Shown here piece by piece: positions 1-64,000 of a stretch of DNA of 64,000 nucleotides; position 1 is the first letter of the stretch; each line of letters begins with the position of its first letter. The stretch is from a virus. A program made the translations under genes and the position numbers. The stretch is taken from the IMG/VR virus record IMGVR_UViG_3300023174_005338, positions 62,001-126,000 of that record. The stretch is one strand, 5' to 3'. Under the pieces are notes generated by a model. The model made no database searches. It had not been told where the DNA came from and was given only the letters and a program-made list of their open reading frames with translations.

Positions 1-694
1 GCTCCAGCACATGTTCTGGTCGCCAAACAGGATTATGAAAGTTATAGTCAGAGTAGTGTATATCTGTGTCGGAATCCACAGGGTTACAGTGGGTCAGGCA
101 TTGATCAACCAGTTGATGCGTGATCAGTAGATCCGTAAATTTCAGTCTATATTCTCTGGTGCCGGTCCAGGCGCGATTGTATATTAAAAATTTCTTTTTG
201 CTATTTTTCTTAAAAACTTCGTGTTGCGCATATCTAAACCAATCTCTAGCTATGATTGCATGACTCCAGTAGTAGACCGACAACAATTGACTTTGATGAT
301 TGGCCGGAGGCTCGAGATATTTTTCTAAATTTTTTGACCTGCGTTCACTGTGCAGTAACAGGCTTTTACCAAATAAATTTTTTCGAAAATTTATGTTAAA
401 GGCAGGTTTGGCCAAGTTCAGATCATTTAAAATTTGCACCAGTTTTGCGGGTAAAATATCGTCTGATTTTTGTTGTTGATTCAATCGTTCATAATCTAGT
501 GCTTCTTGGTCGTGGCAAAAAACAATTGGCCATAAAAAATTTGCCAAAAAAGATTCATGTTCTCTCAATGGCAACAATTGATCAATATTTTTTGCACCAT
601 CTGGATAAAAACGATAAATTAATACACGCCCATCATAGCTGTGACAGGCAATATTGTCAATAAAATGATACAGACTATCTAATGGAACACTCAT
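1..694 (-). CDS. Hypothetical phage protein, truncated by the window edge
   Basis: An open reading frame runs from an ATG at 694 to the window edge with no stop, giving about 231 visible residues. It begins MSVPLDSLYHFID and later contains NRAWTGTREYRLKF. Codon use resembles true phage genes, and the upstream 30 bp separate it from the divergent gene at 724. The NRAWTGTREYR motif reminds me of putative glycosyltransferase-like proteins of marine phages, but I cannot place it in a family. The C-terminus lies outside the window. Confidence 0.6.
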   Translation of the reverse strand, partial: MSVPLDSLYHFIDNIACHSYDGRVLIYRFYPDGAKNIDQLLPLREHESFLANFLWPIVFCHDQEALDYERLNQQQKSDDILPAKLVQILNDLNLAKPAFNINFRKNLFGKSLLLHSERRSKNLEKYLEPPANHQSQLLSVYYWSHAIIARDWFRYAQHEVFKKNSKKKFLIYNRAWTGTREYRLKFTDLLITHQLVDQCLTHCNPVDSDTDIHYSDYNFHNPVWRPEHVLE

Positions 695-723
695 AGCAGA
701 TTATATATTTACTTGAATGATCA

Positions 724-1254
724 ATGTCAAATAAAAATTACTACCTACACAAGTACCAATTGTATCCTTTTTGGGATGATGAATACCAACGACTGAACTA
801 TGTGAATGAATCATTCAACGATGCCGATCAACTACAGGACTGGCAACAGCTGGGTTACGGTTGCAAGTTTACCGGAGACATGTGTGACATGCGTGATCCG
901 CAACCGATCTGGAATCAGAGATTTATTGACATATTTTCCGGACAAGGATGGCATGATGTTGGTACCAGCTACTACCGAATGGGCACAGGTACAGTGTTGC
1001 CCACACATCAGGATCGTTATGTCAAATACATTTCCTTGTTTGGTCTGCAGGGTCGAGAACACACCATACGTAGAGCCATTGTATTCCTGGAAGACTGGCA
1101 ACAGGGGCACTATGCTGAATATAAAGGTCGGCCCTATGTAAATTGGCGTGCCGGAGCTGTCATAGAATGGACCTATGACACACCACACATGGCGGCTAAT
1201 CTAGGGCCAACTCCAAGATACACCTTGCAAATAACTGGACATGTACCTGATTAA
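724..1254 (+). CDS. 2OG-Fe(II) oxygenase-like protein
   Basis: A 176-residue protein with the iron-binding facial triad of 2-oxoglutarate/Fe(II) dioxygenases. HxD sits at H95-D97 (THQDRY) and the distal His at H155 (TPHMAANLG), followed ten residues later by R165 (RYTLQITG), which would bind the 2OG carboxylate. Such single-domain oxygenases are common in T4-like marine phages; substrates are unknown, with small molecules, protein or nucleic acid all possible. The end overlaps the start of the amidinotransferase gene by 14 bp, suggesting a shared transcript. The ATG at 724 is the only in-frame start that keeps the whole domain; no clear ribosome binding site is visible. Confidence 0.8.
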   Translation: MSNKNYYLHKYQLYPFWDDEYQRLNYVNESFNDADQLQDWQQLGYGCKFTGDMCDMRDPQPIWNQRFIDIFSGQGWHDVGTSYYRMGTGTVLPTHQDRYVKYISLFGLQGREHTIRRAIVFLEDWQQGHYAEYKGRPYVNWRAGAVIEWTYDTPHMAANLGPTPRYTLQITGHVPD

Positions 1255-2170
1255 TACCTGTAACGAATGGGACCCACTGGAAACTGTAGTAGTGGGTTCG
1301 GCCACCGCGGCCAATTGGCCCTCATCTGATCCGGTATTTGCCGAAGAAGGTCAAAAAACAACCTGGACTGAAACACCTGTGCCACAAGGTCCAGTGCCCA
1401 AATTCATTGTTGATCAAGCCAACAGAGAATTAGACACACTGAGTGAGACCTTGTTACGATATGGCGCCACTGTACATAGACCTCGTCCCATGGACTTTGT
1501 AGAAGAAAAAGGCCTGTACAACTATTGCCCCAGAGACCGACTTTTGGTTTGGGGCAACACCGTGGTTGATGTCAACATGATGTATCCTTGTCGCAATCAA
1601 GAAATTACAAATTATTATCGTGTGTTATCACAGGCTCGAACTATACTGACTATGCCTAGAGATAGTGGCATGGTCCTGGATGCAGCCAATGTGTGTAGAT
1701 TGGGCGATACTTGGTTGTTCCTGGAATCGGCTTCGGGCAATCGTGCAGCCTATGAGTGGCTGTGCGAAAAATTTCCTCAAGTGAACATTGAACTGTGCAA
1801 CTTTTATTCGGGAGTTCATATTGACTCAACCATAGTGCCGTTGCGCGAAGGTTTGGTCATGCTCAACGCCAGTCGTGTCAACAAAGACAACTGTCCTCGA
1901 GCATTTGACTATTGGGAAAAGATCTGGGTCACCGACGACATGATAGTAGCGCACGATTTTTACCAATATCCCTATGCAAGCAAATGGATAGCCATGAACA
2001 TGCTGGTATTGGACCCAGAAACTGTTATTTTAGATGCGGCACAATCCCAACTAATTACATTACTAAAGCGGCACGGAATTGACAGCATACCTTTGACTTT
2101 GAGTCATAGCAGGACTCTAGGCGGTGGCTTTCATTGTGTGACTTTGGACACACGGAGACGTCATGACTGA
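1241..2170 (+). CDS. Glycine amidinotransferase-like enzyme
   Basis: A 309-residue member of the amidinotransferase (pentein) family, which moves an amidino group from arginine to an amine acceptor through a covalent Cys intermediate. The catalytic set is visible: D147 in LDAAN, H193 and D195 in SGVHIDST, and the nucleophile C299 in GGGFHCVTLD. This matches glycine and inosamine amidinotransferases and the auxiliary amidinotransferases of cyanophages; the acceptor cannot be told from sequence. The gene overlaps both neighbours (14 bp upstream, 8 bp downstream), so it probably belongs to the same operon as the oxygenase. Length is close to bacterial family members. Confidence 0.85.
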   Translation: MYLINTCNEWDPLETVVVGSATAANWPSSDPVFAEEGQKTTWTETPVPQGPVPKFIVDQANRELDTLSETLLRYGATVHRPRPMDFVEEKGLYNYCPRDRLLVWGNTVVDVNMMYPCRNQEITNYYRVLSQARTILTMPRDSGMVLDAANVCRLGDTWLFLESASGNRAAYEWLCEKFPQVNIELCNFYSGVHIDSTIVPLREGLVMLNASRVNKDNCPRAFDYWEKIWVTDDMIVAHDFYQYPYASKWIAMNMLVLDPETVILDAAQSQLITLLKRHGIDSIPLTLSHSRTLGGGFHCVTLDTRRRHD

Positions 2171-3212
2171 CACGGCAATTACAATTGATCCAAACTTGAT
2201 CAGGCAATTGGTTGAACAAGCAATCGAAGACAACATAAATCAATTGCTGTCTCAACTTTGTTCAGATTCATCATGGACGCAGCGAGTAGAAAATCTGATC
2301 AATCAAGCAATTGTACAAGAAACTTTAGCTCGTCTAGGATCAATCGATCTTGGTCCAGTGATCAAACAGCATGTGGATGCCAACATGCACAAGTTCACTG
2401 CTGACATGTTAAAAAACTTTGCCAGCACAGGTATTTCAGACCTGGCCGCACAGTGTGAGCTCACAGTTATGGACGGAGTGGTTGTGGCTGAAAATAGCCT
2501 GACCAGTAAAAATTTACAAATCATTGATTCAGCTGAAATACAACACCTGGTAGTCACCGGCAGCATCAACACCGACAATCTGTCCTGGTCTGCGCTGTCG
2601 GCTGATATCAGTCAGCGTACATTGGATCAGTTGACTGCAAGCTGGAAAACTACCTTGGTTGAGCAAGTAACCAAACATGTCCAACAACAGGGCATAGAAT
2701 TTGAAAACGTACACATGGGTGGAGAAAAATTACTAGATGCCGGCAAACTGTCTCGCGCCATCACTGAATCCAATATCCAGACCCTGGGCACACTTCGAAC
2801 CTTGCAGGTCCAAGGAGAAGCACGCTTCAACAACAACACTGTCAATGTGATGAACAAGCGCTTGGGCATCAACACCGACACTCCAGAAAAGGCACTCAGC
2901 ATCTGGGATGAAGAAGTCAGCATAGTGATTGGCAAACACAAGGTCAATCAGGCCTATGTGGGCACCAACAGAGATCAGGGCATGGCTATAGGAGTGAATC
3001 GCGAACCACAGATTGAAATTTCAGCAGATGGCATGACCAGCATAAAACGCCTGCAAGTAGGTGCCTACAAGATCGGGCATGCCACACAGGTGCCCGGTTG
3101 GTCTGGCACCCGCGGCGATTTGATTTTCAATTCCAATCCAGGACAGGATCGGGTTTTTGCCTGGCAGTGCCTGGGCGGTCTTCGCTGGCAAGCTCTCAAA
3201 GGTTCAGAATGA
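2163..3212 (+). CDS. Fibre-like virion structural protein
   Basis: A 349-residue protein with a long helical, Gln/Leu-rich N-terminal half and repeated short beta segments after about residue 110. Its C-terminal region carries the patterns NKRLGINTDTPEKAL, WSGTRGDLIF and GLRWQALKG, which I associate with structural or tail-fibre proteins of T4-like cyanophages. There is no signal peptide. The start overlaps the preceding gene by 8 bp and the stop shares ATGA with the next gene. The exact position in the particle is unknown. Confidence 0.6.
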   Translation: MTDTAITIDPNLIRQLVEQAIEDNINQLLSQLCSDSSWTQRVENLINQAIVQETLARLGSIDLGPVIKQHVDANMHKFTADMLKNFASTGISDLAAQCELTVMDGVVVAENSLTSKNLQIIDSAEIQHLVVTGSINTDNLSWSALSADISQRTLDQLTASWKTTLVEQVTKHVQQQGIEFENVHMGGEKLLDAGKLSRAITESNIQTLGTLRTLQVQGEARFNNNTVNVMNKRLGINTDTPEKALSIWDEEVSIVIGKHKVNQAYVGTNRDQGMAIGVNREPQIEISADGMTSIKRLQVGAYKIGHATQVPGWSGTRGDLIFNSNPGQDRVFAWQCLGGLRWQALKGSE

Positions 3213-3766
3213 AAATCAGTTGGGTGTTGTCGGATTCGGTGCAATTGGATCCCATGCAAAACGTGGATGATCTCAAACAACTGGGTGTGTTCTGGGGTTC
3301 TTGGCTGACCTGGCGTGCCTGTGCCACTGACAACGTGATTTGTCATGACATGACACAGGCCGCAGAACTGATCAAACGAGATTTCCATCGTTGTTGTAAC
3401 TTTTACATACCCAATGATATCTATGTGAGTCTAGATCGTCCTGCCGGAGTAAATCTGTATGAAGGTAAATTTGTGCATGATGTGATACATCAAGAAGAAA
3501 TAGTGGCCATGCACCTTGCAGCCACAACCAGTGACATAGTGCTGTTGTTGGGATTTGATTTAAGCGAATTGTCTCCAGATACAGATCGTTTAACAACTCA
3601 TCAGGCGCATCATCATCGAAACATGATACGCCAAGTCATAAAAGATTCTGAAAACAAACAATGGGTGATCGTTGATCATGCGCAAGCACTGGACCCAATT
3701 TTGATGTCGTTGCCCAACGTGGGCACAGACTCGTTGTCGGCTGTGCTGAATCTCAGCAATAGCTAA
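3209..3766 (+). CDS. Conserved phage protein, unknown function
   Basis: The ATG at 3209 overlaps the upstream stop as ATGA, giving 185 residues beginning MKISWVLSDSVQLDP. A longer in-frame extension would lie inside the fibre gene and was rejected. The protein contains GVFWGSWLTWRAC, RDFHRCCNFYIP and SDIVLLLGFDLS, a pattern I recognise from proteins encoded beside fibre genes in marine T4-like phages, though without a known role. Position and coupling suggest a part in fibre assembly or modification. Confidence 0.65.
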   Translation: MKISWVLSDSVQLDPMQNVDDLKQLGVFWGSWLTWRACATDNVICHDMTQAAELIKRDFHRCCNFYIPNDIYVSLDRPAGVNLYEGKFVHDVIHQEEIVAMHLAATTSDIVLLLGFDLSELSPDTDRLTTHQAHHHRNMIRQVIKDSENKQWVIVDHAQALDPILMSLPNVGTDSLSAVLNLSNS

Positions 3767-3773
3767 GATTTTT

Positions 3774-4046
3774 CTATGCTATCACGGCCTGATACAATTC
3801 TGTAGCACCAACTTGTGCGGCAGTTGGTGTAACTACGGTATCCAACCAATTTTGTGCCAACTCGACAGTGGTCCATGTGCGTTGAACTTCGTATTGATTT
3901 TCTGGAATTGTTTCGGTAGGACCATATATGATAGTGGTAATACCGTCGGTATTACCTGCAGCCACATAGGGTTGAATTGCTGATTCAAAAGCATTTACCA
4001 GCAACGGGCCACTTGACGTATTCCAGCGTGTGATTGATTTTGCCAT
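3774..4046 (-). CDS. Small hypothetical protein, virion-associated?
   Basis: A 90-residue soluble protein beginning MAKSITRWNTSSGPLL, preceded on its own strand by a good ribosome binding site (AGGAG, 4 bases before ATG). It is convergent with the gene at 3209 and separated by 7 bp. A weak late-type box CTAAATAA lies at 4076-4083. The C-terminal half (YEVQRTWTTVELAQNWLD) looks helical. No family recognised. Confidence 0.55.
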   Translation of the reverse strand: MAKSITRWNTSSGPLLVNAFESAIQPYVAAGNTDGITTIIYGPTETIPENQYEVQRTWTTVELAQNWLDTVVTPTAAQVGATELYQAVIA

Positions 4047-4092
4047 ACATTAACTCCTCTAATAAGTTATTAACCTTATTTAGCACATCTGT

Positions 4093-4121
4093 TTGACAAA
4101 TACATCTTAATTGTGTATACT
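4093..4121 (+). promoter_or_regulatory. Sigma70-type promoter of uvsE
   Basis: TTGACA at 4093-4098 and TATACT at 4116-4121 are separated by exactly 17 bp. The start codon at 4130 follows only 8 bp after the -10, so the mRNA would have a leader of about 0-2 bases. Confidence 0.8.
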
Positions 4122-4129
4122 AAAGCTCT

Positions 4130-5161
4130 ATGAATACACTAAAGCGTATTGGTTTCTGTTGCAAATGGCTCAATGATCCTAGCGAATGCGGGGGTATGAA
4201 GGTCAATGCCAAAGACCGTGATCTCAACGGACGAAGCACCACCATGCGTTGGTTGCGTGAGCATCCGGCCGAAGCTGAACAGCGCCAGTGGGACATCATG
4301 AATCACAACACCTCAGCCGCGGTCAAGTTGATTGAGCGTGTGGCCACACTACCAGCCAACCGTAGAATGGTTCGTTTGGGTTCGGAAATGTTACAGGGCT
4401 ACACAGAGAAAGATTGGAAAGCCTGGTGGCAACGTCAGGAAATACAAGATCATTGTGAACGTATTTTTGCACCTATTGGAGAAACAGCCCGCAGACTGGA
4501 TGTGCGACTCAGCTTCCACCCTGGACAGTTCTGTGTGTTGGGTTCAGAGTCAGAAGAAATAGTAAATAGAAGCATAGAGGAGTTTGAATATCATGCGGAT
4601 ATGGCCAGATGGATGGGTTATGGGAAATCCTTCCAGGATTTTAAAATCAACGTACACATATCAGGTAAAGCCGGTGCCGCCGGTGCGCGACGTTCGTATG
4701 GACGACTCAGCCCCACAGCCCGCAGTTGTATTACATTTGAAAACGAAGAAATAACACATGGCCTGGATCGTTGTCTTGAACTTGCTGATATTGTGCCTAC
4801 TGTGCTTGATGTTCACCATCACTGGATCAAGACTGGAGAATATATTTCGCCCACAGATGATCGTGTTGCGAGGGTTGTGGACAGTTGGCGTGGTGTTCGT
4901 CCTGCTATGCACTACAGCGTTAGCCGTGAAGACGTACTTGTTGACCATGCCGTTCACCATAAACCAGATCATGCAGTTTTGCTAGAGTCTGGTCACAAGA
5001 AACAAAAACTGCGAGCACATTCAGATTTTTATTGGAACCCGGCAGTCACCGACTGGGCCCTGAGTTTTTGGTCCAAGTTTGACATACAGTGCGAGGCCAA
5101 AGGCAAGAACCTGGCCAGTGAGCAAGTTTACCGTCGTGCGGTAGAACTGGGGTTGGTATGA
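4130..5161 (+). CDS. uvsE: UV damage endonuclease (UvdE/UvsE family)
   Basis: A 343-residue TIM-barrel metal-dependent endonuclease that nicks DNA 5' of UV photoproducts and other lesions. Family motifs are clear: LSFHPGQF at 127-134, NVHISGK at 174-180, FENEE at 203-207 and DVHHH at 227-231, which supply the His/Glu/Asp metal ligands. Length is typical for bacterial UvsE. It has its own strong promoter, with the ATG almost at the transcription start and no ribosome binding site. The stop overlaps the next small membrane gene. It would help repair sunlight damage to phage DNA independently of host excision repair. Confidence 0.9.
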   Translation: MNTLKRIGFCCKWLNDPSECGGMKVNAKDRDLNGRSTTMRWLREHPAEAEQRQWDIMNHNTSAAVKLIERVATLPANRRMVRLGSEMLQGYTEKDWKAWWQRQEIQDHCERIFAPIGETARRLDVRLSFHPGQFCVLGSESEEIVNRSIEEFEYHADMARWMGYGKSFQDFKINVHISGKAGAAGARRSYGRLSPTARSCITFENEEITHGLDRCLELADIVPTVLDVHHHWIKTGEYISPTDDRVARVVDSWRGVRPAMHYSVSREDVLVDHAVHHKPDHAVLLESGHKKQKLRAHSDFYWNPAVTDWALSFWSKFDIQCEAKGKNLASEQVYRRAVELGLV

Positions 5162-5337
5162 GCATGGGATTTGGTGTCTTTTTACTTGTGGTGATATTTG
5201 GTGCATTTGTTGTCACTCACATGATCAAGATGGACGGCGATGTCGACAGCATAGAACTGGCCGCAACACTAGCCTTGATCCTGTTCTCGGGATTTGTGAT
5301 CTATTGTGCCATGTATTTCTTGCGTGGCCTGTTATGA
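5158..5337 (+). CDS. Small two-helix membrane protein
   Basis: The ATG at 5158 overlaps the uvsE stop and opens a 59-residue frame too short for most ORF callers. Residues 4-20 and 34-56 are hydrophobic, separated by a short acidic turn (KMDGDVDS). It overlaps the next gene by ATGA. No family recognised; the tight coupling on both sides supports expression. Confidence 0.6.
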   Translation: MSMGFGVFLLVVIFGAFVVTHMIKMDGDVDSIELAATLALILFSGFVIYCAMYFLRGLL

Positions 5338-5627
5338 AGAAGATCGTTCAGGATGTTGTACAATATGTGCGACACGATTGGCACAGCAATCGCTTGAGAT
5401 TCTGTGCTGAAGTGTTTGCCTGGGCGTGCAGTGTAGTATCGGCTGTGATATTTGCCGCCACAGTTCCTCACATACCAGTGGTGCCCTTGTACACAATCTT
5501 TATCGCGGGCTGTGTCAGCAGTGCCTGGGCCTGTTACACCCGAAGGAGTTTTGGCTTGATGGCCAATTCGGTGTTCTTGGTCATCATCGACGGAATAGGC
5601 CTGGTCAGATATTTCTTGGTTAATTAG
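5334..5627 (+). CDS. Small multispanning membrane protein
   Basis: The start at 5334 (MKKIVQDVVQ) overlaps the upstream stop; 97 residues. It has an amphipathic N-terminus with RHDWHSNRLRF, then three hydrophobic segments (about 28-47, 50-65 and 75-94). The layout resembles small PnuC- or PQ-loop-like phage membrane proteins, but no diagnostic motif is present. It overlaps the convergent minus-strand gene by 4 bp. Confidence 0.6.
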   Translation: MKKIVQDVVQYVRHDWHSNRLRFCAEVFAWACSVVSAVIFAATVPHIPVVPLYTIFIAGCVSSAWACYTRRSFGLMANSVFLVIIDGIGLVRYFLVN

Positions 5628-5818
5628 GCTTTTGGAGTCTTAGGGGCACGTGGCTTTTTGACTGCAGGCTTTTTGACTGCAGGCTTTTTGGCCGCTGGTT
5701 TCTTTTCTTCTGCCACAGTTTTGGGGAATGGAAAATGTTCAGAACCTTCGACCTTGTAAGGTGCCTCAGTAGGTTCGGCAGGTTTTGCTCCAAAAATTCG
5801 CTTTAATAATGATAGCAT
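5624..5818 (-). CDS. Small protein with histone H1-like basic tail
   Basis: The ATG at 5818 follows AAGGAGAACTACC, so I prefer it to an upstream in-frame ATG; 64 residues. It begins MLSLLKRIFGAKPAEP and ends in a Lys/Pro/Ala tail made of KKPAV repeats encoded by an exact tandem repeat. Such tails bind nucleic acid non-specifically, as in histone H1-like proteins, so a DNA-binding or packaged protein is possible. A late-type box AATAAATA lies upstream on this strand. Confidence 0.6.
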   Translation of the reverse strand: MLSLLKRIFGAKPAEPTEAPYKVEGSEHFPFPKTVAEEKKPAAKKPAVKKPAVKKPRAPKTPKA

Positions 5819-5837
5819 GGTAGTTCTCCTTGTAGAA

Positions 5838-5845
5838 TATTTATT
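5838..5845 (-). promoter_or_regulatory. Candidate T4-like late promoter box
   Basis: The minus strand reads AATAAATA, one mismatch from the T4 late consensus TATAAATA, 20 bp upstream of the basic-tail gene. The leader still contains a ribosome binding site. Confidence 0.35.
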
Positions 5846-5889
5846 TTCTGTTGGATCATTATGTTTTGTTATTATGTGGCACTGCACAA

Positions 5890-5897
5890 TATAAATA
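5890..5897 (+). promoter_or_regulatory. T4-like late promoter box
   Basis: A perfect TATAAATA, the T4 late -10 element, 73 bp before the gene at 5970. No -35 is needed for gp55-type late transcription. Confidence 0.5.
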
Positions 5898-5969
5898 CAA
5901 AGTCAGTGTTTTCACTGAGAGATTTTGATCACGAGTCAAAATCAAAATACAACCCAAAAGGAAAAAACA

Positions 5970-6089
5970 ATGAAATCAATCTTATCAACAGTATGGCAAT
6001 TCATGTGCGATCTTGGTCATGCCAGTTATGCTGCACACTTGGCACGCAATGGACAGGTGCAACGAGCACAGTCCATGTATAAAAAATAA
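5970..6089 (+). CDS. 39-residue conserved phage peptide
   Basis: AAAAGGAAAAAACA precedes the ATG at 5970. The peptide MKSILSTVWQFMCDLGHASY ends in KK, and its stop TAATG overlaps the GNAT start. The same short WQFMCDLGHA type of peptide occurs in other marine phages. I chose this over a 73-residue frame in another register that lacks a ribosome binding site. Function unknown. Confidence 0.6.
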   Translation: MKSILSTVWQFMCDLGHASYAAHLARNGQVQRAQSMYKK

Positions 6090-6643
6090 TGTACACCACC
6101 CAGTTTCTAGACTCTGACAAATACTACCGCTACGGCGAATGGTTACAGGAGCAAGATTCTGATACCCTACAGATTTATTTTGGCAGCGCAGGTCCTGGTA
6201 TCGTAGAAAGCCTCATGCTACGCATAGAAGCTGAGCCAGATCGGCATGCTTTCCTGGTGGCCGCCAACTGCGCGGGCTGGCTGGGCACCTTGCACATAGC
6301 AGAAGTCACTCCAGCACAGGTAGAATTTGGCTTAATAGTCCATAAAAACTATCGTGGACTGGGCATTGGAGATGATCTGCTGACACAAGGCATAACTTGG
6401 GCACGCAATCGTGGCTATAGCGAACTGTTCATGCACTGTTTGACCCACAATGCAACCATAAGGCACCTGTGTTACAAGCACGGACTAGAACCACGAGATC
6501 TGGGCGGCGACAGTGAAACCAAGATTGCACTAGCACCTGCTACCTGGATCACGGTCAATCAAGAACTGGTCACACGTCAACGCAACCTGTTCTATATGGC
6601 TCTGCAACAAACTTGGCGGCCGTTCCAGGAAAATTTGGGCTAA
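6089..6643 (+). CDS. GNAT family N-acetyltransferase
   Basis: A 184-residue protein with one GNAT fold. Motif A (VHKNYRGLGIGDDLL) forms the acetyl-CoA pyrophosphate loop, followed by NATIRHLCYKHGL typical of motif B. The N-terminal arm (YYRYGEWLQEQD) and a C-terminal extension of about 40 residues are unassigned. It is coupled by TAATG to the upstream peptide gene and lies 7 bp before the desaturase. The substrate is unknown; it could be a protein, an antibiotic or a small amine. Confidence 0.8.
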   Translation: MYTTQFLDSDKYYRYGEWLQEQDSDTLQIYFGSAGPGIVESLMLRIEAEPDRHAFLVAANCAGWLGTLHIAEVTPAQVEFGLIVHKNYRGLGIGDDLLTQGITWARNRGYSELFMHCLTHNATIRHLCYKHGLEPRDLGGDSETKIALAPATWITVNQELVTRQRNLFYMALQQTWRPFQENLG

Positions 6644-6650
6644 GTAAAAC

Positions 6651-7367
6651 ATGGGCCTACTCATCTACATCCTGGTGATGACACACATCACCATAGCCTG
6701 TGTCACACTTTACTTGCACCGCAGTCAAGCACATAGAGGGGTATCATTTGACCCACGTGTGACACACTTCATGAGATTCTGGCTGTGGCTGACCACAGGC
6801 ATGGTCACCAAGCAGTGGGTGGCCACACATAGAAAACATCACAGATTCACCGACAAAGAAGGTGACCCGCACAGCCCACAAAATGAAGGAATCTGGCAGA
6901 TCTTGCTGGGCGGTGCTTTCTACTATGCCTGGGCAGCCCAAGACAAAAAAATGGTCGAACAGTATGGCGTGGGCACACCTGATGACTGGATGGAACGCAA
7001 CATCTATACTCCATTCAATTGGCTGGGTATTGTGATCATGTTCTTTATTAATTGCATGATATTTGGCTGGGCCTGGGGGTGGTTGGCCTGGGGGTGGCAG
7101 ATGATCTGGATACCCTTATGGGCCGCTGGAGTCATCAACGGCTTAGGTCACTGGTGGGGATATCGTAACACAGCCACCAACGACTATTCAACCAACATTG
7201 TGCCTTGGGCATTTTTCATCGGCGGCGAAGAATTACACAACAATCATCACGCTGATCCGGCTAGCCCTAAATTAAGCCAAAAACCCTGGGAATGGGATCT
7301 GGGTTGGACCTACATCCGACTGCTGGAACGCTACAATCTGGCCACACTTCGCGAAAGGTCAGTTTAG
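6651..7367 (+). CDS. Acyl-lipid/acyl-CoA fatty acid desaturase
   Basis: A 238-residue integral membrane di-iron desaturase of the delta-9 type. The three histidine boxes are intact: HRSQAH at 23-28, HRKHH at 60-64 and HNNHH at 196-200. Hydrophobic pairs lie near residues 3-20, 40-52, 122-140 and 145-165. It would introduce a cis double bond into membrane acyl chains and so increase membrane fluidity during infection. It is shorter than many bacterial enzymes but keeps the whole catalytic core. It follows GNAT by 7 bp. Confidence 0.88.
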   Translation: MGLLIYILVMTHITIACVTLYLHRSQAHRGVSFDPRVTHFMRFWLWLTTGMVTKQWVATHRKHHRFTDKEGDPHSPQNEGIWQILLGGAFYYAWAAQDKKMVEQYGVGTPDDWMERNIYTPFNWLGIVIMFFINCMIFGWAWGWLAWGWQMIWIPLWAAGVINGLGHWWGYRNTATNDYSTNIVPWAFFIGGEELHNNHHADPASPKLSQKPWEWDLGWTYIRLLERYNLATLRERSV

Positions 7368-7409
7368 CCAAAATCTTCTGAAACGAGTAATATAGGTATA
7401 TAATAATTG

Positions 7410-7438
7410 TTGCACTGCAATAAATATTCTTGTATAAT
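7410..7438 (+). promoter_or_regulatory. Sigma70-type promoter
   Basis: TTGCAC at 7410-7415 and TATAAT at 7433-7438 with a 17-bp spacer, in the AT-rich gap before the gene at 7477. Confidence 0.6.
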
Positions 7439-7476
7439 ACTAGAGTAGTAAACCATTTCAACATAGGAGAAACCAA

Positions 7477-7743
7477 ATGGAATTCAACAAAATCGACTTC
7501 GCAAAATTATTTGATGTAACTGTTGCCATTGACAACATGCACAAAGGTGTCACAAACATGATCACTTACATGCCCGAGCAAGTTCGCTCCAGTGCCCACA
7601 CTGTGGTAGATGCACAGTTCGGTTTGATCCGCACAACCAACAAGGCCGTGAAAGAGTTTGCTGAAACTGTAGAATCTGTAGCCAAAGAAGCACAAAAAGA
7701 AATCACCAAAACCATCGAAAAGGCCACCAAAGTATCTGCCTAA
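7477..7743 (+). CDS. Small helical, phasin-like protein
   Basis: An 88-residue, almost entirely helical protein with a good ribosome binding site (AGGAGAAACCAA then ATG). Amphipathic segments rich in Lys, Glu and Ala (KEFAETVESVAKEAQKEITK) and the sequence LFDVTVAIDNMHKG resemble phasins, which coat polyhydroxyalkanoate granules, but the similarity is only in general character. It has its own promoter and a strong terminator, so it appears to be a highly expressed single gene. Confidence 0.55.
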   Translation: MEFNKIDFAKLFDVTVAIDNMHKGVTNMITYMPEQVRSSAHTVVDAQFGLIRTTNKAVKEFAETVESVAKEAQKEITKTIEKATKVSA

Positions 7744-7761
7744 TTTGTCGTTTTACAACAT

Positions 7762-7790
7762 AAAAAGCCCCCATGGGGGCTTTTTATTTG
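7762..7790. terminator. Strong intrinsic terminator
   Basis: AAAAAGCCCCC-AT-GGGGGCTTTTT forms a GC-rich stem with A and T runs on both sides, so it could work on both strands. It separates the phasin-like gene from the next promoter. Confidence 0.85.
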
Positions 7791-7823
7791 AATAAATTGT
7801 TTGGACAAAATCGTCATAAGTAG

Positions 7824-7852
7824 TTGAGTGGCCCAGAATCTTGTGCTATAAT
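7824..7852 (+). promoter_or_regulatory. Sigma70-type promoter of the ClpP-like gene
   Basis: TTGAGT at 7824-7829 and TATAAT at 7847-7852 with 17 bp between. It covers the first bases of a longer reading frame, which argues that translation starts downstream at 7872. Confidence 0.65.
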
Positions 7853-7871
7853 ATACGTAGAGAATTCCAAA

Positions 7872-8450
7872 ATGCCAATCATTCAAGATCAGGACAATTC
7901 CGAAAAAGAACCATCACGCCTGTTGCAGGAAGCCGGCATGTATGTGTTCATGGGCGAAGTCAACGATGACACCATCAAGCCCATCATCGAGTGGATCTTG
8001 GTAGAAAATCATGTAGTAAAAAAGAAGAAAAAAGAGTTGTTGCTCATGGTCTGTAGCGAAGGCGGCAGCGTAGAAGATGCCTTTGCCTTGATCGACGTGA
8101 TGAAAGCATCGAGCATAGCAATCAAGACCGTGGGTCTGGGCGTGATAGCCAGTGCCGGACTCATGATATTCCTAGCTGGACATGCAGGACGCAGGGTGCT
8201 GACACCCAACACTTCAATACTGAGCCATCAGTATAGCAACAGTCACGAAGGCAAACATCACGAACTGTTTGCCATAGCCAAAGAACACAATCTCATACAG
8301 TGGCGCATGCTGGAACATTATCGTGCGGCCACGGGCTTGGACACTGACACTATCCTGGAAAAATTGTTGCCACCCAGTGATATCTACCTGTCAGCAGAAG
8401 AAGCACTAGAATTAAAAATCTGCGACTACGTCAGCGACTTGAAAAAATAA
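7872..8450 (+). CDS. Divergent ClpP-like serine protease
   Basis: 192 residues from the ATG at 7872; an in-frame start at 7824 lies inside the promoter and was rejected. The ClpP triad is present as S94 (VIASAGLM), H119 (ILSHQYS) and D170 (PPSDIYLS). The usual substrate-binding NSPGG is CSEGG, and a lysine-rich loop (VVKKKKKE) follows strand 2. It is therefore a divergent paralogue of the canonical ClpP at 10822. It may form its own barrel, mix with host or phage ClpP, or act in head maturation. It is convergent with the large minus-strand gene. Confidence 0.8.
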   Translation: MPIIQDQDNSEKEPSRLLQEAGMYVFMGEVNDDTIKPIIEWILVENHVVKKKKKELLLMVCSEGGSVEDAFALIDVMKASSIAIKTVGLGVIASAGLMIFLAGHAGRRVLTPNTSILSHQYSNSHEGKHHELFAIAKEHNLIQWRMLEHYRAATGLDTDTILEKLLPPSDIYLSAEEALELKICDYVSDLKK

Positions 8451-10022
8451 TTACCGTTGTCTTTTACGGCCCAGGGTTTTTTCTGTGCCGTATTTTTTTG
8501 GCAGTTCAGGAGCAGCCTTGACAGCACTGCGTTTTTGTGTGACCAGGTCAAGATCTTTTGTTTTTGTTTTGACTTTTTTCTCTGTGCCTGTGTCAACTTC
8601 TGGGCCCATGTCATCGTTACTTTTTCCTGGGCTGACCTCAACTGAAATTTTACCTTTGGTAGGGTCTGAGGCAGATCCTTTGGTTTTAAGGCGTACTTCT
8701 CCAGAGATAGTAGCGGGCCAAAATGCTTCCGTGACCAATTTGTTGCCTTTGACATTGGTGTAAAGTTGTATAAAATTGTAGCCAAGACTTTGGATAATAG
8801 CTGGACGGAATCCTTCAATGACTTCTTGATTGTTGACCATGTCTATGACGTCTTTGGTCACTGCATACCAAACTTTTCCGCCGTCGGTATTGGTGCTTTC
8901 TTGTACCTTGGGCGATAGACGTTTATTGAATACCGACATTATGCCTCGTGGCATTGGCTTGCCGGTCTTGTAAGAATTCAAGGCAACCGCAATCAAGGCG
9001 TCATCAAATGGCAAGAGTTTTTTGTAGGCCGCCGGAACCTTGTCGGGGACATTTTTGTTCATCCAGTTCATTATTACAAATGGCTGGGTAAATGCACTGT
9101 TACTAGGATCCGTGGCTTCTTTGTAAAAACTGTAGGCTTCGGGATATTTCTTTTGCACATTGGCCGGTATCTTGATACTGCTCAAGGCAGGTGGTGCTCC
9201 CTTTCCTGCAGCCTTGCTAGAAATTTTGACAGCATGTCCAGTATCATCATTAACCACGCTGAAACTGTCGGCCAATGGATTGTCGCTGGCCTTGGGAAAA
9301 TACATGATCATGTCATTGAGATTGGCTCCTACAAACTTGTCAAATTCTTCTCGACTGCCGCGCTTGAACCGAGTAGCTCCTGACAACAGGCCTAACACTC
9401 CAATGTACTCGCTGGCGTACAGTTCGATGGCTTTAATTTCGGCCGGAGTTAAATTTTTAGGAAATTCTGGAACATTGCCTTGTGATGCCTGTCTGGACAT
9501 GTAAATCACTGCATCGCCTATACGTCCCAATTTTTGCATTTGTGGACTGTTGGAAATTTTTTCATACATTTCACCAGCAGGGAATCCACCGGCTTGCAAT
9601 AATTGGTCTACGCTGTTACCAAAGTCTGCAACTTCTTGATCTGTGGTGTCAAAAATATCACTGCCTTTGAGCTTGATGGTTTCTGACTCTTTGCTACCAA
9701 ACTCGACTGTTTTTAATAATTCAGTGTTTTTGACTTCGCCGCCGTCGGTCGTTTTGAGACTGATACTGCCTTTGGGGCCTTTGGGACCACTTTTTAACCA
9801 TTCAGCCACTCGGTTGGCTTCTGATGGATCAATCACAACATCGCCGCCAGTGACCAGAGTAAATGGAGTGCCGTTTTGTACCTTGTATAAGAAAAGTGCT
9901 GGACGACTCATAGGCTCGCCAGTGATCGGATCTTTGACTGCACTGGCTTTGTTGGCAGGGATTTCTGGTGCACCTAAGTTGGCTTCCATTAGATTGTCTA
10001 GTAGATTGAGAATATCACGCAT
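8451..10022 (-). CDS. Large protein with T4-like capsid-targeting N-terminus
   Basis: A 523-residue protein of unknown family. It starts MRDILNLLDNLMEANLG, which resembles the T4 internal-protein capsid-targeting sequence ending in an (L/I)xE cleavage site (here LME before A). The middle contains TGHAVKISSKAAGKGAPPA, a D...SxK-like segment that might belong to a nuclease fold. The C-terminal 90 residues are Lys/Thr-rich and disordered. A packaged, injected protein is an inference. It abuts the ClpP-like gene stop to stop. Confidence 0.55.
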   Translation of the reverse strand: MRDILNLLDNLMEANLGAPEIPANKASAVKDPITGEPMSRPALFLYKVQNGTPFTLVTGGDVVIDPSEANRVAEWLKSGPKGPKGSISLKTTDGGEVKNTELLKTVEFGSKESETIKLKGSDIFDTTDQEVADFGNSVDQLLQAGGFPAGEMYEKISNSPQMQKLGRIGDAVIYMSRQASQGNVPEFPKNLTPAEIKAIELYASEYIGVLGLLSGATRFKRGSREEFDKFVGANLNDMIMYFPKASDNPLADSFSVVNDDTGHAVKISSKAAGKGAPPALSSIKIPANVQKKYPEAYSFYKEATDPSNSAFTQPFVIMNWMNKNVPDKVPAAYKKLLPFDDALIAVALNSYKTGKPMPRGIMSVFNKRLSPKVQESTNTDGGKVWYAVTKDVIDMVNNQEVIEGFRPAIIQSLGYNFIQLYTNVKGNKLVTEAFWPATISGEVRLKTKGSASDPTKGKISVEVSPGKSNDDMGPEVDTGTEKKVKTKTKDLDLVTQKRSAVKAAPELPKKYGTEKTLGRKRQR

Positions 10023-10055
10023 TTGCTTTTTTTCACAGTTAATGTTATACTTATC

Positions 10056-10772
10056 TTATATTTCGAGATATTGTCTGACATATTTTTTATCTTGTTCAAT
10101 GATCTCAGTTGGATCAACATCGAGTAGTGTTTTGAGTAGATAAGATATGACTTCATAATTATTACGAACCGAAGAAGCAGATATTTTCTTGTTGTTGATG
10201 ATCACATGATCGTTTTTGTCTCTATTGAACTTGGCCGAAACTGCTTGTAAATTCTGTCTACTATCAAGAAATTTATACAAGGGTCTTTCCTTCACCCAGT
10301 CATTGTGTTGTTTTTTTGATGATTTAACAATAGATAATGGAATGATATGGTCATAATGAATATGCCATTTTTTCTTGGCAGTTCTAGCAGGACAACCGTG
10401 CGAGTTAAGGTGTTGATAAGGACTTTGCCAGAATTCACCAAATTCTGGATCAATGATACAAACTTTGCTATCGCAATCTGTGTAAATAACTTTTGAATAG
10501 TCATAAAGATCACCGTGTTTTTTCCTAGCCCGAGCTATAAATTCATCCAATGGTTGGCGCCTTGCTTGTGCTGCTTTTTGCTTACCTCTAGCAGGGTGTC
10601 CTTGTTTTTGTAAGTGACCCATTGGTGCTTGCCAGAATTCGCCAAACTCGGGATCGATAATTTTGACTTTGTCATGCATTTTAGTGTAAACTGTCTGTGA
10701 GTAGTCGTAAAAATAATTGTGTATTTTGTTTGCTCTTGCAACGAATTCTTGAGTGGTAATTTGTTTAGGCAT
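10056..10772 (-). CDS. HNH endonuclease with two DUF723-type repeats
   Basis: 238 residues from the ATG at 10772 (a TTG four codons upstream is possible). Two copies of a 55-residue unit occur near residues 8-63 and 73-129; each ends IDPEFGEFWQ.P..HL...G.PAR, the DUF723 pattern found in homing-type nucleases. An HNH-like core follows: HIHYDHIIPL, then a hydrophobic spacer and LDSRQNLQAVSAKFNRDK. It is probably a free-standing homing endonuclease inserted between genes. Base composition is more AT-rich than its neighbours, which fits mobility. Confidence 0.75.
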   Translation of the reverse strand: MPKQITTQEFVARANKIHNYFYDYSQTVYTKMHDKVKIIDPEFGEFWQAPMGHLQKQGHPARGKQKAAQARRQPLDEFIARARKKHGDLYDYSKVIYTDCDSKVCIIDPEFGEFWQSPYQHLNSHGCPARTAKKKWHIHYDHIIPLSIVKSSKKQHNDWVKERPLYKFLDSRQNLQAVSAKFNRDKNDHVIINNKKISASSVRNNYEVISYLLKTLLDVDPTEIIEQDKKYVRQYLEI

Positions 10773-10797
10773 ACGGAGGTCCAATGTATAATATGTT

Positions 10798-10805
10798 TAT
10801 TTATA
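10798..10805 (-). promoter_or_regulatory. T4-like late promoter box
   Basis: The minus strand reads TATAAATA, a perfect T4 late element, 26 bp upstream of the HNH gene start. Confidence 0.45.
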
Positions 10806-10821
10806 TAAGAAAGATAGAAAA

Positions 10822-11415
10822 ATGAATTTAGTTCCAATGGTCATTGAGACAACCTCCAAGGGCGAAAGAGCCATGGACATACAATCTAGGCTACTAAGAG
10901 ACAGAATTATATTGCTCATGGATGATGTAAATGATCATACAGCAAGTCTTGTAGTTGCCCAAATGTTGTTTTTAGAAGCTGAAGATCCAGACCGCGACAT
11001 ACTTCTCTATATAAATTCTAGAGGCGGCAGCGTTACCGCTGGCATGAGCATATATGATACCATGCAGTACATAAAATGCGATGTCAGCACCATAGTCATG
11101 GGCCAGGCATGCAGTATGGGTAGTTTGTTGGCCACAGCCGGAGCCGCAGGCAAGCGTTTTATGTTGCCACACAGCCGTAACATGATACATCAACCGTCAG
11201 GTGGTGCAGAAGGTCAGGCCACCGACATTGAAATACAGGCCCGAGAAATACTAAAGATGAAACGATATTTGACAGAAATCTATGTCGCACACAACAGCGC
11301 AGGCAAGGCCTACGATGATTTTGCACGTGACATGGAACGTGATTTCTTCATGAGTGCCGAAGAGGCCGTGGCCTATGGTCTAGCAGATCAGGTAATATCC
11401 AAGCGTGACATTTAA
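10822..11415 (+). CDS. clpP: Canonical ClpP protease subunit
   Basis: 197 residues, close to E. coli ClpP along the whole length without the propeptide. The triad is S98 (GQACSMGS), H123 (MIHQPSGG) and an Asp in DMERDFF near 174; [10 protein letters not shown] and [12 protein letters not shown] are conserved. Two changes stand out: the substrate-groove NSPGG is NSRGG (R67) and GQAASMG is GQACSMG. No ClpX or ClpA is in the window, so it probably pairs with host AAA+ unfoldases and could redirect host proteolysis. The end overlaps the radical SAM gene. Confidence 0.92.
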
Positions 11416-12706
11416 GCATACCTTTTGTCCTAGTCCGTGGTTCCACATGCGAATCACCAACTCAGGCTCCTATGAACCTTGCAGATGGATGAACAAAAAT
11501 GTTAGCACTCGAGTAAATTTTGACCGTAACATAAAGACCTTGTCTCCTCTGAAGTATTTTCAAACCAACATGGCCAAGCTACGCACAGAATTGTTGCAAG
11601 GGCATGCTCCTGAAATGTGCGCAGACTGTCACGTCATGGAAGATCATGGCAAACCCAGTGGTCGGCAACGACAACTACTCAAGGTCGGCGTTCTTGGTGA
11701 ACATTTTGAAAAAAGTCTGGCCAGCTCGCCCATGCGTGCAGCGTTTGATCATAGCAATCAAAACCAAGGCGTCACAGATCGAACTGTGACAGACTGGCAG
11801 ATAGATCTAGGCAACTACTGCAATGGTGCCTGTGTGTTTTGTGTCCCTGAAAGTTCCAGTACCTTGGCCACTGAATTCTACCAACTGGGGCTCATTGATA
11901 CCATGCCACCTAGATCCTGGTGCGATGATCCGGATCTTCTGGAACAATTCATAGCAGACCTGACAGCCAGCCCTGACCTGCAATACCTGCATTTCCTTGG
12001 TGGCGAAACAGTGATCACTCCAGGATTTCAAAAAATATTGTCAGCCTTGATTGCGGCCGGCTTATCCCAACAGATCACCATTGGGTTTACCACCAATCTC
12101 ACGGTTTGGTCCGACACAGTAGTTGATCTATTGACTCAGTTCCGACAGGTGAATTTAGGCATGAGTGTGGAAACCTTGACTGCTGTCAATGACTATGTGA
12201 GATATCCCAGTCGGCAGGCCCGCACCCGACAATTATTGGATCAATGGCAGGACTTGGCCACCCGCCAGGCCTGGTTGACACAACTCAGAATCACTCCTAC
12301 TTGCCTGACCATGCACGATCTGACCACGGTATATGATTATGCCTGGCAACACAATTTGGCAGTGGAAAGTTGTAGTTTTTTTGATCGGCCTGAATTTCTC
12401 AGGATCAGTGTGCTTCCAACACAACAAAGACAAATTGCCATACACAGATTACAACAGTGGATCGAATCACATGTTGCAAATCCTTGTTCTCATCAAATCA
12501 TCAACACCAGAGATCCAAATCTAGCTCGTCAACAGATTGTGCAAGACGCTCGAAGCTATCTGCACTATCTACAATCTGCAGCAGATGAAAGTCACAGACT
12601 GCCGGATCTTGTGGCATATCTCAAACTGCTGGAAAGCCGTCGTGGCAACAGCATCTTAGACTATCTACCCCAATATGAAGACCTATTCAGATCTGCAGGC
12701 TATTGA
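11405..12706 (+). CDS. Radical SAM enzyme with N-terminal cysteine cluster
   Basis: 433 residues from a GTG at 11405 that overlaps the clpP stop. The radical SAM 4Fe-4S motif CxxxCxxC is C139-C143-C146 ([10 protein letters not shown]). Upstream cysteines at 8, 26, 72 and 75 (FCPSPW, EPCRW, MCADC) match a twitch/SPASM-like auxiliary cluster, but placed N-terminally. [13 protein letters not shown] fits the SAM-binding GGE motif. Related twitch-type radical SAM proteins occur in marine phages; substrates are unknown, with peptide or surface sugar modification as options. Confidence 0.85.
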
Positions 12707-13097
12707 TCAGCGGTTGCACTGCCACGTGGAACTGGAACCCGTGGGCAATCCCGAAGTGTCGGTGATCATTGCCGGTGTGTATGGAGGCGGAAAACTTTTC
12801 AAGTCCGTTGAGTTCAATATCAACGTTGACTTATTGAAGCCTTTCACTATTGAAATTGAACTTCGAAATAAAACATACTCCACTGATCATGAAACTGCTG
12901 TGATCGTCAAACAGTTACAAATTGACGATATTGATCTTGTGCCCAGATTTGACTATCTAGCTGTGTACAACAACGATCACAACAACACCAACCCTACCAG
13001 CTACCTGGGTTTTAATGGTAAGTGGACACTAACTATTGATAGGCCTTTTTATCAATGGTTGCATCAGACCACAGCACAAGGCTGGCTTATAAGTTAG
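12675..13097 (+). CDS. Conserved beta-rich protein, unknown function
   Basis: A 140-residue frame overlapping the radical SAM gene by 32 bp; a TTG at 12711 is a possible alternative start. It contains CHVELEPVGNPEV, ELRNKTYSTDHETAVI and SYLGFNGKWTLTIDRPFY, a beta-sandwich-like pattern that I recall beside radical SAM or fibre genes in marine phages. Its stop codon lies within the GTTAGTGCGCACTAAC palindrome. Confidence 0.6.
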   Translation: MKTYSDLQAIDQRLHCHVELEPVGNPEVSVIIAGVYGGGKLFKSVEFNINVDLLKPFTIEIELRNKTYSTDHETAVIVKQLQIDDIDLVPRFDYLAVYNNDHNNTNPTSYLGFNGKWTLTIDRPFYQWLHQTTAQGWLIS

Positions 13098-13108
13098 TGC
13101 GCACTAAC
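13093..13108. promoter_or_regulatory. Palindromic operator, copy 1
   Basis: GTTAGTGCGCACTAAC is a perfect 16-bp palindrome lying 18 bp upstream of a -35 box. Related sites are at 28165 and 38942. Confidence 0.6.
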
Positions 13109-13126
13109 CCTTTGATTTTGCTACGG

Positions 13127-13155
13127 TTGACCAAAAATGCCCGATTTGCTATACT
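13127..13155 (+). promoter_or_regulatory. Strong early promoter
   Basis: TTGACC at 13127-13132, 17-bp spacer, TATACT at 13150-13155. From the -35 through the ribosome binding site it closely resembles the promoters at 38610 and 38966. Confidence 0.8.
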
Positions 13156-13184
13156 AGTTCTATAGTAAACAAAAAGGAGCAACC

Positions 13185-13598
13185 GTGAGCAAACAAATCC
13201 AATACGCAGGTTACAGCATCGTGAAAGACGGCACCTGGAAATTCCGTACTGCCACCGATGAAAAACGCATCGCCCAACTAGAAGCATTTGGTGAATCGGT
13301 GTACATGGTCAGTATCAAACCCGTGGCCACCAAGGGTGCGGCTGCCAAAGAACTCTTGGCCATGGATTACATGGGCAAAGATCCCGAGTGTGTGGCGTTC
13401 TTTGTGAAACATGCAAAAGACGAGAATCCGTTCAAGCCCAAAAAGGTTCGCACTGTAAAAGTCAAGGTCTCCAAGTCTAATCCAGTGGAGGCCTATTTCT
13501 TGGCAGTGGAGGCTGATCAACCCGTGAGTCGTAAAGAAGCGGCCCGTTTGCGTGCCGAGTTCAACGAGCGTGTCAGAATTGCTTACGAAGCCAACTAA
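13185..13598 (+). CDS. Hypothetical early protein
   Basis: GTG start at 13185 preceded by AAAAGGAGCAACC. The 137-residue protein is basic and ends in a helix (RKEAARLRAEFNERVRIAYEAN). No family is recognised. It is the first gene of a five-gene early run (13185-14447) under a strong promoter with a palindromic operator, a position typical of host-takeover proteins. Confidence 0.6.
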   Translation: MSKQIQYAGYSIVKDGTWKFRTATDEKRIAQLEAFGESVYMVSIKPVATKGAAAKELLAMDYMGKDPECVAFFVKHAKDENPFKPKKVRTVKVKVSKSNPVEAYFLAVEADQPVSRKEAARLRAEFNERVRIAYEAN

Positions 13599-13608
13599 GG
13601 AGACCCAC

Positions 13609-13788
13609 ATGGCCAAATTCCGAGTACTAGCCAGCGAAACTGTTTTTTACGAGTTCTTTGTAGAAGCCGAAACCGAAGCCGAAGTCCATAGACGCATCGA
13701 CATCGGCGACTACGACACAGGTCCAGCCTACGATGGCGACAATTTTGAAATCGACAGCATTGAACAGGAGACAGAACATGTCAGTTAA
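13609..13788 (+). CDS. Small acidic hypothetical protein
   Basis: The ATG at 13609 follows AAGGAGACCCAC; 59 residues, strongly acidic (EAETEAEVHRRIDIGDYD). The start MAKFRVLASETVFYEFFVEA suggests a small alpha/beta fold. A longer in-frame extension lies in the upstream gene and was rejected. It overlaps the next gene by 11 bp. Confidence 0.6.
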   Translation: MAKFRVLASETVFYEFFVEAETEAEVHRRIDIGDYDTGPAYDGDNFEIDSIEQETEHVS

Positions 13789-14050
13789 TCACATCGTAAC
13801 AGAACTCATGAGCGGCACCTTGACCAACGATGACATCGAGAAGGTGGCCCAGGCTCTCAAATACGCCCGTGCCCAAGTTGGTCGAGAAGTCAAGCGTCAA
13901 CTGGCTCCGGGAGCAAGCGTGAGGTTTTATCATCCCAAACAGAATTTTTACATCGCCGGCACTGTGAACCGCATCAAACAGAAATATGTCCTGGTCGACA
14001 CACCCAGGGGACGATACAATGTGCCGGCTAACTTGTTGGAAGTGGCATGA
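13778..14050 (+). CDS. Hypothetical protein with SH3/KOW-like C-terminus
   Basis: ATG at 13778, 90 residues. A helical N-terminal half (NDDIEKVAQALKYARAQVG) is followed by GASVRFYHPKQNFYIAGTVN and RIKQKYVLVDTPRGRYNVP, a small beta-barrel pattern like KOW/SH3 domains that bind nucleic acid or protein. The same domain style appears in the gene at 14283. It overlaps neighbours on both sides. Confidence 0.6.
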   Translation: MSVNHIVTELMSGTLTNDDIEKVAQALKYARAQVGREVKRQLAPGASVRFYHPKQNFYIAGTVNRIKQKYVLVDTPRGRYNVPANLLEVA

Positions 14051-14286
14051 AACACCTGCCGGTAGAAACTTTTATCGCAGGCTTTGCGGAGTTTCACATG
14101 TTGTTGAAGGACTATCCAGGTCTGCGTATGGTGCCTATCCAGCATTACGACACAGTGAAATCTGGTTTGACCAACCTGGGCTACAGATTCCGTATCCGAT
14201 ATCGTGGTCCACACAGACCCGAACACGATACACTCAAGCAAGATGCCCGAGCATTCACAGTTTACCTACAAGAGGAAATCATATGA
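14047..14286 (+). CDS. Hypothetical early protein
   Basis: 79 residues, ATGA overlap with the previous gene. Contains GLRMVPIQHYDTVKSG and YRFRIRYRGPHRPEHD. No family recognised. It is part of the 13185-14447 early run and overlaps the next start by 4 bp. Confidence 0.55.
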   Translation: MKHLPVETFIAGFAEFHMLLKDYPGLRMVPIQHYDTVKSGLTNLGYRFRIRYRGPHRPEHDTLKQDARAFTVYLQEEII

Positions 14287-14447
14287 TCAACATCAGCGAT
14301 TTTGTACAAGTCAAAAATCAACCTGGAATAACCGGGCAAATCATTGAACTACACGGCAACAAGGCTGTGATCATTGACGATGCCAGTGAATATGAATACC
14401 CAGAAAACTGCCTGGAATTTAAAATTTCGGACTTGCAACCCTTGTAA
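14283..14447 (+). CDS. Small beta-barrel hypothetical protein
   Basis: The ATG at 14283 follows AGAGGAAATCAT; 54 residues (MINISDFVQVKNQPGITGQI). The alternation of V/I with a central GNKAVIID looks like a KOW-type barrel. A 153-residue frame that includes it has a start inside two other genes and was rejected. Confidence 0.6.
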   Translation: MINISDFVQVKNQPGITGQIIELHGNKAVIIDDASEYEYPENCLEFKISDLQPL

Positions 14448-14461
14448 ACACAAGGAAAAAA

Positions 14462-14532
14462 GTCTTTAAAAATCAATGACTTACAGCGCCTAAAAAGTTC
14501 TTAAAAATCAATGACTTACACGACCTAAAAAA
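14462..14532. repeat. Two 35-bp tandem repeats upstream of a promoter
   Basis: Two copies, 14462-14496 and 14497-14532, share the identical core TTAAAAATCAATGACTTACA followed by a CCTAAAAA box. They end 16 bp before the -35 at 14549, a position typical of activator or repressor sites. Confidence 0.75.
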
Positions 14533-14548
14533 GCTGGATATTTTTTGG

Positions 14549-14577
14549 TTGACCAAAAACACCATTTAGGGTATAAT
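14549..14577 (+). promoter_or_regulatory. Strong early promoter
   Basis: TTGACC at 14549-14554, 17-bp spacer, TATAAT at 14572-14577; the leader carries AAGGAG before the ATG at 14609. Confidence 0.8.
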
Positions 14578-14608
14578 GTATGTATAGTGATTAATAAGGA
14601 GCTGAAAA

Positions 14609-14872
14609 ATGGTTGGACTAACAATAGTAGATGGTGACGTAATCCGTGCATATGACTTCAAGCCCATGGCGGGCCGTGAAGACTGCTTCATCGAAGGTGA
14701 GGTTTTGGATTCTGGTGATACTAGTCAAGGTTACCAAGCATACCGGATCCGTGTGACCCGTGACAGCTGGTCAGATAGTGAAGACAAGGGTCGTGTTGGT
14801 ATTGAGATGTTTGTGCCTTGGAGAGTGAGTTTTAACGAGTTCCAAGGTCGTGTAATGAACCTGAGCAGATAA
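14609..14872 (+). CDS. Hypothetical early protein
   Basis: 87 residues starting MVGLTIVDGDVIRAYDFKP after a strong AAGGAGCTGAAAA. A beta-rich, acidic protein (GYQAYRIRVTRDSWSDSED). No family recognised. Its promoter is preceded by the tandem repeats at 14462. The SWIM gene follows by 1 bp. Confidence 0.55.
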   Translation: MVGLTIVDGDVIRAYDFKPMAGREDCFIEGEVLDSGDTSQGYQAYRIRVTRDSWSDSEDKGRVGIEMFVPWRVSFNEFQGRVMNLSR

Positions 14873-14873
14873 C

Positions 14874-15245
14874 GTGAAGGCCTTTCAAGAGATCACAGAA
14901 TGGGACAGCGACTTCGCTGTCCCAAACCACGTTTATTTTTTGTCAGACGCAAAGGACAAGATGTACGGCTATGTTCAAGCTGGCACTGGCCTTGTGCAGA
15001 CCATGCGCTCACCATATAGATTTCATGTGCGTGGTCGTAAGTTCCGAGAGGTCAAAAATGTCTGGAACTTTGGTGTGGATGATACTCCAGAACCTTCCAA
15101 CGGAAAAGAATATCGAGTGTTAGGTAGCCGGAACAACGTCTACACAGTGACCAATGACCGCGGAAGTTGGTCTTGCACTTGCCCTGCCGCAAAATGGCAA
15201 AAGGGCGAATGCAAGCATATTGTAAAATTAAAGTCCGAATCTTGA
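14874..15245 (+). CDS. SWIM zinc-finger protein
   Basis: 123 residues from a GTG at 14874. The C-terminus has the SWIM motif CxCx(n)CxH: WSCTCPAAKWQKGECKHIVK, a zinc-binding element for DNA or protein contacts. The N-terminal 75 residues (NHVYFLSDAKDKMYGYVQAG) are unassigned. It probably shares the promoter at 14549 with the gene before it. It is convergent with the LamG gene and overlaps it by 18 bp. Confidence 0.75.
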   Translation: MKAFQEITEWDSDFAVPNHVYFLSDAKDKMYGYVQAGTGLVQTMRSPYRFHVRGRKFREVKNVWNFGVDDTPEPSNGKEYRVLGSRNNVYTVTNDRGSWSCTCPAAKWQKGECKHIVKLKSES

Positions 15246-15959
15246 CCGGTAGTAGTTGAAGTTTTGAGCAACCTCTGTACCAGTTAGTGCTGAGTTGTAG
15301 ACATTAACAATGGCCAATCGGCCGCCCCATAACCCACCCGGATCCCAGCGAGTCATCAAACCATATCCAATTCCAGGGTTGGCAGCAGCACCGGGCGGTG
15401 CAACAGCAGTTTGCACCAGGGTGTTGTTTACATACAAGTTGAGAGTGGTGCCGTCAAATGTGCCCACAATCTGATACCATGCTCCGGGTGTTAGTGAATA
15501 CCCCGACGGAGTAGTTTGAAATCCCGCACTATAATACCATACCTGTAGATCAGTATCAGCGGCGTTGGCACCCAGACCAAGATTTATGGTACCGCCACCA
15601 TATTGATATTCTGTGAATATGTTGGGTCCAGAGGATGTGTTGGTTCCGTCATAGTAGTGCCAGGCTTCGATTGACCAGTTGGCCAATGTGCCCAAGTTTG
15701 GTGTTGTGCTATAGCCAAACTGTCCAGCGTTGGGATTGAACTGTAGATATCCACCGTTGGCACTGTTATAGGTGGGACCGTTTACCAGCGTAAATGACAT
15801 GGATCCTACTGTGTCGGTCCATGTGCTACCTGACCCAGGATAGCTGGCAGGATTGCCAGCGTCAAGACTCAAGACTTGATTAGTCAACGGAGATGCCGAT
15901 GAGGAACTAATCTCTACACCAGCTCCAACGGTGATTCCGGGTCCTATTGTTATGGCCAT
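15228..15959 (-). CDS. LamG/concanavalin-like tail protein
   Basis: A 243-residue protein with a short Gly/Ile N-terminus (MAITIGPGITVGAG) and a jelly-roll lectin domain of the LamG-3 type from about residue 35. Signature pieces are LSLDAGNPASYPGSGSTW, NWSIEAWHYYDG, WYQIVGTFDGTTLNLYVNN and LAIVNVYNSALT. Such domains sit on phage tail fibres and bind glycans. It lies 13 bp downstream of the long fibre gene on the same strand and is probably co-transcribed with it. Confidence 0.8.
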   Translation of the reverse strand: MAITIGPGITVGAGVEISSSSASPLTNQVLSLDAGNPASYPGSGSTWTDTVGSMSFTLVNGPTYNSANGGYLQFNPNAGQFGYSTTPNLGTLANWSIEAWHYYDGTNTSSGPNIFTEYQYGGGTINLGLGANAADTDLQVWYYSAGFQTTPSGYSLTPGAWYQIVGTFDGTTLNLYVNNTLVQTAVAPPGAAANPGIGYGLMTRWDPGGLWGGRLAIVNVYNSALTGTEVAQNFNYYRSRFGL

Positions 15960-15972
15960 ATTAGTATCCCGT

Positions 15973-18900
15973 TCAACTTATTTGCGCCCAACCGTAACGC
16001 ACAGTTACAGCATTGCCGCTGGCGTTGTTGATGCCAAAGTCAAATCTATTGGTAGTTGCAGTAGGAGCCGTACTGGATCGCACAATGGTATTTGATGTTC
16101 CCACGAACTGATTAGGTATGCTGGTAAAGTCAATGGGTGTTCCACCACCTGTGTAGACCCAGGCATACTGAGCACCCACAACAGGTACGTTGGTGTTGGT
16201 AATGGTAGCCGTGGCATTCCAAGTCAAGATACCATTGGGGATATTACAATCCACCCACATGTAGTAGGTGTTGCTGGGAGTCACTGTGAAACTCTGAGTG
16301 CTGTTGCCGGTAGGCACAGTCCAAGTGCTTTCAAATGTTGTAGTAACATTGGATAATGTTGCGCCATTGCCAACAAAACTGTTAGCTGTAACAACATTGG
16401 CACCTGTAATGTTGCCGCCTGTCATGGTAATGTTGCCGGCCGAGCCTGAGGTGATCAAATTGCCACCTGTAACGTTGCTTGTAGCAACCACATTGCCAGA
16501 GGCACTTAAAGTTATGGCCGATACGCTGTCAAATCCTGACAGATAAGGTGCTGGACTTGCATTCGAGCCCACAATACCACCAGAAGATACAATTAAATTT
16601 CCACCCGCTGGCAGAGTCAAATTACCAGCAGTGTCAAATGTCCATTGAGCTGTGTTGCCAGCGGTGTTGACTATAATATTACCTGTGTTGGCCAATTTGA
16701 CATAAAAGTCATCATTGCCCAAATACAATTCGGTATTGAGTAAGTTGCCCGTGGTAAGATGTAAATGGTTACCTTCGACAATATTGCCAGTTGGGTATAC
16801 CAACAGTTGTTGGTCGGCGTCAGATCCGCCCGACGGTGTTATAGCAATGGTATTTCCAAGACCCGTTGGTGCTGCACCTTCTGATACAACGCCACCCGAT
16901 GGTAGTGTCAAATTACCGTTTTCATCGAATGTCCAACGAAGTGCTATACCGTCACTTGCTTTCTGATTTTCAATGTATACTTGAGGTTTGTTTATTAGAT
17001 TATCTTTGAATGTTACATCTATCCAAGACCATGCATCATTAGGTCCAGTAGCAACATCTTCTACGTATACATCCCAAACACCTGCTGTTTGATACTCTAC
17101 TGTTCTATAATTTCCAAATGTTGTTGTGAGTTGCAATGATATATCAGAAGTTATGTTACCTGTAGGGAATGTTGTAGACCCATCTGCGGCAAAGGTCCAG
17201 GTATTACCGCCAGTTTCAATATTGACATGACCTTCATTTGCTTGACCGTTGCCCGAAGCACCGCCCCAGATATTGACATTACCGCCCGTTGCTGTACCAT
17301 AGCCGCCATACATCTTTACATCACCGCCTACAGTAGCACCTTGCCCGCCAGTAATTTCAACGTAGCCGCCTGTGGTATTGCCACCTTGACCGCCGGTGAT
17401 TTCAATAAAGCCAGGGGCACCATTGGCCTGTGAGGCACCACCATCTATGCGGATATAACCGCCGGTGCCGTCTGCTGGAGCATAACCACCACGGATCTTG
17501 ACGTCACCACCGGAACCGTTGTTGTTGCCACCACGACCGGCCCATAAGTAGATGTCGCCACCTTCTCCGCCGTTGCTGTCTTCACCTTTGCCAGGATTGA
17601 TAACTAATCGTTGGCTATTAATACCATCTGCATTACTACCATCTGGAGTGGAGATAATGGCTTCTTGTGTGGCATCTCCAAACAACAGGGTTTGACCAGT
17701 AATAGTACCGCTCGAGATATCACCACGCTGTGTGGTCAGGGTTGGGAATATTGTGCCGCCATCAGGAGCAAAGGTCCAGGTATGTGGTGTTCCGTTGCTG
17801 GCCTGTATAGATACATTGCCATCAACATTAACAGTGACATTGGCAAAGTCGTCAGTTCCAAGAATAACAGTTTCACCGTTGCCAGCAATGTGAATATCTG
17901 GACCTGTGGTCAGATAGATGTTCAAGTATGCGTCAGCATTAGCAGGATCTGGCTGTAAATATAAGTTACCATCACCGATTATGTTGACATCATTGAATGT
18001 GACATTGCCGGTGTTGGCAGTTGAAATTCCAGTGAGTTGACTCCCGTCGCCAAGGAAAAAGTTGGCAGATACATTGCCCGTGGTATTGATGTTGCCATTG
18101 GTAGCAAACGTACCATCAAGGCCAAATTGCCAAACAAATGCATTTGCTGTGCCGTAACCTGCGCCAATCTCAATAAACAAATCATCGTTTACCTGTATGT
18201 ATTGCTGACCGTCTTGGCTGGAAATACCACCAGTACCGTTGCCGGGTGTTACAAACCAACTGTTGTTGGCACCTGTGAGGCCTGGATAATTTGATATTAG
18301 GCCACCAGTTGGGAATGTGGTAGTACCAGTGTTGTCAAAGGTCCATTGATGACTGTTACCAGTTTCATTGTATTGTGTGGCGATGTAAGCACCGTTGGCA
18401 TCAACCCACATCCAGGAGTTTTCACCATCGTTGGTAGTGAGTCCGGCATAGCCGCCGGCCACTGCTCGCAGGGTGGATCCATTGATGATACTTTGATCTG
18501 GCAAGATGACCACACCATTGGTGTCTACTTGCAACGCATAGTGCTGTGCAGGATTTGAGATATTGGTATTGTATAGGCTACTGGTACTAACTTGATTGCT
18601 GGCATTTAATGAGAATCCGTTGCCCAGAGCAACTACACCCGGTGTAGAGTTGGTGGCCACGGGCAAATTGGCCACGGGCAAATTGGAAAGTTGACTGCCA
18701 TCGCCGATGAAGTAGTCAGCAGTGATGTTGCCTGTTGTAGAGATTGAAGTGTTGCTATCGTTGCTCAATAATGCTTCGCCGTTGACTGTGAGCACATTGC
18801 CTGCACTTAAACTAATAGGCACATTGTTCATGAAGATGGTGGCATTGCTCACATACAAATCATTCCACTGATTTGTAGCATTACCTAAACTGTAAACTGC

Positions 18901-19491
18901 ATTGCCACTGGGAATGATATTGCCAGTGACATTGAGGCCAATGTTGGTGTTCCAAGCATTGTTGGCGCTGTTAAACAAGAATGTGGCTATGGCATCGTTG
19001 GCACCCACGGTCATGCCCGACCCGTTGGCTGCATTAGCCGAAGCCGCTGTGTTGGCCAACTGTATGGTCTTGGCATCTGTGACAAGATTACCAATTTGGA
19101 TGGTATTTCCGGTCACTGTCAGATTGCCGGTCACTGTCAAATCGCCCACATTGAATGTGCCGGCAAGATCTATGTTGCCCGAAATGTTGGCATACTGAAT
19201 GTAAAGTTCGCTCCATCTGCGTGTGGACGACCCTAGATTTCTTATATTTGCGAGATTTGGTAATATGCTAACATTACTCTGCACCACTCCTATGCCGTTG
19301 GGGGCCAGGATCAAGTTGCCATTGGTGTTGGTGGTTAAAATTTTGTTGTTGGCGATTTGGATGTTGCTGAGCACTGGACCCGCGGCAAAAACCTGATCAA
19401 AATTCAAGTTGGTTTCGTTGAAAGCGGTTCTCAGCGGATCGCCGGTGCCATCATTAGGTATAGCGCCGATGTTGATTACATATTGGGTCAT
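15973..19491 (-). CDS. Long repetitive tail fibre protein
   Basis: A 1172-residue protein. The N-terminus (IGAIPNDGTGDPLRTAFNET) shares the G-D-G-T..AF...N.NF pattern with the fibre at 46269 and is probably the attachment part. The body consists of beta repeats (GNITGGN, NTWTFAADGSTTFPTG) with a Gly-rich segment near 640-780 (TGGYVEITGGQGATVGG) typical of triple beta-helices. The C-terminal 110 residues (TYYMWVDCNIPNGIL-like) may be the tip. A direct repeat encodes LPVANLPVA near 18650. A late-type box lies upstream. Confidence 0.85.
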   Translation of the reverse strand: MTQYVINIGAIPNDGTGDPLRTAFNETNLNFDQVFAAGPVLSNIQIANNKILTTNTNGNLILAPNGIGVVQSNVSILPNLANIRNLGSSTRRWSELYIQYANISGNIDLAGTFNVGDLTVTGNLTVTGNTIQIGNLVTDAKTIQLANTAASANAANGSGMTVGANDAIATFLFNSANNAWNTNIGLNVTGNIIPSGNAVYSLGNATNQWNDLYVSNATIFMNNVPISLSAGNVLTVNGEALLSNDSNTSISTTGNITADYFIGDGSQLSNLPVANLPVATNSTPGVVALGNGFSLNASNQVSTSSLYNTNISNPAQHYALQVDTNGVVILPDQSIINGSTLRAVAGGYAGLTTNDGENSWMWVDANGAYIATQYNETGNSHQWTFDNTGTTTFPTGGLISNYPGLTGANNSWFVTPGNGTGGISSQDGQQYIQVNDDLFIEIGAGYGTANAFVWQFGLDGTFATNGNINTTGNVSANFFLGDGSQLTGISTANTGNVTFNDVNIIGDGNLYLQPDPANADAYLNIYLTTGPDIHIAGNGETVILGTDDFANVTVNVDGNVSIQASNGTPHTWTFAPDGGTIFPTLTTQRGDISSGTITGQTLLFGDATQEAIISTPDGSNADGINSQRLVINPGKGEDSNGGEGGDIYLWAGRGGNNNGSGGDVKIRGGYAPADGTGGYIRIDGGASQANGAPGFIEITGGQGGNTTGGYVEITGGQGATVGGDVKMYGGYGTATGGNVNIWGGASGNGQANEGHVNIETGGNTWTFAADGSTTFPTGNITSDISLQLTTTFGNYRTVEYQTAGVWDVYVEDVATGPNDAWSWIDVTFKDNLINKPQVYIENQKASDGIALRWTFDENGNLTLPSGGVVSEGAAPTGLGNTIAITPSGGSDADQQLLVYPTGNIVEGNHLHLTTGNLLNTELYLGNDDFYVKLANTGNIIVNTAGNTAQWTFDTAGNLTLPAGGNLIVSSGGIVGSNASPAPYLSGFDSVSAITLSASGNVVATSNVTGGNLITSGSAGNITMTGGNITGANVVTANSFVGNGATLSNVTTTFESTWTVPTGNSTQSFTVTPSNTYYMWVDCNIPNGILTWNATATITNTNVPVVGAQYAWVYTGGGTPIDFTSIPNQFVGTSNTIVRSSTAPTATTNRFDFGINNASGNAVTVRYGWAQIS

Positions 19492-19513
19492 AGGTGGATT
19501 CAGCCTTTTTCAT

Positions 19514-19521
19514 TATTTATG
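19514..19521 (-). promoter_or_regulatory. T4-like late promoter of the long fibre gene
   Basis: The minus strand reads CATAAATA, 23 bp before the fibre start; late expression fits a structural gene. Confidence 0.5.
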
Positions 19522-19544
19522 GCTAAATGCTGATCCAAACTGTG

Positions 19545-19573
19545 TTGCGCATTGTGCAATAGCATGCTATACT
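19545..19573 (+). promoter_or_regulatory. Sigma70-type promoter
   Basis: TTGCGC at 19545-19550, 17-bp spacer, TATACT at 19568-19573, divergent from the fibre late promoter. Confidence 0.65.
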
Positions 19574-19621
19574 AGTCCTACGCTGTGTAAAAGCAGTGAA
19601 CTATTTAGAAAGGTAACACAA

Positions 19622-19885
19622 ATGAAGTTTATCAATCCAGAAACAAAAACGTTTCGTGTATTCCAAGCACTACAAAGTGGTAAAGCCTTGACAGCCAGCC
19701 AAGCCAAGAAAATGGGCATTGGCAACTTGGGCGCAGAAGTACACCGCATTCGCCAACATGGATTCGCAGTATATACGAATTCACGCAAAGCCGGCAATGG
19801 TGTAAATGTAACCGAGTATGTGATCGGAAAACCCAGCCGTAACTTGGTAGCCGCTGGCTATCGTGCTCTCGCTTTAGGTATCTAA
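19622..19885 (+). CDS. Winged-helix/HTH domain protein
   Basis: 87 residues from the ATG at 19622 (AGAAAGGTAACACAA upstream). KTFRVFQALQSGKALTASQA followed by GAEVHRIRQHGFAVYTN is the helix-turn-helix plus wing pattern seen in small phage proteins; a longer frame starting in the fibre gene was rejected. Flanked by its own promoter and a strong terminator, it is a single-gene unit and a candidate regulator, possibly of the palindromic sites in this window (inference only). Confidence 0.7.
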   Translation: MKFINPETKTFRVFQALQSGKALTASQAKKMGIGNLGAEVHRIRQHGFAVYTNSRKAGNGVNVTEYVIGKPSRNLVAAGYRALALGI

Positions 19886-19927
19886 TACCCATCCGCTGTC
19901 CGATTCAGACCGGACACCGAGCACCCA

Positions 19928-19957
19928 AGCCCTAGTGCAATACTAGGGCTTTTTCTT
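19928..19957 (+). terminator. Intrinsic terminator
   Basis: AGCCCTAGT-GCAAT-ACTAGGGCT followed by TTTTCTT. It closes the winged-helix gene. Confidence 0.88.
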
Positions 19958-19961
19958 TAGC

Positions 19962-19990
19962 TTGACCATAAATGCAGGATCTTGTATAAT
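19962..19990 (+). promoter_or_regulatory. Sigma70-type promoter
   Basis: TTGACC at 19962-19967, 17-bp spacer, TATAAT at 19985-19990. It starts right after the terminator and probably drives the long operon from 20019 onward. Confidence 0.8.
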
Positions 19991-20018
19991 ATAGTTTTAC
20001 AAGTAAATAGAGGATATC

Positions 20019-20534
20019 ATGCCAAACTGGGTATCAAATCGTGCAACCATTTCAGGACCTGCTCCGGTTATAAAGGAAATCACAGATATACTCAACAATG
20101 AAGATGGTAACCTGTTAGCTTGGATGGTTCCAGAACCCCGGTATGAGGGTGATCAGGATTGGTATATGTGGCGTGTGAACAACTGGGGAACAAAATGGCC
20201 GATCAGTGATATCTATTTTGAACATCAGGCCGACGAAGACGAAATCCAGTTCTCGTTTAGCACGGCCTGGGGACCACCAGTAGAAGCATTCAGTCGTTGG
20301 GCCCAGGCCGATGGACGTGTCGAGTTCACCCTGGAATACTGGGAACCTGGCATGGCCTTTGCCGGGCGTGTGACCTGGGATGGAGAGTACCTGGATGACG
20401 ATCACAGAGACATGAGTTCAGATCGTGAGGGGTATTTTGAGTTGGCCGAAGAAGTGTTTGGTTATGTGGAAGAAGATGAAGAGCCGCTCACTGAGTGGTA
20501 CACACAAGGTGTCAAAGACAAAGGACTGAAATAA
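20019..20534 (+). CDS. Api92-like ferredoxin-fold protein
   Basis: 171 residues. The opening MPNWVSNRATISGPAPVIKE and the later NNWGTKWPISD match the ferredoxin-like domain found in Api92-like phage and prophage proteins. Function in phages is not known. It is the first gene of a run of tightly overlapping small genes; the stop overlaps the next start as TAATG. Confidence 0.75.
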   Translation: MPNWVSNRATISGPAPVIKEITDILNNEDGNLLAWMVPEPRYEGDQDWYMWRVNNWGTKWPISDIYFEHQADEDEIQFSFSTAWGPPVEAFSRWAQADGRVEFTLEYWEPGMAFAGRVTWDGEYLDDDHRDMSSDREGYFELAEEVFGYVEEDEEPLTEWYTQGVKDKGLK

Positions 20535-20926
20535 TGGAATATGATATAACAACCATAGTAGCAAACATCCTGATCGGCCTGGGCCTGGGCATTGGCCTGG
20601 TGGTGTTCTGGGTCTGGCACACAGTAAGAAAATTTGAAGATGAACTACGTGGCTTGGTGCGTGAAACCATCCGGGAAGTTGAAGCCGACATGGTGGGCAT
20701 AGTGGTTGAAGAAGATGCCGGACAACTGTATTTTTATCGTGAGTCTGATCGCCAGTTCCTGTGTCAAGGCACCACATTGGCCGAGATCAGGAAAAAGTTC
20801 AACGACATGTATCCCGAAAAGATCGCTTTCTTGGCCGGCGGTGACCCAGCCCTGATCGAGCGATTAAAGGCCGAACTAAAAACCTTAAAAGAACAGGAAA
20901 AGAATGAAGGTAGCATTAGCGTCTGA
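20534..20926 (+). CDS. Membrane-anchored hypothetical protein
   Basis: 130 residues from the ATG at 20534. Residues 7-28 form a single membrane helix, then a charged stalk (RKFEDELRGLVRETIREVEA) and a small soluble domain (DAGQLYFYRESDRQFLCQGT) ending in a coiled coil. The same layout occurs in other T4-like marine phages. It overlaps the phosphoesterase gene by 23 bp. Confidence 0.6.
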   Translation: MEYDITTIVANILIGLGLGIGLVVFWVWHTVRKFEDELRGLVRETIREVEADMVGIVVEEDAGQLYFYRESDRQFLCQGTTLAEIRKKFNDMYPEKIAFLAGGDPALIERLKAELKTLKEQEKNEGSISV

Positions 20927-21719
20927 CATCCACTTAGAGTTCGGTGCCATTGAACTTGAAAACACAGAATCAGCCGATGTGCTGATTCTTGCTGGCGACA
21001 TCTGCCAGGCCGTGGATGCACTGAGTCAGAACAAGCATGGCGAAGTTGTGAGAAATTTTTTTCAGCAGGTCAGTGCTCGTTTTCCACGAGTGATCTATGT
21101 GCTTGGAAATCACGAGCACTATCAAGGGGACTATGCCCGCAGCCGCGAACGCCTGCAGGCCATGTTAGATGATCTTGATTGTAAAAACGTTCATTTGTTG
21201 GAAAAAGATACCATGGTCATAGATGATGTGACTTTTGTGGGTGGCACCTTGTGGACTGACTTCAACCGCGAGGACAGCCTGACCATGTGGAATGCCAGCC
21301 GGAGCATGAATGATTACAGAGTGTGTAAAAACAGTGGTCGTGGTATCAGTGGTGGTGGATATGCCAGCCGACTACAGCCAGAAGACACCTTGGCTGATCA
21401 TAGAGCCATGCTGGACTACGTGCGGATGGTTACCGAAGGACAAGCAGATCGGAAGTTTGTGGTGGCAGTGCATCATGCGCCCAGCAGTGCCAGCGTGGCT
21501 GCGTGCTACAAGGGCGACTTGTTGATGAATGGCAACTTCTACACAGACCTCAGTGAGTTTATCCTGGATCGACCACAGATTAAACTATGGGTTCATGGTC
21601 ACATGCACAATGTAAGTGATTATGAAATTGGCACCACTAGAGTGGTCTGCAATCCTAGAGGATATGTGGGTCACGAGCGTCGTGCCGAAATGTTTGAACT
21701 TAAATACCTGGAGGTTTAA
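20904..21719 (+). CDS. Calcineurin-like metallophosphoesterase
   Basis: 271 residues with all motifs of the two-metal phosphoesterase fold: DIHLEF (D8, H10), LAGDIC, LGNHEHY, AVHHAPSS and HGHMHN. It could hydrolyse nucleotides, phosphoproteins or DNA ends; sequence alone does not decide. Length and motif spacing are those of single-domain enzymes. It overlaps both neighbours, consistent with translation from the 20019 operon. Confidence 0.85.
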   Translation: MKVALASDIHLEFGAIELENTESADVLILAGDICQAVDALSQNKHGEVVRNFFQQVSARFPRVIYVLGNHEHYQGDYARSRERLQAMLDDLDCKNVHLLEKDTMVIDDVTFVGGTLWTDFNREDSLTMWNASRSMNDYRVCKNSGRGISGGGYASRLQPEDTLADHRAMLDYVRMVTEGQADRKFVVAVHHAPSSASVAACYKGDLLMNGNFYTDLSEFILDRPQIKLWVHGHMHNVSDYEIGTTRVVCNPRGYVGHERRAEMFELKYLEV

Positions 21720-22090
21720 TGAGTGATTACACACCAGACCGTTGGACCATCATACGCATACACGCACCAGGCGAGGTCATATACAAGGTGTTTGCCTCCT
21801 GGTCGGCGGGCTATGCTGGGTCGGATAGCTGGAAGTTGAATTCGGGCATTGTCCGTGCCACCTGGGCAGACCCTTATTGGGAGTTTGACGGAAGTTCAGG
21901 ATCGGTATATCGTTGCCACCGGGATGCATATGGCACCAACGGTTATGGCGGCACGGTCTTGAGCAACTTGATCGACCGTGCTGAAAAGCAAGGCACGCAG
22001 ATTGATGTGCTGGGTGGCGAAACTGATTGGGGTCGATTGCAGTATGAGCCCTTGGCACAATGGATGGAAAGTGGGGTAAGAGATGTTTAA
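21719..22090 (+). CDS. Hypothetical protein
   Basis: 123 residues starting MSDYTPDRWTIIRIHAPGEV; contains YKVFASWSAGYAGSDSWKL and VYRCHRDAYGTNGYG. Rich in Trp, Tyr and Gly, soluble. No known family, though the wording resembles small conserved proteins of marine T4-like phages. It overlaps the upstream stop by one base and the next gene by 8 bp. Confidence 0.6.
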   Translation: MSDYTPDRWTIIRIHAPGEVIYKVFASWSAGYAGSDSWKLNSGIVRATWADPYWEFDGSSGSVYRCHRDAYGTNGYGGTVLSNLIDRAEKQGTQIDVLGGETDWGRLQYEPLAQWMESGVRDV

Positions 22091-22265
22091 ATGGTTGCGG
22101 TACAGCGGAGCCTGTGTTATAATAACGGTGAATCCGGCCCACTGGCGGTGGGTTCCTTGGGCAAACCGTTTTCAAGACGAGTGGGCTGGACCCAGGGAGC
22201 GCACAGTGAGCCTGGGTTGGCTATTCTTGACCGTAAGACTATGGAAGGATGATGGGAGTTGGTGA
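22083..22265 (+). CDS. Small Trp-rich conserved phage protein
   Basis: 60 residues: an N-terminal basic stretch, then VNPAHWRWVPWANRF and RERTVSLGWLFLTVRLW. I recall the HWRWVP...SLGWLFLTVR pattern from other aquatic phages, without a function. The hydrophobic segments suggest membrane contact. Confidence 0.55.
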   Translation: MFKWLRYSGACVIITVNPAHWRWVPWANRFQDEWAGPRERTVSLGWLFLTVRLWKDDGSW

Positions 22266-22486
22266 TGACAAGTAAAACTGCAAATGGTGTGGTGGGAGAT
22301 CTGATCTACTGCCAAGCTACCAAAAATTACATGTTTAGAGTCTATGATCAAGACCATGATTTCACGGACTATGACATACGTCACTGTGACATGCGCATCA
22401 AGATCATAGATGCTGACGCACATTTTTATGAAGACAACGGCCAACTGACTCTGGATCATAGTCCAGCTACCTTGGGCATAAAATAA
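22265..22486 (+). CDS. Small acidic hypothetical protein
   Basis: 73 residues from the ATG at 22265, which overlaps the upstream TGA. Contains YCQATKNYMFRVYDQDHDFT and ending beta strands. No family recognised. Shares one base with the next start. Confidence 0.55.
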   Translation: MTSKTANGVVGDLIYCQATKNYMFRVYDQDHDFTDYDIRHCDMRIKIIDADAHFYEDNGQLTLDHSPATLGIK

Positions 22487-22869
22487 TGGGCATGTTTGAC
22501 TGGGTAGAGTTTGAGGGTCAGCAGTATCAGACCAAAGATACTCCTAATCAGCTGTGTGATAACTATCGCATAGACGAACTTGGCAGATTGTGGGAAGAGC
22601 AGTATGATGCCGAGTGGCAAACAGACAGTCAAAGCCTGTTTGGTGGACACATACATCAGAGCAACCAACGTTGGGTAGAATGTCAGGATTTCACCGGCGC
22701 CATGCGTTTTTATCGTGAAGATGCTGAACGTGGTGGGCACAAAAAGGATGCCTGGGTAGAGTGGCAGGCCGAGTTCAAATGCGGACAGATGATTGGATTG
22801 AAGATGATGGACGGGGATAGGTTTTTGACCTGGTATCATGAAGCCATAGAAAAAAGAGGATTGGAATGA
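22486..22869 (+). CDS. Conserved phage protein, unknown function
   Basis: 127 residues beginning MGMFDWVEFEGQQYQTKDTP, an opening I recognise from small proteins of many marine phages. Soluble and acidic, with no catalytic motif. Overlaps the next gene by ATGA. Confidence 0.65.
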   Translation: MGMFDWVEFEGQQYQTKDTPNQLCDNYRIDELGRLWEEQYDAEWQTDSQSLFGGHIHQSNQRWVECQDFTGAMRFYREDAERGGHKKDAWVEWQAEFKCGQMIGLKMMDGDRFLTWYHEAIEKRGLE

Positions 22870-23543
22870 AAATATACAAAAGCAACTACAGAAATCACTG
22901 GATCAGCCCATATACTGTTTTGGAATACGTATTCTTTTGGACTGCGTGGAGCAAATGTGGCCGCAACCGAGGAGTAATAGAGGATAAGGACTATGTGGAC
23001 CATCCGGCCTGGGTTGAGAGTGCCACAAACTATATCGAGCCTGCATGCCGAGCCATCAAGTGGGTGCTGGATCTTGTGCATCCACAGATCAACTACATCC
23101 GGATTGATCGCTATGATACCTGGAGCTTGGATCATACCTTAGCTGATATCATCTTGCCCATGCTCAAACAATTACAGGACACCAAGCATGGTGCTCCACA
23201 TGTGGACGATGAAGATGTGCCCGAATACTTGCGTAGCCACATGGCCCAACCCAAGGAATACGAGTGGGACACTGACAGCCTGCACTTCCAGCGTTGGGAC
23301 TGGATCTTGGACGAAATGATCTGGGCCTTTGAGCAAAAGGTCGTAGATGATGCCGAAGGCCAGTTCTTTGATCACAGCGCCTATGACACAGGCGATACTC
23401 TCAATGTCAAACAATGGTGCGAAGATGTAAACAATCGAGTCAGCAAAATCAAATACGACGAAGCCGGACATCGTGCCTGGCAGGCCCGCAAGGCCAATGG
23501 TTTGCGATTGTTTGGCAAATACTACGAAGCACTCTGGGATTAA
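22866..23543 (+). CDS. Conserved phage protein, unknown function
   Basis: 225 residues. Patterns such as NHWISPYTVLEYVFFW, RIDRYDTWSLDHTLADIILP and KHGAPHVDDEDVPEYLR recur in T4-like cyanophages and relatives, where the gene is widespread but uncharacterised. The conserved Asp, His and Glu residues (DHTLAD, VDDEDVP) could hold a metal, but this is speculation. It lies directly before thyX. Confidence 0.7.
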   Translation: MKIYKSNYRNHWISPYTVLEYVFFWTAWSKCGRNRGVIEDKDYVDHPAWVESATNYIEPACRAIKWVLDLVHPQINYIRIDRYDTWSLDHTLADIILPMLKQLQDTKHGAPHVDDEDVPEYLRSHMAQPKEYEWDTDSLHFQRWDWILDEMIWAFEQKVVDDAEGQFFDHSAYDTGDTLNVKQWCEDVNNRVSKIKYDEAGHRAWQARKANGLRLFGKYYEALWD

Positions 23544-23546
23544 AAT

Positions 23547-24215
23547 ATGAAAGTTCAATTACTAAGTTACAGTCAACCCACCGCAGAATTTGAAAACATG
23601 GGCATCGCAGATGCCCAGGAACTTATTGCGTATTGTGCCCGGGTCAGCAATCCTGACAACCAACTCAATAAAGACACATCAGAGAAGCTGATCAGATACT
23701 TGGTCAAGCACCAACACTGGAGCCCACTTGAAATGGTCTCGGCCTGTATTGAAATAACCACCACCCGAGACATCGCCCGACAAATCCTGCGACATAGAAG
23801 CTTCAGCTTCCAAGAGTTTTCTCAACGCTATGCTGACCCAATCAAAGATCTCAATTTTGTTACAAGAGATGCACGACTTCAAGACACAAAAAATAGACAG
23901 AACAGTATAGCCACCAATGACGAACGCTTGCAAACAGATTGGGAACAACATCAACGCCAGGTTATTGCCTATGCAAAAATCGCCTACAATTGGGCTATTG
24001 CCCGAGGCATAGCCAAAGAACAAGCTCGAGCTGTTTTGCCCGAAGGACTTACCGAAAGCCGATTATACATGAATGGCACCCTGCGCAGCTGGATACACTT
24101 TATTGAATTACGTTCAGCGAATGGCACACAACTTGAACATCAACAAGTGGCCAGAGCCTGTGCTGAGGTCATTGCCAGAGTGTTTCCATTGGCCACAGAG
24201 TTCATTGGTGACTAA
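23547..24215 (+). CDS. thyX: Flavin-dependent thymidylate synthase
   Basis: 222 residues. The ThyX signature RHRx(7)SxRY is present at 82-95 (RHRSFSFQEFSQRY), with LPEGLTESRLYMNGTLRSW later, the substrate and flavin site. It converts dUMP to dTMP using methylene-THF and NADPH, supplying thymidine for phage replication without needing ThyA. Length is typical. The stop overlaps a GTG for the next gene. Confidence 0.95.
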   Translation: MKVQLLSYSQPTAEFENMGIADAQELIAYCARVSNPDNQLNKDTSEKLIRYLVKHQHWSPLEMVSACIEITTTRDIARQILRHRSFSFQEFSQRYADPIKDLNFVTRDARLQDTKNRQNSIATNDERLQTDWEQHQRQVIAYAKIAYNWAIARGIAKEQARAVLPEGLTESRLYMNGTLRSWIHFIELRSANGTQLEHQQVARACAEVIARVFPLATEFIGD

Positions 24216-24699
24216 AAAGAAAACCAACGTCGCAGACGGTCGAAACAGTGCGGACATGGAAGTGGGTGGTGATCTTGTGGCATTCATCAACCGTAATGTC
24301 ACACCATATCCCACCGAAGTTGGTGGCCCTGCGTTTGATCTCATACCCATCGAGAAGCAAAAAGACATCATGGTCAATGTGGCCCGCATGCACGGCCAAC
24401 AGGAATACGACCGAATTATGGCACTTGTGGCAGTGTTGCAACAGCAGGCCGAAGCAGTAAAACGCAGGTTAGAAATAACGGATTGGGTGCATGCGGCCAA
24501 GTACGGTTTCCAAATCTATCACGGACAGTGCTATTGGTTGGCACATGATCTACGCCATGGTGGAACCTTGTTGACCCAAACCGGACCTGAGGATTGGACC
24601 ACGGGCCAACCGGTTGATTGGGAATATATCTGCCGGGTAAAATGGTTGGGAGATTATACCTGGGTAGAAGTTGACACAAATGGCCGTCATATAGTATAA
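24208..24699 (+). CDS. DUF2452-like phage protein
   Basis: A GTG at 24208 inside the thyX end gives 163 residues; earlier in-frame ATGs lie deep in thyX. Contains PYPTEVGGPAFDLIP, a helix rich in Gln/Glu, and GFQIYHGQCYWLAH...LTQTGPEDW, a pattern I associate with DUF2452. Function unknown. The promoter for the next gene lies inside its last codons. Confidence 0.65.
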   Translation: MTKKKTNVADGRNSADMEVGGDLVAFINRNVTPYPTEVGGPAFDLIPIEKQKDIMVNVARMHGQQEYDRIMALVAVLQQQAEAVKRRLEITDWVHAAKYGFQIYHGQCYWLAHDLRHGGTLLTQTGPEDWTTGQPVDWEYICRVKWLGDYTWVEVDTNGRHIV

Positions 24700-24700
24700 T
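24671..24700 (+). promoter_or_regulatory. Leaderless-type promoter
   Basis: TTGACA at 24671-24676 and TATAAT at 24695-24700 (18-bp spacer). The ATG at 24707 follows after exactly six bases (AAAAAG), so the predicted +1 is the start codon itself. Confidence 0.75.
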
Positions 24701-24706
24701 AAAAAG

Positions 24707-24934
24707 ATGAAGAATATATCCGCTGTAGAAACAATGAAATGGATCAGCACAGCAATCATGTTGCTGGCGGCTTTGGCCATAGTGGAAGGCCTACACCCTA
24801 CCAGCATTTACCTGCTAAACCTGGGTAGCCTGGCCTGGCTGATCACGTCCATCATGTGGCGTGAGTGGAGTCTGATCGTGGTCAATGCTAGCCTGTTGTT
24901 GGTGTATGTTTATGGGTTAACCAAGGTCATATAA
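24707..24934 (+). CDS. Small membrane protein, probably leaderless mRNA
   Basis: 75 residues with two or three hydrophobic segments (about 10-25, 31-47, 54-74) joined by short loops (EGLHPTS, WREWS). There is no ribosome binding site; the -10 box ends six bases before the ATG. No family recognised. It overlaps the next gene by one base. Confidence 0.6.
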   Translation: MKNISAVETMKWISTAIMLLAALAIVEGLHPTSIYLLNLGSLAWLITSIMWREWSLIVVNASLLLVYVYGLTKVI

Positions 24935-25185
24935 TGACAGGACAACAAGTGTTTGAACAAGTGGTTGCTTTTGCCGATCAGTCGAGTCAAATCAACCGAG
25001 CTATAGCCATCACCCAGGAAGATTACGAACAGTGGCGACACGACTACATCTGGGAAGCCTTGCATGGCATCCGTTATGGTCAAAGTTTTTGCAATCACTT
25101 CGGAATCACCGACAATCATTTGTATTATGCACCTGGAGACATAGTCTGGTGTGACCGATATATCAAGAAGACCTATCTTGCGTGA
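24934..25185 (+). CDS. Hypothetical protein
   Basis: 83 residues, starting MTGQQVFEQVVAFADQSSQI and containing YEQWRHDYIWEALHGIRYGQ SFCNHFGI as consecutive helical pieces. Soluble, mildly acidic, unknown family. It follows the membrane protein with a one-base overlap. Confidence 0.55.
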   Translation: MTGQQVFEQVVAFADQSSQINRAIAITQEDYEQWRHDYIWEALHGIRYGQSFCNHFGITDNHLYYAPGDIVWCDRYIKKTYLA

Positions 25186-25399
25186 ACCTGGCTACATACA
25201 TCATTGCACTGTGCCTTGGACTGAAAGAAAGAATCCCATGTTCTACTGGGACAACCTGTGTGCCAGTGCGGTAGAACTGTTTGGCTTGCCTGGCGACAGA
25301 TACATCACTGACATCAGTGAAAAGTCAATGACCTGGAGTTTTCGCAGTGATCAGGACGCTGTGTTGTTTAGATTAAAGTTTGCCGAGGCCCTGACATGA
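25151..25399 (+). CDS. Conserved phage protein, start uncertain
   Basis: The frame is open from a GTG at 25151 (82 residues); a TTG at 25178 would give MREPGYIHHCTVPW with less overlap. Conserved-looking pieces are CTVPWTERKNPMFYWDN, ELFGLPGDRYITDIS and MTWSFRSDQDAVLF, familiar from marine T4-like phages. No function known. Confidence 0.6.
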   Translation: MTDISRRPILREPGYIHHCTVPWTERKNPMFYWDNLCASAVELFGLPGDRYITDISEKSMTWSFRSDQDAVLFRLKFAEALT

Positions 25400-25800
25400 T
25401 GGAAAATTTGTATTTTGCTTATGGTGCCAACATGCACCCAGGACAAATGCACTGGCGTTGCCCCAACGCACAGGCCCAGGGAGCATTCATATTGCGTGAC
25501 TGGGAACTGAAATTCTACTGCCATGCCACCATTGAACCAAAGAAAGATGCAGAATGTGCCGGCGTGTTGTGGAGTCTCACCGCCGAGTGTGAACAGGCAC
25601 TGGACAGATTTGAAGGATTTCCCTACTATTATACCAAACGCACCTGGATACAAGACGGCGTGCAGTTTTTCTTTTACGAAATGAATGACCCTAAAACCGG
25701 CACACCAGGTTCGGGCTATGTGCGTGACATAGTGGAAAGCTATGACTTTTGGAACATACCCCGACAGCGCCTGAACCACTTGCTCTATGACCCAGCTTAG
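25396..25800 (+). CDS. Gamma-glutamylcyclotransferase-like protein
   Basis: 134 residues of the AIG2/GGCT fold. The YFAYGANM nucleotide-like loop, GVLWSLTAECEQALDRFEGF with the catalytic Glu region, and Y..RTWIQDGVQFFFYEM are clear. Family enzymes cyclise gamma-glutamyl amines or peptides, including glutathione breakdown products. Tandem ATGs at 25396 and 25399 are both possible starts. Overlaps the next gene by 14 bp. Confidence 0.8.
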   Translation: MMENLYFAYGANMHPGQMHWRCPNAQAQGAFILRDWELKFYCHATIEPKKDAECAGVLWSLTAECEQALDRFEGFPYYYTKRTWIQDGVQFFFYEMNDPKTGTPGSGYVRDIVESYDFWNIPRQRLNHLLYDPA

Positions 25801-26053
25801 ACGCAAAGCCGTATCATGTAAACAGTTACCACCCATGGACTGGATGCGTGACAAGGATAGTTTTGACCATGCTCACGAGATCGTCAAGCCCTTTGGTGTG
25901 ATCGAACATGTGTTAAACTGGTGCAAGGTCGAACTGCGTGGCGAATGGCGCTGGCAACTTTTGGAGATGAGTAGTGACATCAAACCTGGACGTTATATAT
26001 TTTATTTTGATGACGAGCGTGATTACTTGGCATTCCTGATGAAATGGTCCTAG
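25787..26053 (+). CDS. Conserved small phage protein
   Basis: 88 residues: basic start MTQLRRKAVSCKQLPPMDWM, then WCKVELRGEWRWQLLEMSSD and YIFYFDDERDYLAFLMKW. The last segment, an acidic turn followed by a hydrophobic helix, is common in phage small proteins. Unknown function. Confidence 0.6.
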   Translation: MTQLRRKAVSCKQLPPMDWMRDKDSFDHAHEIVKPFGVIEHVLNWCKVELRGEWRWQLLEMSSDIKPGRYIFYFDDERDYLAFLMKWS

Positions 26054-26054
26054 C

Positions 26055-26804
26055 ATGAGCATAGACAATTTTGTGGTCCTAGACAGTGTTTATGGAAAAT
26101 TTATTGTGGCACGCACTTGTTTGTTCCAGGCCGAGGCCTTGGTCAAAACGGGTCGTACTCACATTGAGTCGGAATTAAACAATATTTTCGCGCTGGTTGA
26201 CACCTTGCCCGATGATGCTGTTATCGTTGATGGCGGCGCCAACATTGGATTTTTTACTGTGCCTGTGGCCCATAGAACACAAGGTCGCAATAATAGAATT
26301 ATCGCATTTGAACCACAACGACAATTGTTTCAGGCACTGGGTGGTAGTTTGGCCATCAACGGATATGATCATGTGTATCTACACAACTGTGGACTCGGTG
26401 CTGAACCTGGTAAGGCACAACTACCTGCCGTAGACTACAGCATAGCGCAAGACTTTGGCACAGTTTCATTAAATGACAAAACCACGGTTGACGAACATGG
26501 GTGGATGACAGATCGCGTAGTCGATGTGACCAGCGTAGATGCCATGGCGTTGCCTAGACTAGATTTTTTCAAGCTGGATGTAGAAGGTTATGAAGTTCCG
26601 GCACTGACTGGTGCCCTTAACACCATACAAAAATACCGACCTTGGATCTGGGTAGAATATTTTATCACCGGAGCGGAACCAATCAAACAAGCTCTGTGCT
26701 CTGTTGCAGATTATGATTATTACATAGCGGATTACCAAAACATGCTGTGCATGCCCCGAGAACAGGCCAATCGGGTCAATGTGTCTGGATTACAAAAGGT
26801 CTGA
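26055..26804 (+). CDS. FkbM family methyltransferase
   Basis: 249 residues with a Rossmann SAM-binding core: VIVDGGANIGFFTVPVA (motif I), IIAFEPQRQLFQAL (motif II) and LDFFKLDVEGYEVPAL (motif IV/post). FkbM enzymes O-methylate sugars or polyketides; in phages they are thought to act on surface or fibre glycans. It starts one base after the preceding stop. Confidence 0.85.
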   Translation: MSIDNFVVLDSVYGKFIVARTCLFQAEALVKTGRTHIESELNNIFALVDTLPDDAVIVDGGANIGFFTVPVAHRTQGRNNRIIAFEPQRQLFQALGGSLAINGYDHVYLHNCGLGAEPGKAQLPAVDYSIAQDFGTVSLNDKTTVDEHGWMTDRVVDVTSVDAMALPRLDFFKLDVEGYEVPALTGALNTIQKYRPWIWVEYFITGAEPIKQALCSVADYDYYIADYQNMLCMPREQANRVNVSGLQKV

Positions 26805-26833
26805 TTGACCACTAATCTCTTTTATGATATAAT
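26805..26833 (+). promoter_or_regulatory. Leaderless-type promoter
   Basis: TTGACC at 26805-26810, 17-bp spacer, TATAAT at 26828-26833. The ATG at 26840 follows after six bases, with no room for a ribosome binding site. Confidence 0.8.
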
Positions 26834-26839
26834 ACTACA

Positions 26840-27259
26840 ATGATCAATATTTTTGCTAAAAACCGCACCGTTGAATTTGTACCCATGCACACGGATCTAC
26901 GTAACTGGAGGTTCCTGGGCATGGAGATGGAGGCCCTGGGGACCAGGCTGGATGCGGCTCGAGAAGCCTTGAGTCGTGCTCGAACAGATTGGGCTCGTTG
27001 GTATTGGACTGAAACTTTGGAACGGCTCATGTTGCAGTGGCGTAGCATGCCAGCCATGCATGATGGTGATGCTACCATGACCTTGATGCCACGTTGGGTG
27101 GTGGATTATAATTATTACCAGCTCAGTGAGGAAGTGGGATATACAGGCTTGGAAGGCCTAACAGACAGCTTGTTCAACAAGGTATTCCGCGGAGAAAATT
27201 TAGACGAGGTATGGCGACGTCATAGAGATGAAAGGTTGATGCGATGCAACTGCCATTAG
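26840..27259 (+). CDS. Hypothetical protein, probably leaderless mRNA
   Basis: 139 residues, helical in the middle (DAAREALSRARTDWARWYWT) and ending in MRCNCH with two cysteines and a histidine. No family recognised. Translation must begin at the predicted first base of the message. It overlaps the small gene at 27244. Confidence 0.6.
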   Translation: MINIFAKNRTVEFVPMHTDLRNWRFLGMEMEALGTRLDAAREALSRARTDWARWYWTETLERLMLQWRSMPAMHDGDATMTLMPRWVVDYNYYQLSEEVGYTGLEGLTDSLFNKVFRGENLDEVWRRHRDERLMRCNCH

Positions 27260-27420
27260 GAAGTTTATGGACAGACACACAAGGTCGTGAATTTGTGATT
27301 GATGCAGTTGGTGACAACGGTGCCGAAACCTGGGTGACCTATACCCGAATAGGTGATCGGACCAGTTATAGATGTTTTGCTGAAGCTTTTACATACAGAT
27401 TTAAGGAAAAAATACAATGA
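27244..27420 (+). CDS. Small beta-rich protein
   Basis: A 58-residue frame with ATG at 27244, overlapping the genes on both sides (16 bp and 4 bp). Contains LGSLWTDTQGREFVID and TWVTYTRIGDRTSYRC, a small beta-barrel pattern. No family recognised; coding is supported by the overlap layout. Confidence 0.6.
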   Translation: MQLPLGSLWTDTQGREFVIDAVGDNGAETWVTYTRIGDRTSYRCFAEAFTYRFKEKIQ

Positions 27421-27611
27421 CACCCGAACGTGAAATGATTGTGTGGGCAGTGTTGGAGGGCAAATTGCCTGAACAAATGTTGACACAAGAAGAAGTAGAC
27501 GAAGTTCTTGTGCTGGTGCAAGAAGCCATCATGGACAAGCGCCTGCAAGAGGCCGAAGCCGCAGGTAATCCCAGCGTGTTCTGGGGCTTTGATGAGGATA
27601 CTTTGCATTGA
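27417..27611 (+). CDS. Small acidic helical protein
   Basis: 64 residues with ATGA overlap upstream. Helical and very acidic (QEEVDEVLVLVQEAIMDKRL), ending SVFWGFDEDTLH. Unknown. Confidence 0.55.
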   Translation: MTPEREMIVWAVLEGKLPEQMLTQEEVDEVLVLVQEAIMDKRLQEAEAAGNPSVFWGFDEDTLH

Positions 27612-27925
27612 GCCAGATCTTGGCCATGTGGTGTAGCGAAGGCCTGGAGTGCGTGATCGACATCACCGAGGAGCAAAAAAAGTGCATGTGGGCCGAACTC
27701 CGTGGCAAGAAATACACACCAGGGTTCAGCGTTGACATGTTGAAACTACGAGCACAGTTCAACAGCCAACGGCACTACGAGATCTACACTTTTGACTCGG
27801 GCGACCATGGGCTGATAGAAGTGCGTGGAATGTTTGAAACCACACCGCAAACCATGGTGGATTTCGTCAGAGAGCATGGCACAAAGATTTACAGTGATCG
27901 AGTCACCGACTCGATCATAGTATGA
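27608..27925 (+). CDS. Hypothetical protein
   Basis: 105 residues from a TTG at 27608; an ATG at 27626 is possible. MWCSEGLECVIDITEEQKKC and the C-terminal FVREHGTKIYSDRV look conserved with short phage proteins, function unknown. It is the last gene before the 380-bp non-coding stretch. Confidence 0.6.
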   Translation: MSQILAMWCSEGLECVIDITEEQKKCMWAELRGKKYTPGFSVDMLKLRAQFNSQRHYEIYTFDSGDHGLIEVRGMFETTPQTMVDFVREHGTKIYSDRVTDSIIV

Positions 27926-27929
27926 CAGT

Positions 27930-28145
27930 AACGTGTTCTGTAGCAGGAACTAGTCTGACCCGGACGATTGAACTGGAGTAGCTACCAGGGGTGGCAGTCT
28001 CCCAACCTAGAGGCCGCTGGCAATGCGAAAACGGTCCCCGCGTGGAGCGGATGGTGAGGTAGAGATTGTGGTCTTGCTGAGTCCTATCGGGCAACCAAGA
28101 TGTGCTGTCATTGGATTATGGCACGGATTTCTACTATAGTAACCG
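27930..28145 (+). ncRNA. Possible structured non-coding RNA
   Basis: This stretch has stops in all frames but many short helices. GCTACC/GGTGGC pairs 27981-27986 with 27990-27995, and GTCTC/GAGGC pairs 27997-28001 with 28010-28014. CCGCT/AGCGG (28014-28018 with 28046-28050) encloses ATGCG/CGCGT (28023-28027 with 28039-28043). It is GC-richer than usual intergenic DNA here. I found no match to tRNA, tmRNA, RNase P or 6S RNA. No clear promoter precedes it; strand is assumed. Confidence 0.4.
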
Positions 28146-28164
28146 CCGGGGGACGCAGAGCATT

Positions 28165-28184
28165 ATGTTAGTGAACACTAACAT
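28165..28184. promoter_or_regulatory. Palindromic operator, copy 2
   Basis: ATGTTAGTGAACACTAACAT is a perfect 20-bp palindrome (core 28167-28182) ending 8 bp before the -35 core start. Confidence 0.65.
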
Positions 28185-28190
28185 CAGTAG

Positions 28191-28219
28191 TTGACAAAGT
28201 CCAGCATTTGTAGTATAAT
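28191..28219 (+). promoter_or_regulatory. Near-consensus promoter of the DGQHR cassette
   Basis: TTGACA at 28191-28196, 17-bp spacer, TATAAT at 28214-28219. It matches both consensus hexamers, so basal activity should be high unless the adjacent palindrome is bound. Confidence 0.85.
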
Positions 28220-28230
28220 TACTAATAGCT

Positions 28231-28288
28231 AGCCAATTTAAACTTGAAGAAGTTGGCGGCTGTTTATTAACCGACAGTCTCAGGACTG
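28231..28288 (+). promoter_or_regulatory. Structured 5' leader
   Basis: The leader before the DGQHR gene can form GCCAA...TTGGC, CTGT...ACAG and CAGTC-TCAG-GACTG (28275-28288), the last just upstream of AAAGGA. It may control translation. Confidence 0.35.
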
Positions 28289-28305
28289 CTATGAAAGGAT
28301 GTAAA

Positions 28306-29367
28306 ATGGCACAGCGCCTTACCCGCAAACTTACCGATGTGGCCGCGGAAGTTGAAAAGCAAATCAAGGCCCACTACAACATCACGCAACGAGAACTTGA
28401 TTCTTTCCGTGAACGAGCTCAAGCAAAACATAAATTGGGTTTAGATTTTCCTGAATCAAAAATGGTTCCTATTGATGATCTTTGGATTGACTACGAAGTC
28501 CAACGAGATGTCTTGCACAAACACATCATCAGTATCATGAAAAATTGGGATCCAAGAATTTGTAGTCCTGTGTCGGCTTGCCGTTTGCAAGATCGCGATC
28601 GCAACGATACATATGATGGTCAGCACAGAACCATCTCGGCTACTATTTTAGGCTATAAAGAAATTCCCGGAGCAGTGGTTCATACCGATGATCCAAACTT
28701 TGCTAGCCTGGCCTTTGAAATGCTCAATGACACTGGTGTAAAACGTTTAGGTCCAGGAGACTTGCATCGTAACGCCTTGGTTCGTTACAAAAATGGCAGC
28801 CGAGAAAGCCGGAATGTGTGTGCTCGCACTTTGCAAGATCAATTTGATAATTTACAAATCGACCTGCAAGACAAAGGTTCCCGGTCCAGCGATAATTTAC
28901 GTGGCGATCATGATTACTTCTTTAGTCATTTCAAGTACGCATACAAAGGCATTGAGATTGACGAATCCGGCAAGGTATTGTATGCCATACTGGAGGCTAT
29001 AAAAACAGTGTTTCCTTTGCAAGAAGAAATCGATCAAGGTGTGTTTATTGGGTTGTGCGAATTGCAACGCCTAAACAGCACAAACTCACGCAACAAATTG
29101 CCCGACGGTTGGATGAAAATTTTATTGGAATCTGCCAAGACTACTTTTAAAAGTAGTCACTTGATACATGCCAAGGCAAAAATCCAATGGGAACACAGTC
29201 ATCCAGGTGCAGGCTGGGTGGCACCCACTGCCATGAGCAACTTCCTGCGTGAGATGCACTTACGCAACGGTGGTCAGTTAAATCTCCCCTATCACGGCGA
29301 AGGTGCCAAGGTTGGTATTGTGGATGGTAATGTTGCTCCAGGACTGTTTCCACAAGGAGGCGAATAA
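28306..29367 (+). CDS. ParB/DGQHR-domain protein
   Basis: 353 residues from the ATG at 28306, which is preceded by AAAGGATGTAAA. VPIDDLWIDYEVQRDVLHKH is the ParB/sulfiredoxin-like N-terminal pattern, and DGQHR at 104-108 is the box shared by ParB-type nucleases and DndB-like DGQHR proteins. LNDTGVKRLGPGDLHRNALV follows. ParB-fold proteins bind nucleotides and may act on DNA. It is the first gene of the accessory cassette with a nuclease-like gene and an ABC/GNAT fusion. Codon use is more AT-rich than neighbouring operons. A DNA-modification or restriction regulator role is inferred. Confidence 0.7.
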   Translation: MAQRLTRKLTDVAAEVEKQIKAHYNITQRELDSFRERAQAKHKLGLDFPESKMVPIDDLWIDYEVQRDVLHKHIISIMKNWDPRICSPVSACRLQDRDRNDTYDGQHRTISATILGYKEIPGAVVHTDDPNFASLAFEMLNDTGVKRLGPGDLHRNALVRYKNGSRESRNVCARTLQDQFDNLQIDLQDKGSRSSDNLRGDHDYFFSHFKYAYKGIEIDESGKVLYAILEAIKTVFPLQEEIDQGVFIGLCELQRLNSTNSRNKLPDGWMKILLESAKTTFKSSHLIHAKAKIQWEHSHPGAGWVAPTAMSNFLREMHLRNGGQLNLPYHGEGAKVGIVDGNVAPGLFPQGGE

Positions 29368-29368
29368 T

Positions 29369-29848
29369 ATGAAATGCGTGTTAAAAGAAACTGTATTTGG
29401 AGAACGGCTAAATGAACAAATGTCACTGAGTGATGCAATTGATTTGCTAAGTGACCTAGACCTCATTAACATTGGTGAGTTGGGTGAAAAAGCAGTAAGC
29501 ATACAAACTGGAATCAGTCAATGTGCCAAAAATACTCCTAACATTGATCTGCTCAACGGTATTCAAATCAAAACCGCTCAAACAAATCCTGATAATCCAA
29601 CAAACGGATTTCTCAAAGCCTGGTTCACTATCAAGAATTGCACGGCTCCAATTGCTGTTATTGTTACAGAACGTGTTACAAAGAAACAATACTTTTTTTA
29701 TATACCGTACTCAGGATACAAACATATGAATGCCAATGCAGTCAGTATTCCATTTGACGAGCGTGGTAGACCATACACTAAAAATGAATGGTGGTATTAT
29801 AACGTACCAACCTGGGCAGATCTTTGCAAAAAGGCATCGACATGTTAA
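29369..29848 (+). CDS. Putative PD-(D/E)XK nuclease
   Basis: 159 residues from an ATG with AAGGAGG upstream; the two bases after the previous stop separate it. NIGELGEKAVSIQ supplies an early Glu, NIDLLNGIQIKTAQTN gives the D-x(n)-QIK core typical of PD-(D/E)XK folds, and hydrophobic strands follow (FTIKNCTAPIAVIVTE). It is AT-rich compared with its flanks. The substrate is unknown; the context suggests DNA. Fold assignment rests on motif spacing only. Confidence 0.5.
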   Translation: MKCVLKETVFGERLNEQMSLSDAIDLLSDLDLINIGELGEKAVSIQTGISQCAKNTPNIDLLNGIQIKTAQTNPDNPTNGFLKAWFTIKNCTAPIAVIVTERVTKKQYFFYIPYSGYKHMNANAVSIPFDERGRPYTKNEWWYYNVPTWADLCKKASTC

Positions 29849-30399
29849 AAGAAAGTCTTGATCAATTTACGGCACCCATCTACGGCAAAACTCAGCGCAC
29901 CCCCGATACCTATCGCACAGTGGCCGCTTACTGTAAGAAGAATCTGGATCGCTTGGTCAACAACTACAATGAAGTAGTAAATGATCAACAGTTATTGCGT
30001 GAAATCCGTAATGATATTGACACATACTTGCGTCGCTATCATGAATACTGCATCCAGCAACGTGATGGCATGCTGGCTCACTATCATGAAATAGGCGCCG
30101 ACACGGATTGTGATTTTGAACATCTGATACCAGCGGCTCGTATTCGTGATTTACTTCTTGCCGGCGCCATTACAGTAGAACAAGCTCTTAATGCTCCTAC
30201 AGTGAGATTGAGTCGGGCCAAACACCGGGCACTCAAAGATGCAGGTTGGTCCGCCAAAACTCCCAACATGTGGTTGCCGTTTGAACGCTATACCAATGTG
30301 TTTGGAGCTACTTACCAAACCCACGACGGAACGGCTGTTGATCCGTTGACATGGACCTTGGAAAAGCATTACAATTACTTTCAACACCTTGTGTTATGA
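29842..30399 (+). CDS. Cassette protein with FEHLIP motif
   Basis: 185 residues from the ATG at 29842, overlapping the previous gene by 7 bp. A helical N-terminal half (CKKNLDRLVNNYNEVVND) precedes DCDFEHLIPAARIRDLL and TVRLSRAKHRALKDAGW, then MWLPFERY. The D..FEH.IP block resembles the His-containing start of some HNH nucleases, but no full HNH core is visible. It lies between the nuclease-like and ABC/GNAT genes and overlaps the latter by 4 bp. Confidence 0.5.
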   Translation: MLKESLDQFTAPIYGKTQRTPDTYRTVAAYCKKNLDRLVNNYNEVVNDQQLLREIRNDIDTYLRRYHEYCIQQRDGMLAHYHEIGADTDCDFEHLIPAARIRDLLLAGAITVEQALNAPTVRLSRAKHRALKDAGWSAKTPNMWLPFERYTNVFGATYQTHDGTAVDPLTWTLEKHYNYFQHLVL

Positions 30400-31457
30400 A
30401 CAATTACTTAGAAACCATCCGAACCAAGTACGACATCAAGGACTATGTTGAAACGCCTGTGACCATACCTGATTTGCCTACTGAAGGCATTGTGCTGATA
30501 GTAGGAACTTCGGGTTCAGGCAAGAGCACGATCCTGCGCAGACTTGGTCACACCCAAGCCGTGACGTCGAGTCCTTGCAGTACTGTGATAGAAAACTTTT
30601 CTACCCCTGAACGCGGCGAGGAATTACTTCTAGCCGCAGGCTTGCGTAGCATACCCACTTGGTTCCGGCCACCTAATACATTGAGCAATGGTGAATATCA
30701 CAGATTTGAAATGGCCATGGCCATAGATCAAGGTATCCGTTGCATTGACGAATTCACTAGCGTAGTTGACCGCGACACAGCCAAGAGCTTGGCCTACAGT
30801 GTGAGGAAGTATTACAATCAGAATCCTGGTGTGCTATATATTGCCAGTTGCCACAGAGACATAACGGAGTGGTTGGATCCTGACTGGGTCTACGACACAG
30901 ACCTGCAGAAACTTGATAATCGGAGGTCACTTCTTCGACTGGGGACAAGACCAAAACTCACACTCACCATCCGAAGCACAACTCCGGACTATTGGCGATA
31001 TTTCAGTAAATATCATTATCTAGATACCCGGATGAGCCGTAGCGTTCATTGCTATGTGCTGTTGCTAGGTGACAAGCCCATTGGTTTCCATGCTGCAATA
31101 CATTCAACCAATAGAGATATTCACAGTTACTGGCGTGGACACAGGACTGTGATACTGCCTGAGTTTCAAGGCATGGGTATAGGCACTGCGTTCAGTGATG
31201 CCATAGCACAGATCTATGTGGATCGCGGCCTAAGATACTTTAGCAAGACTGCTCATCCAAGTTTTGGTGAACACAGAGAAAAGAGTCCCTTATGGCGGCC
31301 AACCAGTACCAACCGTAAGAGTCGAAAAGGCAGTTATCTGCTCAAGGATGGCTCAATCAGAGCCATGCCCGGCTACGGTGGTAATGCAGAAATCGCTCGA
31401 AGAGATGCAGATCGTGTGTGTTACAGCCACGAATACATTGGCGTCAAGAAGAACTGA
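30396..31457 (+). CDS. ABC ATPase-GNAT fusion protein
   Basis: 353 residues with two domains. Residues about 25-180 form an ABC-type ATPase: Walker A GTSGSGKST at 37-45, signature LSNGE at 96-100, Walker B GIRCIDEF with E119, and switch H153 (ASCHRD). Residues about 190-350 are a GNAT fold with HRTVILPEFQGMGIG at 249-263 and an AHPSFGEHREKSPLW segment. There are no membrane helices, so it is not a transporter. Mu Mom, which modifies adenine, is also a GNAT; a DNA- or nucleotide-modifying role with the DGQHR protein is inferred. It is convergent with, and overlaps, the minus-strand gene. Confidence 0.8.
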   Translation: MNNYLETIRTKYDIKDYVETPVTIPDLPTEGIVLIVGTSGSGKSTILRRLGHTQAVTSSPCSTVIENFSTPERGEELLLAAGLRSIPTWFRPPNTLSNGEYHRFEMAMAIDQGIRCIDEFTSVVDRDTAKSLAYSVRKYYNQNPGVLYIASCHRDITEWLDPDWVYDTDLQKLDNRRSLLRLGTRPKLTLTIRSTTPDYWRYFSKYHYLDTRMSRSVHCYVLLLGDKPIGFHAAIHSTNRDIHSYWRGHRTVILPEFQGMGIGTAFSDAIAQIYVDRGLRYFSKTAHPSFGEHREKSPLWRPTSTNRKSRKGSYLLKDGSIRAMPGYGGNAEIARRDADRVCYSHEYIGVKKN

Positions 31458-31752
31458 GTTCGCATTTTAGAGTTTGATAGTCTTGTATGGTACTGACCGT
31501 TGGTGTGGTCCGAGCATCATAATGGCTTTCCATGGTCTGCCATTCTTCTTCGTCCACAGCTGAAGTCACAATCAATTCATATTCGTGACCATCGGCACTA
31601 TACAATTTTATAGTTTCAAATCCAAATCCGCCTGCGGCAGCGTTTTTGGCCGCTTCAGCAAGACCCTTCAAGGCCTGACGATCTGCTACTATGTAACCGG
31701 TGCCTCGAGGACCGGTGGGTGGATACATGTGTAATCTTCCTGTGGGTTTCAT
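31444..31752 (-). CDS. Small hypothetical protein
   Basis: 102 residues, ATGA-coupled to the end of the polymerase-like gene. GRLHMYPPTGPRGTGYIVAD and GFETIKLYSADGHEYELIVT suggest a small alpha/beta domain. No family recognised; possibly an accessory to the polymerase-like protein. Confidence 0.55.
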   Translation of the reverse strand: MKPTGRLHMYPPTGPRGTGYIVADRQALKGLAEAAKNAAAGGFGFETIKLYSADGHEYELIVTSAVDEEEWQTMESHYDARTTPTVSTIQDYQTLKCELSSS

Positions 31753-33422
31753 TGATAGTGTTCTATGTCCTTTAAGTCTAGCTTCTTGTGTTTATACACT
31801 GTAACATATTCTGAATTATTTTTGTACCCCAGTTTGCCCTGACCCCAGAGTATGGGTTGATCATGAAAGCTAGCCGCATGTGGTAGGATTACATCAAGAT
31901 AACGACCATTGCCAGTACCTAGTGTAACAAAGGTTATGTATTTCTTTCGGTCGGATTTGAATACTCTATAGTTGGCTACTAGGCCGCAGAACTCCACAGT
32001 TCCTGGGCCACGTCGTTCTTGACAGGCCGGAATGAATCTTTGACTTGACCAGCGACCGTTGGCACGCAGTTCGGCCACTTCACCACCTTCGGTCACAGCA
32101 GGCACAGCACCAGCCAACTTGGCTTCTTGCCAGTAAACCCAGCGGGCGTAGCTACCTTGGCAGTGCTTGAGAGCCGCACGCCAGAACTGTTCAGGATTGT
32201 GTGCTTTCTGATAGGCCAAGGCCCAGATCAATCGGCCCAGGTTGATGGCATGTGCCCTACACAGTCCGAAATGGCTGAGCTCACGTAGTGCTAAAAATAT
32301 TTCTTCTTTTTTGGGATGGTCTCCTACTAGCACCATGAACTCAAAGATCTTTTCTTCATCCTTTTTGGCAAAGGCTCGCCGCCACATGTCCGCAGTGTAT
32401 TGATCACAACCCAAGATTTCTGAAATCAGCTCTATGGCATCGTCCTCAAACACTATGGTATCTTGCAGTTGATCTGTCGACCAGTCTTGGAACGCTGACG
32501 CACGACGCCGACCCATGGTAGCCACTGGTCTTATAAGTGCTGTGGCCAGCACACAATCACTTCTAGTTCTTGGACGAATGGCCTTGCACAATCGTTTCAT
32601 GGCTGGGCTTTCGGCCTGTGTAACACCCAGCACATTGCCTGAGCTCAACAACTCTGCTGTGGCTTCATCTTCTTCGGGATAGTCCAACAAGTCACGCTGA
32701 TCTATCTCCCACAGTTGACTGAGTCCGCGATTGGCCAAGATATCGATCTTGAAATGTTCAAGATCTTCTATTTCATACTTGTCCAAAAGTATTTGATTGG
32801 TGCCGTTGATTAAACTTTTTGGTACGGCACGATCAAAGATCAGGATACCGCCGCAGTGTTTTGAAATACAACGTTTTTTGCCCATGAGTTTTTGTGTGAG
32901 CCGTTCAGCATCCTCCACATAGTCGGGCACTACTTCTTCAAACCGGAAGTTTCTTTTCAGTGTGCCCTTGGCACCCAGGCGCTTGGCTGCTTCTCTGCGT
33001 GCTGATTTTTCTTTGTACATCACATAGTTGCTTACCCTGGCACTCTGTCCAGGCCAGCGCCGGAATATCCTGTTCATGACTTCTTCCTGTTGCCAGTGCG
33101 GGAAGTCTAGATCGATGTCGGGCAGGTCATCACGTTTGGGATTCATAAAGCGTGACAAGGGTATGCGTTCCTGTATAGGATCCACATCCGAAATGCCCAT
33201 GAGCCAGCATAGCAAACTACTGCCAGCTGATCCTCGAGTGATGTGTGGAATGTCTCGTGTGAGATCCAGGATTTCTCTCACACGCAAAAAATGTCGTGCG
33301 AAATTCAAGTTGGCTATGATTTCTAGTTCTTCTTCAAGCCGTGTTGCGTAAGCTGGATCGTTGGGTAGTTGTCGTGTAAATTTTGAGATTAGTATTTCTA
33401 GTTCGTCATATCTGCTTTTCAT
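31749..33422 (-). CDS. C-family DNA polymerase core lacking PHP domain
   Basis: 557 residues resembling the palm, thumb and fingers of bacterial DnaE. RGSAGSSLLCW (63-73) and PLSRFMNPKRDDLPDIDLDF (88-107) match, with active-site D102 and D104 in PDIDLDF and the third Asp D227 in HFKIDIL. A typical DnaE is over 1100 residues with an N-terminal PHP domain, absent here; the C-terminal OB-like region is short. It might be a standalone translesion or repair polymerase, or a replication modulator. Catalytic Asp residues look intact. Confidence 0.75.
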   Translation of the reverse strand: MKSRYDELEILISKFTRQLPNDPAYATRLEEELEIIANLNFARHFLRVREILDLTRDIPHITRGSAGSSLLCWLMGISDVDPIQERIPLSRFMNPKRDDLPDIDLDFPHWQQEEVMNRIFRRWPGQSARVSNYVMYKEKSARREAAKRLGAKGTLKRNFRFEEVVPDYVEDAERLTQKLMGKKRCISKHCGGILIFDRAVPKSLINGTNQILLDKYEIEDLEHFKIDILANRGLSQLWEIDQRDLLDYPEEDEATAELLSSGNVLGVTQAESPAMKRLCKAIRPRTRSDCVLATALIRPVATMGRRRASAFQDWSTDQLQDTIVFEDDAIELISEILGCDQYTADMWRRAFAKKDEEKIFEFMVLVGDHPKKEEIFLALRELSHFGLCRAHAINLGRLIWALAYQKAHNPEQFWRAALKHCQGSYARWVYWQEAKLAGAVPAVTEGGEVAELRANGRWSSQRFIPACQERRGPGTVEFCGLVANYRVFKSDRKKYITFVTLGTGNGRYLDVILPHAASFHDQPILWGQGKLGYKNNSEYVTVYKHKKLDLKDIEHYQ

Positions 33423-33511
33423 GGTTGCCTTACTTGGGTTGCCTTGCCTACATACTTACCGATTCAAATATACCTATAAAAATATATTCGGCAAACTATA
33501 GGCACAATCTA

Positions 33512-33540
33512 TTAAAAAGCACCATATATACTGCTATAAT
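33512..33540 (+). promoter_or_regulatory. Weak promoter of the rubredoxin gene
   Basis: TATAAT at 33535-33540 with TTAAAA 17 bp upstream. The -10 is perfect, the -35 poor, so an activator or other sigma factor may be involved. Confidence 0.45.
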
Positions 33541-33564
33541 ATAGTTTTTTAATAGGAGAATACT

Positions 33565-33696
33565 ATGGAACAATATGTGTGCCAGGTATGTGGTCACGTG
33601 CATGACGAAACCACCGAAGGTGCTTGGGAAGATCTTTCAGACAACTTCATTTGTCCAGAATGTGGTTGTTTCAAAGATGAATATGTTATAATGTAA
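33565..33696 (+). CDS. Rubredoxin
   Basis: A 43-residue frame with ATG at 33565 after AATAGGAGAATACT. Two CxxC pairs are present: CQVCGHVHD and CPECGCFKD, with the aromatic and acidic residues of rubredoxins (YVCQVCG, WEDLSDNFICPECG). It binds one iron and passes electrons; the rubrerythrin gene 34 bp downstream is the likely partner. It is slightly shorter than the usual 52 residues. Confidence 0.85.
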   Translation: MEQYVCQVCGHVHDETTEGAWEDLSDNFICPECGCFKDEYVIM

Positions 33697-33730
33697 CGTA
33701 GATTTATTTTTTTTTAAAGGAGTAGTAAAA

Positions 33731-34168
33731 ATGGCAAAATCCGTAAAAGGAACCCGTACCGAGAGCAATCTCAAAGAAGCATTTGCTGGTGAGAGCCAAG
33801 CAAACCGTCGTTATTTGTATTTCGCAAACATGGCCGACGTGGCAGGGGCACCAGACGTAGCCGCAGTGTTCCGTAGCACAGCCGAAGGTGAAACAGGACA
33901 TGCCCATGGTCACATGGAATACCTGATCACTGGTGGAGCCGGCGAACCTGGTACCAGCATGCCTGCCAGCACTGTGGCTGAAGCCCTAGAAGCTGCCATC
34001 CACGGCGAAACACATGAGTACAGTGACATGTATCCTGGCATGGCCAAGGAAGCACGTGACGAAGGTTTTGACGAAATCGCTGACTGGTTTGAAACACTAG
34101 CCAAGGCAGAACGCAGCCACGCCAACAAGTTTACCAAGACCTTAGCGGCTCACAAGGCCGAGCAGTAA
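33731..34168 (+). CDS. Rubrerythrin, di-iron domain only
   Basis: 145 residues with the ferritin-like four-helix bundle: [43 protein letters not shown] and [15 protein letters not shown] supply the Glu/His iron ligands. The C-terminal rubredoxin domain of classical rubrerythrin is missing and is instead encoded separately upstream. It reduces hydrogen peroxide. The AAAGGAG ribosome binding site is strong. Confidence 0.9.
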
Positions 34169-34182
34169 TCGGAGGCAGGAGT

Positions 34183-34488
34183 GTGCAAGTAGTCAGCTGG
34201 CACGACTGGTTGGACAGGCACATTCCTTACTACGAGAAGGAACGGCAACAAAATCGTTATTACAACAATCCACCAGCGTCGGTGCTGATAGTCGACCCTG
34301 TGGATCGCAATCGACGTGTAGGCCTGCGTGGTTTTGCCTGGTCAACCTGGGAAGCCATGGATGCGGACATACGAGTTCTGCGCTACAGAGCCGAACCTGT
34401 GTTCCTGGACAATGACACACATCAACGCTGGTATTGGGTGTTCTGGGATGCCAACGAAGCACTAATGGCAGTGATAAGATTGTCATGA
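34183..34488 (+). CDS. Hypothetical protein
   Basis: 101 residues from a GTG at 34183 with GGAGGCAGGA upstream. Contains VVSWHDWLDRHIPYYEKERQ and WYWVFWDANEALMAVIRL. Soluble and Trp-rich. Possibly co-transcribed with rubrerythrin (14-bp gap). Overlaps the next gene by ATGA. Confidence 0.55.
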   Translation: MQVVSWHDWLDRHIPYYEKERQQNRYYNNPPASVLIVDPVDRNRRVGLRGFAWSTWEAMDADIRVLRYRAEPVFLDNDTHQRWYWVFWDANEALMAVIRLS

Positions 34489-34736
34489 ACATACGATTAC
34501 GATTCGCCTGGTTGCCTACTCAAATGACTAGTGGACAACGCATATGGTTAACACATTACTGGCATCATCAATATCTGTATGATGAAACCACAGGACGGCC
34601 GCCTTTGTGGGGTCGGCACTTTGAGTTTACAGAAACCAAGGCCGAACAAACTTTTCGAGTCTTAAAAGAAAGTGTGTTACATAATCGAAATGTTTGGAAC
34701 GAATACGAACTGACCAAAAAGGATAAAAATGCTTGA
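34485..34736 (+). CDS. Hypothetical protein
   Basis: 83 residues from the ATG at 34485 (a longer frame upstream was rejected). MNIRLRFAWLPTQMTSGQRI and HYWHHQYLYDETTGRPPLWG, then a Lys-rich end. Function unknown; it overlaps the aldolase gene by 8 bp. Confidence 0.55.
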   Translation: MNIRLRFAWLPTQMTSGQRIWLTHYWHHQYLYDETTGRPPLWGRHFEFTETKAEQTFRVLKESVLHNRNVWNEYELTKKDKNA

Positions 34737-35361
34737 AACAATATGTGAAACACTGGTAGAAGCTTATCGCCGCAACTGGATTACCAGTCGGGATGGCAAC
34801 GTAAGTATTCGTCATCACGATAGAGATCATTTCTACATTACGCCATCCAGTGTACGCAAGCAGACTCTTCAACCAGATCAGTTCAAGAAGATTGGCATCT
34901 TGGACGATGTGTGGAGAGATGGTCCAGAATGGATAGAGTTGCCCTACACTGACATCAGTGCCAATCTAAAACCGTCGGGAGAGATCCCCTTGCATTTTGG
35001 CCTACAGAAACGTATGGGTCAGCACTCGGAAGAAGTGCGTGTAGTGCTCCATGTACATCCTACCTACTCGGTGGCGGCCATGCATGCGGGCATACAGTTA
35101 AATGAGTTGGTGCGAGATTTTCCAGAACTTTCAAGATACACACGAGTGGCCGCCAATGTTCCAGATGTGCCACCAATCAGTCAAGAACTAGCAGATCAAT
35201 GTTTTGAAAAGTTAGAACTGGATGATTTAGGCAACATAGCCTACGACATCGTGGGCATACGAGGACATGGAGTAGTGGCTGTTGATACCAATCCCTGGCG
35301 TGCCTATGAGCATATTGAAAGATTAGAACACATCTGCAAGATAGTGCTGGCCAGCAAATAA
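34729..35361 (+). CDS. Class II aldolase/adducin family protein
   Basis: 210 residues. The N-terminal RDGNVSIR, then LKPSGEIPLHFGLQKRM with the catalytic Glu, VVLHVHPTYSVAAM with the zinc HxH, and GHGVVAVDTNPWRAYEHIE with the third His cover the fold. Family members are fuculose-, ribulose- or methylthioribulose-phosphate aldolases and dehydratases; the exact substrate is not clear. It follows the redox genes without a gap and may be an auxiliary metabolic gene. Confidence 0.85.
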   Translation: MLETICETLVEAYRRNWITSRDGNVSIRHHDRDHFYITPSSVRKQTLQPDQFKKIGILDDVWRDGPEWIELPYTDISANLKPSGEIPLHFGLQKRMGQHSEEVRVVLHVHPTYSVAAMHAGIQLNELVRDFPELSRYTRVAANVPDVPPISQELADQCFEKLELDDLGNIAYDIVGIRGHGVVAVDTNPWRAYEHIERLEHICKIVLASK

Positions 35362-35382
35362 TTTTAAAACAACTGACCTAGA

Positions 35383-35889
35383 TCACTTGCCTTTGCGAAC
35401 TTCACCGGTTTGGTCGGGCCACCAATCAGGATCTGGATCCAGACGATTTTTATACAAGGCCTTGATTCTGCGTTCGTATTCTTCTTTGCTGCCTTTGACA
35501 CGGCCCGATACCACATCCAACACATAGTTCAAGGTCACTGCATTGGCACTCAGTGTGGCACAACGTGCTGTGACTTCATTTTTCAGCAAATCCAGCAAGA
35601 TGCTTTCAGAGCTGTCTGCCAGCACCCTAACGTATTTTTTGGGCACATGCAGGTCTATGGTGCTGTACACAAAATCATAGTGCGGAGCCGGACAACAGTG
35701 CAGGATGTATTCGTCCTTGACTTCTATGCGTTTGAACCCATCCTTGTTGTACCACACCGCACGATTGTCCGTGAGTTCATCAGGCTCGCCGAATTTCTTG
35801 GTCAAACTCTTTACAAATGCCACAGGCTCCTCGTTTTTCCAGGTAGTCAGTGACGCTCGGCTTTCCAGGATTATCTGATGTATTTTCAT
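35383..35889 (-). CDS. Possible internal head protein (capsid-targeting N-terminus)
   Basis: 168 residues from the ATG at 35889; a longer frame to 36009 would overlap the upstream gene and lacks a signal. It opens MKIHQIILESRASLTTW, which fits a T4 capsid-targeting sequence with an ILE cleavage site before S, much as T4 internal proteins start. A late-type box GATAAATA precedes it. The rest, LTKKFGEPDELTDNRAVWYN and YILHCCPAPHYDF, has no family I know. A packaged, injected protein is inferred. Confidence 0.55.
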   Translation of the reverse strand: MKIHQIILESRASLTTWKNEEPVAFVKSLTKKFGEPDELTDNRAVWYNKDGFKRIEVKDEYILHCCPAPHYDFVYSTIDLHVPKKYVRVLADSSESILLDLLKNEVTARCATLSANAVTLNYVLDVVSGRVKGSKEEYERRIKALYKNRLDPDPDWWPDQTGEVRKGK

Positions 35890-35896
35890 ATTAGTT

Positions 35897-36508
35897 CTAT
35901 TTATCGCGGGTCCAGAATCCAACACGTTCGTCTGAGGCGCTGGAATACCAACTGTAGCCCGGCGGTGGTGTAGGATCTTGACCCTGCCAAACAGGTATGA
36001 TTTCGTCACTGTTGTGATTGCGGAAATCGTCGTTGTATCTAAGATGTATTTCTATCACACGGTCACCAATGTATTCCACGTTGATCCATTCTTGAGTGCG
36101 TGCCAGCCCCTGTAACCAGGTGGGCAAGGGCAGAAAATCTGCAATGCGTCGCCATAGGCAAAATCTATCCAGACGCTCCCCATCACGAAAACCCTGTACT
36201 GTCAGTTGAGGTTGCCCCCAGTGATAGTCCACACTGATGTGTAGACCCAACAACCACTCACACCAAAAATGTCCGTCGGGCACCAGGTGGTCATCATCGG
36301 CGGTCAACCACAGCCGTTGAGCACCACGGCCCATCATGCGTATGTTGGTTATGGGTCGGACCACGTACCAGGCCGGTTCTGGAACAGTAATTCCTGCTGG
36401 TCCGGCCCGCAGGCCCTGCTGTCGTGCCACTATCAGTTTGTCGTAGATCCATAACCAGTCCTGAGGACATGTTGCCCATACATCACAGTCACTGACAGTT
36501 TCTATCAT
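35897..36508 (-). CDS. Conserved phage protein, ATP-grasp-like fragment?
   Basis: 203 residues. WLWIYDKLIVARQQGLRAGP and WYVVRPITNIRMMGRGAQRL resemble proteins seen in T4-like marine phages and weakly recall the ATP-grasp N-terminal region. No full ATP-binding set is visible. The end YSWYSSASDERVGFW is Tyr/Trp-rich. It lies upstream of the internal-protein candidate on the same strand. Confidence 0.5.
   Translation of the reverse strand: MIETVSDCDVWATCPQDWLWIYDKLIVARQQGLRAGPAGITVPEPAWYVVRPITNIRMMGRGAQRLWLTADDDHLVPDGHFWCEWLLGLHISVDYHWGQPQLTVQGFRDGERLDRFCLWRRIADFLPLPTWLQGLARTQEWINVEYIGDRVIEIHLRYNDDFRNHNSDEIIPVWQGQDPTPPPGYSWYSSASDERVGFWTRDK
35898..35905 (-). promoter_or_regulatory. T4-like late promoter box
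   Basis: The minus strand reads GATAAATA, ending 8 bp from the ATG at 35889; the predicted leader is only about 3 bases. Confidence 0.5.
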
Positions 36509-36591
36509 GATCTCATTATATATCTGTTAATCTGCCTCAGACAACAGTTCTGGTGTCACACTGCTGTAACACACGGTCCTGTAAATAATGT

Positions 36592-37416
36592 ATGACAGGC
36601 CGCACTTATAGATCAATATTCATTTCAGACGTTCACCTTGGTACCAAGGACTGCAAGGCTGAACAACTCAACAACTTTCTCAAACACCACACCTGTGAAA
36701 CACTTTATCTTGTGGGTGACATCATAGACGCCTGGAAGATACAACAGAACAAATGGCGTTGGAAACAGAGCCATACCAATGTGATCCGTAGAGTGTTGGG
36801 TCATGCCAAACGTGGCACCAGAGTAATCTATGTGGCCGGCAATCATGACGAATTTCTCAGACCACTAATACCCTATGGCATAGGATTTGGCATGGTGGAA
36901 GTGGTCAATCAAACCGAACACATAGGTCTAGACGGACGTCACTACCTGGTCACACACGGGGATCTGTTTGATGGCATCACGAGGATCACACCTTGGCTGA
37001 GTTTCTTGGGTGATAGGCTGTATGATTTTGTGCTGAACCTCAACAGCAGATTCAACTGGCTACGTCATAGGCTGGGCTTTGGTTACTGGAGTTTGAGCAA
37101 GTTCTTGAAATATCGTGTGAAAAAAGCTGTGGACTTTGTGTTCCAGTTTGAACGCAACTTGGCCGCGTACTGCAAGAAGCGTGGGTTTGATGGGGTTATC
37201 TGCGGGCACATACATCATGCAGAAATCCGCGACATAGATGGTGTTGCCTACATGAATGATGGCGACTGGGTGGAATCAATGACTGCCCTGGTTGAACATC
37301 ACGATGGCAGGTGGGAAATAGTTACATGGACCAAGGAGATGGACGATGTGGTTGCTGATGTTGATAGCAGTTCACGTGAACAATCCCCAAGACGTGCCCG
37401 GAAGAGCAAGCATTGA
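36592..37416 (+). CDS. LpxH-like UDP-diacylglucosamine hydrolase
   Basis: 274 residues of the calcineurin-like phosphoesterase superfamily, close to UDP-2,3-diacylglucosamine diphosphatases. FISDVHLGTKDC, LVGDIIDAW, VAGNHDEFL, THGDLFD and CGHIHHAEI are all present. In bacteria this enzyme makes lipid X for lipid A. A basic, Ser/Arg-rich tail follows the domain. A variant late box TGTAAATA ends 4 bp before the start. The next gene but one is a glycosyltransferase, so a host-derived surface-lipid module is likely. Confidence 0.82.
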   Translation: MTGRTYRSIFISDVHLGTKDCKAEQLNNFLKHHTCETLYLVGDIIDAWKIQQNKWRWKQSHTNVIRRVLGHAKRGTRVIYVAGNHDEFLRPLIPYGIGFGMVEVVNQTEHIGLDGRHYLVTHGDLFDGITRITPWLSFLGDRLYDFVLNLNSRFNWLRHRLGFGYWSLSKFLKYRVKKAVDFVFQFERNLAAYCKKRGFDGVICGHIHHAEIRDIDGVAYMNDGDWVESMTALVEHHDGRWEIVTWTKEMDDVVADVDSSSREQSPRRARKSKH

Positions 37417-37519
37417 GTTTGCCACCAAAGCAGAATGCATGCGAGCACAGGCCACAGTGGCCTATTGGCTCAAGTTTGACAGTTTCAAGGTAGTCACACA
37501 ATGCCAAAAACGATCCTGA
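37346..37519 (+). CDS. Small secreted or membrane-bound phage protein
   Basis: A 57-residue frame with ATG at 37346 after CCAAGGAGATGGACG, overlapping the LpxH-like gene by 71 bp and the glycosyltransferase by 19 bp. MWLLMLIAVHVNNPQDVPGR and FATKAECMRAQATVAYWLKF resemble short proteins found in cyanophages. The hydrophobic start may be a signal or anchor. Confidence 0.65.
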   Translation: MWLLMLIAVHVNNPQDVPGRASIEFATKAECMRAQATVAYWLKFDSFKVVTQCQKRS

Positions 37520-38508
37520 TCATAACTGACAATGTGCCCGGTCAAATCAACGGTGTGGTCACAACTTTCAAAAACTTGGAAGATTGCGCTGACCGTGACG
37601 GTTATCGTGTTGTTTATGTTGATCCCAGCCAGTTCCCTAATTTTGCTTGCCCTGGTTATGCTGAAGTTCGCTTGTGCTGGCCGCACGGTATCAGTAAAAA
37701 AATTAAGGCATTACGTCCAGACTTTATACACATCGCTACGGAAGGTCCGGTAGGTTTCTTTGCTCGCTGGTGGTGCGAACGCAATCACGTTCCTTACAAC
37801 ACAAGTTACCACACGGACTTTGCCAAGTTTTTGAAACGCATGTATCATGTTCCGGAGTCTTGGACCTGGTGGTATCTGCGTTGGTTTCATAAAAATAGTC
37901 AACGTGTGTTGGTCACAACTGCCAGCATCGAGCAAGAGTTAACGGCCCGTGGCTTTGAGAATCTTCGAGTCTGGACACGCGGTGTGGATCGAACTTATTT
38001 TTCCAGCAGTCTGCGAACTGGTTCCAATGTTAGACCCGTGTTGCTCAGCGTGGGACGTGTGTCAAAAGAAAAAGGTCTGGATGATTTCTGTCGGCTGGAT
38101 ATGCCGTGGTGTGAAAAAATCGTAGTAGGCGATGGTCCTTATCGAGCCGAACTAGAACGCAGATACCCCACGGTGAAATTTGTGGGCGCACAGCGTGGTC
38201 TGGAACTGGCCAGTTACTATGCACAGGCTGATGTGTTTGTGTTCACCAGCCGGGCCGATACATTTGGCGTGGTCAACATCGAAGCCCTGGCCTGTGGCAC
38301 TCCAGTGGCGGCCTATCCTGTGCCTGGGCCCATAGACATAGTAGAATCTGGTGTAACAGGATACCTGGACTGGAATCTTGCTCATGCCGTGGAACGCTGT
38401 TTGACTCTGGATCGTGATCGGGTGGAACAGGCCAGTCGTCGTTGGACCTGGGACGCATGTTGGCGCATATTCCGTGACAATTTAGTAGACATAAATCGGG
38501 CACAATGA
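37501..38508 (+). CDS. GT4-type glycosyltransferase
   Basis: 335 residues with a GT-B fold. The N-terminal half has ILIITDNVPGQINGVVTTF and DFIHIATEGPVGFFARW; the C-terminal half has LLSVGRVSKEKGLDDF, IVVGDGPYRAELE and FTSRADTFGVVNIEALACG, the donor-binding site. Close relatives transfer mannose, glucose or galactose to lipids. With the LpxH-like gene it could remodel host lipid A or glycolipids and block superinfection. Confidence 0.88.
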   Translation: MPKTILIITDNVPGQINGVVTTFKNLEDCADRDGYRVVYVDPSQFPNFACPGYAEVRLCWPHGISKKIKALRPDFIHIATEGPVGFFARWWCERNHVPYNTSYHTDFAKFLKRMYHVPESWTWWYLRWFHKNSQRVLVTTASIEQELTARGFENLRVWTRGVDRTYFSSSLRTGSNVRPVLLSVGRVSKEKGLDDFCRLDMPWCEKIVVGDGPYRAELERRYPTVKFVGAQRGLELASYYAQADVFVFTSRADTFGVVNIEALACGTPVAAYPVPGPIDIVESGVTGYLDWNLAHAVERCLTLDRDRVEQASRRWTWDACWRIFRDNLVDINRAQ

Positions 38509-38568
38509 TTAGGTGCCGCCGGAGCCCGTAACCGGACATAATCTGTTGCGTAAAAACAACACCCAAAC

Positions 38569-38593
38569 GCCCTAGTAAAATAGGGCTTTTTCT
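38569..38593 (+). terminator. Intrinsic terminator
   Basis: GCCCTA-GTAAAA-TAGGGC followed by TTTTTCTT ends the lipid-module transcript. Confidence 0.82.
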
Positions 38594-38609
38594 TGGGTTT
38601 ACCAAAAGG

Positions 38610-38638
38610 TTGACCAGAATTTACCGATTTGCTATACT
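38610..38638 (+). promoter_or_regulatory. Strong early promoter
   Basis: TTGACC at 38610-38615, 17-bp spacer, TATACT at 38633-38638. Nearly identical to the promoters at 13127 and 38966, down to the leader. Confidence 0.82.
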
Positions 38639-38668
38639 AGTATTATAGTAAACAATAAGGAGCAAAAG

Positions 38669-38941
38669 ATGAGCAAACTTACAGCATACACAGTAGAAAT
38701 TTACAAAGCCGATCGCCGTGTCAAGGCTGGTCGCAGACTGGTTGAGAAGCGTGATTTTGAGCCAGTTACCCAAGATTATATCAACAGCGTGGTTGGAGGT
38801 TTCAAGTCCCGAGGCTTTATTGCAGAAGTTCACGAAACCTTTGTGACCAAGAAAAACCTCATGGGTGGTCGGGAATTCACTGAGCGGTATGATACTCCGC
38901 ACTTTTGCTCACCTGCAAGTGAGAGCTACTGGTCAGCCTAA
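38669..38941 (+). CDS. Hypothetical early protein
   Basis: 90 residues after AATAAGGAGCAAAAG. MSKLTAYTVEIYKADRRVKA, then FKSRGFIAEVHETFVTKKN; a basic alpha/beta protein. No family recognised. Single-gene unit between a terminator and the operator at 38942. Confidence 0.6.
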   Translation: MSKLTAYTVEIYKADRRVKAGRRLVEKRDFEPVTQDYINSVVGGFKSRGFIAEVHETFVTKKNLMGGREFTERYDTPHFCSPASESYWSA

Positions 38942-38957
38942 GTTAGCGGGCACTAAC
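38942..38957. promoter_or_regulatory. Palindromic operator, copy 3
   Basis: GTTAGCGGGCACTAAC, the palindrome with a changed centre, ends 8 bp before the -35 box, just as copy 2 does. Confidence 0.55.
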
Positions 38958-38965
38958 CTGCCCGG

Positions 38966-38994
38966 TTGACCAGAATTTACCGATTTGCTATAAT
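38966..38994 (+). promoter_or_regulatory. Strong early promoter
   Basis: TTGACC at 38966-38971, 17-bp spacer, TATAAT at 38989-38994. Confidence 0.85.
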
Positions 38995-39024
38995 AGTTGT
39001 ATAGTTAATAAAAAGGAGCAGAAG

Positions 39025-39372
39025 ATGACAGAAATCAACAACATTATCCAAGTGAACACCATCGTAAACGAAGCCAAACAGGCCGCCCGCGAAGCCGCTG
39101 AAAAATTCTTCCAGGACAAGCTGGGTGGCAAGGATCAATACTCGTGTGGTTTTGCCTGGGTCGACATCTATGGTGTCAAAGGCAATACCCGTCTTGGTAA
39201 AGCATTCAAGGCCGCAGGTATCCGTAAAAGTTATACCGGCAGTTACCAGATCTGGAATCCGTCGGAAATGGCTGTGCAAAACATCGACACCCTTGAAGCC
39301 GGTGCCGAAGCGGCCGCAAAGGTGTTTGAGAAATATGGTTTCAGTGCATACGCAGGCAGCCGACTAGATTAA
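39025..39372 (+). CDS. Conserved early phage protein
   Basis: 115 residues after AAAAAGGAGCAGAAG. A helical start (NTIVNEAKQAAREAAEKFFQ) is followed by YSCGFAWVDIYGVKGNTRLG and GSYQIWNPSEM. I recall the CGFAWV.I.GVKGNT pattern from other marine phages. Function unknown; it is strongly expressed by inference and belongs to the palindrome-controlled set. Confidence 0.65.
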   Translation: MTEINNIIQVNTIVNEAKQAAREAAEKFFQDKLGGKDQYSCGFAWVDIYGVKGNTRLGKAFKAAGIRKSYTGSYQIWNPSEMAVQNIDTLEAGAEAAAKVFEKYGFSAYAGSRLD

Positions 39373-39429
39373 ACAGGCTGTAATGGGTCCGTGCGGTCCT
39401 TGGGGAGCCTTGATACCCCAGAAACTTGC

Positions 39430-39477
39430 AGTCTATTTTTACTGGTTATAGACTCTAAAGAAAAACCAGTACTTTTT
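39430..39477 (+). promoter_or_regulatory. Overlapping alternative hairpins (possible attenuator)
   Basis: AGTCTAT (39430-39436) pairs with ATAGACT (39448-39454), while TACTGGTT (39440-39447) pairs with AACCAGTA (39464-39471), followed by CTTTTT. The second, terminator-like hairpin starts inside the loop of the first, so the two cannot form a simple nested fold. Confidence 0.4.
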
Positions 39478-39491
39478 GAACAAGGAATAAA

Positions 39492-39653
39492 ATGACATTG
39501 GATCAAGCCGTAGAAATCATGAGACTGTATGCCGTAGACCAAGACATGGACGATTTGAGTTCGGTCGAGCACATGGTCCGCAACATGCGTCTGCTGACTC
39601 CAGAACAAAGCCAGGCCTTGGACACATTCATGACCGAGACTCGCAATGGCTAA
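39492..39653 (+). CDS. Small hypothetical protein
   Basis: 53 residues from the ATG at 39492 (CAAGGAATAAA upstream). Helical and acidic, with repeated Met residues. It overlaps the next gene by 8 bp. Unknown function. Confidence 0.6.
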   Translation: MTLDQAVEIMRLYAVDQDMDDLSSVEHMVRNMRLLTPEQSQALDTFMTETRNG

Positions 39654-40308
39654 ACGTCAACGACCCACTCTAGATCTCACGGCAGATCAGGTCTGGGCCG
39701 CGGCCTCGGCCGCTTACCGAGTCAATGGTGGCTACTTCAAGCAACCCGAAGTCACTGATCAAGGTGTGATAACTCGTCCCACCAATCGCGAGTTGGTACG
39801 GCAGTATCTGGTTGAGCCTGGCACTGTCACTGCCGACGATCTAGAACAAGGACGCCGATGTCGCCAAGATCTGCTGAAACAGGCCACCATGGCGGCTTTG
39901 AAGAATCAAGCTACGGAATGGACCTTGCTCACAGCCGAGATGGCCAGCCTGGACGCCGTAACCACCGACTATCAGATCAGTGTGATCACGTCCATGCCCA
40001 AGAGCCATGCTCAGAATCTCGCACGTGAAACCGTGGACACTAGATTGACCTACTGTGATTCGGATCCTGTGGGTCGGATCAACGAACGTGTGGAAGTTGT
40101 GGGCGAAGTGGTGCGTAGCAACTACAGCAGTCAATATAACACCCACTATGTGACCGTGATCACTGATGTGAATCGTCAGGTATTCTTTGCCTATCGCGAA
40201 CGCATCGATCCTGGTGTCAATGTCAAGATTTGTGGCCGTGTCAAACGACACGCTGACCGTGCCACGCAACTGAGTCGTGTCAAAATTCAAAAACAGGAGT
40301 CAGTATGA
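39646..40308 (+). CDS. Conserved phage protein with OB-like C-terminus
   Basis: 220 residues. AADQVWAAASAAYRVNGGY-type start, RPTNRELVRQYL and ISVITSMPKSHAQNLARETV lie in a helical first half. The C-terminal 80 residues (VEVVGEVVRSNYSSQYNTHY, VNVKICGRVKRHADRATQLS) look like an OB fold that might bind single-stranded nucleic acid. The family is widespread in T4-like marine phages and uncharacterised. Confidence 0.65.
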   Translation: MAKRQRPTLDLTADQVWAAASAAYRVNGGYFKQPEVTDQGVITRPTNRELVRQYLVEPGTVTADDLEQGRRCRQDLLKQATMAALKNQATEWTLLTAEMASLDAVTTDYQISVITSMPKSHAQNLARETVDTRLTYCDSDPVGRINERVEVVGEVVRSNYSSQYNTHYVTVITDVNRQVFFAYRERIDPGVNVKICGRVKRHADRATQLSRVKIQKQESV

Positions 40309-40481
40309 AGGATAGAATCATAGCATGGATCAGTCTCAACGGTCCTACCTTGGGCATAGCGACCTTGATCGTGGTCATGTTGATCATGTTGTCTGGTTGC
40401 GGCACCGTGGCTGGTCTGGGCAAGGATGTGACCAGCGCAGCCGAATGGACCAAGGACAAAATGGGTGGAGACAAGAAATGA
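40305..40481 (+). CDS. Entericidin-like small lipoprotein
   Basis: A 58-residue frame with ATG at 40305 and ACAGGAGTCAGT upstream. A basic N-terminus and hydrophobic stretch end in a lipobox (IMLSGCGTVAGLG), so C32 would be lipidated. GCGTVAGLGKDVTSAAEW is the entericidin A/B pattern. Entericidins are small envelope toxins/antidotes; a phage copy may affect the host envelope. Coupled by ATGA to its neighbours. Confidence 0.75.
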   Translation: MKDRIIAWISLNGPTLGIATLIVVMLIMLSGCGTVAGLGKDVTSAAEWTKDKMGGDKK

Positions 40482-40609
40482 GAGGATTCATTTTGGGCAT
40501 CATAGTAACTCTAGCAGTGTTGTATCCTGCTGTGACCAAAAATCTTTTGGCCCAAGCTGTGGATGTCACAAACGGTGCGGTCACAGGAATTTTGGATCAA
40601 AACAAATGA
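40478..40609 (+). CDS. Small single-helix membrane protein
   Basis: 43 residues with ATGA overlap upstream: MRGFILGIIVTLAVLYPAVT then a polar tail. It may be a membrane-anchored or secreted partner of the entericidin-like protein. Confidence 0.55.
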   Translation: MRGFILGIIVTLAVLYPAVTKNLLAQAVDVTNGAVTGILDQNK

Positions 40610-40638
40610 TTTTGGCCCACCAAATATGGCTATTATGG

Positions 40639-40667
40639 TTGACATTGGCATCAATATCAAGTATAAT
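40639..40667 (+). promoter_or_regulatory. Near-consensus promoter
   Basis: TTGACA at 40639-40644, 17-bp spacer, TATAAT at 40662-40667. The leader (CTTAGAAAGGCAACACAAA) resembles that of the gene at 19622. Confidence 0.85.
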
Positions 40668-40732
40668 GGTTATTGTAGCAAGCGGTAAATTTTTTATTAA
40701 CTCAGTAAGGCAACTTAGAAAGGCAACACAAA

Positions 40733-41062
40733 ATGGCAGCAGAAAAATTATTCACAGTAGCAGGCACAGCAACCAATGCCGATGGCACAGTCAAGGCTCG
40801 TTTTGCCAATGACTTGGTAGCTCGTATCAAGATCCTTAATAAGGCTGGTTGTACTGACATCAACTTGATCGAATTGCCTAAAGCAATGACCAAGTTGGAA
40901 GCTCTCCAGCATTTACAGAGCTTGGGTCAGACCGGTGACGCTGGCTACGCAGTAGCCAACAAGCTGGCAGAAAAGACCAAGATCGCTAAAAAGGGCGAAG
41001 TCCGGGTCAAAGCAACCAAGTCCGCTACCACAGCAAAGTCATCTGCTAAAGTAGCAGTATAA
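40733..41062 (+). CDS. Conserved phage protein, unknown function
   Basis: 109 residues. FTVAGTATNADGTVKARFAN and ELPKAMTKLEALQHLQSLGQ are familiar from small proteins of many cyanophages and pelagiphages. A Lys/Ala-rich tail follows. It has its own strong promoter. Function unknown. Confidence 0.7.
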   Translation: MAAEKLFTVAGTATNADGTVKARFANDLVARIKILNKAGCTDINLIELPKAMTKLEALQHLQSLGQTGDAGYAVANKLAEKTKIAKKGEVRVKATKSATTAKSSAKVAV

Positions 41063-41135
41063 TTCATCAGGGGCAGGTCTGTACCATAAGTCCCCTGGTA
41101 TTAATTTTGTTGTTTGTAAGCTCAGAGGCTTGATC

Positions 41136-41219
41136 ATGCGTTATGTAACCGAAACAAACATTCCAGTAAACTCGAGTAAAGCTGGTGAGTTAGGCAAACA
41201 GTGCAGACAACAAAACTAA
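41136..41219 (+). CDS. Possible 27-residue peptide
   Basis: ATG at 41136 with GAGG 8 bases upstream; it overlaps the lipoprotein start by 19 bp. It could be a leader peptide for translational coupling. Weak evidence. The preceding 41066-41100 stretch can pair CAGGGG with CCCCTG. Confidence 0.3.
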   Translation: MRYVTETNIPVNSSKAGELGKQCRQQN

Positions 41220-41491
41220 TATTTTTAGTGGTTCCTATCTTGTTGTCGGGTTGTGCGGCCGCTCCTGTGATCGTAACTGGCATGAGCGTAGGCAGTGTGG
41301 CCATTTCAGAAACCACAGGACGAACAGCCACAGACCATGCTGTCAGTGCTGTAGCCCAGCAAGACTGTCGCGTAGGACGGGCGTTCCGTGACGAACCAGT
41401 GTGTCAACCCAAAGGAACCGTGCAAGTTCAAGTAGTGACCACAGGCGTGACGCCATCAACCATTGAAGAAATAGAATCCAAATATCGTTAG
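41201..41491 (+). CDS. Predicted lipoprotein
   Basis: 96 residues from a GTG at 41201. The signal peptide MQTTKLIFLVVPILLSGCAA carries a lipobox LLSGC, so C18 would be lipidated. The mature part includes GMSVGSVAISETTGRTATDH, typical of small Gly-rich host outer-membrane-type lipoproteins, and two further cysteines. It may act in superinfection exclusion. Confidence 0.75.
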   Translation: MQTTKLIFLVVPILLSGCAAAPVIVTGMSVGSVAISETTGRTATDHAVSAVAQQDCRVGRAFRDEPVCQPKGTVQVQVVTTGVTPSTIEEIESKYR

Positions 41492-41505
41492 CATAAGTAC
41501 GTTTT

Positions 41506-41742
41506 ATGCTGGACAATCTCGACATAGACCAGGCTGTGCGTTTGGCTATTTTAAATCTCTGCGTGATTTTACATGATTGTGGCATCACCGAAGTTCATGT
41601 GGGCGGCATCATGCGAATACTGGGTGTGCCTGACAATTTGGCTCAGGAGCATGACGATGAACGGATCATCTTAGATAACGAATTTGTTAAATATGTAGAC
41701 CAGATCAATGAACCCAGACCCGTTGATCAAGCTCTACACTAA
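41506..41742 (+). CDS. Conserved small phage protein
   Basis: 78 residues: NLDIDQAVRLAILNLCVILH, then VHVGGIMRILGVPDNLAQEH and an acidic end. I recall the ...GGIMRILGVP... pattern from marine phage genomes. Function unknown. Confidence 0.6.
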   Translation: MLDNLDIDQAVRLAILNLCVILHDCGITEVHVGGIMRILGVPDNLAQEHDDERIILDNEFVKYVDQINEPRPVDQALH

Positions 41743-41985
41743 ATGACCTTACACAGTTATCGCACTTCATACCCTCTTTTTACAGTGATACATCGAGATC
41801 CTGCCGCCAAGGCACGTCTTATTGCCTGGTCGGCCACCAGCCGTAGCATACAGGCACAAGTAGAAGAAAACCGCATGCACATATTCGACCACAACACCTT
41901 GAGCCTGTTTTTATTGACTTGGACACATGGTTGGGACAACTTGGTTATCTGGGATCCGTGGTCAAAACGGCACATCAATATTTGA
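41743..41985 (+). CDS. Hypothetical protein
   Basis: 80 residues starting directly after the previous stop. SYRTSYPLFTVIHRDPAAKA and LFLLTWTHGWDNLVIWDPWS. Unknown family. The next promoter overlaps its last bases. Confidence 0.55.
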   Translation: MTLHSYRTSYPLFTVIHRDPAAKARLIAWSATSRSIQAQVEENRMHIFDHNTLSLFLLTWTHGWDNLVIWDPWSKRHINI

Positions 41986-42009
41986 CATCCTGGATTTTTA
42001 TAGTATAAT
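41982..42009 (+). promoter_or_regulatory. Sigma70-type promoter with operator-like dyad
   Basis: TTGACA at 41982-41987, 16-bp spacer, TATAAT at 42004-42009. The early leader (42011-42033) has an imperfect dyad TTAGGTGCC..GGCACACTAAC that ends in the CACTAAC half-site of the palindromes. Confidence 0.7.
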
Positions 42010-42047
42010 TATTAGGTGCCCTGGCACACTAACCTAGAGGAATCAAA

Positions 42048-42233
42048 ATGAGCAACCATGAAGCAATCAAAACAGCATTCGAAACATACATCGCCGAAAA
42101 TGACAAGTTCACAGGCAAAGGCGTTAAAGCATCTGCTGCTCGCGCTAGAAAAGCCCTGCAGGAAATGAGCAAGGCCATCAAAGAGCGACGCAAAGAAATC
42201 ACCGCGGAAAAAGAAGCCCTAGTGGCCAAGTAA
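42048..42233 (+). CDS. Small histone H1-like basic protein
   Basis: 61 residues after TAGAGGAATCAAA. TAFETYIAENDKFTGKGVKA then SAARARKALQEMSKAIKERR, a helical, basic protein like those annotated as histone H1-like in T4-like marine phages. It could coat DNA or act as a small nucleoid protein. It has its own promoter. Confidence 0.65.
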   Translation: MSNHEAIKTAFETYIAENDKFTGKGVKASAARARKALQEMSKAIKERRKEITAEKEALVAK

Positions 42234-42234
42234 C

Positions 42235-42696
42235 ATGGGTGACCATGAACAACGGCTAGAAGAGATTCTAGCCGAATGGGATCTAGATCGCGGCAAAGAT
42301 GCGGATACCTACAGCATAGATCTCGGCGGGGTTTACAGCAACGTGAGCCTTACCAGTCCTTATACAATTAGCTCAGGTATAAACTTGCCCAATGCTGTGT
42401 ACACCACAACTGGCACCGCATCTTCGCCCTGGGCCTATAGTTCCAGCACTGGTAGTTCCAAGATCAGTTTAGATGGCAAGGATGCTGACATCGAAATCAA
42501 CGGTGTGAGCCTGTGGAAGACCATGCAGGAGATATCCAACCGTCTCAACATCATGCAGGTCAATCCTGAATTAGAAGTGGAGTGGAAGGAACTGCGTGAC
42601 CTGGGTGATCAGTATAGAAAGCTGGAACAACACATAAAGGACAAGCAGGCCACATGGAACCGCCTAAAGGCTATGCCCGCACCTGACATAGATTGA
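42235..42696 (+). CDS. Conserved phage protein with C-terminal coiled coil
   Basis: 153 residues. A beta-rich Ser/Thr region (YSNVSLTSPYTISSGINLPN) is followed by KISLDGKDADIEINGVSLWK and a coiled coil (DLGDQYRKLEQHIKDKQATW). This order resembles conserved structural or assembly proteins of pelagiphages. It starts one base after the preceding stop. Confidence 0.6.
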   Translation: MGDHEQRLEEILAEWDLDRGKDADTYSIDLGGVYSNVSLTSPYTISSGINLPNAVYTTTGTASSPWAYSSSTGSSKISLDGKDADIEINGVSLWKTMQEISNRLNIMQVNPELEVEWKELRDLGDQYRKLEQHIKDKQATWNRLKAMPAPDID

Positions 42697-42721
42697 CAGC
42701 AACCGATTCACATGCTATAAT
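42693..42721 (+). promoter_or_regulatory. Near-consensus promoter
   Basis: TTGACA at 42693-42698, 17-bp spacer, TATAAT at 42716-42721. The first ATG (42733) is 11 bp past the -10. Confidence 0.8.
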
Positions 42722-42732
42722 AGCTGTATATT

Positions 42733-43050
42733 ATGGCAAAAATGAGTGAAAATTTATGGTTATTTGGTCCTGATTCCTGTCAAGAACTAAGTATTTTAGA
42801 GAGTAGAAAACACAACCAGGCTGGCACTGACACGCTCAGCGGAGGATTACAAATCAGATCTACTCCACAACGGATTGACCAGTGCCGTGAAGCTGGTCTT
42901 TTTACAAGAGGACTTCGGAAATCCTCTTCATTGACAAATGGTATGATTTGGTCGGAAACAAAGATCAGATCTGAGAGTATGGCACTGAGGCCCGAGGTCT
43001 ACATCTGTCCTGCGACTTTGTCTATGCGCCCATCCTGGGCACTCCGGTGA
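42733..43050 (+). other. Transcribed region: doubtful ORF or structured RNA
   Basis: A 105-codon frame starts MAKMSENLWLFGPDSCQELS like a true protein, but from about 42810 its codon use is unlike the phage. RNA-like features are strong: AAGAGGA/TCCTCTT hairpin (42906-42928), and CAGATCT (42855) with AGATCTG (42967) interleaved with CAGTGCC (42880) and GGCACTG (42981), a possible pseudoknot. Other frames contain protein-like pieces, so a decayed gene is a third option. Confidence 0.4.
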
Positions 43051-43080
43051 ACGGCTCACTAAAGCCGATGGGAGAAAACA

Positions 43081-43641
43081 TTGAAGACATCTTCAAAGTC
43101 CAATCTAGGTAGTATAGCAATAAAAGCCGTCAGTTTTGTGGCTGTGGCTCTGGCCGTGGTTTTTGTCACTGACTCAAAGTTAGAAACACTCAAAGCCACC
43201 AATGAAGTGGCACGCCAGGGTTTTGTCAGTGTGGCAGATCGTGCCAAACAGTTGGATTGTTTGACACGCAACATCTACTGGGAAAGTGCCACTGAGCCTT
43301 TTGAAGGCAAGGTAGCCGTGGCCCAGGTCACCATCAACCGTGTGGAATCTGGCAAGTTTGCCTCTGACATCTGCGGCGTGGTCTATCAAAAGAACGTGGT
43401 CTACGACAAGGTAATTTGCCAGTTCTCGTGGTTCTGTGATGGCAGCAGCAAAGTACGGCCCATATATCCAGCGCACTGGAAAGAGTCAGAAGAAGTAGCC
43501 AAAAAAGTCCTCCTAGAAGGATTCCGTTTGCCCAGCGTGAAAAACGCATTGTACTTTCACGCAGACTATGTCAAACCCCAGTGGGGCAAACCACAGGTAG
43601 CTAAATTTGGGAGACACATTTTTTATGCGGACAAAATATGA
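43081..43641 (+). CDS. SleB-type cell wall hydrolase
   Basis: 186 residues from a TTG at 43081 preceded by GGGAGAAAACA. An N-terminal membrane segment (KAVSFVAVALAVVFVTDS) anchors the enzyme. The hydrolase domain starts near residue 60: LTRNIYWESATEPFEGKVAV, with the catalytic Glu, then VAQVTINRVESGKF, FSWFCDG and ALYFHADYVKPQW. SleB-like enzymes cleave peptidoglycan glycan strands. Together with the next membrane protein it may form the lysis module. Confidence 0.85.
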   Translation: MKTSSKSNLGSIAIKAVSFVAVALAVVFVTDSKLETLKATNEVARQGFVSVADRAKQLDCLTRNIYWESATEPFEGKVAVAQVTINRVESGKFASDICGVVYQKNVVYDKVICQFSWFCDGSSKVRPIYPAHWKESEEVAKKVLLEGFRLPSVKNALYFHADYVKPQWGKPQVAKFGRHIFYADKI

Positions 43642-43952
43642 TAATCAAATTAGACGAGTTATTGAATTCTTTAAGAACCTGGTTAGATCAACACTTGCCC
43701 AAAGTAAGTGCTGAAACCCTGGGTTGGTTGGCAGTAGTAATCATACACTGTGCCACCATACCCACGCTTCTAGCCTTGCTCACAGGACTGTCTGACACTG
43801 TGCCCAACCTAGACATAGTGCTGTTCATGTGGACTGGTCTGGTGCTGTTGTTTGCTAGAGCCGTAGTGCTCAAAGACATGTTGAACATTGTCACAATTGG
43901 CATGGGTTTTACCATACAAGCCGTGATCATGGCCATGATCTTGTTCAAGTAA
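43638..43952 (+). CDS. Membrane protein, candidate holin
   Basis: 104 residues with three hydrophobic segments (about 28-48, 56-74, 82-102) and a charged N-terminus (LDELLNSLRTWLDQHLPK). ATGA-coupled to the SleB-type hydrolase, as holins often are to endolysins. No sequence signature proves it; unknown membrane proteins are frequent in these phages. Confidence 0.5.
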   Translation: MIIKLDELLNSLRTWLDQHLPKVSAETLGWLAVVIIHCATIPTLLALLTGLSDTVPNLDIVLFMWTGLVLLFARAVVLKDMLNIVTIGMGFTIQAVIMAMILFK

Positions 43953-43956
43953 ACGG

Positions 43957-43985
43957 TTGACCCAAAACTCCAAATCTGTTATAAT
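43957..43985 (+). promoter_or_regulatory. Leaderless-type promoter
   Basis: TTGACC at 43957-43962, 17-bp spacer, TATAAT at 43980-43985. An ATG follows after six bases, but it opens only a 13-codon frame. Confidence 0.82.
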
Positions 43986-43991
43986 AGTAGT

Positions 43992-44033
43992 ATGAATAAA
44001 AGATCTGGAGGCACACAATGGCATTTCATCTAG
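43992..44033 (+). CDS. Possible leaderless 13-residue upstream ORF
   Basis: MNKRSGGTQWHFI, starting at the predicted +1 and ending 16 bp inside the next gene. It includes the ribosome binding site (CTGGAGGCAC) of that gene, so its translation could control the downstream start. Confidence 0.35.
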   Translation: MNKRSGGTQWHFI

Positions 44034-44416
44034 AAGGTCCTTGGTTAAGCACCACAGGTAAAAAGCGCGGTCCACGCAAATGGGCCAGTGCCGAAGCCAA
44101 AAGAAAGGCCGAGCTGTTACAACAAGAATGGGAACAACGCCTGGGCAACTTCAAAAAAATGGCGCCCAAATTCAGTAGAAACCCCACACCACCTCCAAAG
44201 CCTACAGGTACGTTAAAAAGCGGTCCAAGAATTCCGCCCGGACGTGAAACTCCCTACATTGCCAGCCGTGACACTGGCTGGGTGCCCTGTGTCAAACATC
44301 AAGATACCGAATACACTGGTACCAAAGTCAAAGGCATAGGCACCATGCATAAATCAAATGCTGTACCAATATTCAGCGACGAGGAAGCCAAGGACATAAG
44401 TAAGATGAGGAGATAA
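44018..44416 (+). CDS. Conserved phage protein, unknown function
   Basis: 132 residues after TCTGGAGGCACACA. A basic helical part (PRKWASAEAKRKAELLQQEW) and a Pro-rich middle (RNPTPPPKPTGTLKSGPR) precede CVKHQDTEYTGTKVKGIGTM. The last part resembles small proteins common in T4-like marine phages. Probably co-transcribed with IF-1. Confidence 0.6.
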   Translation: MAFHLEGPWLSTTGKKRGPRKWASAEAKRKAELLQQEWEQRLGNFKKMAPKFSRNPTPPPKPTGTLKSGPRIPPGRETPYIASRDTGWVPCVKHQDTEYTGTKVKGIGTMHKSNAVPIFSDEEAKDISKMRR

Positions 44417-44425
44417 TCAGCAACT

Positions 44426-44644
44426 TTGGCCAAAGAAGACGTCATCAAAATGGAAGGTGTTATAGAAGAAGTTCTACCCAACACCATGTATCGGGTACGA
44501 ATCGAAAACTTTGACAAACCCGTTCTGGCCAGTCTCAATGGTCGCATGCGCATGAACAACATCAAGGTTCTAGGCGGCGATGTAGTCGAGCTAGAATTCA
44601 GCCCATACGATTTGACCCGAGGTCGCATCACTCGCCGGAGATAA
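44426..44644 (+). CDS. infA: Translation initiation factor IF-1
   Basis: 72 residues, exactly the length of bacterial IF-1, from a TTG at 44426. It keeps the S1/OB-fold landmarks: AKEDVIKMEGVIEEVLPNTM, YRVRIENF, GRMRMNNIKVLGGDVVELEF and SPYDLTRGRITRR. IF-1 binds the ribosomal A site during initiation. The basic C-terminus and the SPYDLTRGRITRR block are near identical to host-type factors. A phage copy may bias initiation toward phage messages. A late-promoter box overlaps its stop. Confidence 0.92.
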   Translation: MAKEDVIKMEGVIEEVLPNTMYRVRIENFDKPVLASLNGRMRMNNIKVLGGDVVELEFSPYDLTRGRITRRR

Positions 44645-44647
44645 ATA
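44640..44647 (+). promoter_or_regulatory. T4-like late promoter box of the SOD gene
   Basis: GATAAATA ends 5 bp before the SOD ATG; with a T4-like +1 spacing the message would begin at or next to the start codon. Confidence 0.5.
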
Positions 44648-44652
44648 TCATT

Positions 44653-45207
44653 ATGCACTCCAGTATTCGTCAAGACCTAGATCTACTAGAAGCCACTACA
44701 CGTCCGGCCAAACTGGAAACCACACCTTTGCCCTATGCAGAAAACGGTCTGGATCCTGTGCTCAGCAAGGACAGCATCAACTATCACTACGAGCACTTGG
44801 CCAAGGGCTATGCCAAAAGATACAACGCCGGCGAAGGCAACGCCGATTTCAATCGTGCAGGCAGTTTCTTGCACAACAAGTTTTTCCCACAGCTGAAACC
44901 GCCCAAGGGTGCCAATCGCCCCCGAGGTGCTGTGCTAGAGCTCATTGAGTCAAACTTCAAAACCTATGAAGATTTCAAAGAAGCCATGAAGAAAGAATTT
45001 ATGTCTATTCAGGGAAGTGGATGGGTTTATCTTTCAACTGGTGGAGACATTAAAAAAATTGCTAACCATGCTGTGCGAACAGATATTGCAGTTTTAATTG
45101 ATGCTTGGGAACATGTATGGTCTACGGATTACCAGTGGAATAAAGAGGCATACTTTGATAACATCTGGAAAATCATCGATTGGGATGTAGTCAACGAACG
45201 TCTCTGA
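44653..45207 (+). CDS. Fe/Mn superoxide dismutase
   Basis: 184 residues. Metal ligands H45 (NYHYEH), H74 (FLHNKFF), D150 and H154 (LIDAWEHVW) are in the right order, and LPYAENGLDPVLSK opens the family domain. It dismutates superoxide to peroxide, which the rubrerythrin could then remove. No ribosome binding site; a late box lies at -13. The last 210 bp are markedly more AT-rich than the first 340 bp, right beside the HNH gene. Confidence 0.88.
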   Translation: MHSSIRQDLDLLEATTRPAKLETTPLPYAENGLDPVLSKDSINYHYEHLAKGYAKRYNAGEGNADFNRAGSFLHNKFFPQLKPPKGANRPRGAVLELIESNFKTYEDFKEAMKKEFMSIQGSGWVYLSTGGDIKKIANHAVRTDIAVLIDAWEHVWSTDYQWNKEAYFDNIWKIIDWDVVNERL

Positions 45208-45215
45208 CATAAATA
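45208..45215 (+). promoter_or_regulatory. T4-like late promoter box
   Basis: CATAAATA between the SOD stop and the HNH gene, 22 bp before the ATG at 45238. Confidence 0.5.
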
Positions 45216-45237
45216 CTTGTGGGAACACACAAGGACT

Positions 45238-45885
45238 ATGTCAAAAAATTACAGAAAACTTTACGAACGCTATCACAAATGTTGTTTATTGCCCGGAACT
45301 GATATACATCATATCGACGGTAACCATGACAATAATGTTATTGCTAATTTACAAGCGGTAACTCTTCAAGAACACTATGACATTCACAAACAGCAAAACA
45401 ATCACTACGCATGTTTCATGATCGCTCAAAGAATGAAAATTAAACCAGAAGATTGGAAACAGATGGCCATAGAAAACGGTCGCAAATCTGCCATTAAAAA
45501 TAGAGATCAGGGAATAGGATTAACTGCTTGGATCAAGAACAATCCTGAGTTGGCTCAACAAATGAGATCTCAAAATGGAAAGAAAAGTGGCAAGATAGCC
45601 AAAGAACAAAAACTTGGTATACATTCTCTAAGTCCGGAAGAAAAAAAACTTATTGCTTCGATGGGTGGTCAAAAAGCATCTGAATTAGGAATGGGATTCA
45701 AATTAGGACATGCTTCTAGAGCAGGATCAGTTGGAGGCAAAAAAGGTGGGGCATACGCAAAAAAACATCGCACAGGGATTTTTGCCTTGACTCCTGAACA
45801 GAATAAACAAAGGCATTTCAATTCTGTGGTAACTAAAATGATAAAGGGTGGTAAGGCAAGTGCCTGGCCAAGAGAGAAAATATGA
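45238..45885 (+). CDS. HNH homing endonuclease with NUMOD-like repeats
   Basis: 215 residues from the ATG at 45238 (ACACAAGGACT upstream). HNH core: [18 protein letters not shown] then [15 protein letters not shown]. Downstream, [18 protein letters not shown] and [12 protein letters not shown] repeat a NUMOD3-type DNA-binding element. It stands between two intact metabolic genes, so it is free-standing rather than intron-encoded. A-rich codons mark it as foreign. Confidence 0.85.
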
Positions 45886-46208
45886 TCACAGTAACTGAAT
45901 CAGCTGCGGCAAAAATCCAAGACATCTTGGCCGAAGAAAACAACGCCAATCTCAAACTGCGTGTATTTGTACAAGGTGGAGGTTGTAGCGGAATGACCTA
46001 TGGATTTACCTTGGATGAAACTCAAAACGAAGACGACTGGGATCTTGAAATCGCTGGTGTAAAAGTCCTGGTTGACTCCATGAGCGGTGGCTATCTGCAA
46101 GGTGCCAAAATTGACTACCGAGACGATGTCATGGGTGCCAGTTTTATCATCAACAATCCCCAAGCCCAGACCACCTGCGGTTGCGGCAGCAGTTTTAGCC
46201 CCTACTAA
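45882..46208 (+). CDS. erpA: A-type iron-sulfur cluster carrier (ErpA/IscA)
   Basis: 108 residues. The three cluster-binding cysteines are C35 ([10 protein letters not shown]), C99 and C101 (TTCGCGSSF), and [12 protein letters not shown] plus [13 protein letters not shown] match ErpA. It delivers Fe-S clusters to apo-proteins; the two radical SAM enzymes encoded here are possible clients. It overlaps the HNH gene by ATGA. Confidence 0.92.
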
Positions 46209-46268
46209 AATACCCCCAACACCCAAGAGTTTGCCTGCTGGTAAATACAAGCCAGAGGACGATTATCT

Positions 46269-48308
46269 ATGACTCAACTTACGATTGTTACCACACCCAC
46301 AAATTCTGGCGACGGTACCCCATTAGCAACTGCATTTAACTATTGCAACAGCAATTTTAACGAGTTGTATGCTCGATTTCAAGTTGATCCACCTGCGTCT
46401 TTGATAGGAACAACCGGTGATGTTCCTGGAATGTATGCTGTAGATTCTACTTATTTTTATTACTGTTTTGACGCCTATGATGGTGTCAGTACTATTTGGA
46501 GTCAAGTAACCCAAGTTGGCAACATAACCGTTAGCTCAATCAGCAGTGGCACCAGCAACGTAGCAATCGTTAACATCAGCGGTAACGTGGTTACCCGCAT
46601 AGGTGGTACTGAACTGTTGAACGTATCTCCCACTGGGATGTTTGTGAATGGGGGAATCAATGCCGCTGCAAACATCAGAGCCGAATATTTTGTCGGCAAT
46701 GGTAGCAGACTTACCGGACTTGCTGCTACCTATAGCAATGCCAATGTGGTCAGTTTATTGTCCGCTTTTGGATCCAACGTTATTTCGACCACGGGCACAG
46801 TGACAGCAGGCAATATCACTGGCGGTAATTTGCTCACCAACAACCGTATCAGTGCCACTGGTAACATTACAACCAGTGGCTTCTTTGTGGGTAACTTTGC
46901 TGGAAACATCACTGGTACCATCACCAATGTACCAGGGCCAGGCGGCGCTGTGTTATACAATGACGGCACTGGCAATGTGGCTGCTACGGCTGGATTAGTA
47001 TTTAACAACAGTGGTCCTAACGTATTAACTGTTCAAGGATCATACAGTGCCACTGGTGGTGTCATTGCTGCTGGCAACATCACAGGCGGCAACCTAAGCG
47101 GTACTAACATCACAGGTACCTTGACCACAGCCGCCCAGACCAACATTACTTCGTTAGGAACCCTGACCAGTTTGAGCGTGTCAGGCAACGTACAGGGTGG
47201 TAATTTAAGGACCGCTGGACAGATATCAGCCACAGGCAACATAAGAACTGCTGCTTATCTTTTTGCAGGTCAAGACGTCAACGTAAGTGGCGACGTCACT
47301 GCCACGTCCTACACAGGCACAAGTTCCAGCCTGTCGGGCAATGTCACTGGTGGTAACATACGCACCAGTGGGCACGTAAGTGCCACGGGCAATGTCACAG
47401 GCAACTATTTCATTGGCAATGGCAGCCAACTTACCAATTTAATTACCAACACCATACAAAACGGCAATTCAAATGTGTTGATTGGTTCCAGCGCAGGCAA
47501 TGTGTCGATCAATGTCAATGGTATAAGTCCTGTTGTTACTATCAGCCCACTTGGGATGGCCTTGGTTGGCAATCTATCTGCTACAACATCTATCACCGGC
47601 GGTAATTTGTTTACTGGTGGAGAAATAAGTGCCACTGGAGACATACGTGGAGGCAATATTAGAACCAATGGTGTGTCGTCAGCCACTGGCAATGTCACGG
47701 CTGGTAACGTGATCACAGGTGGACAAGTTAGTGCCACTGGCAATATCACTGGTGGTAACATCTTTTCCAGTGGATTGATTTCAGCCACAGGCAACATCAC
47801 CGGCGGCAATGTCACAGTTTCTACGGGCACTATCACAGTTGGAAACATTGTCAACGGCAATGGAAATACTGTGGGCAACATTGGAACGTCTACAAATTAT
47901 TTTAACACAGTATTTGCCCAAGCCACTTCAGCACAGTACGCTGACCTAGCAGAAAATTACAAATCTGATTCCATGTATGCCCCGGGTACTGTGGTTGTGT
48001 TTGGTGGTGATCAGGAAATAACCATCAGCCGCGAAGCAGCCGACGAACGTGTGGCTGGTGTGATCAGTACCAATCCCGCTCACCTGATGAATGCGGGGCA
48101 ACCAGGACTGCCAGTGGCCCTGCGTGGACGTGTGCCGGTCATGGTCATGGGACCTGTGTTCAAAGGTGACAGTTTGGTTACCAGTGACACTTCTGGGCAT
48201 GCTCAAAGTGTGGGTCGTGATCGATCCTATGGCCAGGCTGTGTTTGCCAAGGCTATTGAAACCAATACCAGCCCGGGCGAAAAAATTATTCAAGCTGTAA
48301 TCTTGTAA
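46269..48308 (+). CDS. Tail fibre protein
   Basis: 679 residues. The N-terminus TPTNSGDGTPLATAFNYCNS shares its pattern with the minus-strand fibre. Long runs of SATGNITGGN repeats form a beta-helical shaft. The C-terminal 130 residues (QYADLAENYKSDSMYAPGTV, VVFGGDQEITISREAADERV and VALRGRVPVMVMG) are a fibre tip or folding domain seen in many marine phages. First gene of the plus-strand fibre cluster. Confidence 0.85.
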   Translation: MTQLTIVTTPTNSGDGTPLATAFNYCNSNFNELYARFQVDPPASLIGTTGDVPGMYAVDSTYFYYCFDAYDGVSTIWSQVTQVGNITVSSISSGTSNVAIVNISGNVVTRIGGTELLNVSPTGMFVNGGINAAANIRAEYFVGNGSRLTGLAATYSNANVVSLLSAFGSNVISTTGTVTAGNITGGNLLTNNRISATGNITTSGFFVGNFAGNITGTITNVPGPGGAVLYNDGTGNVAATAGLVFNNSGPNVLTVQGSYSATGGVIAAGNITGGNLSGTNITGTLTTAAQTNITSLGTLTSLSVSGNVQGGNLRTAGQISATGNIRTAAYLFAGQDVNVSGDVTATSYTGTSSSLSGNVTGGNIRTSGHVSATGNVTGNYFIGNGSQLTNLITNTIQNGNSNVLIGSSAGNVSINVNGISPVVTISPLGMALVGNLSATTSITGGNLFTGGEISATGDIRGGNIRTNGVSSATGNVTAGNVITGGQVSATGNITGGNIFSSGLISATGNITGGNVTVSTGTITVGNIVNGNGNTVGNIGTSTNYFNTVFAQATSAQYADLAENYKSDSMYAPGTVVVFGGDQEITISREAADERVAGVISTNPAHLMNAGQPGLPVALRGRVPVMVMGPVFKGDSLVTSDTSGHAQSVGRDRSYGQAVFAKAIETNTSPGEKIIQAVIL

Positions 48309-48309
48309 T

Positions 48310-50685
48310 ATGTCCACTCAACCAACATGGGTCACTCCTCCAGGAACACTAGGAACCATACCCGAAGGTGTGTTCTATAGCACTCCCTTGGTGGCAACGG
48401 CCAGCAACACAGTTTTTTATTCGGTCATAGCCGGTAGATTGCCACCCGGTATCCAGATAGACCAAACTGGTATTCTGAGTGGAAACCCCTTGGCCACTAG
48501 TGATGCACAAGGTGTGCCCGCAGATGTGATCAATGATACCACCAGCCAGTTTGCTGTGCGTGCTTATACCAAGACCACGATCAACGGTGTAACTGTGATC
48601 ACAGGCCTGGCAGATCGCACATTTACCATAACAGTCACTGGCCAAAGCACAGTGACCTGGGTCACACCGGCCGGCAACATAGCTACATTTTTTGATGGTG
48701 AACAGATTGATCCTGTTACCTTGCAGTACACGGATCCCGACATCTATTCCACCAATACAGTCACGGTCATTGCCGGCGCATTGCCCACTGGATTGACTGT
48801 GTCCACAGCCGGAGTGATCACAGGATATATTACTCCCAATCCCGATGCCACAGTCACAGAAACCACATATTCATTCACGCTGAGAGTGACCAATGGGTTG
48901 ACCAGCGACGTGAGAACCTTTAATATACTGGTGTATGCTCGCAGTCTTATGACTGCGGACAATACCTTTGTCACAGCCGACAATACCTTTATCACAGCCG
49001 ACATCAGTCCTGTGCAATCACCCATCATAATCACGCCCACCGGCAGCATCGGTTCCACACGCAGTGACAATTTTTATGCATTTCAGTTTTTGGGTCTGGA
49101 TTTTGGAGGCAATGCCATTGAATTTGTTGCTACCACTGCACTGCCGCCAGGCCTGACTCTTGACCCGGTGTCGGGATGGATGTATGGATACATTCCATTT
49201 GGTGGAGTGTTGAGCGATCAATATGATTTCAGTCTAGTGGTCAGACAAATAGACAATCCCGCAGTGGTCAGTGGCAACTATGATTTTAGCCTGACCATCA
49301 CTGGTCCTGTAAATTCAGATGTGATCTGGCTGACACCTGCTGATCCGGTAGAACTGGCTCGCACTCCCAGCAGTCTGGGTTTTATTGACAACGGAGCCAC
49401 CAGTACTTTTTATGTAGCCGCTGAAAATGTGTCAGGCATACCTTTGTTGTACAGACTGTTGAGTGGCAGCGATAGTCAATTACCGCAAGGTCTACAACTG
49501 TTGCCATCGGGTCACATAGCAGGACGTGTCAGCTTCAATACTTTTTGTTTAGACAGCGGTGCCACTGTGTTTGATGTGGGTCTCAACACCGTGGATCAAC
49601 CCACTACTTTTGACATGGTGGCCACGTTCACTGTCAATGCCTACAGCATCAACGGCATTGTCAGTGTAAACAAGACATTTAGTATCACTGTGGTCAGACG
49701 CTATGACCAACCTTTTGACAATCTTTACATACAGGCCATGCCACCACAACAAGATCGAGATATCTTGGCCAGCCTGTTGCAAAGTCCTAATATATTTGTA
49801 CCTGACTTGATTTATCGCGCAGATGACCCCAATTTTGGTGTGGCGCGACGTGTAATCTACAATCATGCTTATGGACTCACAGCTGCCACGTTGGACGAGT
49901 ATGTGGCCAGTCTTGACCTCAACCACTATTGGAAAAATCTAGTGTTGGGCGAGATACGCACAGCCCAGGCCCTGGACGATGCTGGCAACGTGATCTATGA
50001 AGTGGTTTACAGCACTGTTGTTGACAATTTGGTCAACAATGACGGCGAGAGTGTGGGCAAACAAGTGGTGTTGCCGTTTCCTATCAATGCAGATGATTCC
50101 ACACAGATTGACAGCGTGTATCCCAACAGTTTACAAAACATGCGTGATCAGGTCATAGACACGGTAGGTCAAGTCAGCCGTGTGTTGCCCAGATGGATGC
50201 TGAGTCGTCAGGCCAATGGCACTGTGCTGGGTTTTACTCCTGCCTGGGTCATAGCCTATGTCAAACCCGGACAAAGTGGACAAATAGCCTACAACATCCA
50301 GACTTTGTTTCAGTCACAGCTTAATCTAATAGACTTCAAGGTGGATCGCTATGAGCTGGACAACTTCTTGACCAAGCACTGGGATCGCCAAGATCAACAT
50401 TGGACTCCACAACCTCCCACATTGACCACTTTTGATCAGAGCCGCGCATTGGCCACCTGGATCAACAATGCCAACGTGATCTGTACCTGGGAGGACAATT
50501 TCAGCACTCTGGCCACTTGGACCTACGGTACTCCAGGTGCCAACAATCTTGGTACCATATTTGATGGCGGCAGTCTGCAATTCATAACACCTGTGGACAT
50601 GTATAGTGGTGACAACAGTACTACTACCAACACCACAGAATTTGATAAATATCTGGTATTTCCAAAAATAAACATTTTACAATAG
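48310..50685 (+). CDS. Large structural protein with Ig-like domains
   Basis: 791 residues. At least three putative Ig/cadherin-like units start ..WVTP.GT/AG.. and contain LPPGIQIDQTGILSGNP, LPTGLTVSTAGVITGYI or LPPGLTLDPVSGWMYGY, the He_PIG pattern. The C-terminal third is helical/mixed (YKLQ-free, with AYVKPGQSGQIAYNIQTLFQ). Ig-like domains decorate capsids, tails and baseplates and hold on to cell-surface sugars. The exact site is unknown. Confidence 0.75.
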   Translation: MSTQPTWVTPPGTLGTIPEGVFYSTPLVATASNTVFYSVIAGRLPPGIQIDQTGILSGNPLATSDAQGVPADVINDTTSQFAVRAYTKTTINGVTVITGLADRTFTITVTGQSTVTWVTPAGNIATFFDGEQIDPVTLQYTDPDIYSTNTVTVIAGALPTGLTVSTAGVITGYITPNPDATVTETTYSFTLRVTNGLTSDVRTFNILVYARSLMTADNTFVTADNTFITADISPVQSPIIITPTGSIGSTRSDNFYAFQFLGLDFGGNAIEFVATTALPPGLTLDPVSGWMYGYIPFGGVLSDQYDFSLVVRQIDNPAVVSGNYDFSLTITGPVNSDVIWLTPADPVELARTPSSLGFIDNGATSTFYVAAENVSGIPLLYRLLSGSDSQLPQGLQLLPSGHIAGRVSFNTFCLDSGATVFDVGLNTVDQPTTFDMVATFTVNAYSINGIVSVNKTFSITVVRRYDQPFDNLYIQAMPPQQDRDILASLLQSPNIFVPDLIYRADDPNFGVARRVIYNHAYGLTAATLDEYVASLDLNHYWKNLVLGEIRTAQALDDAGNVIYEVVYSTVVDNLVNNDGESVGKQVVLPFPINADDSTQIDSVYPNSLQNMRDQVIDTVGQVSRVLPRWMLSRQANGTVLGFTPAWVIAYVKPGQSGQIAYNIQTLFQSQLNLIDFKVDRYELDNFLTKHWDRQDQHWTPQPPTLTTFDQSRALATWINNANVICTWEDNFSTLATWTYGTPGANNLGTIFDGGSLQFITPVDMYSGDNSTTTNTTEFDKYLVFPKINILQ

Positions 50686-50692
50686 GTTTTTT

Positions 50693-51679
50693 ATGACGAC
50701 AGTTCCATACACATTTGGCAATGAAGAAAGTCCAATTCCGCTGAGTCAGCTGGATGCCAACTTTGCGGTAACTCCGCAGTTTGCCAACGCCGCTGGCAAT
50801 GTGACCAATGCTGTACAAGCCAATATTACCAGTGTGGGCACCTTGACTTCGTTGTCTGTGAGTGGCAACGTCAACGCAGGAAATTACCGCACTGCAGGTT
50901 CGATCAGTGCCACCGGGAACATTGACACAGGAAATGTCCGCACAGGTGGTGTGGTCAGTGCATTTGGTACAATAACCGGCGGTAGTTTCGCCACAGCAGG
51001 AACAGCCAGTGCTACCGGCACTGTCACAGCCGGAAATGTGTTAACCGGAGGACTTGTCAGTGCCACAGGTAACATCACTGGTGGTAACATCACCACTGCT
51101 GGACGAATAAGTGCTCAAGGAAATATTACAGCTCAAGGTATAGTGTCAGCTATTGGTAATATTGTAACCGCTGCAAATTTTGTTGGAAATTTTTTAGGAA
51201 ACATCACTGGTAATCTCAGTGTTGGCGGCGCCAATACTCAGGTGTTGTTCAACAGCAACGGAAACGTTGGTGCAGCAGGCGGACTGACTTATGACTCTGG
51301 ATCTAACACTCTTGGTATTTTAGGGACAGTTAGTGCTCAAGGAAATATATTTGGTGGAAATCTTGTGATTGCTGGAATTACTCAATTGGTCGGTGTGGCC
51401 ACAGCACCTACAGCACCCAATGCCACTTCCAACAATCAAGTAGCCTCTACAGCATTTGTGCAGAATCAGATCAATCAAAATGCCAATGCAGTCAACATCA
51501 CCGGTGGCAACATCACTGTTACCAGCCTTAACGCTGCAGGTTTTAACACCACCAACTGGACCGTGCGCGAATTTGGCGGCAATTTGTTTTTCCAATACCT
51601 AGGAGCCAACAAAGCCAAATTAGACAGCAACGGTAACTTTACTACCACTGGCAACGTGACAGGATTTGGAACCTTGTGA
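50693..51679 (+). CDS. Tail fibre protein
   Basis: 328 residues. The N-terminus NEESPIPLSQLDANFAVTPQ is a second type of attachment sequence. The shaft repeats (GNITGGNITTAGRISAQGNI) resemble those of the 46269 fibre. PNATSNNQVASTAFVQNQIN is a collar motif often found near the fibre end. The last 50 residues are beta-rich. Overlaps the next gene by one base. Confidence 0.8.
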   Translation: MTTVPYTFGNEESPIPLSQLDANFAVTPQFANAAGNVTNAVQANITSVGTLTSLSVSGNVNAGNYRTAGSISATGNIDTGNVRTGGVVSAFGTITGGSFATAGTASATGTVTAGNVLTGGLVSATGNITGGNITTAGRISAQGNITAQGIVSAIGNIVTAANFVGNFLGNITGNLSVGGANTQVLFNSNGNVGAAGGLTYDSGSNTLGILGTVSAQGNIFGGNLVIAGITQLVGVATAPTAPNATSNNQVASTAFVQNQINQNANAVNITGGNITVTSLNAAGFNTTNWTVREFGGNLFFQYLGANKAKLDSNGNFTTTGNVTGFGTL

Positions 51680-52614
51680 TGGCCTTGCCCGAGAGTGGAC
51701 CATTATCCTTGTCAGACATACAGGCCGAATTTGGCGGTACAAATCCCATCAGCCTCAACGAATACTACAAAGGTGGCGCATTCGTGCTCAACACAGACTA
51801 TGCTCCCAATGTGCCTACGTCTGGCACTATCAATATCAGCGATTTTTACGGTGCTAGAAAAACCACTCTGACCACACTGACATTTAACGCGGTTGGCGAT
51901 AATTTCTTTACTTTACCAGCCACTGTTGTGGGCAATTTGGTTGTTACCATGACCGGTGCTGGTGGTGGCGGTGGTGGACCAGATTCACAACCTGGCGCCA
52001 GTGGATATGGCGGACTGATTGTTACCAATGCTCAAATACCAGTCAGTGCAGGTGACATTGTTAATGCCTATGTAGGTGGCGGCGGTGGCGCCGGCGGCAG
52101 TGGTGGTGGAGGTGGTGGTGGTGGCGGTAAAATTATTTGTACTAAACTGTATGAACTTGGTTTAATGAGCAAAGAAATATATCTAGCAGATCAAGCATTT
52201 GGTGCAGAGTTAGTTCAAGTGCGTCCAGATGTTTATAATGGATATCGTGCTTGGGCAGAGATTGTGGTAGATTGGATGGATGGTGCTGGTCCCAAGATGA
52301 TGCCGTGGATGACGGCCGAAGAATTTAGCGCAGCGGCCAAACTTTGGTCTACCGCCTGGGCCGTAGATATCGCTACACCATGGGCAGAAGAAATGGCCTA
52401 CAAGATGGGCAAAAAAGAATCAGGCAGTTTAACAGGACGTATGATTACAGCCACAGGCATTCCAATTTGCAAAGTGGTTGGAGTTTGGCAACGGGTGTTT
52501 GGGCCCAGCAAGAAGCCTGCAGGATTTGTCAAGGGTGCCATGTTGATTCCGGTGTTTGTATTGTTTAAATTAGTGGCTGAACTGGGTCGATTGATTGAAA
52601 GTAAAAAATCATGA
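51679..52614 (+). CDS. Glycine-rich adhesin start fused to a helical domain
   Basis: 311 residues from the ATG at 51679. Residues 1-65 (SGPLSLSDIQAEFGGTNPIS) are a fibre-attachment unit, then a beta domain and a poly-Gly run end at about residue 150. The remaining 160 residues switch to a helical domain (KLYELGLMSKEIYLADQAFG, WAEEMAYKMGKKESGSLTGR) common in T4-like marine phages. The Gly-rich pattern restarts in the gene at 52824, suggesting that this helical block was inserted into an adhesin. Confidence 0.75.
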   Translation: MALPESGPLSLSDIQAEFGGTNPISLNEYYKGGAFVLNTDYAPNVPTSGTINISDFYGARKTTLTTLTFNAVGDNFFTLPATVVGNLVVTMTGAGGGGGGPDSQPGASGYGGLIVTNAQIPVSAGDIVNAYVGGGGGAGGSGGGGGGGGGKIICTKLYELGLMSKEIYLADQAFGAELVQVRPDVYNGYRAWAEIVVDWMDGAGPKMMPWMTAEEFSAAAKLWSTAWAVDIATPWAEEMAYKMGKKESGSLTGRMITATGIPICKVVGVWQRVFGPSKKPAGFVKGAMLIPVFVLFKLVAELGRLIESKKS

Positions 52615-52811
52615 TAGATATAATAAATCACAACATACAAAATCTAACAGCCAGTGAACAAGATCAACTGTTCCGGATGCTGACGGATCATGCTAGAATT
52701 TTAATCAAACTGGTGCCCGACGCAGCGTTGTTGAAATACATCGTGAGTGGATATACCACCAACAATGATCCGGTTATCCAGGCCTATACCGCTTGGAAAC
52801 TCTCAAACTAA
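52611..52811 (+). CDS. Small hypothetical protein in the adhesin locus
   Basis: 66 residues, ATGA-coupled to the gene before it. Helical: LTASEQDQLFRMLTDHARIL then LLKYIVSGYTTNNDP. It might be an assembly chaperone for the adhesin. No family recognised. Confidence 0.55.
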   Translation: MIDIINHNIQNLTASEQDQLFRMLTDHARILIKLVPDAALLKYIVSGYTTNNDPVIQAYTAWKLSN

Positions 52812-52823
52812 TCAGGAACACAC

Positions 52824-53276
52824 ATGCCAGGATCAGATTATGCAGGTGGACTAGGTGGCAGTTTTGGTGGTGCTGGCTTCAGCGGTGGTGGTGGTGGTGG
52901 CGGGTCAGCTTCGGTAATATTCGTCAATGGTGTGGCCAAAGCTGTAGCCGGTGGTGGCGGTGGTGGGGGCGGTGGTGGGCAGTTTAGTGCTGGTAGACCC
53001 AATCAAGGCACTCCTGGAACAGCCGGAACCACACAAGGAGCTCCGGGCCAGGGCAAGGGCAGCGGCGATGGTGCCGGTGGCGGTGGCGGTGGCGGTGGCC
53101 AAAATGGTGGTGCTGGTGGATCTACTTTAGGTGGCGACGATGGTGCTTTTTCAGGTGAAAACGGCAACTGTTTGGCACCCGGTGGGGGTGTTATAACCGG
53201 GGGTGTTGCAGGCGGGGGCGGAGCCCCTGACACGGTCGGGCCGGCTGGCACTATAACCATAAGCTATTATTCTTAA
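52824..53276 (+). CDS. Poly-glycine adhesin fragment
   Basis: 150 residues, about half glycine. SASVIFVNGVAKAVAGGGGG, runs of nine or ten Gly and the ending APDTVGPAGTITISYYS match the C-terminal part of Gly-rich tail adhesins (T-even gp38-like style). It has its own ribosome binding site (AGGAACACAC). It probably once joined the N-terminal part at 51679. Confidence 0.7.
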   Translation: MPGSDYAGGLGGSFGGAGFSGGGGGGGSASVIFVNGVAKAVAGGGGGGGGGGQFSAGRPNQGTPGTAGTTQGAPGQGKGSGDGAGGGGGGGGQNGGAGGSTLGGDDGAFSGENGNCLAPGGGVITGGVAGGGGAPDTVGPAGTITISYYS

Positions 53277-53305
53277 CAAAAGTTTTAAACTCTGAATAAA
53301 TCTTT

Positions 53306-53313
53306 CATAAATA
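53306..53313 (+). promoter_or_regulatory. T4-like late promoter box
   Basis: CATAAATA 24 bp before the fibre gene at 53338. Confidence 0.55.
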
Positions 53314-53337
53314 TTAGAAAATAACCTAGGAACATTT

Positions 53338-54222
53338 ATGACCAGTAATATCAACCCAAACAACATAGACGGCGCTTATCCAGTGGCTGGCCAAGACAAC
53401 AACAGTCAAGGTTTCCGAGATAATTTTACCAATACTGCTACAAATTTTCAGTATGCTGCCGACGAAATCACTGACCTGCAGAACAACGCAGTATTGAAAT
53501 CAGCATTGGTCGGAACCACTCTGGACAACAACATGCAAGGATCTGTGTTGAGCAATGCACAATTGCAGGACATGAGCGAAACAGTGGTGCCATTGGGCAC
53601 GGTCAGCGGTACTACCACTATCAATTATGCTTTGGGCAGTTTTCAAACTTTGACCACCAATGGTGCAGTGGCCCTGGCCTTTAGCAATTTTCCTGCAGCG
53701 GGAGCACGCGGTTCTGTCACAGTGCAAGTCACCGTGGCCAATGTGATTCATACCTTGGTATTACCGTCATCTGTTTCGGTCAATGCTCTCGGAGTACAAG
53801 GACTTAACACATCCACTGGAGTCATAAGTTTTTCTTCTACCGGCGTATACAGTTTTACATTTTCCACATCCAACGGTGGAACCACGGTTTCACTTGTTGA
53901 AGTCAACAAACAAATACAACCATTCAACAACAGCTCTGAAAATCTAACTGACACGTCGGCTGCTAATTTGGCACTCACCACCAGCTATTTCAGCACTGTT
54001 ACTGCCAGCACAGCCACCTTGGCAGCCGGAGTCAACGGACAGATAAAAACTTTTGCTATGTATGCACAGTCTGGTAACATGGTAATCACCGTGGCCAATG
54101 CAGGTTGGAAAACATCCGGATCTGGTACCATTACATTCAATGCCATTGGTGAGGGTGTCATCTTGCAATACATCAACAGCAAATGGTTCTGTATCGGCAA
54201 CAATGGGGCTACGTTTGCCTAA
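53338..54222 (+). CDS. Short tail fibre or structural protein
   Basis: 294 residues. NINPNNIDGAYPVAGQDNNS and GFRDNFTNTATNFQYAADEI form a conserved marine-phage fibre start; a helical linker and two beta domains (TINYALGSFQTLTTNGAVAL; VANAGWKTSGSGTITFNAIG) follow. It has a late promoter box and an independent leader. Confidence 0.75.
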   Translation: MTSNINPNNIDGAYPVAGQDNNSQGFRDNFTNTATNFQYAADEITDLQNNAVLKSALVGTTLDNNMQGSVLSNAQLQDMSETVVPLGTVSGTTTINYALGSFQTLTTNGAVALAFSNFPAAGARGSVTVQVTVANVIHTLVLPSSVSVNALGVQGLNTSTGVISFSSTGVYSFTFSTSNGGTTVSLVEVNKQIQPFNNSSENLTDTSAANLALTTSYFSTVTASTATLAAGVNGQIKTFAMYAQSGNMVITVANAGWKTSGSGTITFNAIGEGVILQYINSKWFCIGNNGATFA

Positions 54223-54231
54223 TCAAAATCA

Positions 54232-54260
54232 TTGACTTGGCTCAATGAATCATGTACAAT
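54232..54260 (+). promoter_or_regulatory. Leaderless-type promoter
   Basis: TTGACT at 54232-54237, 17-bp spacer, TACAAT at 54255-54260; ATG at 54267 after six bases. Confidence 0.72.
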
Positions 54261-54266
54261 TAAAGC

Positions 54267-54488
54267 ATGGAACATCCTTTAATTGGCAGTTTGGACGACT
54301 GTACCGCTGAACAACTGCTGGACAAGATCACCGAACTCAATAAAAAATTAGGCATAGCCATGCGCATGGGCAACCATTATTTGTGCAATCAACTGCGCAT
54401 GGCCATAGAAAGTCATCAGACCAAATATCAAGAAAAGATTCGATCTGGTCCCAACAACAACTTTGATGATGTGATCGACATATCATGA
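54267..54488 (+). CDS. Small conserved protein, probably leaderless mRNA
   Basis: 73 residues: SLDDCTAEQLLDKITELNKK, GNHYLCNQLRMAIESHQTKY, a helical hairpin like small proteins of other T4-like marine phages. The ATG stands at the predicted +1 without a ribosome binding site. Overlaps the next gene. Confidence 0.65.
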   Translation: MEHPLIGSLDDCTAEQLLDKITELNKKLGIAMRMGNHYLCNQLRMAIESHQTKYQEKIRSGPNNNFDDVIDIS

Positions 54489-55099
54489 ACGTGCGACTCA
54501 AATACGATCTTGTGTTCACAGCCGGGGTATATCACGACAGCCGCCTGCGCATGAACAACTACAATCTCAGACTGTGGATGATCACCAACTCTGAAGATTA
54601 CACCGATCAAAACACATCATTTGAACGCATCAAGTACTTCATGTACAATCAAATTGACAGTGGTATTTTTATCAACACAGAACACGCCGAGCAGTGTAAA
54701 AAATTTGTAGTCGCTGGACTGAACATCACGACCATGCCAGGAGATCCTACAGACCAATTGGTGGGCATAATGTTATATCACAAACTCAATGCCATCATGG
54801 AAAATCGCATGATCATAGTGGAAACTGAACTGTCCAGTGTCTATGGCGAAAACATGACTTACTTGCACAACGAAAGCGAAAACACCTGGGGCATTGAATC
54901 ACCAGCCTGGTGGAACACTGTTGATCTTGTTCACAGCGACTTTGTGTCCAAAGATTCTGACAACATAGTGTCCATGACCTCTGGTACTACCTGGCGAGAT
55001 TTAGACATGGCCTGGGTCAATAACCCTGATACTAATACTGATGTTGCCACTGGCAACGTCGTATTTGCTGATTTCAAAGCGGATCATGAAGCAAAATAA
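54485..55099 (+). CDS. Conserved phage protein, unknown function
   Basis: 204 residues: LKYDLVFTAGVYHDSRLRMN, FVVAGLNITTMPGDPTDQLV and NTWGIESPAWWNTVDLVHSD. Mixed alpha/beta, soluble. I recall similar proteins in pelagiphage-type genomes with no function. ATGA-coupled upstream. Confidence 0.6.
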   Translation: MNVRLKYDLVFTAGVYHDSRLRMNNYNLRLWMITNSEDYTDQNTSFERIKYFMYNQIDSGIFINTEHAEQCKKFVVAGLNITTMPGDPTDQLVGIMLYHKLNAIMENRMIIVETELSSVYGENMTYLHNESENTWGIESPAWWNTVDLVHSDFVSKDSDNIVSMTSGTTWRDLDMAWVNNPDTNTDVATGNVVFADFKADHEAK

Positions 55100-55598
55100 A
55101 TTTGGCGAACTAGTATTCAACCAAACTGATGTGATTGATCTGATCATGCAAGGACAAGATTTGACTGTGCTGGATGGCATGATCGTGGACGATTCTGTGG
55201 ACCTGCATCACTGGCCAGAATTTTTATCAACTGTGCCTAAATTACAGCAACAACAGTCTCGCACCTGTTCAGTCGAAGAATTCCACACACAGCAACAACA
55301 AAATTGGCACATGCCCGAATCATACAAGCACATGGACATAGCCGCACATGTATTGGGTCTGTGTACCGGCGAGGCCGAATTGCAACGCTGTGGTCAAGAA
55401 TTATTGCTGTACCAAGAACGTGACCTGTTTGATCTGTTGAAGTATCTCAAGTATCTAGTAGATGTCATGCAAGAGCATGCAATCATATGGGGAGTTGGCC
55501 GCGGCAGCAGCGTGGCCAGTCATGTGTTGTACAAGCTGGGAGTGCATAGGATCGACAGTTTGTATTATAATTTAGACATCAGCGAATTCTTGCGTTAA
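55086..55598 (+). CDS. DnaE-related fragment protein
   Basis: 170 residues from the ATG at 55086. Only the last 35 residues (IIWGVGRGSSVASHVLYKLG and HRIDSLYYNLDISEFLR) match DNA polymerase III alpha, the GRGS nucleotide-binding loop and finger start, without the catalytic Asp residues. The N-terminal 130 residues are helical and unassigned. Marine phages carry similar short proteins annotated as PolIII alpha. Cannot be a polymerase alone. Confidence 0.7.
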   Translation: MKQNKFGELVFNQTDVIDLIMQGQDLTVLDGMIVDDSVDLHHWPEFLSTVPKLQQQQSRTCSVEEFHTQQQQNWHMPESYKHMDIAAHVLGLCTGEAELQRCGQELLLYQERDLFDLLKYLKYLVDVMQEHAIIWGVGRGSSVASHVLYKLGVHRIDSLYYNLDISEFLR

Positions 55599-55624
55599 AT
55601 AGCAACAACTACAAGGAACCAATT

Positions 55625-56110
55625 ATGACCAGCAAAGTTTACAAATCAGCACAGGGCAAGTCAGTTGATCTAGGAACTATAATTCTACAAAACGAACATG
55701 TGCGGGCCGTGGGCAACATGAATGTCAATGCTCGCGGCGATCTGTTGGACAATGAGAATCGTGTGATTGAAACTAAGCCGCGCCAGATACAACGGCAGAA
55801 TGCTCGCACTACCAATGTGTCTACTACTCCAGTCCAGACCAGTGTGATCCGAGCACGCAAAGAAAGAAAAAATCCAGTTGAATCCGATTCGGTAAATGTG
55901 CCCGATTCGGTAAATGTGCCCGATTTGGTTCCTTTGCCCGAATCATCACCGGCGGTGCTCGCAGAGCCGCCAGCTCAAGATGAAGTGGCGGCTGGAAAAA
56001 TACCCGCTGGCGGCCTGGCAGCTGCCATAGCCCGCAGTCGAGAAGTCAAACAAGAGCTGGAAAAAACTCGGCGCCAGCAACAACAGGCCCAGGGCGTAAG
56101 AAAAATCTAA
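55625..56110 (+). CDS. Conserved phage protein
   Basis: 161 residues. KVYKSAQGKSVDLGTIILQN and RAVGNMNVNARGDLLDNENR form a conserved N-terminal part found in many T4-like marine phages; the middle is disordered with a tandem repeat (SVNVPDSVNVPD, exact at DNA level), and the end is a basic coiled coil (SREVKQELEKTRRQQQQAQG). Possibly a virion or assembly protein. Confidence 0.65.
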   Translation: MTSKVYKSAQGKSVDLGTIILQNEHVRAVGNMNVNARGDLLDNENRVIETKPRQIQRQNARTTNVSTTPVQTSVIRARKERKNPVESDSVNVPDSVNVPDLVPLPESSPAVLAEPPAQDEVAAGKIPAGGLAAAIARSREVKQELEKTRRQQQQAQGVRKI

Positions 56111-56118
56111 GAGGACTT

Positions 56119-56517
56119 ATGAAATCAGCATTTGCACCACATCAAATCACTCAACAACAAATCAAGGCTTTGCACGACAACGTCATAGTGTCAGATATGG
56201 AGTTTGACACACGCATCACACAAAGCGGTCTTATACTGCCCAACGACAACGGTACTACCTTGGGCATACGTCCCAGATGGGGTCGTGTGTATGCAGTAGG
56301 CCGGGATCAACAGGATGTCAAAGTAGGACAGTGGATCTTGGTGGCACACGGTCGTTGGACTCGTGGCATCGACATCGAAGACGGACAACAGGACCACAAG
56401 CGCACCATACGAAAAATTGATCCCGATGATATTCTGCTGATTGCCGACGGTGATCAACGTCCACAAGATGATACCATGAGCACAGCGATACATGTGCAGA
56501 AACAGACAAGAGAATAA
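56119..56517 (+). CDS. GroES/gp31-like co-chaperonin
   Basis: 132 residues. LHDNVIVSDMEFDTRITQSG with the mobile-loop-like ITQSGLILPN, GRVYAVGRDQQDVKVGQWIL and RKIDPDDILLIAD follow the order of GroES. T4 gp31 replaces GroES on host GroEL so that the large capsid protein fits; this protein probably does the same. The short N-terminal extension and the dispersed C-terminus are phage-like. Confidence 0.82.
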   Translation: MKSAFAPHQITQQQIKALHDNVIVSDMEFDTRITQSGLILPNDNGTTLGIRPRWGRVYAVGRDQQDVKVGQWILVAHGRWTRGIDIEDGQQDHKRTIRKIDPDDILLIADGDQRPQDDTMSTAIHVQKQTRE

Positions 56518-56519
56518 TC

Positions 56520-56669
56520 ATGCCCATGTATGAAACTACAGTGCGCACACCCGAAGGTGAACGGAAAGATCGAGTGTATGCCAAAGACTTGCAAGAAGCC
56601 CGAGTGCTGTTTGAACAACGCCACGGCCCCAGAAACGTTCCTTACATTCCACATATCATACCAAGTTAA
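56520..56669 (+). CDS. Small conserved protein
   Basis: A 49-residue frame from the ATG at 56520: YETTVRTPEGERKDRVYAKD then LEQ-like helix ARVLFEQRHGPRNVP. TAATG overlap with the next gene. Function unknown; the layout supports coding. Confidence 0.6.
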   Translation: MPMYETTVRTPEGERKDRVYAKDLQEARVLFEQRHGPRNVPYIPHIIPS

Positions 56670-56890
56670 TGGGATTCCGAAAACCCAATCTCGACGATGC
56701 CCGATCTGCCATACAAACCAGTTTGATCGAAATACATAGTCCCTACAACGATGGTTGGACAAGTAGCAGTTGCAAACAAGAACTTTATCAGTTAAAATGT
56801 TGGTTAGAAGATGAGTATCGGCATTTACCAACATTTTCAGGAGAAGAAACATGGGAACAGGAACGACTGGTAGAAATACTCAAGCGGTAA
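56669..56890 (+). CDS. Small conserved protein
   Basis: 73 residues: FRKPNLDDARSAIQTSLIEI and PYNDGWTSSSCKQELYQLKC; helical and acidic. Similar short proteins occur in other marine T4-like phages. Overlaps its neighbours on both sides. Confidence 0.6.
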   Translation: MGFRKPNLDDARSAIQTSLIEIHSPYNDGWTSSSCKQELYQLKCWLEDEYRHLPTFSGEETWEQERLVEILKR

Positions 56891-57027
56891 AGCTGGCCAA
56901 ATGCAGTATTTGTTACCGGGTCCCTACTCCTGATTGCGATTGGCGTCAAGGACGTTGCCCACATCGCGAGCCCAGCGTGACAGAAACGGCAATGCGTAAT
57001 TTTTTTAATCTTTTCTGGCGCAGATAA
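56851..57027 (+). CDS. Small putative zinc-binding protein
   Basis: 58 residues from the ATG at 56851 after TCAGGAGAAGAAAC. AKCSICYRVPTPDCDWRQGR then CPHREP: four Cys (CxxC...C...C) and a His suggest a zinc knuckle. It overlaps the preceding gene by 40 bp and the next by one base. Confidence 0.65.
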   Translation: MGTGTTGRNTQAVKLAKCSICYRVPTPDCDWRQGRCPHREPSVTETAMRNFFNLFWRR

Positions 57028-57383
57028 TGCAAGACCTATTTCGAATTCATGCATGGTATCAAGAATTACCTAGATGGCAACAGTGGCTGACTTTGATCGG
57101 TTTGGGTGTTTGGATCTCGGCCATGGGCTTGTGGATCACACACGAACCCAGAGAACGCAAGAACAAACCGCCTTATATCTTGAAAAACTGTGACACCTGT
57201 GGTGTGGATCCAGCACGACAGATCAGTGCTCAAGAATACAACACCACAAAAAAACAGGCCTGGCGTTCCAGCTACGAACAAGAACAACAACGCCTACGCC
57301 AAGAAAAATGGGATCGTCAAGGTCGTGAACGCTGGTGTCGTAATAATCCTCGAGACCCAAATTGCAAAAAATTTCAACAATAA
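57027..57383 (+). CDS. Membrane-anchored basic protein
   Basis: 118 residues. A membrane helix near 20-37 (WLTLIGLGVWISAMGLWI) is followed by CDTCG and a long charged helix (SSYEQEQQRLRQEKWDRQGR), ending in NNPRDPNCKKF. Spanin- or i-spanin-like topology is possible, but no partner is visible. Confidence 0.55.
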   Translation: MQDLFRIHAWYQELPRWQQWLTLIGLGVWISAMGLWITHEPRERKNKPPYILKNCDTCGVDPARQISAQEYNTTKKQAWRSSYEQEQQRLRQEKWDRQGRERWCRNNPRDPNCKKFQQ

Positions 57384-57388
57384 ACGTC

Positions 57389-57417
57389 TTGACTCAAGAT
57401 TGTAATCATGTTATAAT
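57389..57417 (+). promoter_or_regulatory. Sigma70-type promoter
   Basis: TTGACT at 57389-57394, 17-bp spacer, TATAAT at 57412-57417. The leader has AAAGGAG before the ATG at 57447. Confidence 0.8.
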
Positions 57418-57446
57418 GTTTAATCTAAATTCCAAAGGAGAAGTAT

Positions 57447-57629
57447 ATGGCACTAACCAAACCAACCCGAACACAACTACCACAATCGCGACTGCGCAAA
57501 GTTGCTGCATTCAGTAAAAACGCCATCAGGCTTGTGGCCTTTGGCTTCCTGGCCTATTATGAAATACAAGCAGCCGCGGTATTGTTGGTCGTGGCCGAAC
57601 TGATTGCTGTTGCGGAACAGGCTTCATGA
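57447..57629 (+). CDS. Small membrane protein
   Basis: 60 residues: a basic N-terminus (KPTRTQLPQSRLRKVAAFSK) and a hydrophobic C-terminal half. ATGA-coupled to the clamp-loader gene; its role is unknown. Confidence 0.55.
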   Translation: MALTKPTRTQLPQSRLRKVAAFSKNAIRLVAFGFLAYYEIQAAAVLLVVAELIAVAEQAS

Positions 57630-58546
57630 AAGAACTTTGGGTAGAAAAATATCGGCCCACCACAGTGGATGGTTATGTGTTTGTGGACGTTGCTCAACGC
57701 GAACAGGTTCAGAGCTGGATACGGGATAAAAGCATACCACACCTGTTGTTTTCGGGCAGTCCCGGCACCGGCAAGACCACCTTGGCCAAGATGCTGATCA
57801 ACGAGCTGGGCATTGATGAATACGATGTGATGTGGGCCAATGGATCTAAAGAAGCCAGAAAAATCGAGTGGGTGGACAAACTGATCAGCTTTTGTCAGAC
57901 CATGCCATTTGGTGCATTCAAGGTTGTCCTGATTGACGAGGCCGACTACATGAATCCACAAAGTGTGCAACCGGCCCTGCGTAATCTCATGGAAGACTAC
58001 AGTGATCATGTGAGATTCATCCTGACCTGTAACTATCCCAACAAAATCATTCCGCCCATACACAGTCGTTGCCAACAACTGCACATAGTCAAAACAGATC
58101 AAGTGGAATTCACTGCCCGAGTGGCCACTGTGCTGGTCACAGAACAAGTGCAATTTGACATTGATACTCTTGACAGTTATGTGCGAGCCACTTATCCAGA
58201 TCTGCGCAAGTGCTTGAACCTAGTTCAACAAAACAGCACCACAGGGCAACTGCTGGCACCCAGCTCGGCAGACAAAGCCGCAGGAGACTGGAAACTGGAC
58301 TGTGTGCAACTGTTCAAAGATGGCCGTATTCGTGAAGCTAGAACATTGATTTGTCAATCAAGCACTCCAGAAGAAGCTGACGACGTATTCCGTTGGATGT
58401 ACGACAACTTGGATTTATGGGCCCAGGATCCAGAACGGCAGGATCAGGCCATCATAATCATACGCAACGGTCTGGTCAATGTGCCCATGGTGGCAGATCA
58501 GGAAATCAATCTCAGCGCAACTCTTTGTGAGCTATGTCAACTGTAA
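57626..58546 (+). CDS. Sliding clamp loader ATPase (gp44-like)
   Basis: 306 residues of the AAA+ RFC/gp44 type. WVEKYRPTTVDGYVFVD starts the domain, Walker A is GSPGTGKTT near 44-52, Walker B VVLIDEADYM near 100, sensor 1 ILTCNYPNK and the arginine-finger SRC near 148. It opens the sliding clamp and loads it at primer ends. T4 gp44 works with gp62, not seen in this window. It overlaps the second radical SAM gene by 13 bp. Confidence 0.9.
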   Translation: MKELWVEKYRPTTVDGYVFVDVAQREQVQSWIRDKSIPHLLFSGSPGTGKTTLAKMLINELGIDEYDVMWANGSKEARKIEWVDKLISFCQTMPFGAFKVVLIDEADYMNPQSVQPALRNLMEDYSDHVRFILTCNYPNKIIPPIHSRCQQLHIVKTDQVEFTARVATVLVTEQVQFDIDTLDSYVRATYPDLRKCLNLVQQNSTTGQLLAPSSADKAAGDWKLDCVQLFKDGRIREARTLICQSSTPEEADDVFRWMYDNLDLWAQDPERQDQAIIIIRNGLVNVPMVADQEINLSATLCELCQL

Positions 58547-59673
58547 CAACATCACAATTTGATACCCTAGAACCTGCTATAGATCCCAACAACCGGATCA
58601 CATTCCTGCTGGATTGGGAACTGACCATGAAATGCAATTTAGATTGCAGTTATTGTGGAACAGGTATCTATTTCGGACATGACAATACTACTCGGCACCC
58701 ATCTTTGGACAAATGTTTGGATGCCTTGGATTTTATGTTTCTCTACGTGGATTTGTATATGCGTACAAAACCTCCGGGTCTGCGCTATGTTGTATTAAAT
58801 GTGTATGGTGGCGAAAGTCTACATCATCCAGACATTGTTGAAATTTTACGTCAGGTTAGACATCGACATCAGCACTATGCTGATCGTTGGAGACTGACAG
58901 TAACCACCACCACCAATGCTATAGTATCCAACAAAAAACTTCGGCAAATCATACCCTTGATTGATGAATTTAGTGTGAGTTATCACACTGAAAATACAGC
59001 CAAACAAAAACAACAATTCAAAGACAATCTACTGACCATTGCCGGCTCTGGCGTACAACAAAAATGTGTGGTACTCATGCATCAACAACCGGAGCTTTTT
59101 CAAGATGCTGTGGACATGATTGACTGGTTGACTCATAACAATATCCGAGTATTACCAAGACAATTAGATGCTAATGAAGGTTTAGATGGTCTTAGAATTT
59201 ACAAACAAAATCAGGTGAAATGGTTCAGTAAACTCTACAAAAACAAAACATTTGGTGAGTCGATGGAGTTGTTGGATGGCAACACCGACTCCAACTTGAC
59301 CGATGTGGGCCGAGCCTGCTGTGGAGGACGGCAAATCTGTGCCGATCAAAATTACAAACAAAGACACTTTTATGTGGGAAACAAATTTCCCGACTGGTAT
59401 TGCAGCGTGAATCATTTTTTTCTTTATGTCAAACAGGTCAACGGAGAAGTTTTTGTCAACAAAGATTGTAAAATGAATTTTGATGGCAAGGTTGGCCCCA
59501 TTGGCAATCTCAGCGACACTCAACAGATTTTGTCTACGCTTCGTGACCAACTTGACACAGATTCCATGCCCGTAATACAATGTAAAAAATACAACTGTTT
59601 TTGTGGTCTGTGCGCTCCCAAAGCCAAAGATTTATCAACTTATCATTCTATCATGGAAAAATATCACATATGA
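58534..59673 (+). CDS. Radical SAM enzyme with C-terminal cysteines
   Basis: 379 residues. The radical SAM motif is C34-C38-C41 (MKCNLDCSYCG); LNVYGGESLHHPDIV is the GGE motif. C-terminal cysteines (ACCGGRQICAD, WYCSVNH, VNKDCKM, CKKYNCFCGLC) would hold auxiliary SPASM-like clusters. Such enzymes modify peptides or sugars. It lies within a replication operon, so the role is not obvious. Confidence 0.85.
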   Translation: MSTVTTSQFDTLEPAIDPNNRITFLLDWELTMKCNLDCSYCGTGIYFGHDNTTRHPSLDKCLDALDFMFLYVDLYMRTKPPGLRYVVLNVYGGESLHHPDIVEILRQVRHRHQHYADRWRLTVTTTTNAIVSNKKLRQIIPLIDEFSVSYHTENTAKQKQQFKDNLLTIAGSGVQQKCVVLMHQQPELFQDAVDMIDWLTHNNIRVLPRQLDANEGLDGLRIYKQNQVKWFSKLYKNKTFGESMELLDGNTDSNLTDVGRACCGGRQICADQNYKQRHFYVGNKFPDWYCSVNHFFLYVKQVNGEVFVNKDCKMNFDGKVGPIGNLSDTQQILSTLRDQLDTDSMPVIQCKKYNCFCGLCAPKAKDLSTYHSIMEKYHI

Positions 59674-59954
59674 GATACCTATTATTGACCTACTATACCA
59701 GGCCGTCGGGCAAAATTGACGAAGTTATGACCATCTCAAAAAGACTCAAGACTAGAGATTGGCAAATGACCAATGTGATCTTGGATTTCAAAGAGTGCCG
59801 GGTACTGACCTGTAGTGTGGCCGGTGTAACTGCCAACAAAGACTGGGACACCATAGTCGGATACTATTACAAACACTATGCTGCCACCATTGAACGCCTG
59901 TTCCAAGAAAACGGACACGAACTACCAAAGGCTGAGCCAGAGACTGCTGCTTGA
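59670..59954 (+). CDS. Conserved phage protein
   Basis: 94 residues from the ATG at 59670, ATGA-coupled. MRYLLLTYYTRPSGKIDEVM, TRDWQMTNVILDFKECRVL and IVGYYYKHYAATIERLFQEN are very typical of cyanophage and pelagiphage genomes. Function unknown. The next promoter overlaps its end. Confidence 0.7.
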   Translation: MRYLLLTYYTRPSGKIDEVMTISKRLKTRDWQMTNVILDFKECRVLTCSVAGVTANKDWDTIVGYYYKHYAATIERLFQENGHELPKAEPETAA

Positions 59955-59979
59955 CACAAAATGCATTTGGTAGTATAAT
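59951..59979 (+). promoter_or_regulatory. Leaderless-type promoter
   Basis: TTGACA at 59951-59956, 17-bp spacer, TATAAT at 59974-59979; ATG at 59986 after six bases (AAAGTT). Full consensus at both hexamers. Confidence 0.85.
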
Positions 59980-59985
59980 AAAGTT

Positions 59986-60591
59986 ATGAAATGGAAAAAT
60001 CTGGATCGCTTGATACTCACAGACTGTGATGGCGTGTGCCTGGACTGGGAATGGGCATTCAATGTATGGATGCAGGAACATGGCTTTGAAGAAGTTCCTG
60101 GCAGCAAACTACAGTATGACATGAGCCTGCGATATGGAGTCAGCAAGGATCAGATCCGTAAGTTGATCAAGGTGTTCAACGAGAGTGCCGCCATTGGCTT
60201 TTTGCCTGCCATGCGTGATGCCATGTACTATGTCAAGCGACTGCACGAGGAACATGGATTCAGATTCCATGCCATAACCAGTCTTAGTCTGGATCCCAAT
60301 GCGCAGAAACTGCGTGAGATGAACATACACAAGTTATTTGGGCCCACGGCCTTTGAGCGAATTGTATGCCTAGACACCGGAGCTCACAAAGACGAAGCCC
60401 TGGAAGAATATGAAGGCACCGGTTGTTACTGGATCGAGGACAAGCCTGACAATGCCGAGGCCGGGTATCGAGCAGGATTGAAATGTTTGCTGTTAGAGCA
60501 CGGCCATAACATGCATCACTACCATGAAGATATAAACCTGGTAAAAAACTGGAAGGAGATTTACCAGGTCATCACAGGTCAATACGTGTAG
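59986..60591 (+). CDS. HAD superfamily hydrolase, probably leaderless mRNA
   Basis: 201 residues. LILTDCDGVCLDWEWAF gives motif I (D13, D15), HAITSLSLD motif II, and WIEDKPDNAEAGYRAGL motif IV. It may be a nucleotidase or phosphatase for phage metabolism. No ribosome binding site; the start is at the predicted +1. Convergent overlap of 13 bp with phoH. Confidence 0.8.
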   Translation: MKWKNLDRLILTDCDGVCLDWEWAFNVWMQEHGFEEVPGSKLQYDMSLRYGVSKDQIRKLIKVFNESAAIGFLPAMRDAMYYVKRLHEEHGFRFHAITSLSLDPNAQKLREMNIHKLFGPTAFERIVCLDTGAHKDEALEEYEGTGCYWIEDKPDNAEAGYRAGLKCLLLEHGHNMHHYHEDINLVKNWKEIYQVITGQYV

Positions 60592-61367
60592 AGTCGTAAT
60601 ACACTGCCAATAATGGCATGTCGCTGTACATCGCGAGCTTGTAACTCGCACACAGCTATTCCGTCAACACCCCCTTTCCCCAGCCGTTGACTCAGGTCCA
60701 TGAGACCATTGTCGCCGTGACTGCGATCGGCTTGTTCAATGTCACCCGTTATAATGATTTTTGAATCCACACCTATGCGTGTCATCAACATCTTACATTG
60801 GGCTGGCGTGGCATTTTGCATTTCATCTGCAATGATCCAGCTACGCTTGAACGTTCGACCCCGCATGAAAGCCAAGGGGGCTATTTCTATGACCTGATCC
60901 TCAATCATCGCACTGATGTCTTGAGGGCGGTAACTCTCGCGCAGTACGTCTAACAAGGGGCGAGTCCATGGTTCCATTTTTGCCACAAGATTGCCCGGCA
61001 GGAATCCGTGCCGTTCATTTTCTACTCCCACTGCAGGTCGTGTCATTACTATGCGTTCTGTGGTTCCTTCTTGAAGAGCTCGTACAGCGGCCTGCATGGC
61101 CAAGTAAGTTTTACCTGTGCCAGCGGGTCCTACTGTGACAACAATGTGTTGAGAACTATCCTGCAAGGCCAAGACCAGGCGTTCTTGATTTCTTGTGCGT
61201 GGCACAAGTTCAATGGCGCGAGGGCGGTACTGCTTGGGTTGGGCTTGGCTAAACTGGATGGTGTTCTCGACTTGTTGCATACGCTTTTGTGCTTTTTGTG
61301 CGCGATTTCTACTCAAGTGCGATTCTCCGTTTTGGTTAAATTGTACTTCAACAGTGATTACTGTCAC
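60579..61367 (-). CDS. phoH: PhoH-like ATPase
   Basis: 262 residues from a GTG at 61367. Walker A TVGPAGTGKTYLAMQ, RIVMTRPAVGVENERHGFLP, the Walker B SWIIADEMQNATPAQ and ITGDIEQADRS are textbook PhoH. PhoH is a P-loop ATPase with RNA-related functions, common in marine phages. A late box lies just upstream. The N-terminal 45 residues are basic and Gln-rich. Confidence 0.9.
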   Translation of the reverse strand: MTVITVEVQFNQNGESHLSRNRAQKAQKRMQQVENTIQFSQAQPKQYRPRAIELVPRTRNQERLVLALQDSSQHIVVTVGPAGTGKTYLAMQAAVRALQEGTTERIVMTRPAVGVENERHGFLPGNLVAKMEPWTRPLLDVLRESYRPQDISAMIEDQVIEIAPLAFMRGRTFKRSWIIADEMQNATPAQCKMLMTRIGVDSKIIITGDIEQADRSHGDNGLMDLSQRLGKGGVDGIAVCELQARDVQRHAIIGSVLRLYTY

Positions 61368-61370
61368 AGG

Positions 61371-61378
61371 TATTTAGG
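61371..61378 (-). promoter_or_regulatory. T4-like late promoter box of phoH
   Basis: The minus strand reads CCTAAATA, one or two mismatches from consensus, 4 bp before the GTG at 61367. Confidence 0.35.
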
Positions 61379-61480
61379 TTGTAATTTTAAAAAATAGTAT
61401 GGGTACTGATATTTGAAAAAATTATGCTAAGTATTAAGCTACACTCAAAATCCTTCAAATCTGCCGCACAACAAAATCAC

Positions 61481-61488
61481 CATAAATA
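61481..61488 (+). promoter_or_regulatory. T4-like late promoter box
   Basis: CATAAATA ends 5 bp before the ATG at 61494, the same layout as at the SOD gene. Confidence 0.5.
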
Positions 61489-61493
61489 AAAAC

Positions 61494-62075
61494 ATGAGTA
61501 AAACTATTGATCAAGCCATATTCCGCGACGGAGAAGATTATTGGCAGGTGGCTGAAAATATCAAAGATATCTATCTTAGCGAAGGCAGCCTGCTGACCTT
61601 GTTAGACTTCGAGCGTGTGCTGGACGAGCTGGATTTGTATGCTTTCCGAAACTGGCAGATTGGGGAACTAGTAAGTGGACCCAACATTGGCAAATATCGT
61701 GTGACCTGCATATTCATGTGGCCCGAGAAACTCATGCCCGACCCACGTGGTGCCCGTAGATTATTGCCCTTTGACTGCGAAGTAAAATTCAAAAAAACTG
61801 CCATGAAAGTGCCCATGAAAATCACGGATCCGTCGGACTATCGTCCTGGCACAAAAAAAGCAAGGCTCATAGAAAAGAAAATCTGGCTGGTGCAGATCAC
61901 CATGCCCAAGGCTCTCATGAGCGACATACGCACAGGTTCAGTGGAATTAGAAGATCAAGACATTGATTTAGAAGATCTAGATGATGCTTATGAACAGGAT
62001 CTGGATCAAGAAAGTTATCAAAGCGACCAACAGGCACAAAATGCACAACAAACACTCCAACAACCAGCTATTTGA
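61494..62075 (+). CDS. Conserved T4-like phage protein
   Basis: 193 residues. TIDQAIFRDGEDYWQVAENI, FRNWQIGELVSGPNIGKYRV and MPDPRGARRLLPFDCEVKFK are familiar from T4-like marine phages; the acidic tail (EDQDIDLEDLDDAYEQDLDQ) is low-complexity. Late promoter, no ribosome binding site. Probably a virion or assembly protein. Confidence 0.65.
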   Translation: MSKTIDQAIFRDGEDYWQVAENIKDIYLSEGSLLTLLDFERVLDELDLYAFRNWQIGELVSGPNIGKYRVTCIFMWPEKLMPDPRGARRLLPFDCEVKFKKTAMKVPMKITDPSDYRPGTKKARLIEKKIWLVQITMPKALMSDIRTGSVELEDQDIDLEDLDDAYEQDLDQESYQSDQQAQNAQQTLQQPAI

Positions 62076-62601
62076 AAGCCTGAGCTTCAAGGACCTTGAT
62101 GGCTTGCTCAAGCCCACCATCCACGTGGATGAATTTAGTAGTAAAATGGGCGATGACGATGACATCATAGTGATCAGTTTTTTTGTGCGTGATCAACAAG
62201 CCGCCAAGGACCTCATGATGTGGTTTGAAAAAGGCTATGACTTTGTACTAGATGCCGATCGCAGTCCAGGAGAAATTCGACCCGGACGTTACTTGGTTTA
62301 TGTGGAAATACGACGTAGAAGCACAGCTGGTGGCAATGTAGAACAGTTGCTCAACGATCTCAATACTTTGACTGAGTTTGAATCAGCCGATCAATGGCTC
62401 ATGCATTACAAGGGCAAAGAAATCCCGTTTAGCCGCGACACATTTGACAGCACAGTGCCCTTGACTCCCAAGGCCTATCGCGACCGCTATGAAAAAGATC
62501 TAAATGAAGTACGTGTGGCAGCCGGTATTCCTGTGATCACCAGCTACGACAAACGAGATCGCGCACTGCAAACCATACAAAGCGCTGCTGGAATTATCTA
62601 A
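62041..62601 (+). CDS. Conserved T4-like phage protein
   Basis: 186 residues from the ATG at 62041, overlapping the previous gene by 35 bp. LFESLSFKDLDGLLKPTIHV, DLMMWFEKGYDFVLDADRSP and YLVYVEIRRRSTAGGNVEQL recur beside the previous gene type in marine phages. Function unknown. Confidence 0.65.
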   Translation: MHNKHSNNQLFESLSFKDLDGLLKPTIHVDEFSSKMGDDDDIIVISFFVRDQQAAKDLMMWFEKGYDFVLDADRSPGEIRPGRYLVYVEIRRRSTAGGNVEQLLNDLNTLTEFESADQWLMHYKGKEIPFSRDTFDSTVPLTPKAYRDRYEKDLNEVRVAAGIPVITSYDKRDRALQTIQSAAGII

Positions 62602-62634
62602 AGCTCTATTCTAAAAGTAGGTATATATGTACCT

Positions 62635-63315
62635 ATGAAATTAAAAAGTTTTGGTTGCAGTTTTACCTACGGAAGCGATCTTGCTGACTGTACCGATCAA
62701 CGTCACAGTTGTTTGACCTGGCCGGCCCTGATAGCACAAAAACTTGATCTAGCCTATGAATGTCATGCCTGGCCCGGCATAGGAAATTTACAAATCATGC
62801 ACAGGGTACTGGAACAAATCTCAGACTCAGAACCCAATGTATTTGTTATAAATTGGACCTGGTTGGACAGGTTTGACTACATGCATCCGGTCAACGAATC
62901 TTTTTTGACCCTACGGCCGGATGGAGATCTTGAGGAACATCAGTTGTATTACAAACACTTTTACAATCAGTATCATACTGTGTTGACCAATGCGGCCTGG
63001 ATTATGGCCGTGATTTTACTCTTAAAAGCAAGAAATGTTAAATTTCTAATGACCTGTATGGATCCGATACTGATGGAGATCATCAATCCCAATTGGCAAG
63101 ATCCTAGATCTGTCACACTGTTACAAAATCAGATTGGTCCGTATCTGAGCTGGTTTGATGATAAGTCATTTCTAGAGTGGAGTCGTAGCAAAGGATACCC
63201 AGAATCCGATGCCTGGCATCCATTGCAACAGGCACACGAAGCAGCAGCAGCTTATATGATCACAGTTTTTGATAAACAAAAAACAAGCGACCCAGCTCTG
63301 CAGGTTCGCGTTTGA
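62635..63315 (+). CDS. SGNH/GDSL-like hydrolase
   Basis: 226 residues. The start FGCSFTYGSDLADC carries the GDSL-like block with its Ser, ECHAWPGIGNLQI the Gly/Asn region, and SDAWHPLQQAHEAAAA the Asp-His dyad. SGNH enzymes are esterases or acyltransferases acting on polysaccharides or lipids. It may deacetylate or de-esterify surface sugars. Convergent overlap of 56 bp with the methyltransferase. Confidence 0.7.
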   Translation: MKLKSFGCSFTYGSDLADCTDQRHSCLTWPALIAQKLDLAYECHAWPGIGNLQIMHRVLEQISDSEPNVFVINWTWLDRFDYMHPVNESFLTLRPDGDLEEHQLYYKHFYNQYHTVLTNAAWIMAVILLLKARNVKFLMTCMDPILMEIINPNWQDPRSVTLLQNQIGPYLSWFDDKSFLEWSRSKGYPESDAWHPLQQAHEAAAAYMITVFDKQKTSDPALQVRV

Positions 63316-64000
63316 ATTCCAATAGTTTTAAATTGTAACGTTCAGCAAACTCATTTACTATTTCAAAGGTCCAAGGAAATATATCTACATAAGGACCAGC
63401 CTTGTGCGGAATACCTGGATTGGCACGCAGATAGAATCGACCACCTGGTGCCAACAAGTTTATGCAATGGGCAAATCTTTCTTCGATTTCATCCTGGCTG
63501 TTGAAATTGATTGATCCCAGGGCAATGATATGATCATGTGTACCTGCACGCACTCGGTAATCCAGGATGTCAACTTCGTAGTCTGCGCAATCGTTGTAAG
63601 GGTCAATTCCGATCAAGTTTGGAATACGACCTTTAAACGGATGATATCCGCAACCCACGTCTAATACATTTTGGGGATTTTGTTTGGCAATGGTTTCGGC
63701 CAAGGCCCAGCCCGAGTGATCATATTCACCAGTCCTGGGCTTCCATATTTCGGCAAAAAATCTATGGGTGTAACGCTCACTGAGATCATCTACGATATGT
63801 TTTAGGGTGCCACGGTATTCACAAGGCAAGCCCAGTTCAGCTTCCACAGCATCTTTGAACTTGCGATAGCGTGCCGGAGTCCAAGGCAGGTCCTCTACTA
63901 TGGTGTCAGTGCCAACATTGGCACGTACACTTTCGTATTTGGGCAAGGCAAAAGCTGTGTCCAAATTTTTCTTGATTAAGGCAAAAATTTTGGTATTCAT
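63260..64000 (-). CDS. Class I SAM-dependent methyltransferase
   Basis: At least 246 residues; an ATG lies at the window edge (64000), so the start could be further upstream. NVLDVGCGYHPFKGRIPNLI is motif I, IGIDPYNDCADYEVDIL motif II, and the chain ends YNLKLLEFKREPAELGRLFF. The N-terminal TPARYRKFKDAVEAELGLPC region is conserved in cyanophage methyltransferases. Substrate unknown. Confidence 0.8.
   Translation of the reverse strand: MNTKIFALIKKNLDTAFALPKYESVRANVGTDTIVEDLPWTPARYRKFKDAVEAELGLPCEYRGTLKHIVDDLSERYTHRFFAEIWKPRTGEYDHSGWALAETIAKQNPQNVLDVGCGYHPFKGRIPNLIGIDPYNDCADYEVDILDYRVRAGTHDHIIALGSINFNSQDEIEERFAHCINLLAPGGRFYLRANPGIPHKAGPYVDIFPWTFEIVNEFAERYNLKLLEFKREPAELGRLFFVYQKL

What the first reader, a model, noticed from the sequence alone, without database searches (positions are those of the whole stretch)
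28165..31457. ParB/DGQHR + PD-(D/E)XK + FEHLIP + ABC-GNAT cassette: possible new DNA-modification or defence system
Four coupled genes sit behind a consensus promoter with a perfect palindromic operator. Seen: DGQHR box in a ParB-like protein, QIK nuclease-like core, and an ABC ATPase joined to a GNAT with intact ATPase motifs and no membrane segment. Known: DGQHR occurs in DndB and ParB-type nuclease families, and phage Mu Mom is a GNAT that modifies adenine. Inferred: the set writes or guards a DNA modification, or attacks competing DNA. AT-rich codons in the first genes mark it as accessory.
Basis: partly seen in the sequence, partly recalled or inferred. Interest (0 to 1): 0.82.

Follow-up and report, generated by a model that had tools for sequence, protein, structure and literature searches.

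The report
Phage ParB cassette with swappable nucleases
A giant bacteriophage carries a four-gene cassette (a ParB-like NTPase, a cutting-enzyme gene of swappable type, a second HNH-like protein and an ATPase-acyltransferase fusion) that most likely marks the phage's own DNA and cuts other DNA; in related phages the cutting-enzyme gene is exactly replaced by unrelated nucleases while its neighbours stay the same.

Summary
The four genes are real, tightly coupled, and preceded by a perfect sigma-70 promoter and a 9-bp palindrome. The window lies in a 337-kb virus record. P1 is a ParB/sulfiredoxin-fold DGQHR protein; P3 carries an HNH-like E-H-P-N-(H/D) signature; P4 is an intact ABC-GNAT fusion, a family already predicted to acyl-modify DNA. 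P2 looks like PD-(D/E)XK by motif only.

New here: P1 and P3 travel together (16 of 16 jumbo records), whereas the gene between them is a swappable nuclease slot. All 56 slot genes examined look like HNH, GIY-YIG or PD-(D/E)XK nucleases. The type changes at least 28 times on the P1 tree of 56 tips. In the window's closest relative an HNH gene replaces P2 exactly between the P1 stop and P3 start. P4 is optional. In a shared genomic hot spot, P1/P3/P4 relatives and DNA methyltransferases combine with nucleases. In isolated phages ABC-GNAT is often directly preceded by a ParB_N gene.

Best reading: a phage-borne restriction-modification-like cassette: P4 marks phage DNA, and P1-guided nucleases cut unmarked or competing DNA. 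P1/P3 resemble GmrSD but fail its Pfam models. Mark, substrate and activity are untested. New variant of a known kind; interest about 0.62.

The parts
28165..28184 (.). palindrome ATGTTAGTG-AA-CACTAACAT, member of a phage-wide GTTAGTG-N2-CACTAAC regulon
   Evidence: 9-nt arms, 100% complementary; six sites with at most 1 mismatch in the own genome; recurs upstream of other genes in relatives at helically phased distances from the promoter
28191..28219 (+). sigma-70 promoter TTGACA-N17-TATAAT
   Evidence: 12/12 consensus; conserved upstream of P1 in 65 of 70 relatives
28306..29367 (+). P1: ParB/sulfiredoxin-fold DGQHR protein (alternative ATG at 28291)
   Evidence: AlphaFold2 model pLDDT 87 matches KorB, Noc, ParB, PadC (Foldseek prob 1.00, E 2e-3 to 4e-2); QR 71-72, D(G/A)QHR 109-113 and FxxxN 142-146 conserved (numbering from ATG 28291)
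29369..29848 (+). P2: PD-(D/E)XK-like nuclease occupying the swappable slot
   Evidence: E40 and D60 invariant, K68 in 9 of 10 relatives; no Pfam or PDB match; all other occupants of the slot are nuclease-like
29842..30399 (+). P3: 'FEHLIP' protein, probable HNH/His-Me finger fold, always paired with P1
   Evidence: E93, H94, P97, N117 invariant and H/D at 128 in 39 sequences; AlphaFold2 pLDDT 93.7 with beta-beta-alpha order; no significant fold match; weak HNH_4 hits in 4 of 39 members
30396..31457 (+). P4: ABC ATPase-GNAT fusion, predicted DNA acyltransferase
   Evidence: phrog_11143 E 2.3e-81; Acetyltransf_1 over cut-off; Walker A, LSNGE, DE, H-loop and QGxGxG invariant or nearly so

Best explanation
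A phage-borne, restriction-modification-like cassette with an interchangeable nuclease. Shown: gene content, motifs, P1-P3 linkage, exact replacement of the slot nuclease, optional P4, conserved strong promoter. Inferred: (1) P4 uses ATP and an acyl-CoA or related donor to place an acyl group on DNA bases, marking the phage genome. (2) P1, a ParB/Srx NTPase of the DGQHR type, loads on DNA and licenses or targets the nucleases, as GmrS is thought to do for GmrD. (3) P2 (PD-(D/E)XK-like in this phage; HNH or GIY-YIG in others) and P3 (HNH-like) cut DNA that lacks the mark or carries a foreign one, that is host DNA or co-infecting phages. (4) Exchange of the nuclease gene changes the target specificity or evades resistance while the P1-P3 platform stays.
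For: Slot genes: 56 of 56 nuclease-like by motif, at least 20 of them supported by Pfam (HNH_3 18, HNH 10, MvaI_BcnI over cut-off 1, MUG113 1, T5orf172 1, partly the same proteins). P1:P3 is 16:16 in jumbo records. Hot-spot cross-tab anchored on an independent gene: nuclease in 15 of 22 loci with a P1/ParB/P3/P4 gene against 1 of 18 without, Fisher p 6e-5. Reverse search by the GIY-YIG family: ParB adjacent in 21 of 26, often with a second nuclease. P4 also occurs with a nuclease alone (HNH+P4, PD+P4) or with MTase+REase. ABC-GNAT directly follows a ParB_N gene in six isolated phages by Pfam and is next to formyltransferase or aspartate decarboxylase genes in others, which fits acyl-group chemistry. 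Iyer et al. predicted DNA acyl modification for ABC-GNAT (PMC7824862).
Against: 13 of 16 P1-P3 jumbo records show no P4, so the proposed mark must come from elsewhere there, or none is needed. One mark would have to block nucleases of several folds and probably different sites. P2 and P3 have no database or fold match. Eighteen P1-P3 loci have no gene between them, although several of these have a nuclease next door. No biochemical data.
Confidence: 0.5

Rival explanations
1. A GmrSD-like, modification-dependent (type IV) nuclease system: P1 is the GmrS-like NTPase, P3 and the slot gene are nucleases, and together they destroy modified DNA of competing phages; P4 is an independent protective gene that merely shares the operon.
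For: P1 has all three DGQHR-domain motifs that PMC4619093 lists for GmrS (QR, DGQHR, FxxxN); P3 has E-H...N...H/D like the GmrD E/D-H-N-N; P4 is absent from 13 of 16 P1-P3 records; BrxU (GmrSD) appears, weakly, in the fold search of P1 (E 0.35).
Against: No member of either alignment matches PF03235 or PF07510 even at E 0.1, and neither model matches the own genome although they ring in 8 and 6 control genomes. It does not explain why a third nuclease of changing fold is kept.
Confidence: 0.22
2. The slot genes are free-standing homing endonucleases that repeatedly invade the P1-P3 junction; P1, P3 and P4 are ordinary phage genes with no joint function.
For: Intergenic position, exact replacement, HNH, GIY-YIG and PD-(D/E)XK folds, absence in 18 loci; one occupant family has a NUMOD3 motif; phage homing endonucleases can serve other functions of the phage (PMC13096335, abstract).
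Against: The nuclease also sits before P1 or after P3 (L098, L086, L116, L146, L023); the same families pair with P4 or with divergent ParB genes at other junctions; most slot proteins are short, restriction-enzyme-sized, and one is MvaI/BcnI over cut-off.
Confidence: 0.17
3. A DNA-modification or anti-restriction module in which the ParB-like and FEHLIP proteins with ABC-GNAT install a hypermodification and the small nucleases only nick DNA to assist this.
For: ParB_N + ABC-GNAT pairs in isolated phages without a nuclease gene recognised beside them; ABC-GNAT prediction in PMC7824862.
Against: P1-P3-nuclease usually occurs without P4 or with methyltransferases instead.
Confidence: 0.08

Closest known systems
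ABC ATPase-GNAT predicted DNA acyl-modification system (Iyer et al. 2013; jumbo phage example Tenacibaculum phage pT24 in PMC7824862); phrog_11143
   Same: P4 is a full-length member by profile and 35% identical to the pT24 protein; a ParB-type gene directly upstream is shared with several isolated phages
   Different: here the ParB is a large DGQHR type with a helical C-terminal part, and nucleases of changing fold share the operon
GmrSD / BrxU type IV restriction enzymes (DUF262 ParB/Srx NTPase + DUF1524 HNH)
   Same: ParB/Srx fold with QR, DGQHR, FxxxN; partner with E-H-N-H/D motif order; neighbouring genes
   Different: no PF03235 or PF07510 match; a third nuclease gene of changing fold between the two; carried by phages
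Mom-REase pairs of jumbo phages (GNAT momylation enzyme fused to a REase, PMC7824862)
   Same: acyltransferase of the GNAT superfamily next to a PD-(D/E)XK-like nuclease in a jumbo phage
   Different: the GNAT is fused to an ABC ATPase, not to the nuclease, and ParB-like P1 and P3 are added
Type II restriction-modification systems
   Same: the nuclease slot holds small restriction-enzyme-like proteins, one of the MvaI/BcnI family; methyltransferases take part in the same hot spot
   Different: in P1-X-P3 no methyltransferase is needed and one conserved platform is combined with several nuclease folds
Free-standing phage homing endonucleases (Seg, Mob)
   Same: HNH and GIY-YIG ORFs between conserved genes, exact presence/absence exchange
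   Different: found with ParB/P3/P4/MTase companions at several junctions rather than at one cleavage site

Membership tests
ABC-GNAT (phrog_11143; predicted DNA acyltransferase) | full-length profile match with ABC ATPase plus GNAT in one protein | tested here: met
   E 2.3e-81 over residues 4-351; motifs conserved
ABC-GNAT (phrog_11143; predicted DNA acyltransferase) | acylated base in DNA | not testable with these tools
   needs LC-MS of nucleosides
GmrSD type IV restriction enzyme | GmrS domain DUF262 (PF03235) | tested here: not met
   no member of A2 matches at E 0.1; no match in own genome, controls ring
GmrSD type IV restriction enzyme | ParB/Srx fold with QR, DGQ(Q/H)R and FxxxN motifs | tested here: met
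GmrSD type IV restriction enzyme | GmrD domain DUF1524 (PF07510) | tested here: not met
   no member of A1 matches; no match in own genome, controls ring
GmrSD type IV restriction enzyme | cleavage of hmC/glc-hmC DNA | not testable with these tools
   needs assay
HNH / His-Me finger (P3) | (D/E)H in first strand, N, and H/N/D at start of the helix | tested here: inconclusive
   motif and secondary-structure order fit, HNH_4 hits only 0.025 in 4 of 39, no fold or profile-profile match
PD-(D/E)XK nuclease (P2) | conserved E, D and (D/E/Q)xK in the core | tested here: inconclusive
   E40, D60, K68 conserved, no Pfam, PDB or profile match, fold not predicted
Type II R-M system | cognate DNA methyltransferase next to the REase | tested here: not met
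   none among the four genes; no PF01555 match in own genome; other methyltransferase families were not searched; relatives of P4 do have MTase+REase partners
ParB partition system | ParA gene and centromere sites beside ParB | tested here: inconclusive
   P3 is the only constant neighbour of P1 and no ParA-like gene was recognised; the palindrome is scattered before promoters of unrelated genes; neighbours were not all searched by profile
Known anti-phage defence systems (PADLOC) | profile match for P1-P3 | tested here: not met
   no family for P1, P2, P3; only ATPase-level hits for P4

The most novel reading that the evidence does not exclude
A new class of phage-carried DNA-cutting system in which a ParB-type NTPase clamp plus the FEHLIP protein form a universal platform that arms whichever small nuclease is inserted between their genes (HNH, GIY-YIG or PD-(D/E)XK), so that specificity is renewed by whole-gene exchange; ABC-GNAT acylation is an optional self-mark.
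Probability: 0.27. Interest if true: 0.82.

Novelty: new variant of a known kind. Interest (0 to 1): 0.62.

Why it matters
If true, giant phages carry modular restriction-like weapons with a plug-in nuclease and a chemically new self-mark. That would explain how they could clear host or rival DNA, give a natural set of nucleases that work on one platform, and make the predicted but, as far as I know, untested ABC-GNAT DNA modification directly testable, also in cultured phages with ParB_N + ABC-GNAT pairs.

Tried and rejected
Partition system: not favoured, no ParA recognised and the palindrome is a promoter-linked regulon site. ABC transporter for P4: rejected, it is fused to GNAT and no permease was seen beside it. 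Membership in GmrSD: rejected at profile level. Known defence system: no PADLOC match for P1-P3. P3 homologues in bacterial genomes: one 3.5-kb contig only. P3 fold search in PDB and BFVD: nothing significant. Direct profile comparison of P3 with HNH proteins and of P2 with the MvaI/BcnI-like slot protein: no support. Reverse search with the HNHb family mainly found other phage HNH genes, so for that family the link holds only for its close members; the same holds for distant PDa members. The slot-nuclease adjacency table is biased because most loci were fetched by P1, P3 or P4; I rely on the independently anchored hot-spot set and the reverse searches instead. The Sinorhizobium phage Phosso ParB-like gene has no recognisable nuclease neighbour. 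The 2013 source paper for ABC-GNAT is not held, so it is cited through PMC7824862.
Full report
What is there. The window is positions 62001-126000 of a 337,119-base virus record. At 28165-31457 it holds four same-strand genes separated by +1, -7 and -4 nt: P1 (353 aa from ATG 28306, which fits most relatives; 358 aa from 28291), P2 (159 aa), P3 (185 aa), P4 (353 aa). A perfect sigma-70 promoter lies at 28191-28219. The promoter is more than chance: 65 of 70 P1 relatives have at least 10 of 12 consensus positions upstream, against about a tenth of random 180-nt segments.

The proteins. P4 is a full-length member of phrog_11143 (E 2.3e-81), with an intact ABC ATPase and a GNAT domain. P1 has no Pfam family. 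Its AlphaFold2 model (pLDDT 87) matches KorB, Noc, ParB and PadC with Foldseek probability 1.00 and E of 2e-3 to 4e-2. It conserves the QR pair, D(G/A)QHR and FxxxN, which PMC4619093 names as the motifs of the DGQHR domain and of GmrS. P2 has an invariant E40, an invariant D60 and K68 in nine of ten relatives, the layout of a PD-(D/E)XK core, but no database match. P3 gives a confident model (pLDDT 93.7) without a fold match. E93, H94, P97 and N117 are invariant and residue 128 is H or D in 39 sequences, in beta-beta-alpha order, as in HNH proteins and like the GmrD motif; I put the chance that P3 is a His-Me finger protein at about two in three.

The swappable slot. In IMG/VR, 79 loci were found with P4 and 80 with P1. 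Nearly every P1 locus has P3 downstream, but the gene between them differs. Re-reading the slot gave 57 sequences: 56 nuclease-like by motif (HNH of three kinds, GIY-YIG of three kinds, PD-(D/E)XK of two kinds, the window's P2 included) plus one fragment of P1 itself; 18 loci have no gene there. Pfam finds HNH_3 in 18 and HNH in 10 slot proteins (partly the same), one MvaI_BcnI (E 2e-8, over cut-off), one MUG113 and one T5orf172; the rest are called by motif, for example GIYa with the Y-x-Y, K-x-G, R, E, N pattern of GIY-YIG enzymes. When the slot is empty, a nuclease often sits before P1 or after P3. On the P1 tree the nuclease type changes at least 28 times over 56 tips; shuffled labels need 33 on average, so exchange is nearly free. 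The window and its closest relative (L002: P1 97%, P3 83%, P4 88% identical) differ exactly here: DNA identity stops at 29371 and resumes at 29844, and P2 is replaced by an HNH gene. One pair with 96.5% identical P1 and 97% identical P3 carries HNH versus GIY-YIG.

The companions. In 16 jumbo-phage records with P1, all have P3 and three have P4. P4 instead may follow a nuclease alone, a nuclease with a DNA methyltransferase, or a divergent ParB with P3. Taking a third gene (c3) as anchor, the hot spot behind it holds a nuclease in 15 of 22 distinct loci with a P1, ParB, P3 or P4 gene and in 1 of 18 without (Fisher p 6e-5). Searching by nuclease alone, 21 of 26 GIYa loci have a ParB gene beside them, some only 25% identical to P1, and there ParB often goes with two nucleases, in one case a canonical HNH plus GIY-YIG. 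The wider HNHb and PDa families also occur elsewhere. In isolated phages without such nucleases, ABC-GNAT is directly preceded by a ParB_N protein (Jace, Javan141, Vinitor-27, Pmp13, EastWest, LE4 by Pfam) and in some is followed by a formyltransferase (three phages) or aspartate decarboxylase (Jace). This fits acyl-group chemistry with a ParB helper.

How it most likely works. The anatomy is that of a restriction-modification-like cassette: a modifier that is optional and exchangeable with methyltransferases, an NTPase of the ParB/Srx type, and one or two nucleases of which one is swapped freely. I propose that P4 acyl-marks the phage genome and that P1 licenses P2 and P3 to cut unmarked or foreign DNA. 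The first step rests on the published prediction for ABC-GNAT (PMC7824862, citing Iyer 2013), the second on analogy with GmrSD. Neither is shown. The main difficulty is that most P1-P3 phages lack P4, so the platform may work without this mark. That keeps a GmrSD-like rival (0.22) and a homing-endonuclease rival (0.17) alive.

Comparison. P4 is a member of the ABC-GNAT family. P1/P3 look like GmrS/GmrD by motif but fail both Pfam models in all members and in the own genome, so I do not file them as GmrSD. PADLOC has nothing for P1-P3. What I did not find described is the conserved ParB-FEHLIP pair around an exchangeable nuclease slot; the paper searches were limited to open-licence full texts.

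Regulation. The palindrome GTTAGTG-N2-CACTAAC before P1 occurs six times in the own genome with at most one mismatch, and in relatives before P1, P3, the divergent ParB and several unrelated genes. Where a promoter of at least 10/12 lies downstream, its distance to the -35 hexamer falls at 22-27, 33-36 or 44-45 nt (32 of 33 sites; Rayleigh R 0.77 at 10.5 nt), while a reversed control motif had no promoter behind any of 18 matches. Sites are related by descent, so the statistics are optimistic. The phasing points to a regulator acting from one face of the helix, perhaps an activator.

Noticed in passing
window 28167-28182, 13018-13033, 13093-13108, 38942-38957; own genome C1 40702, 173428: Phage-wide palindrome GTTAGTG-N2-CACTAAC sits upstream of near-consensus sigma-70 promoters at three helically phased distances (about 24, 34, 44 nt), before accessory genes; looks like a regulon with an unknown regulator.
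   Followed up: partly
window 1-64000: Six exact TTGACA-N16-18-TATAAT promoters against 0.05 expected, all on the + strand, so this phage uses host-type consensus promoters heavily.
   Followed up: no
L502, L501, L504, L497: In isolated phages ABC-GNAT genes are directly followed by a formyltransferase (Komp_PAO1_1, Porphyromonas phage007a, Yago84) or aspartate decarboxylase (Jace), hinting at the donor chemistry of the predicted DNA modification.
   Followed up: partly
L080:8001-10141: Two ABC-GNAT genes in tandem (39% and 37% identical to P4), perhaps two marks or specificities.
   Followed up: no
L227-L301 behind gene family c3; L298, L255: The c7-c15-c3 hot spot of related jumbo phages also holds methyltransferase-like genes, a large helicase-like gene and other unknown genes; a defence or counter-defence island worth mining.
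   Followed up: partly
L021, L025, L057 upstream of P4: A large methyltransferase-like family (up to 1160 aa, Eco57I-type by Pfam in L057) is present as two to four consecutive ORFs in several relatives.
   Followed up: no
window 31749-33422: A 557-aa DnaE-like DNA polymerase III alpha piece directly downstream on the opposite strand, conserved in the nearest relative; named by eye only.
   Followed up: no
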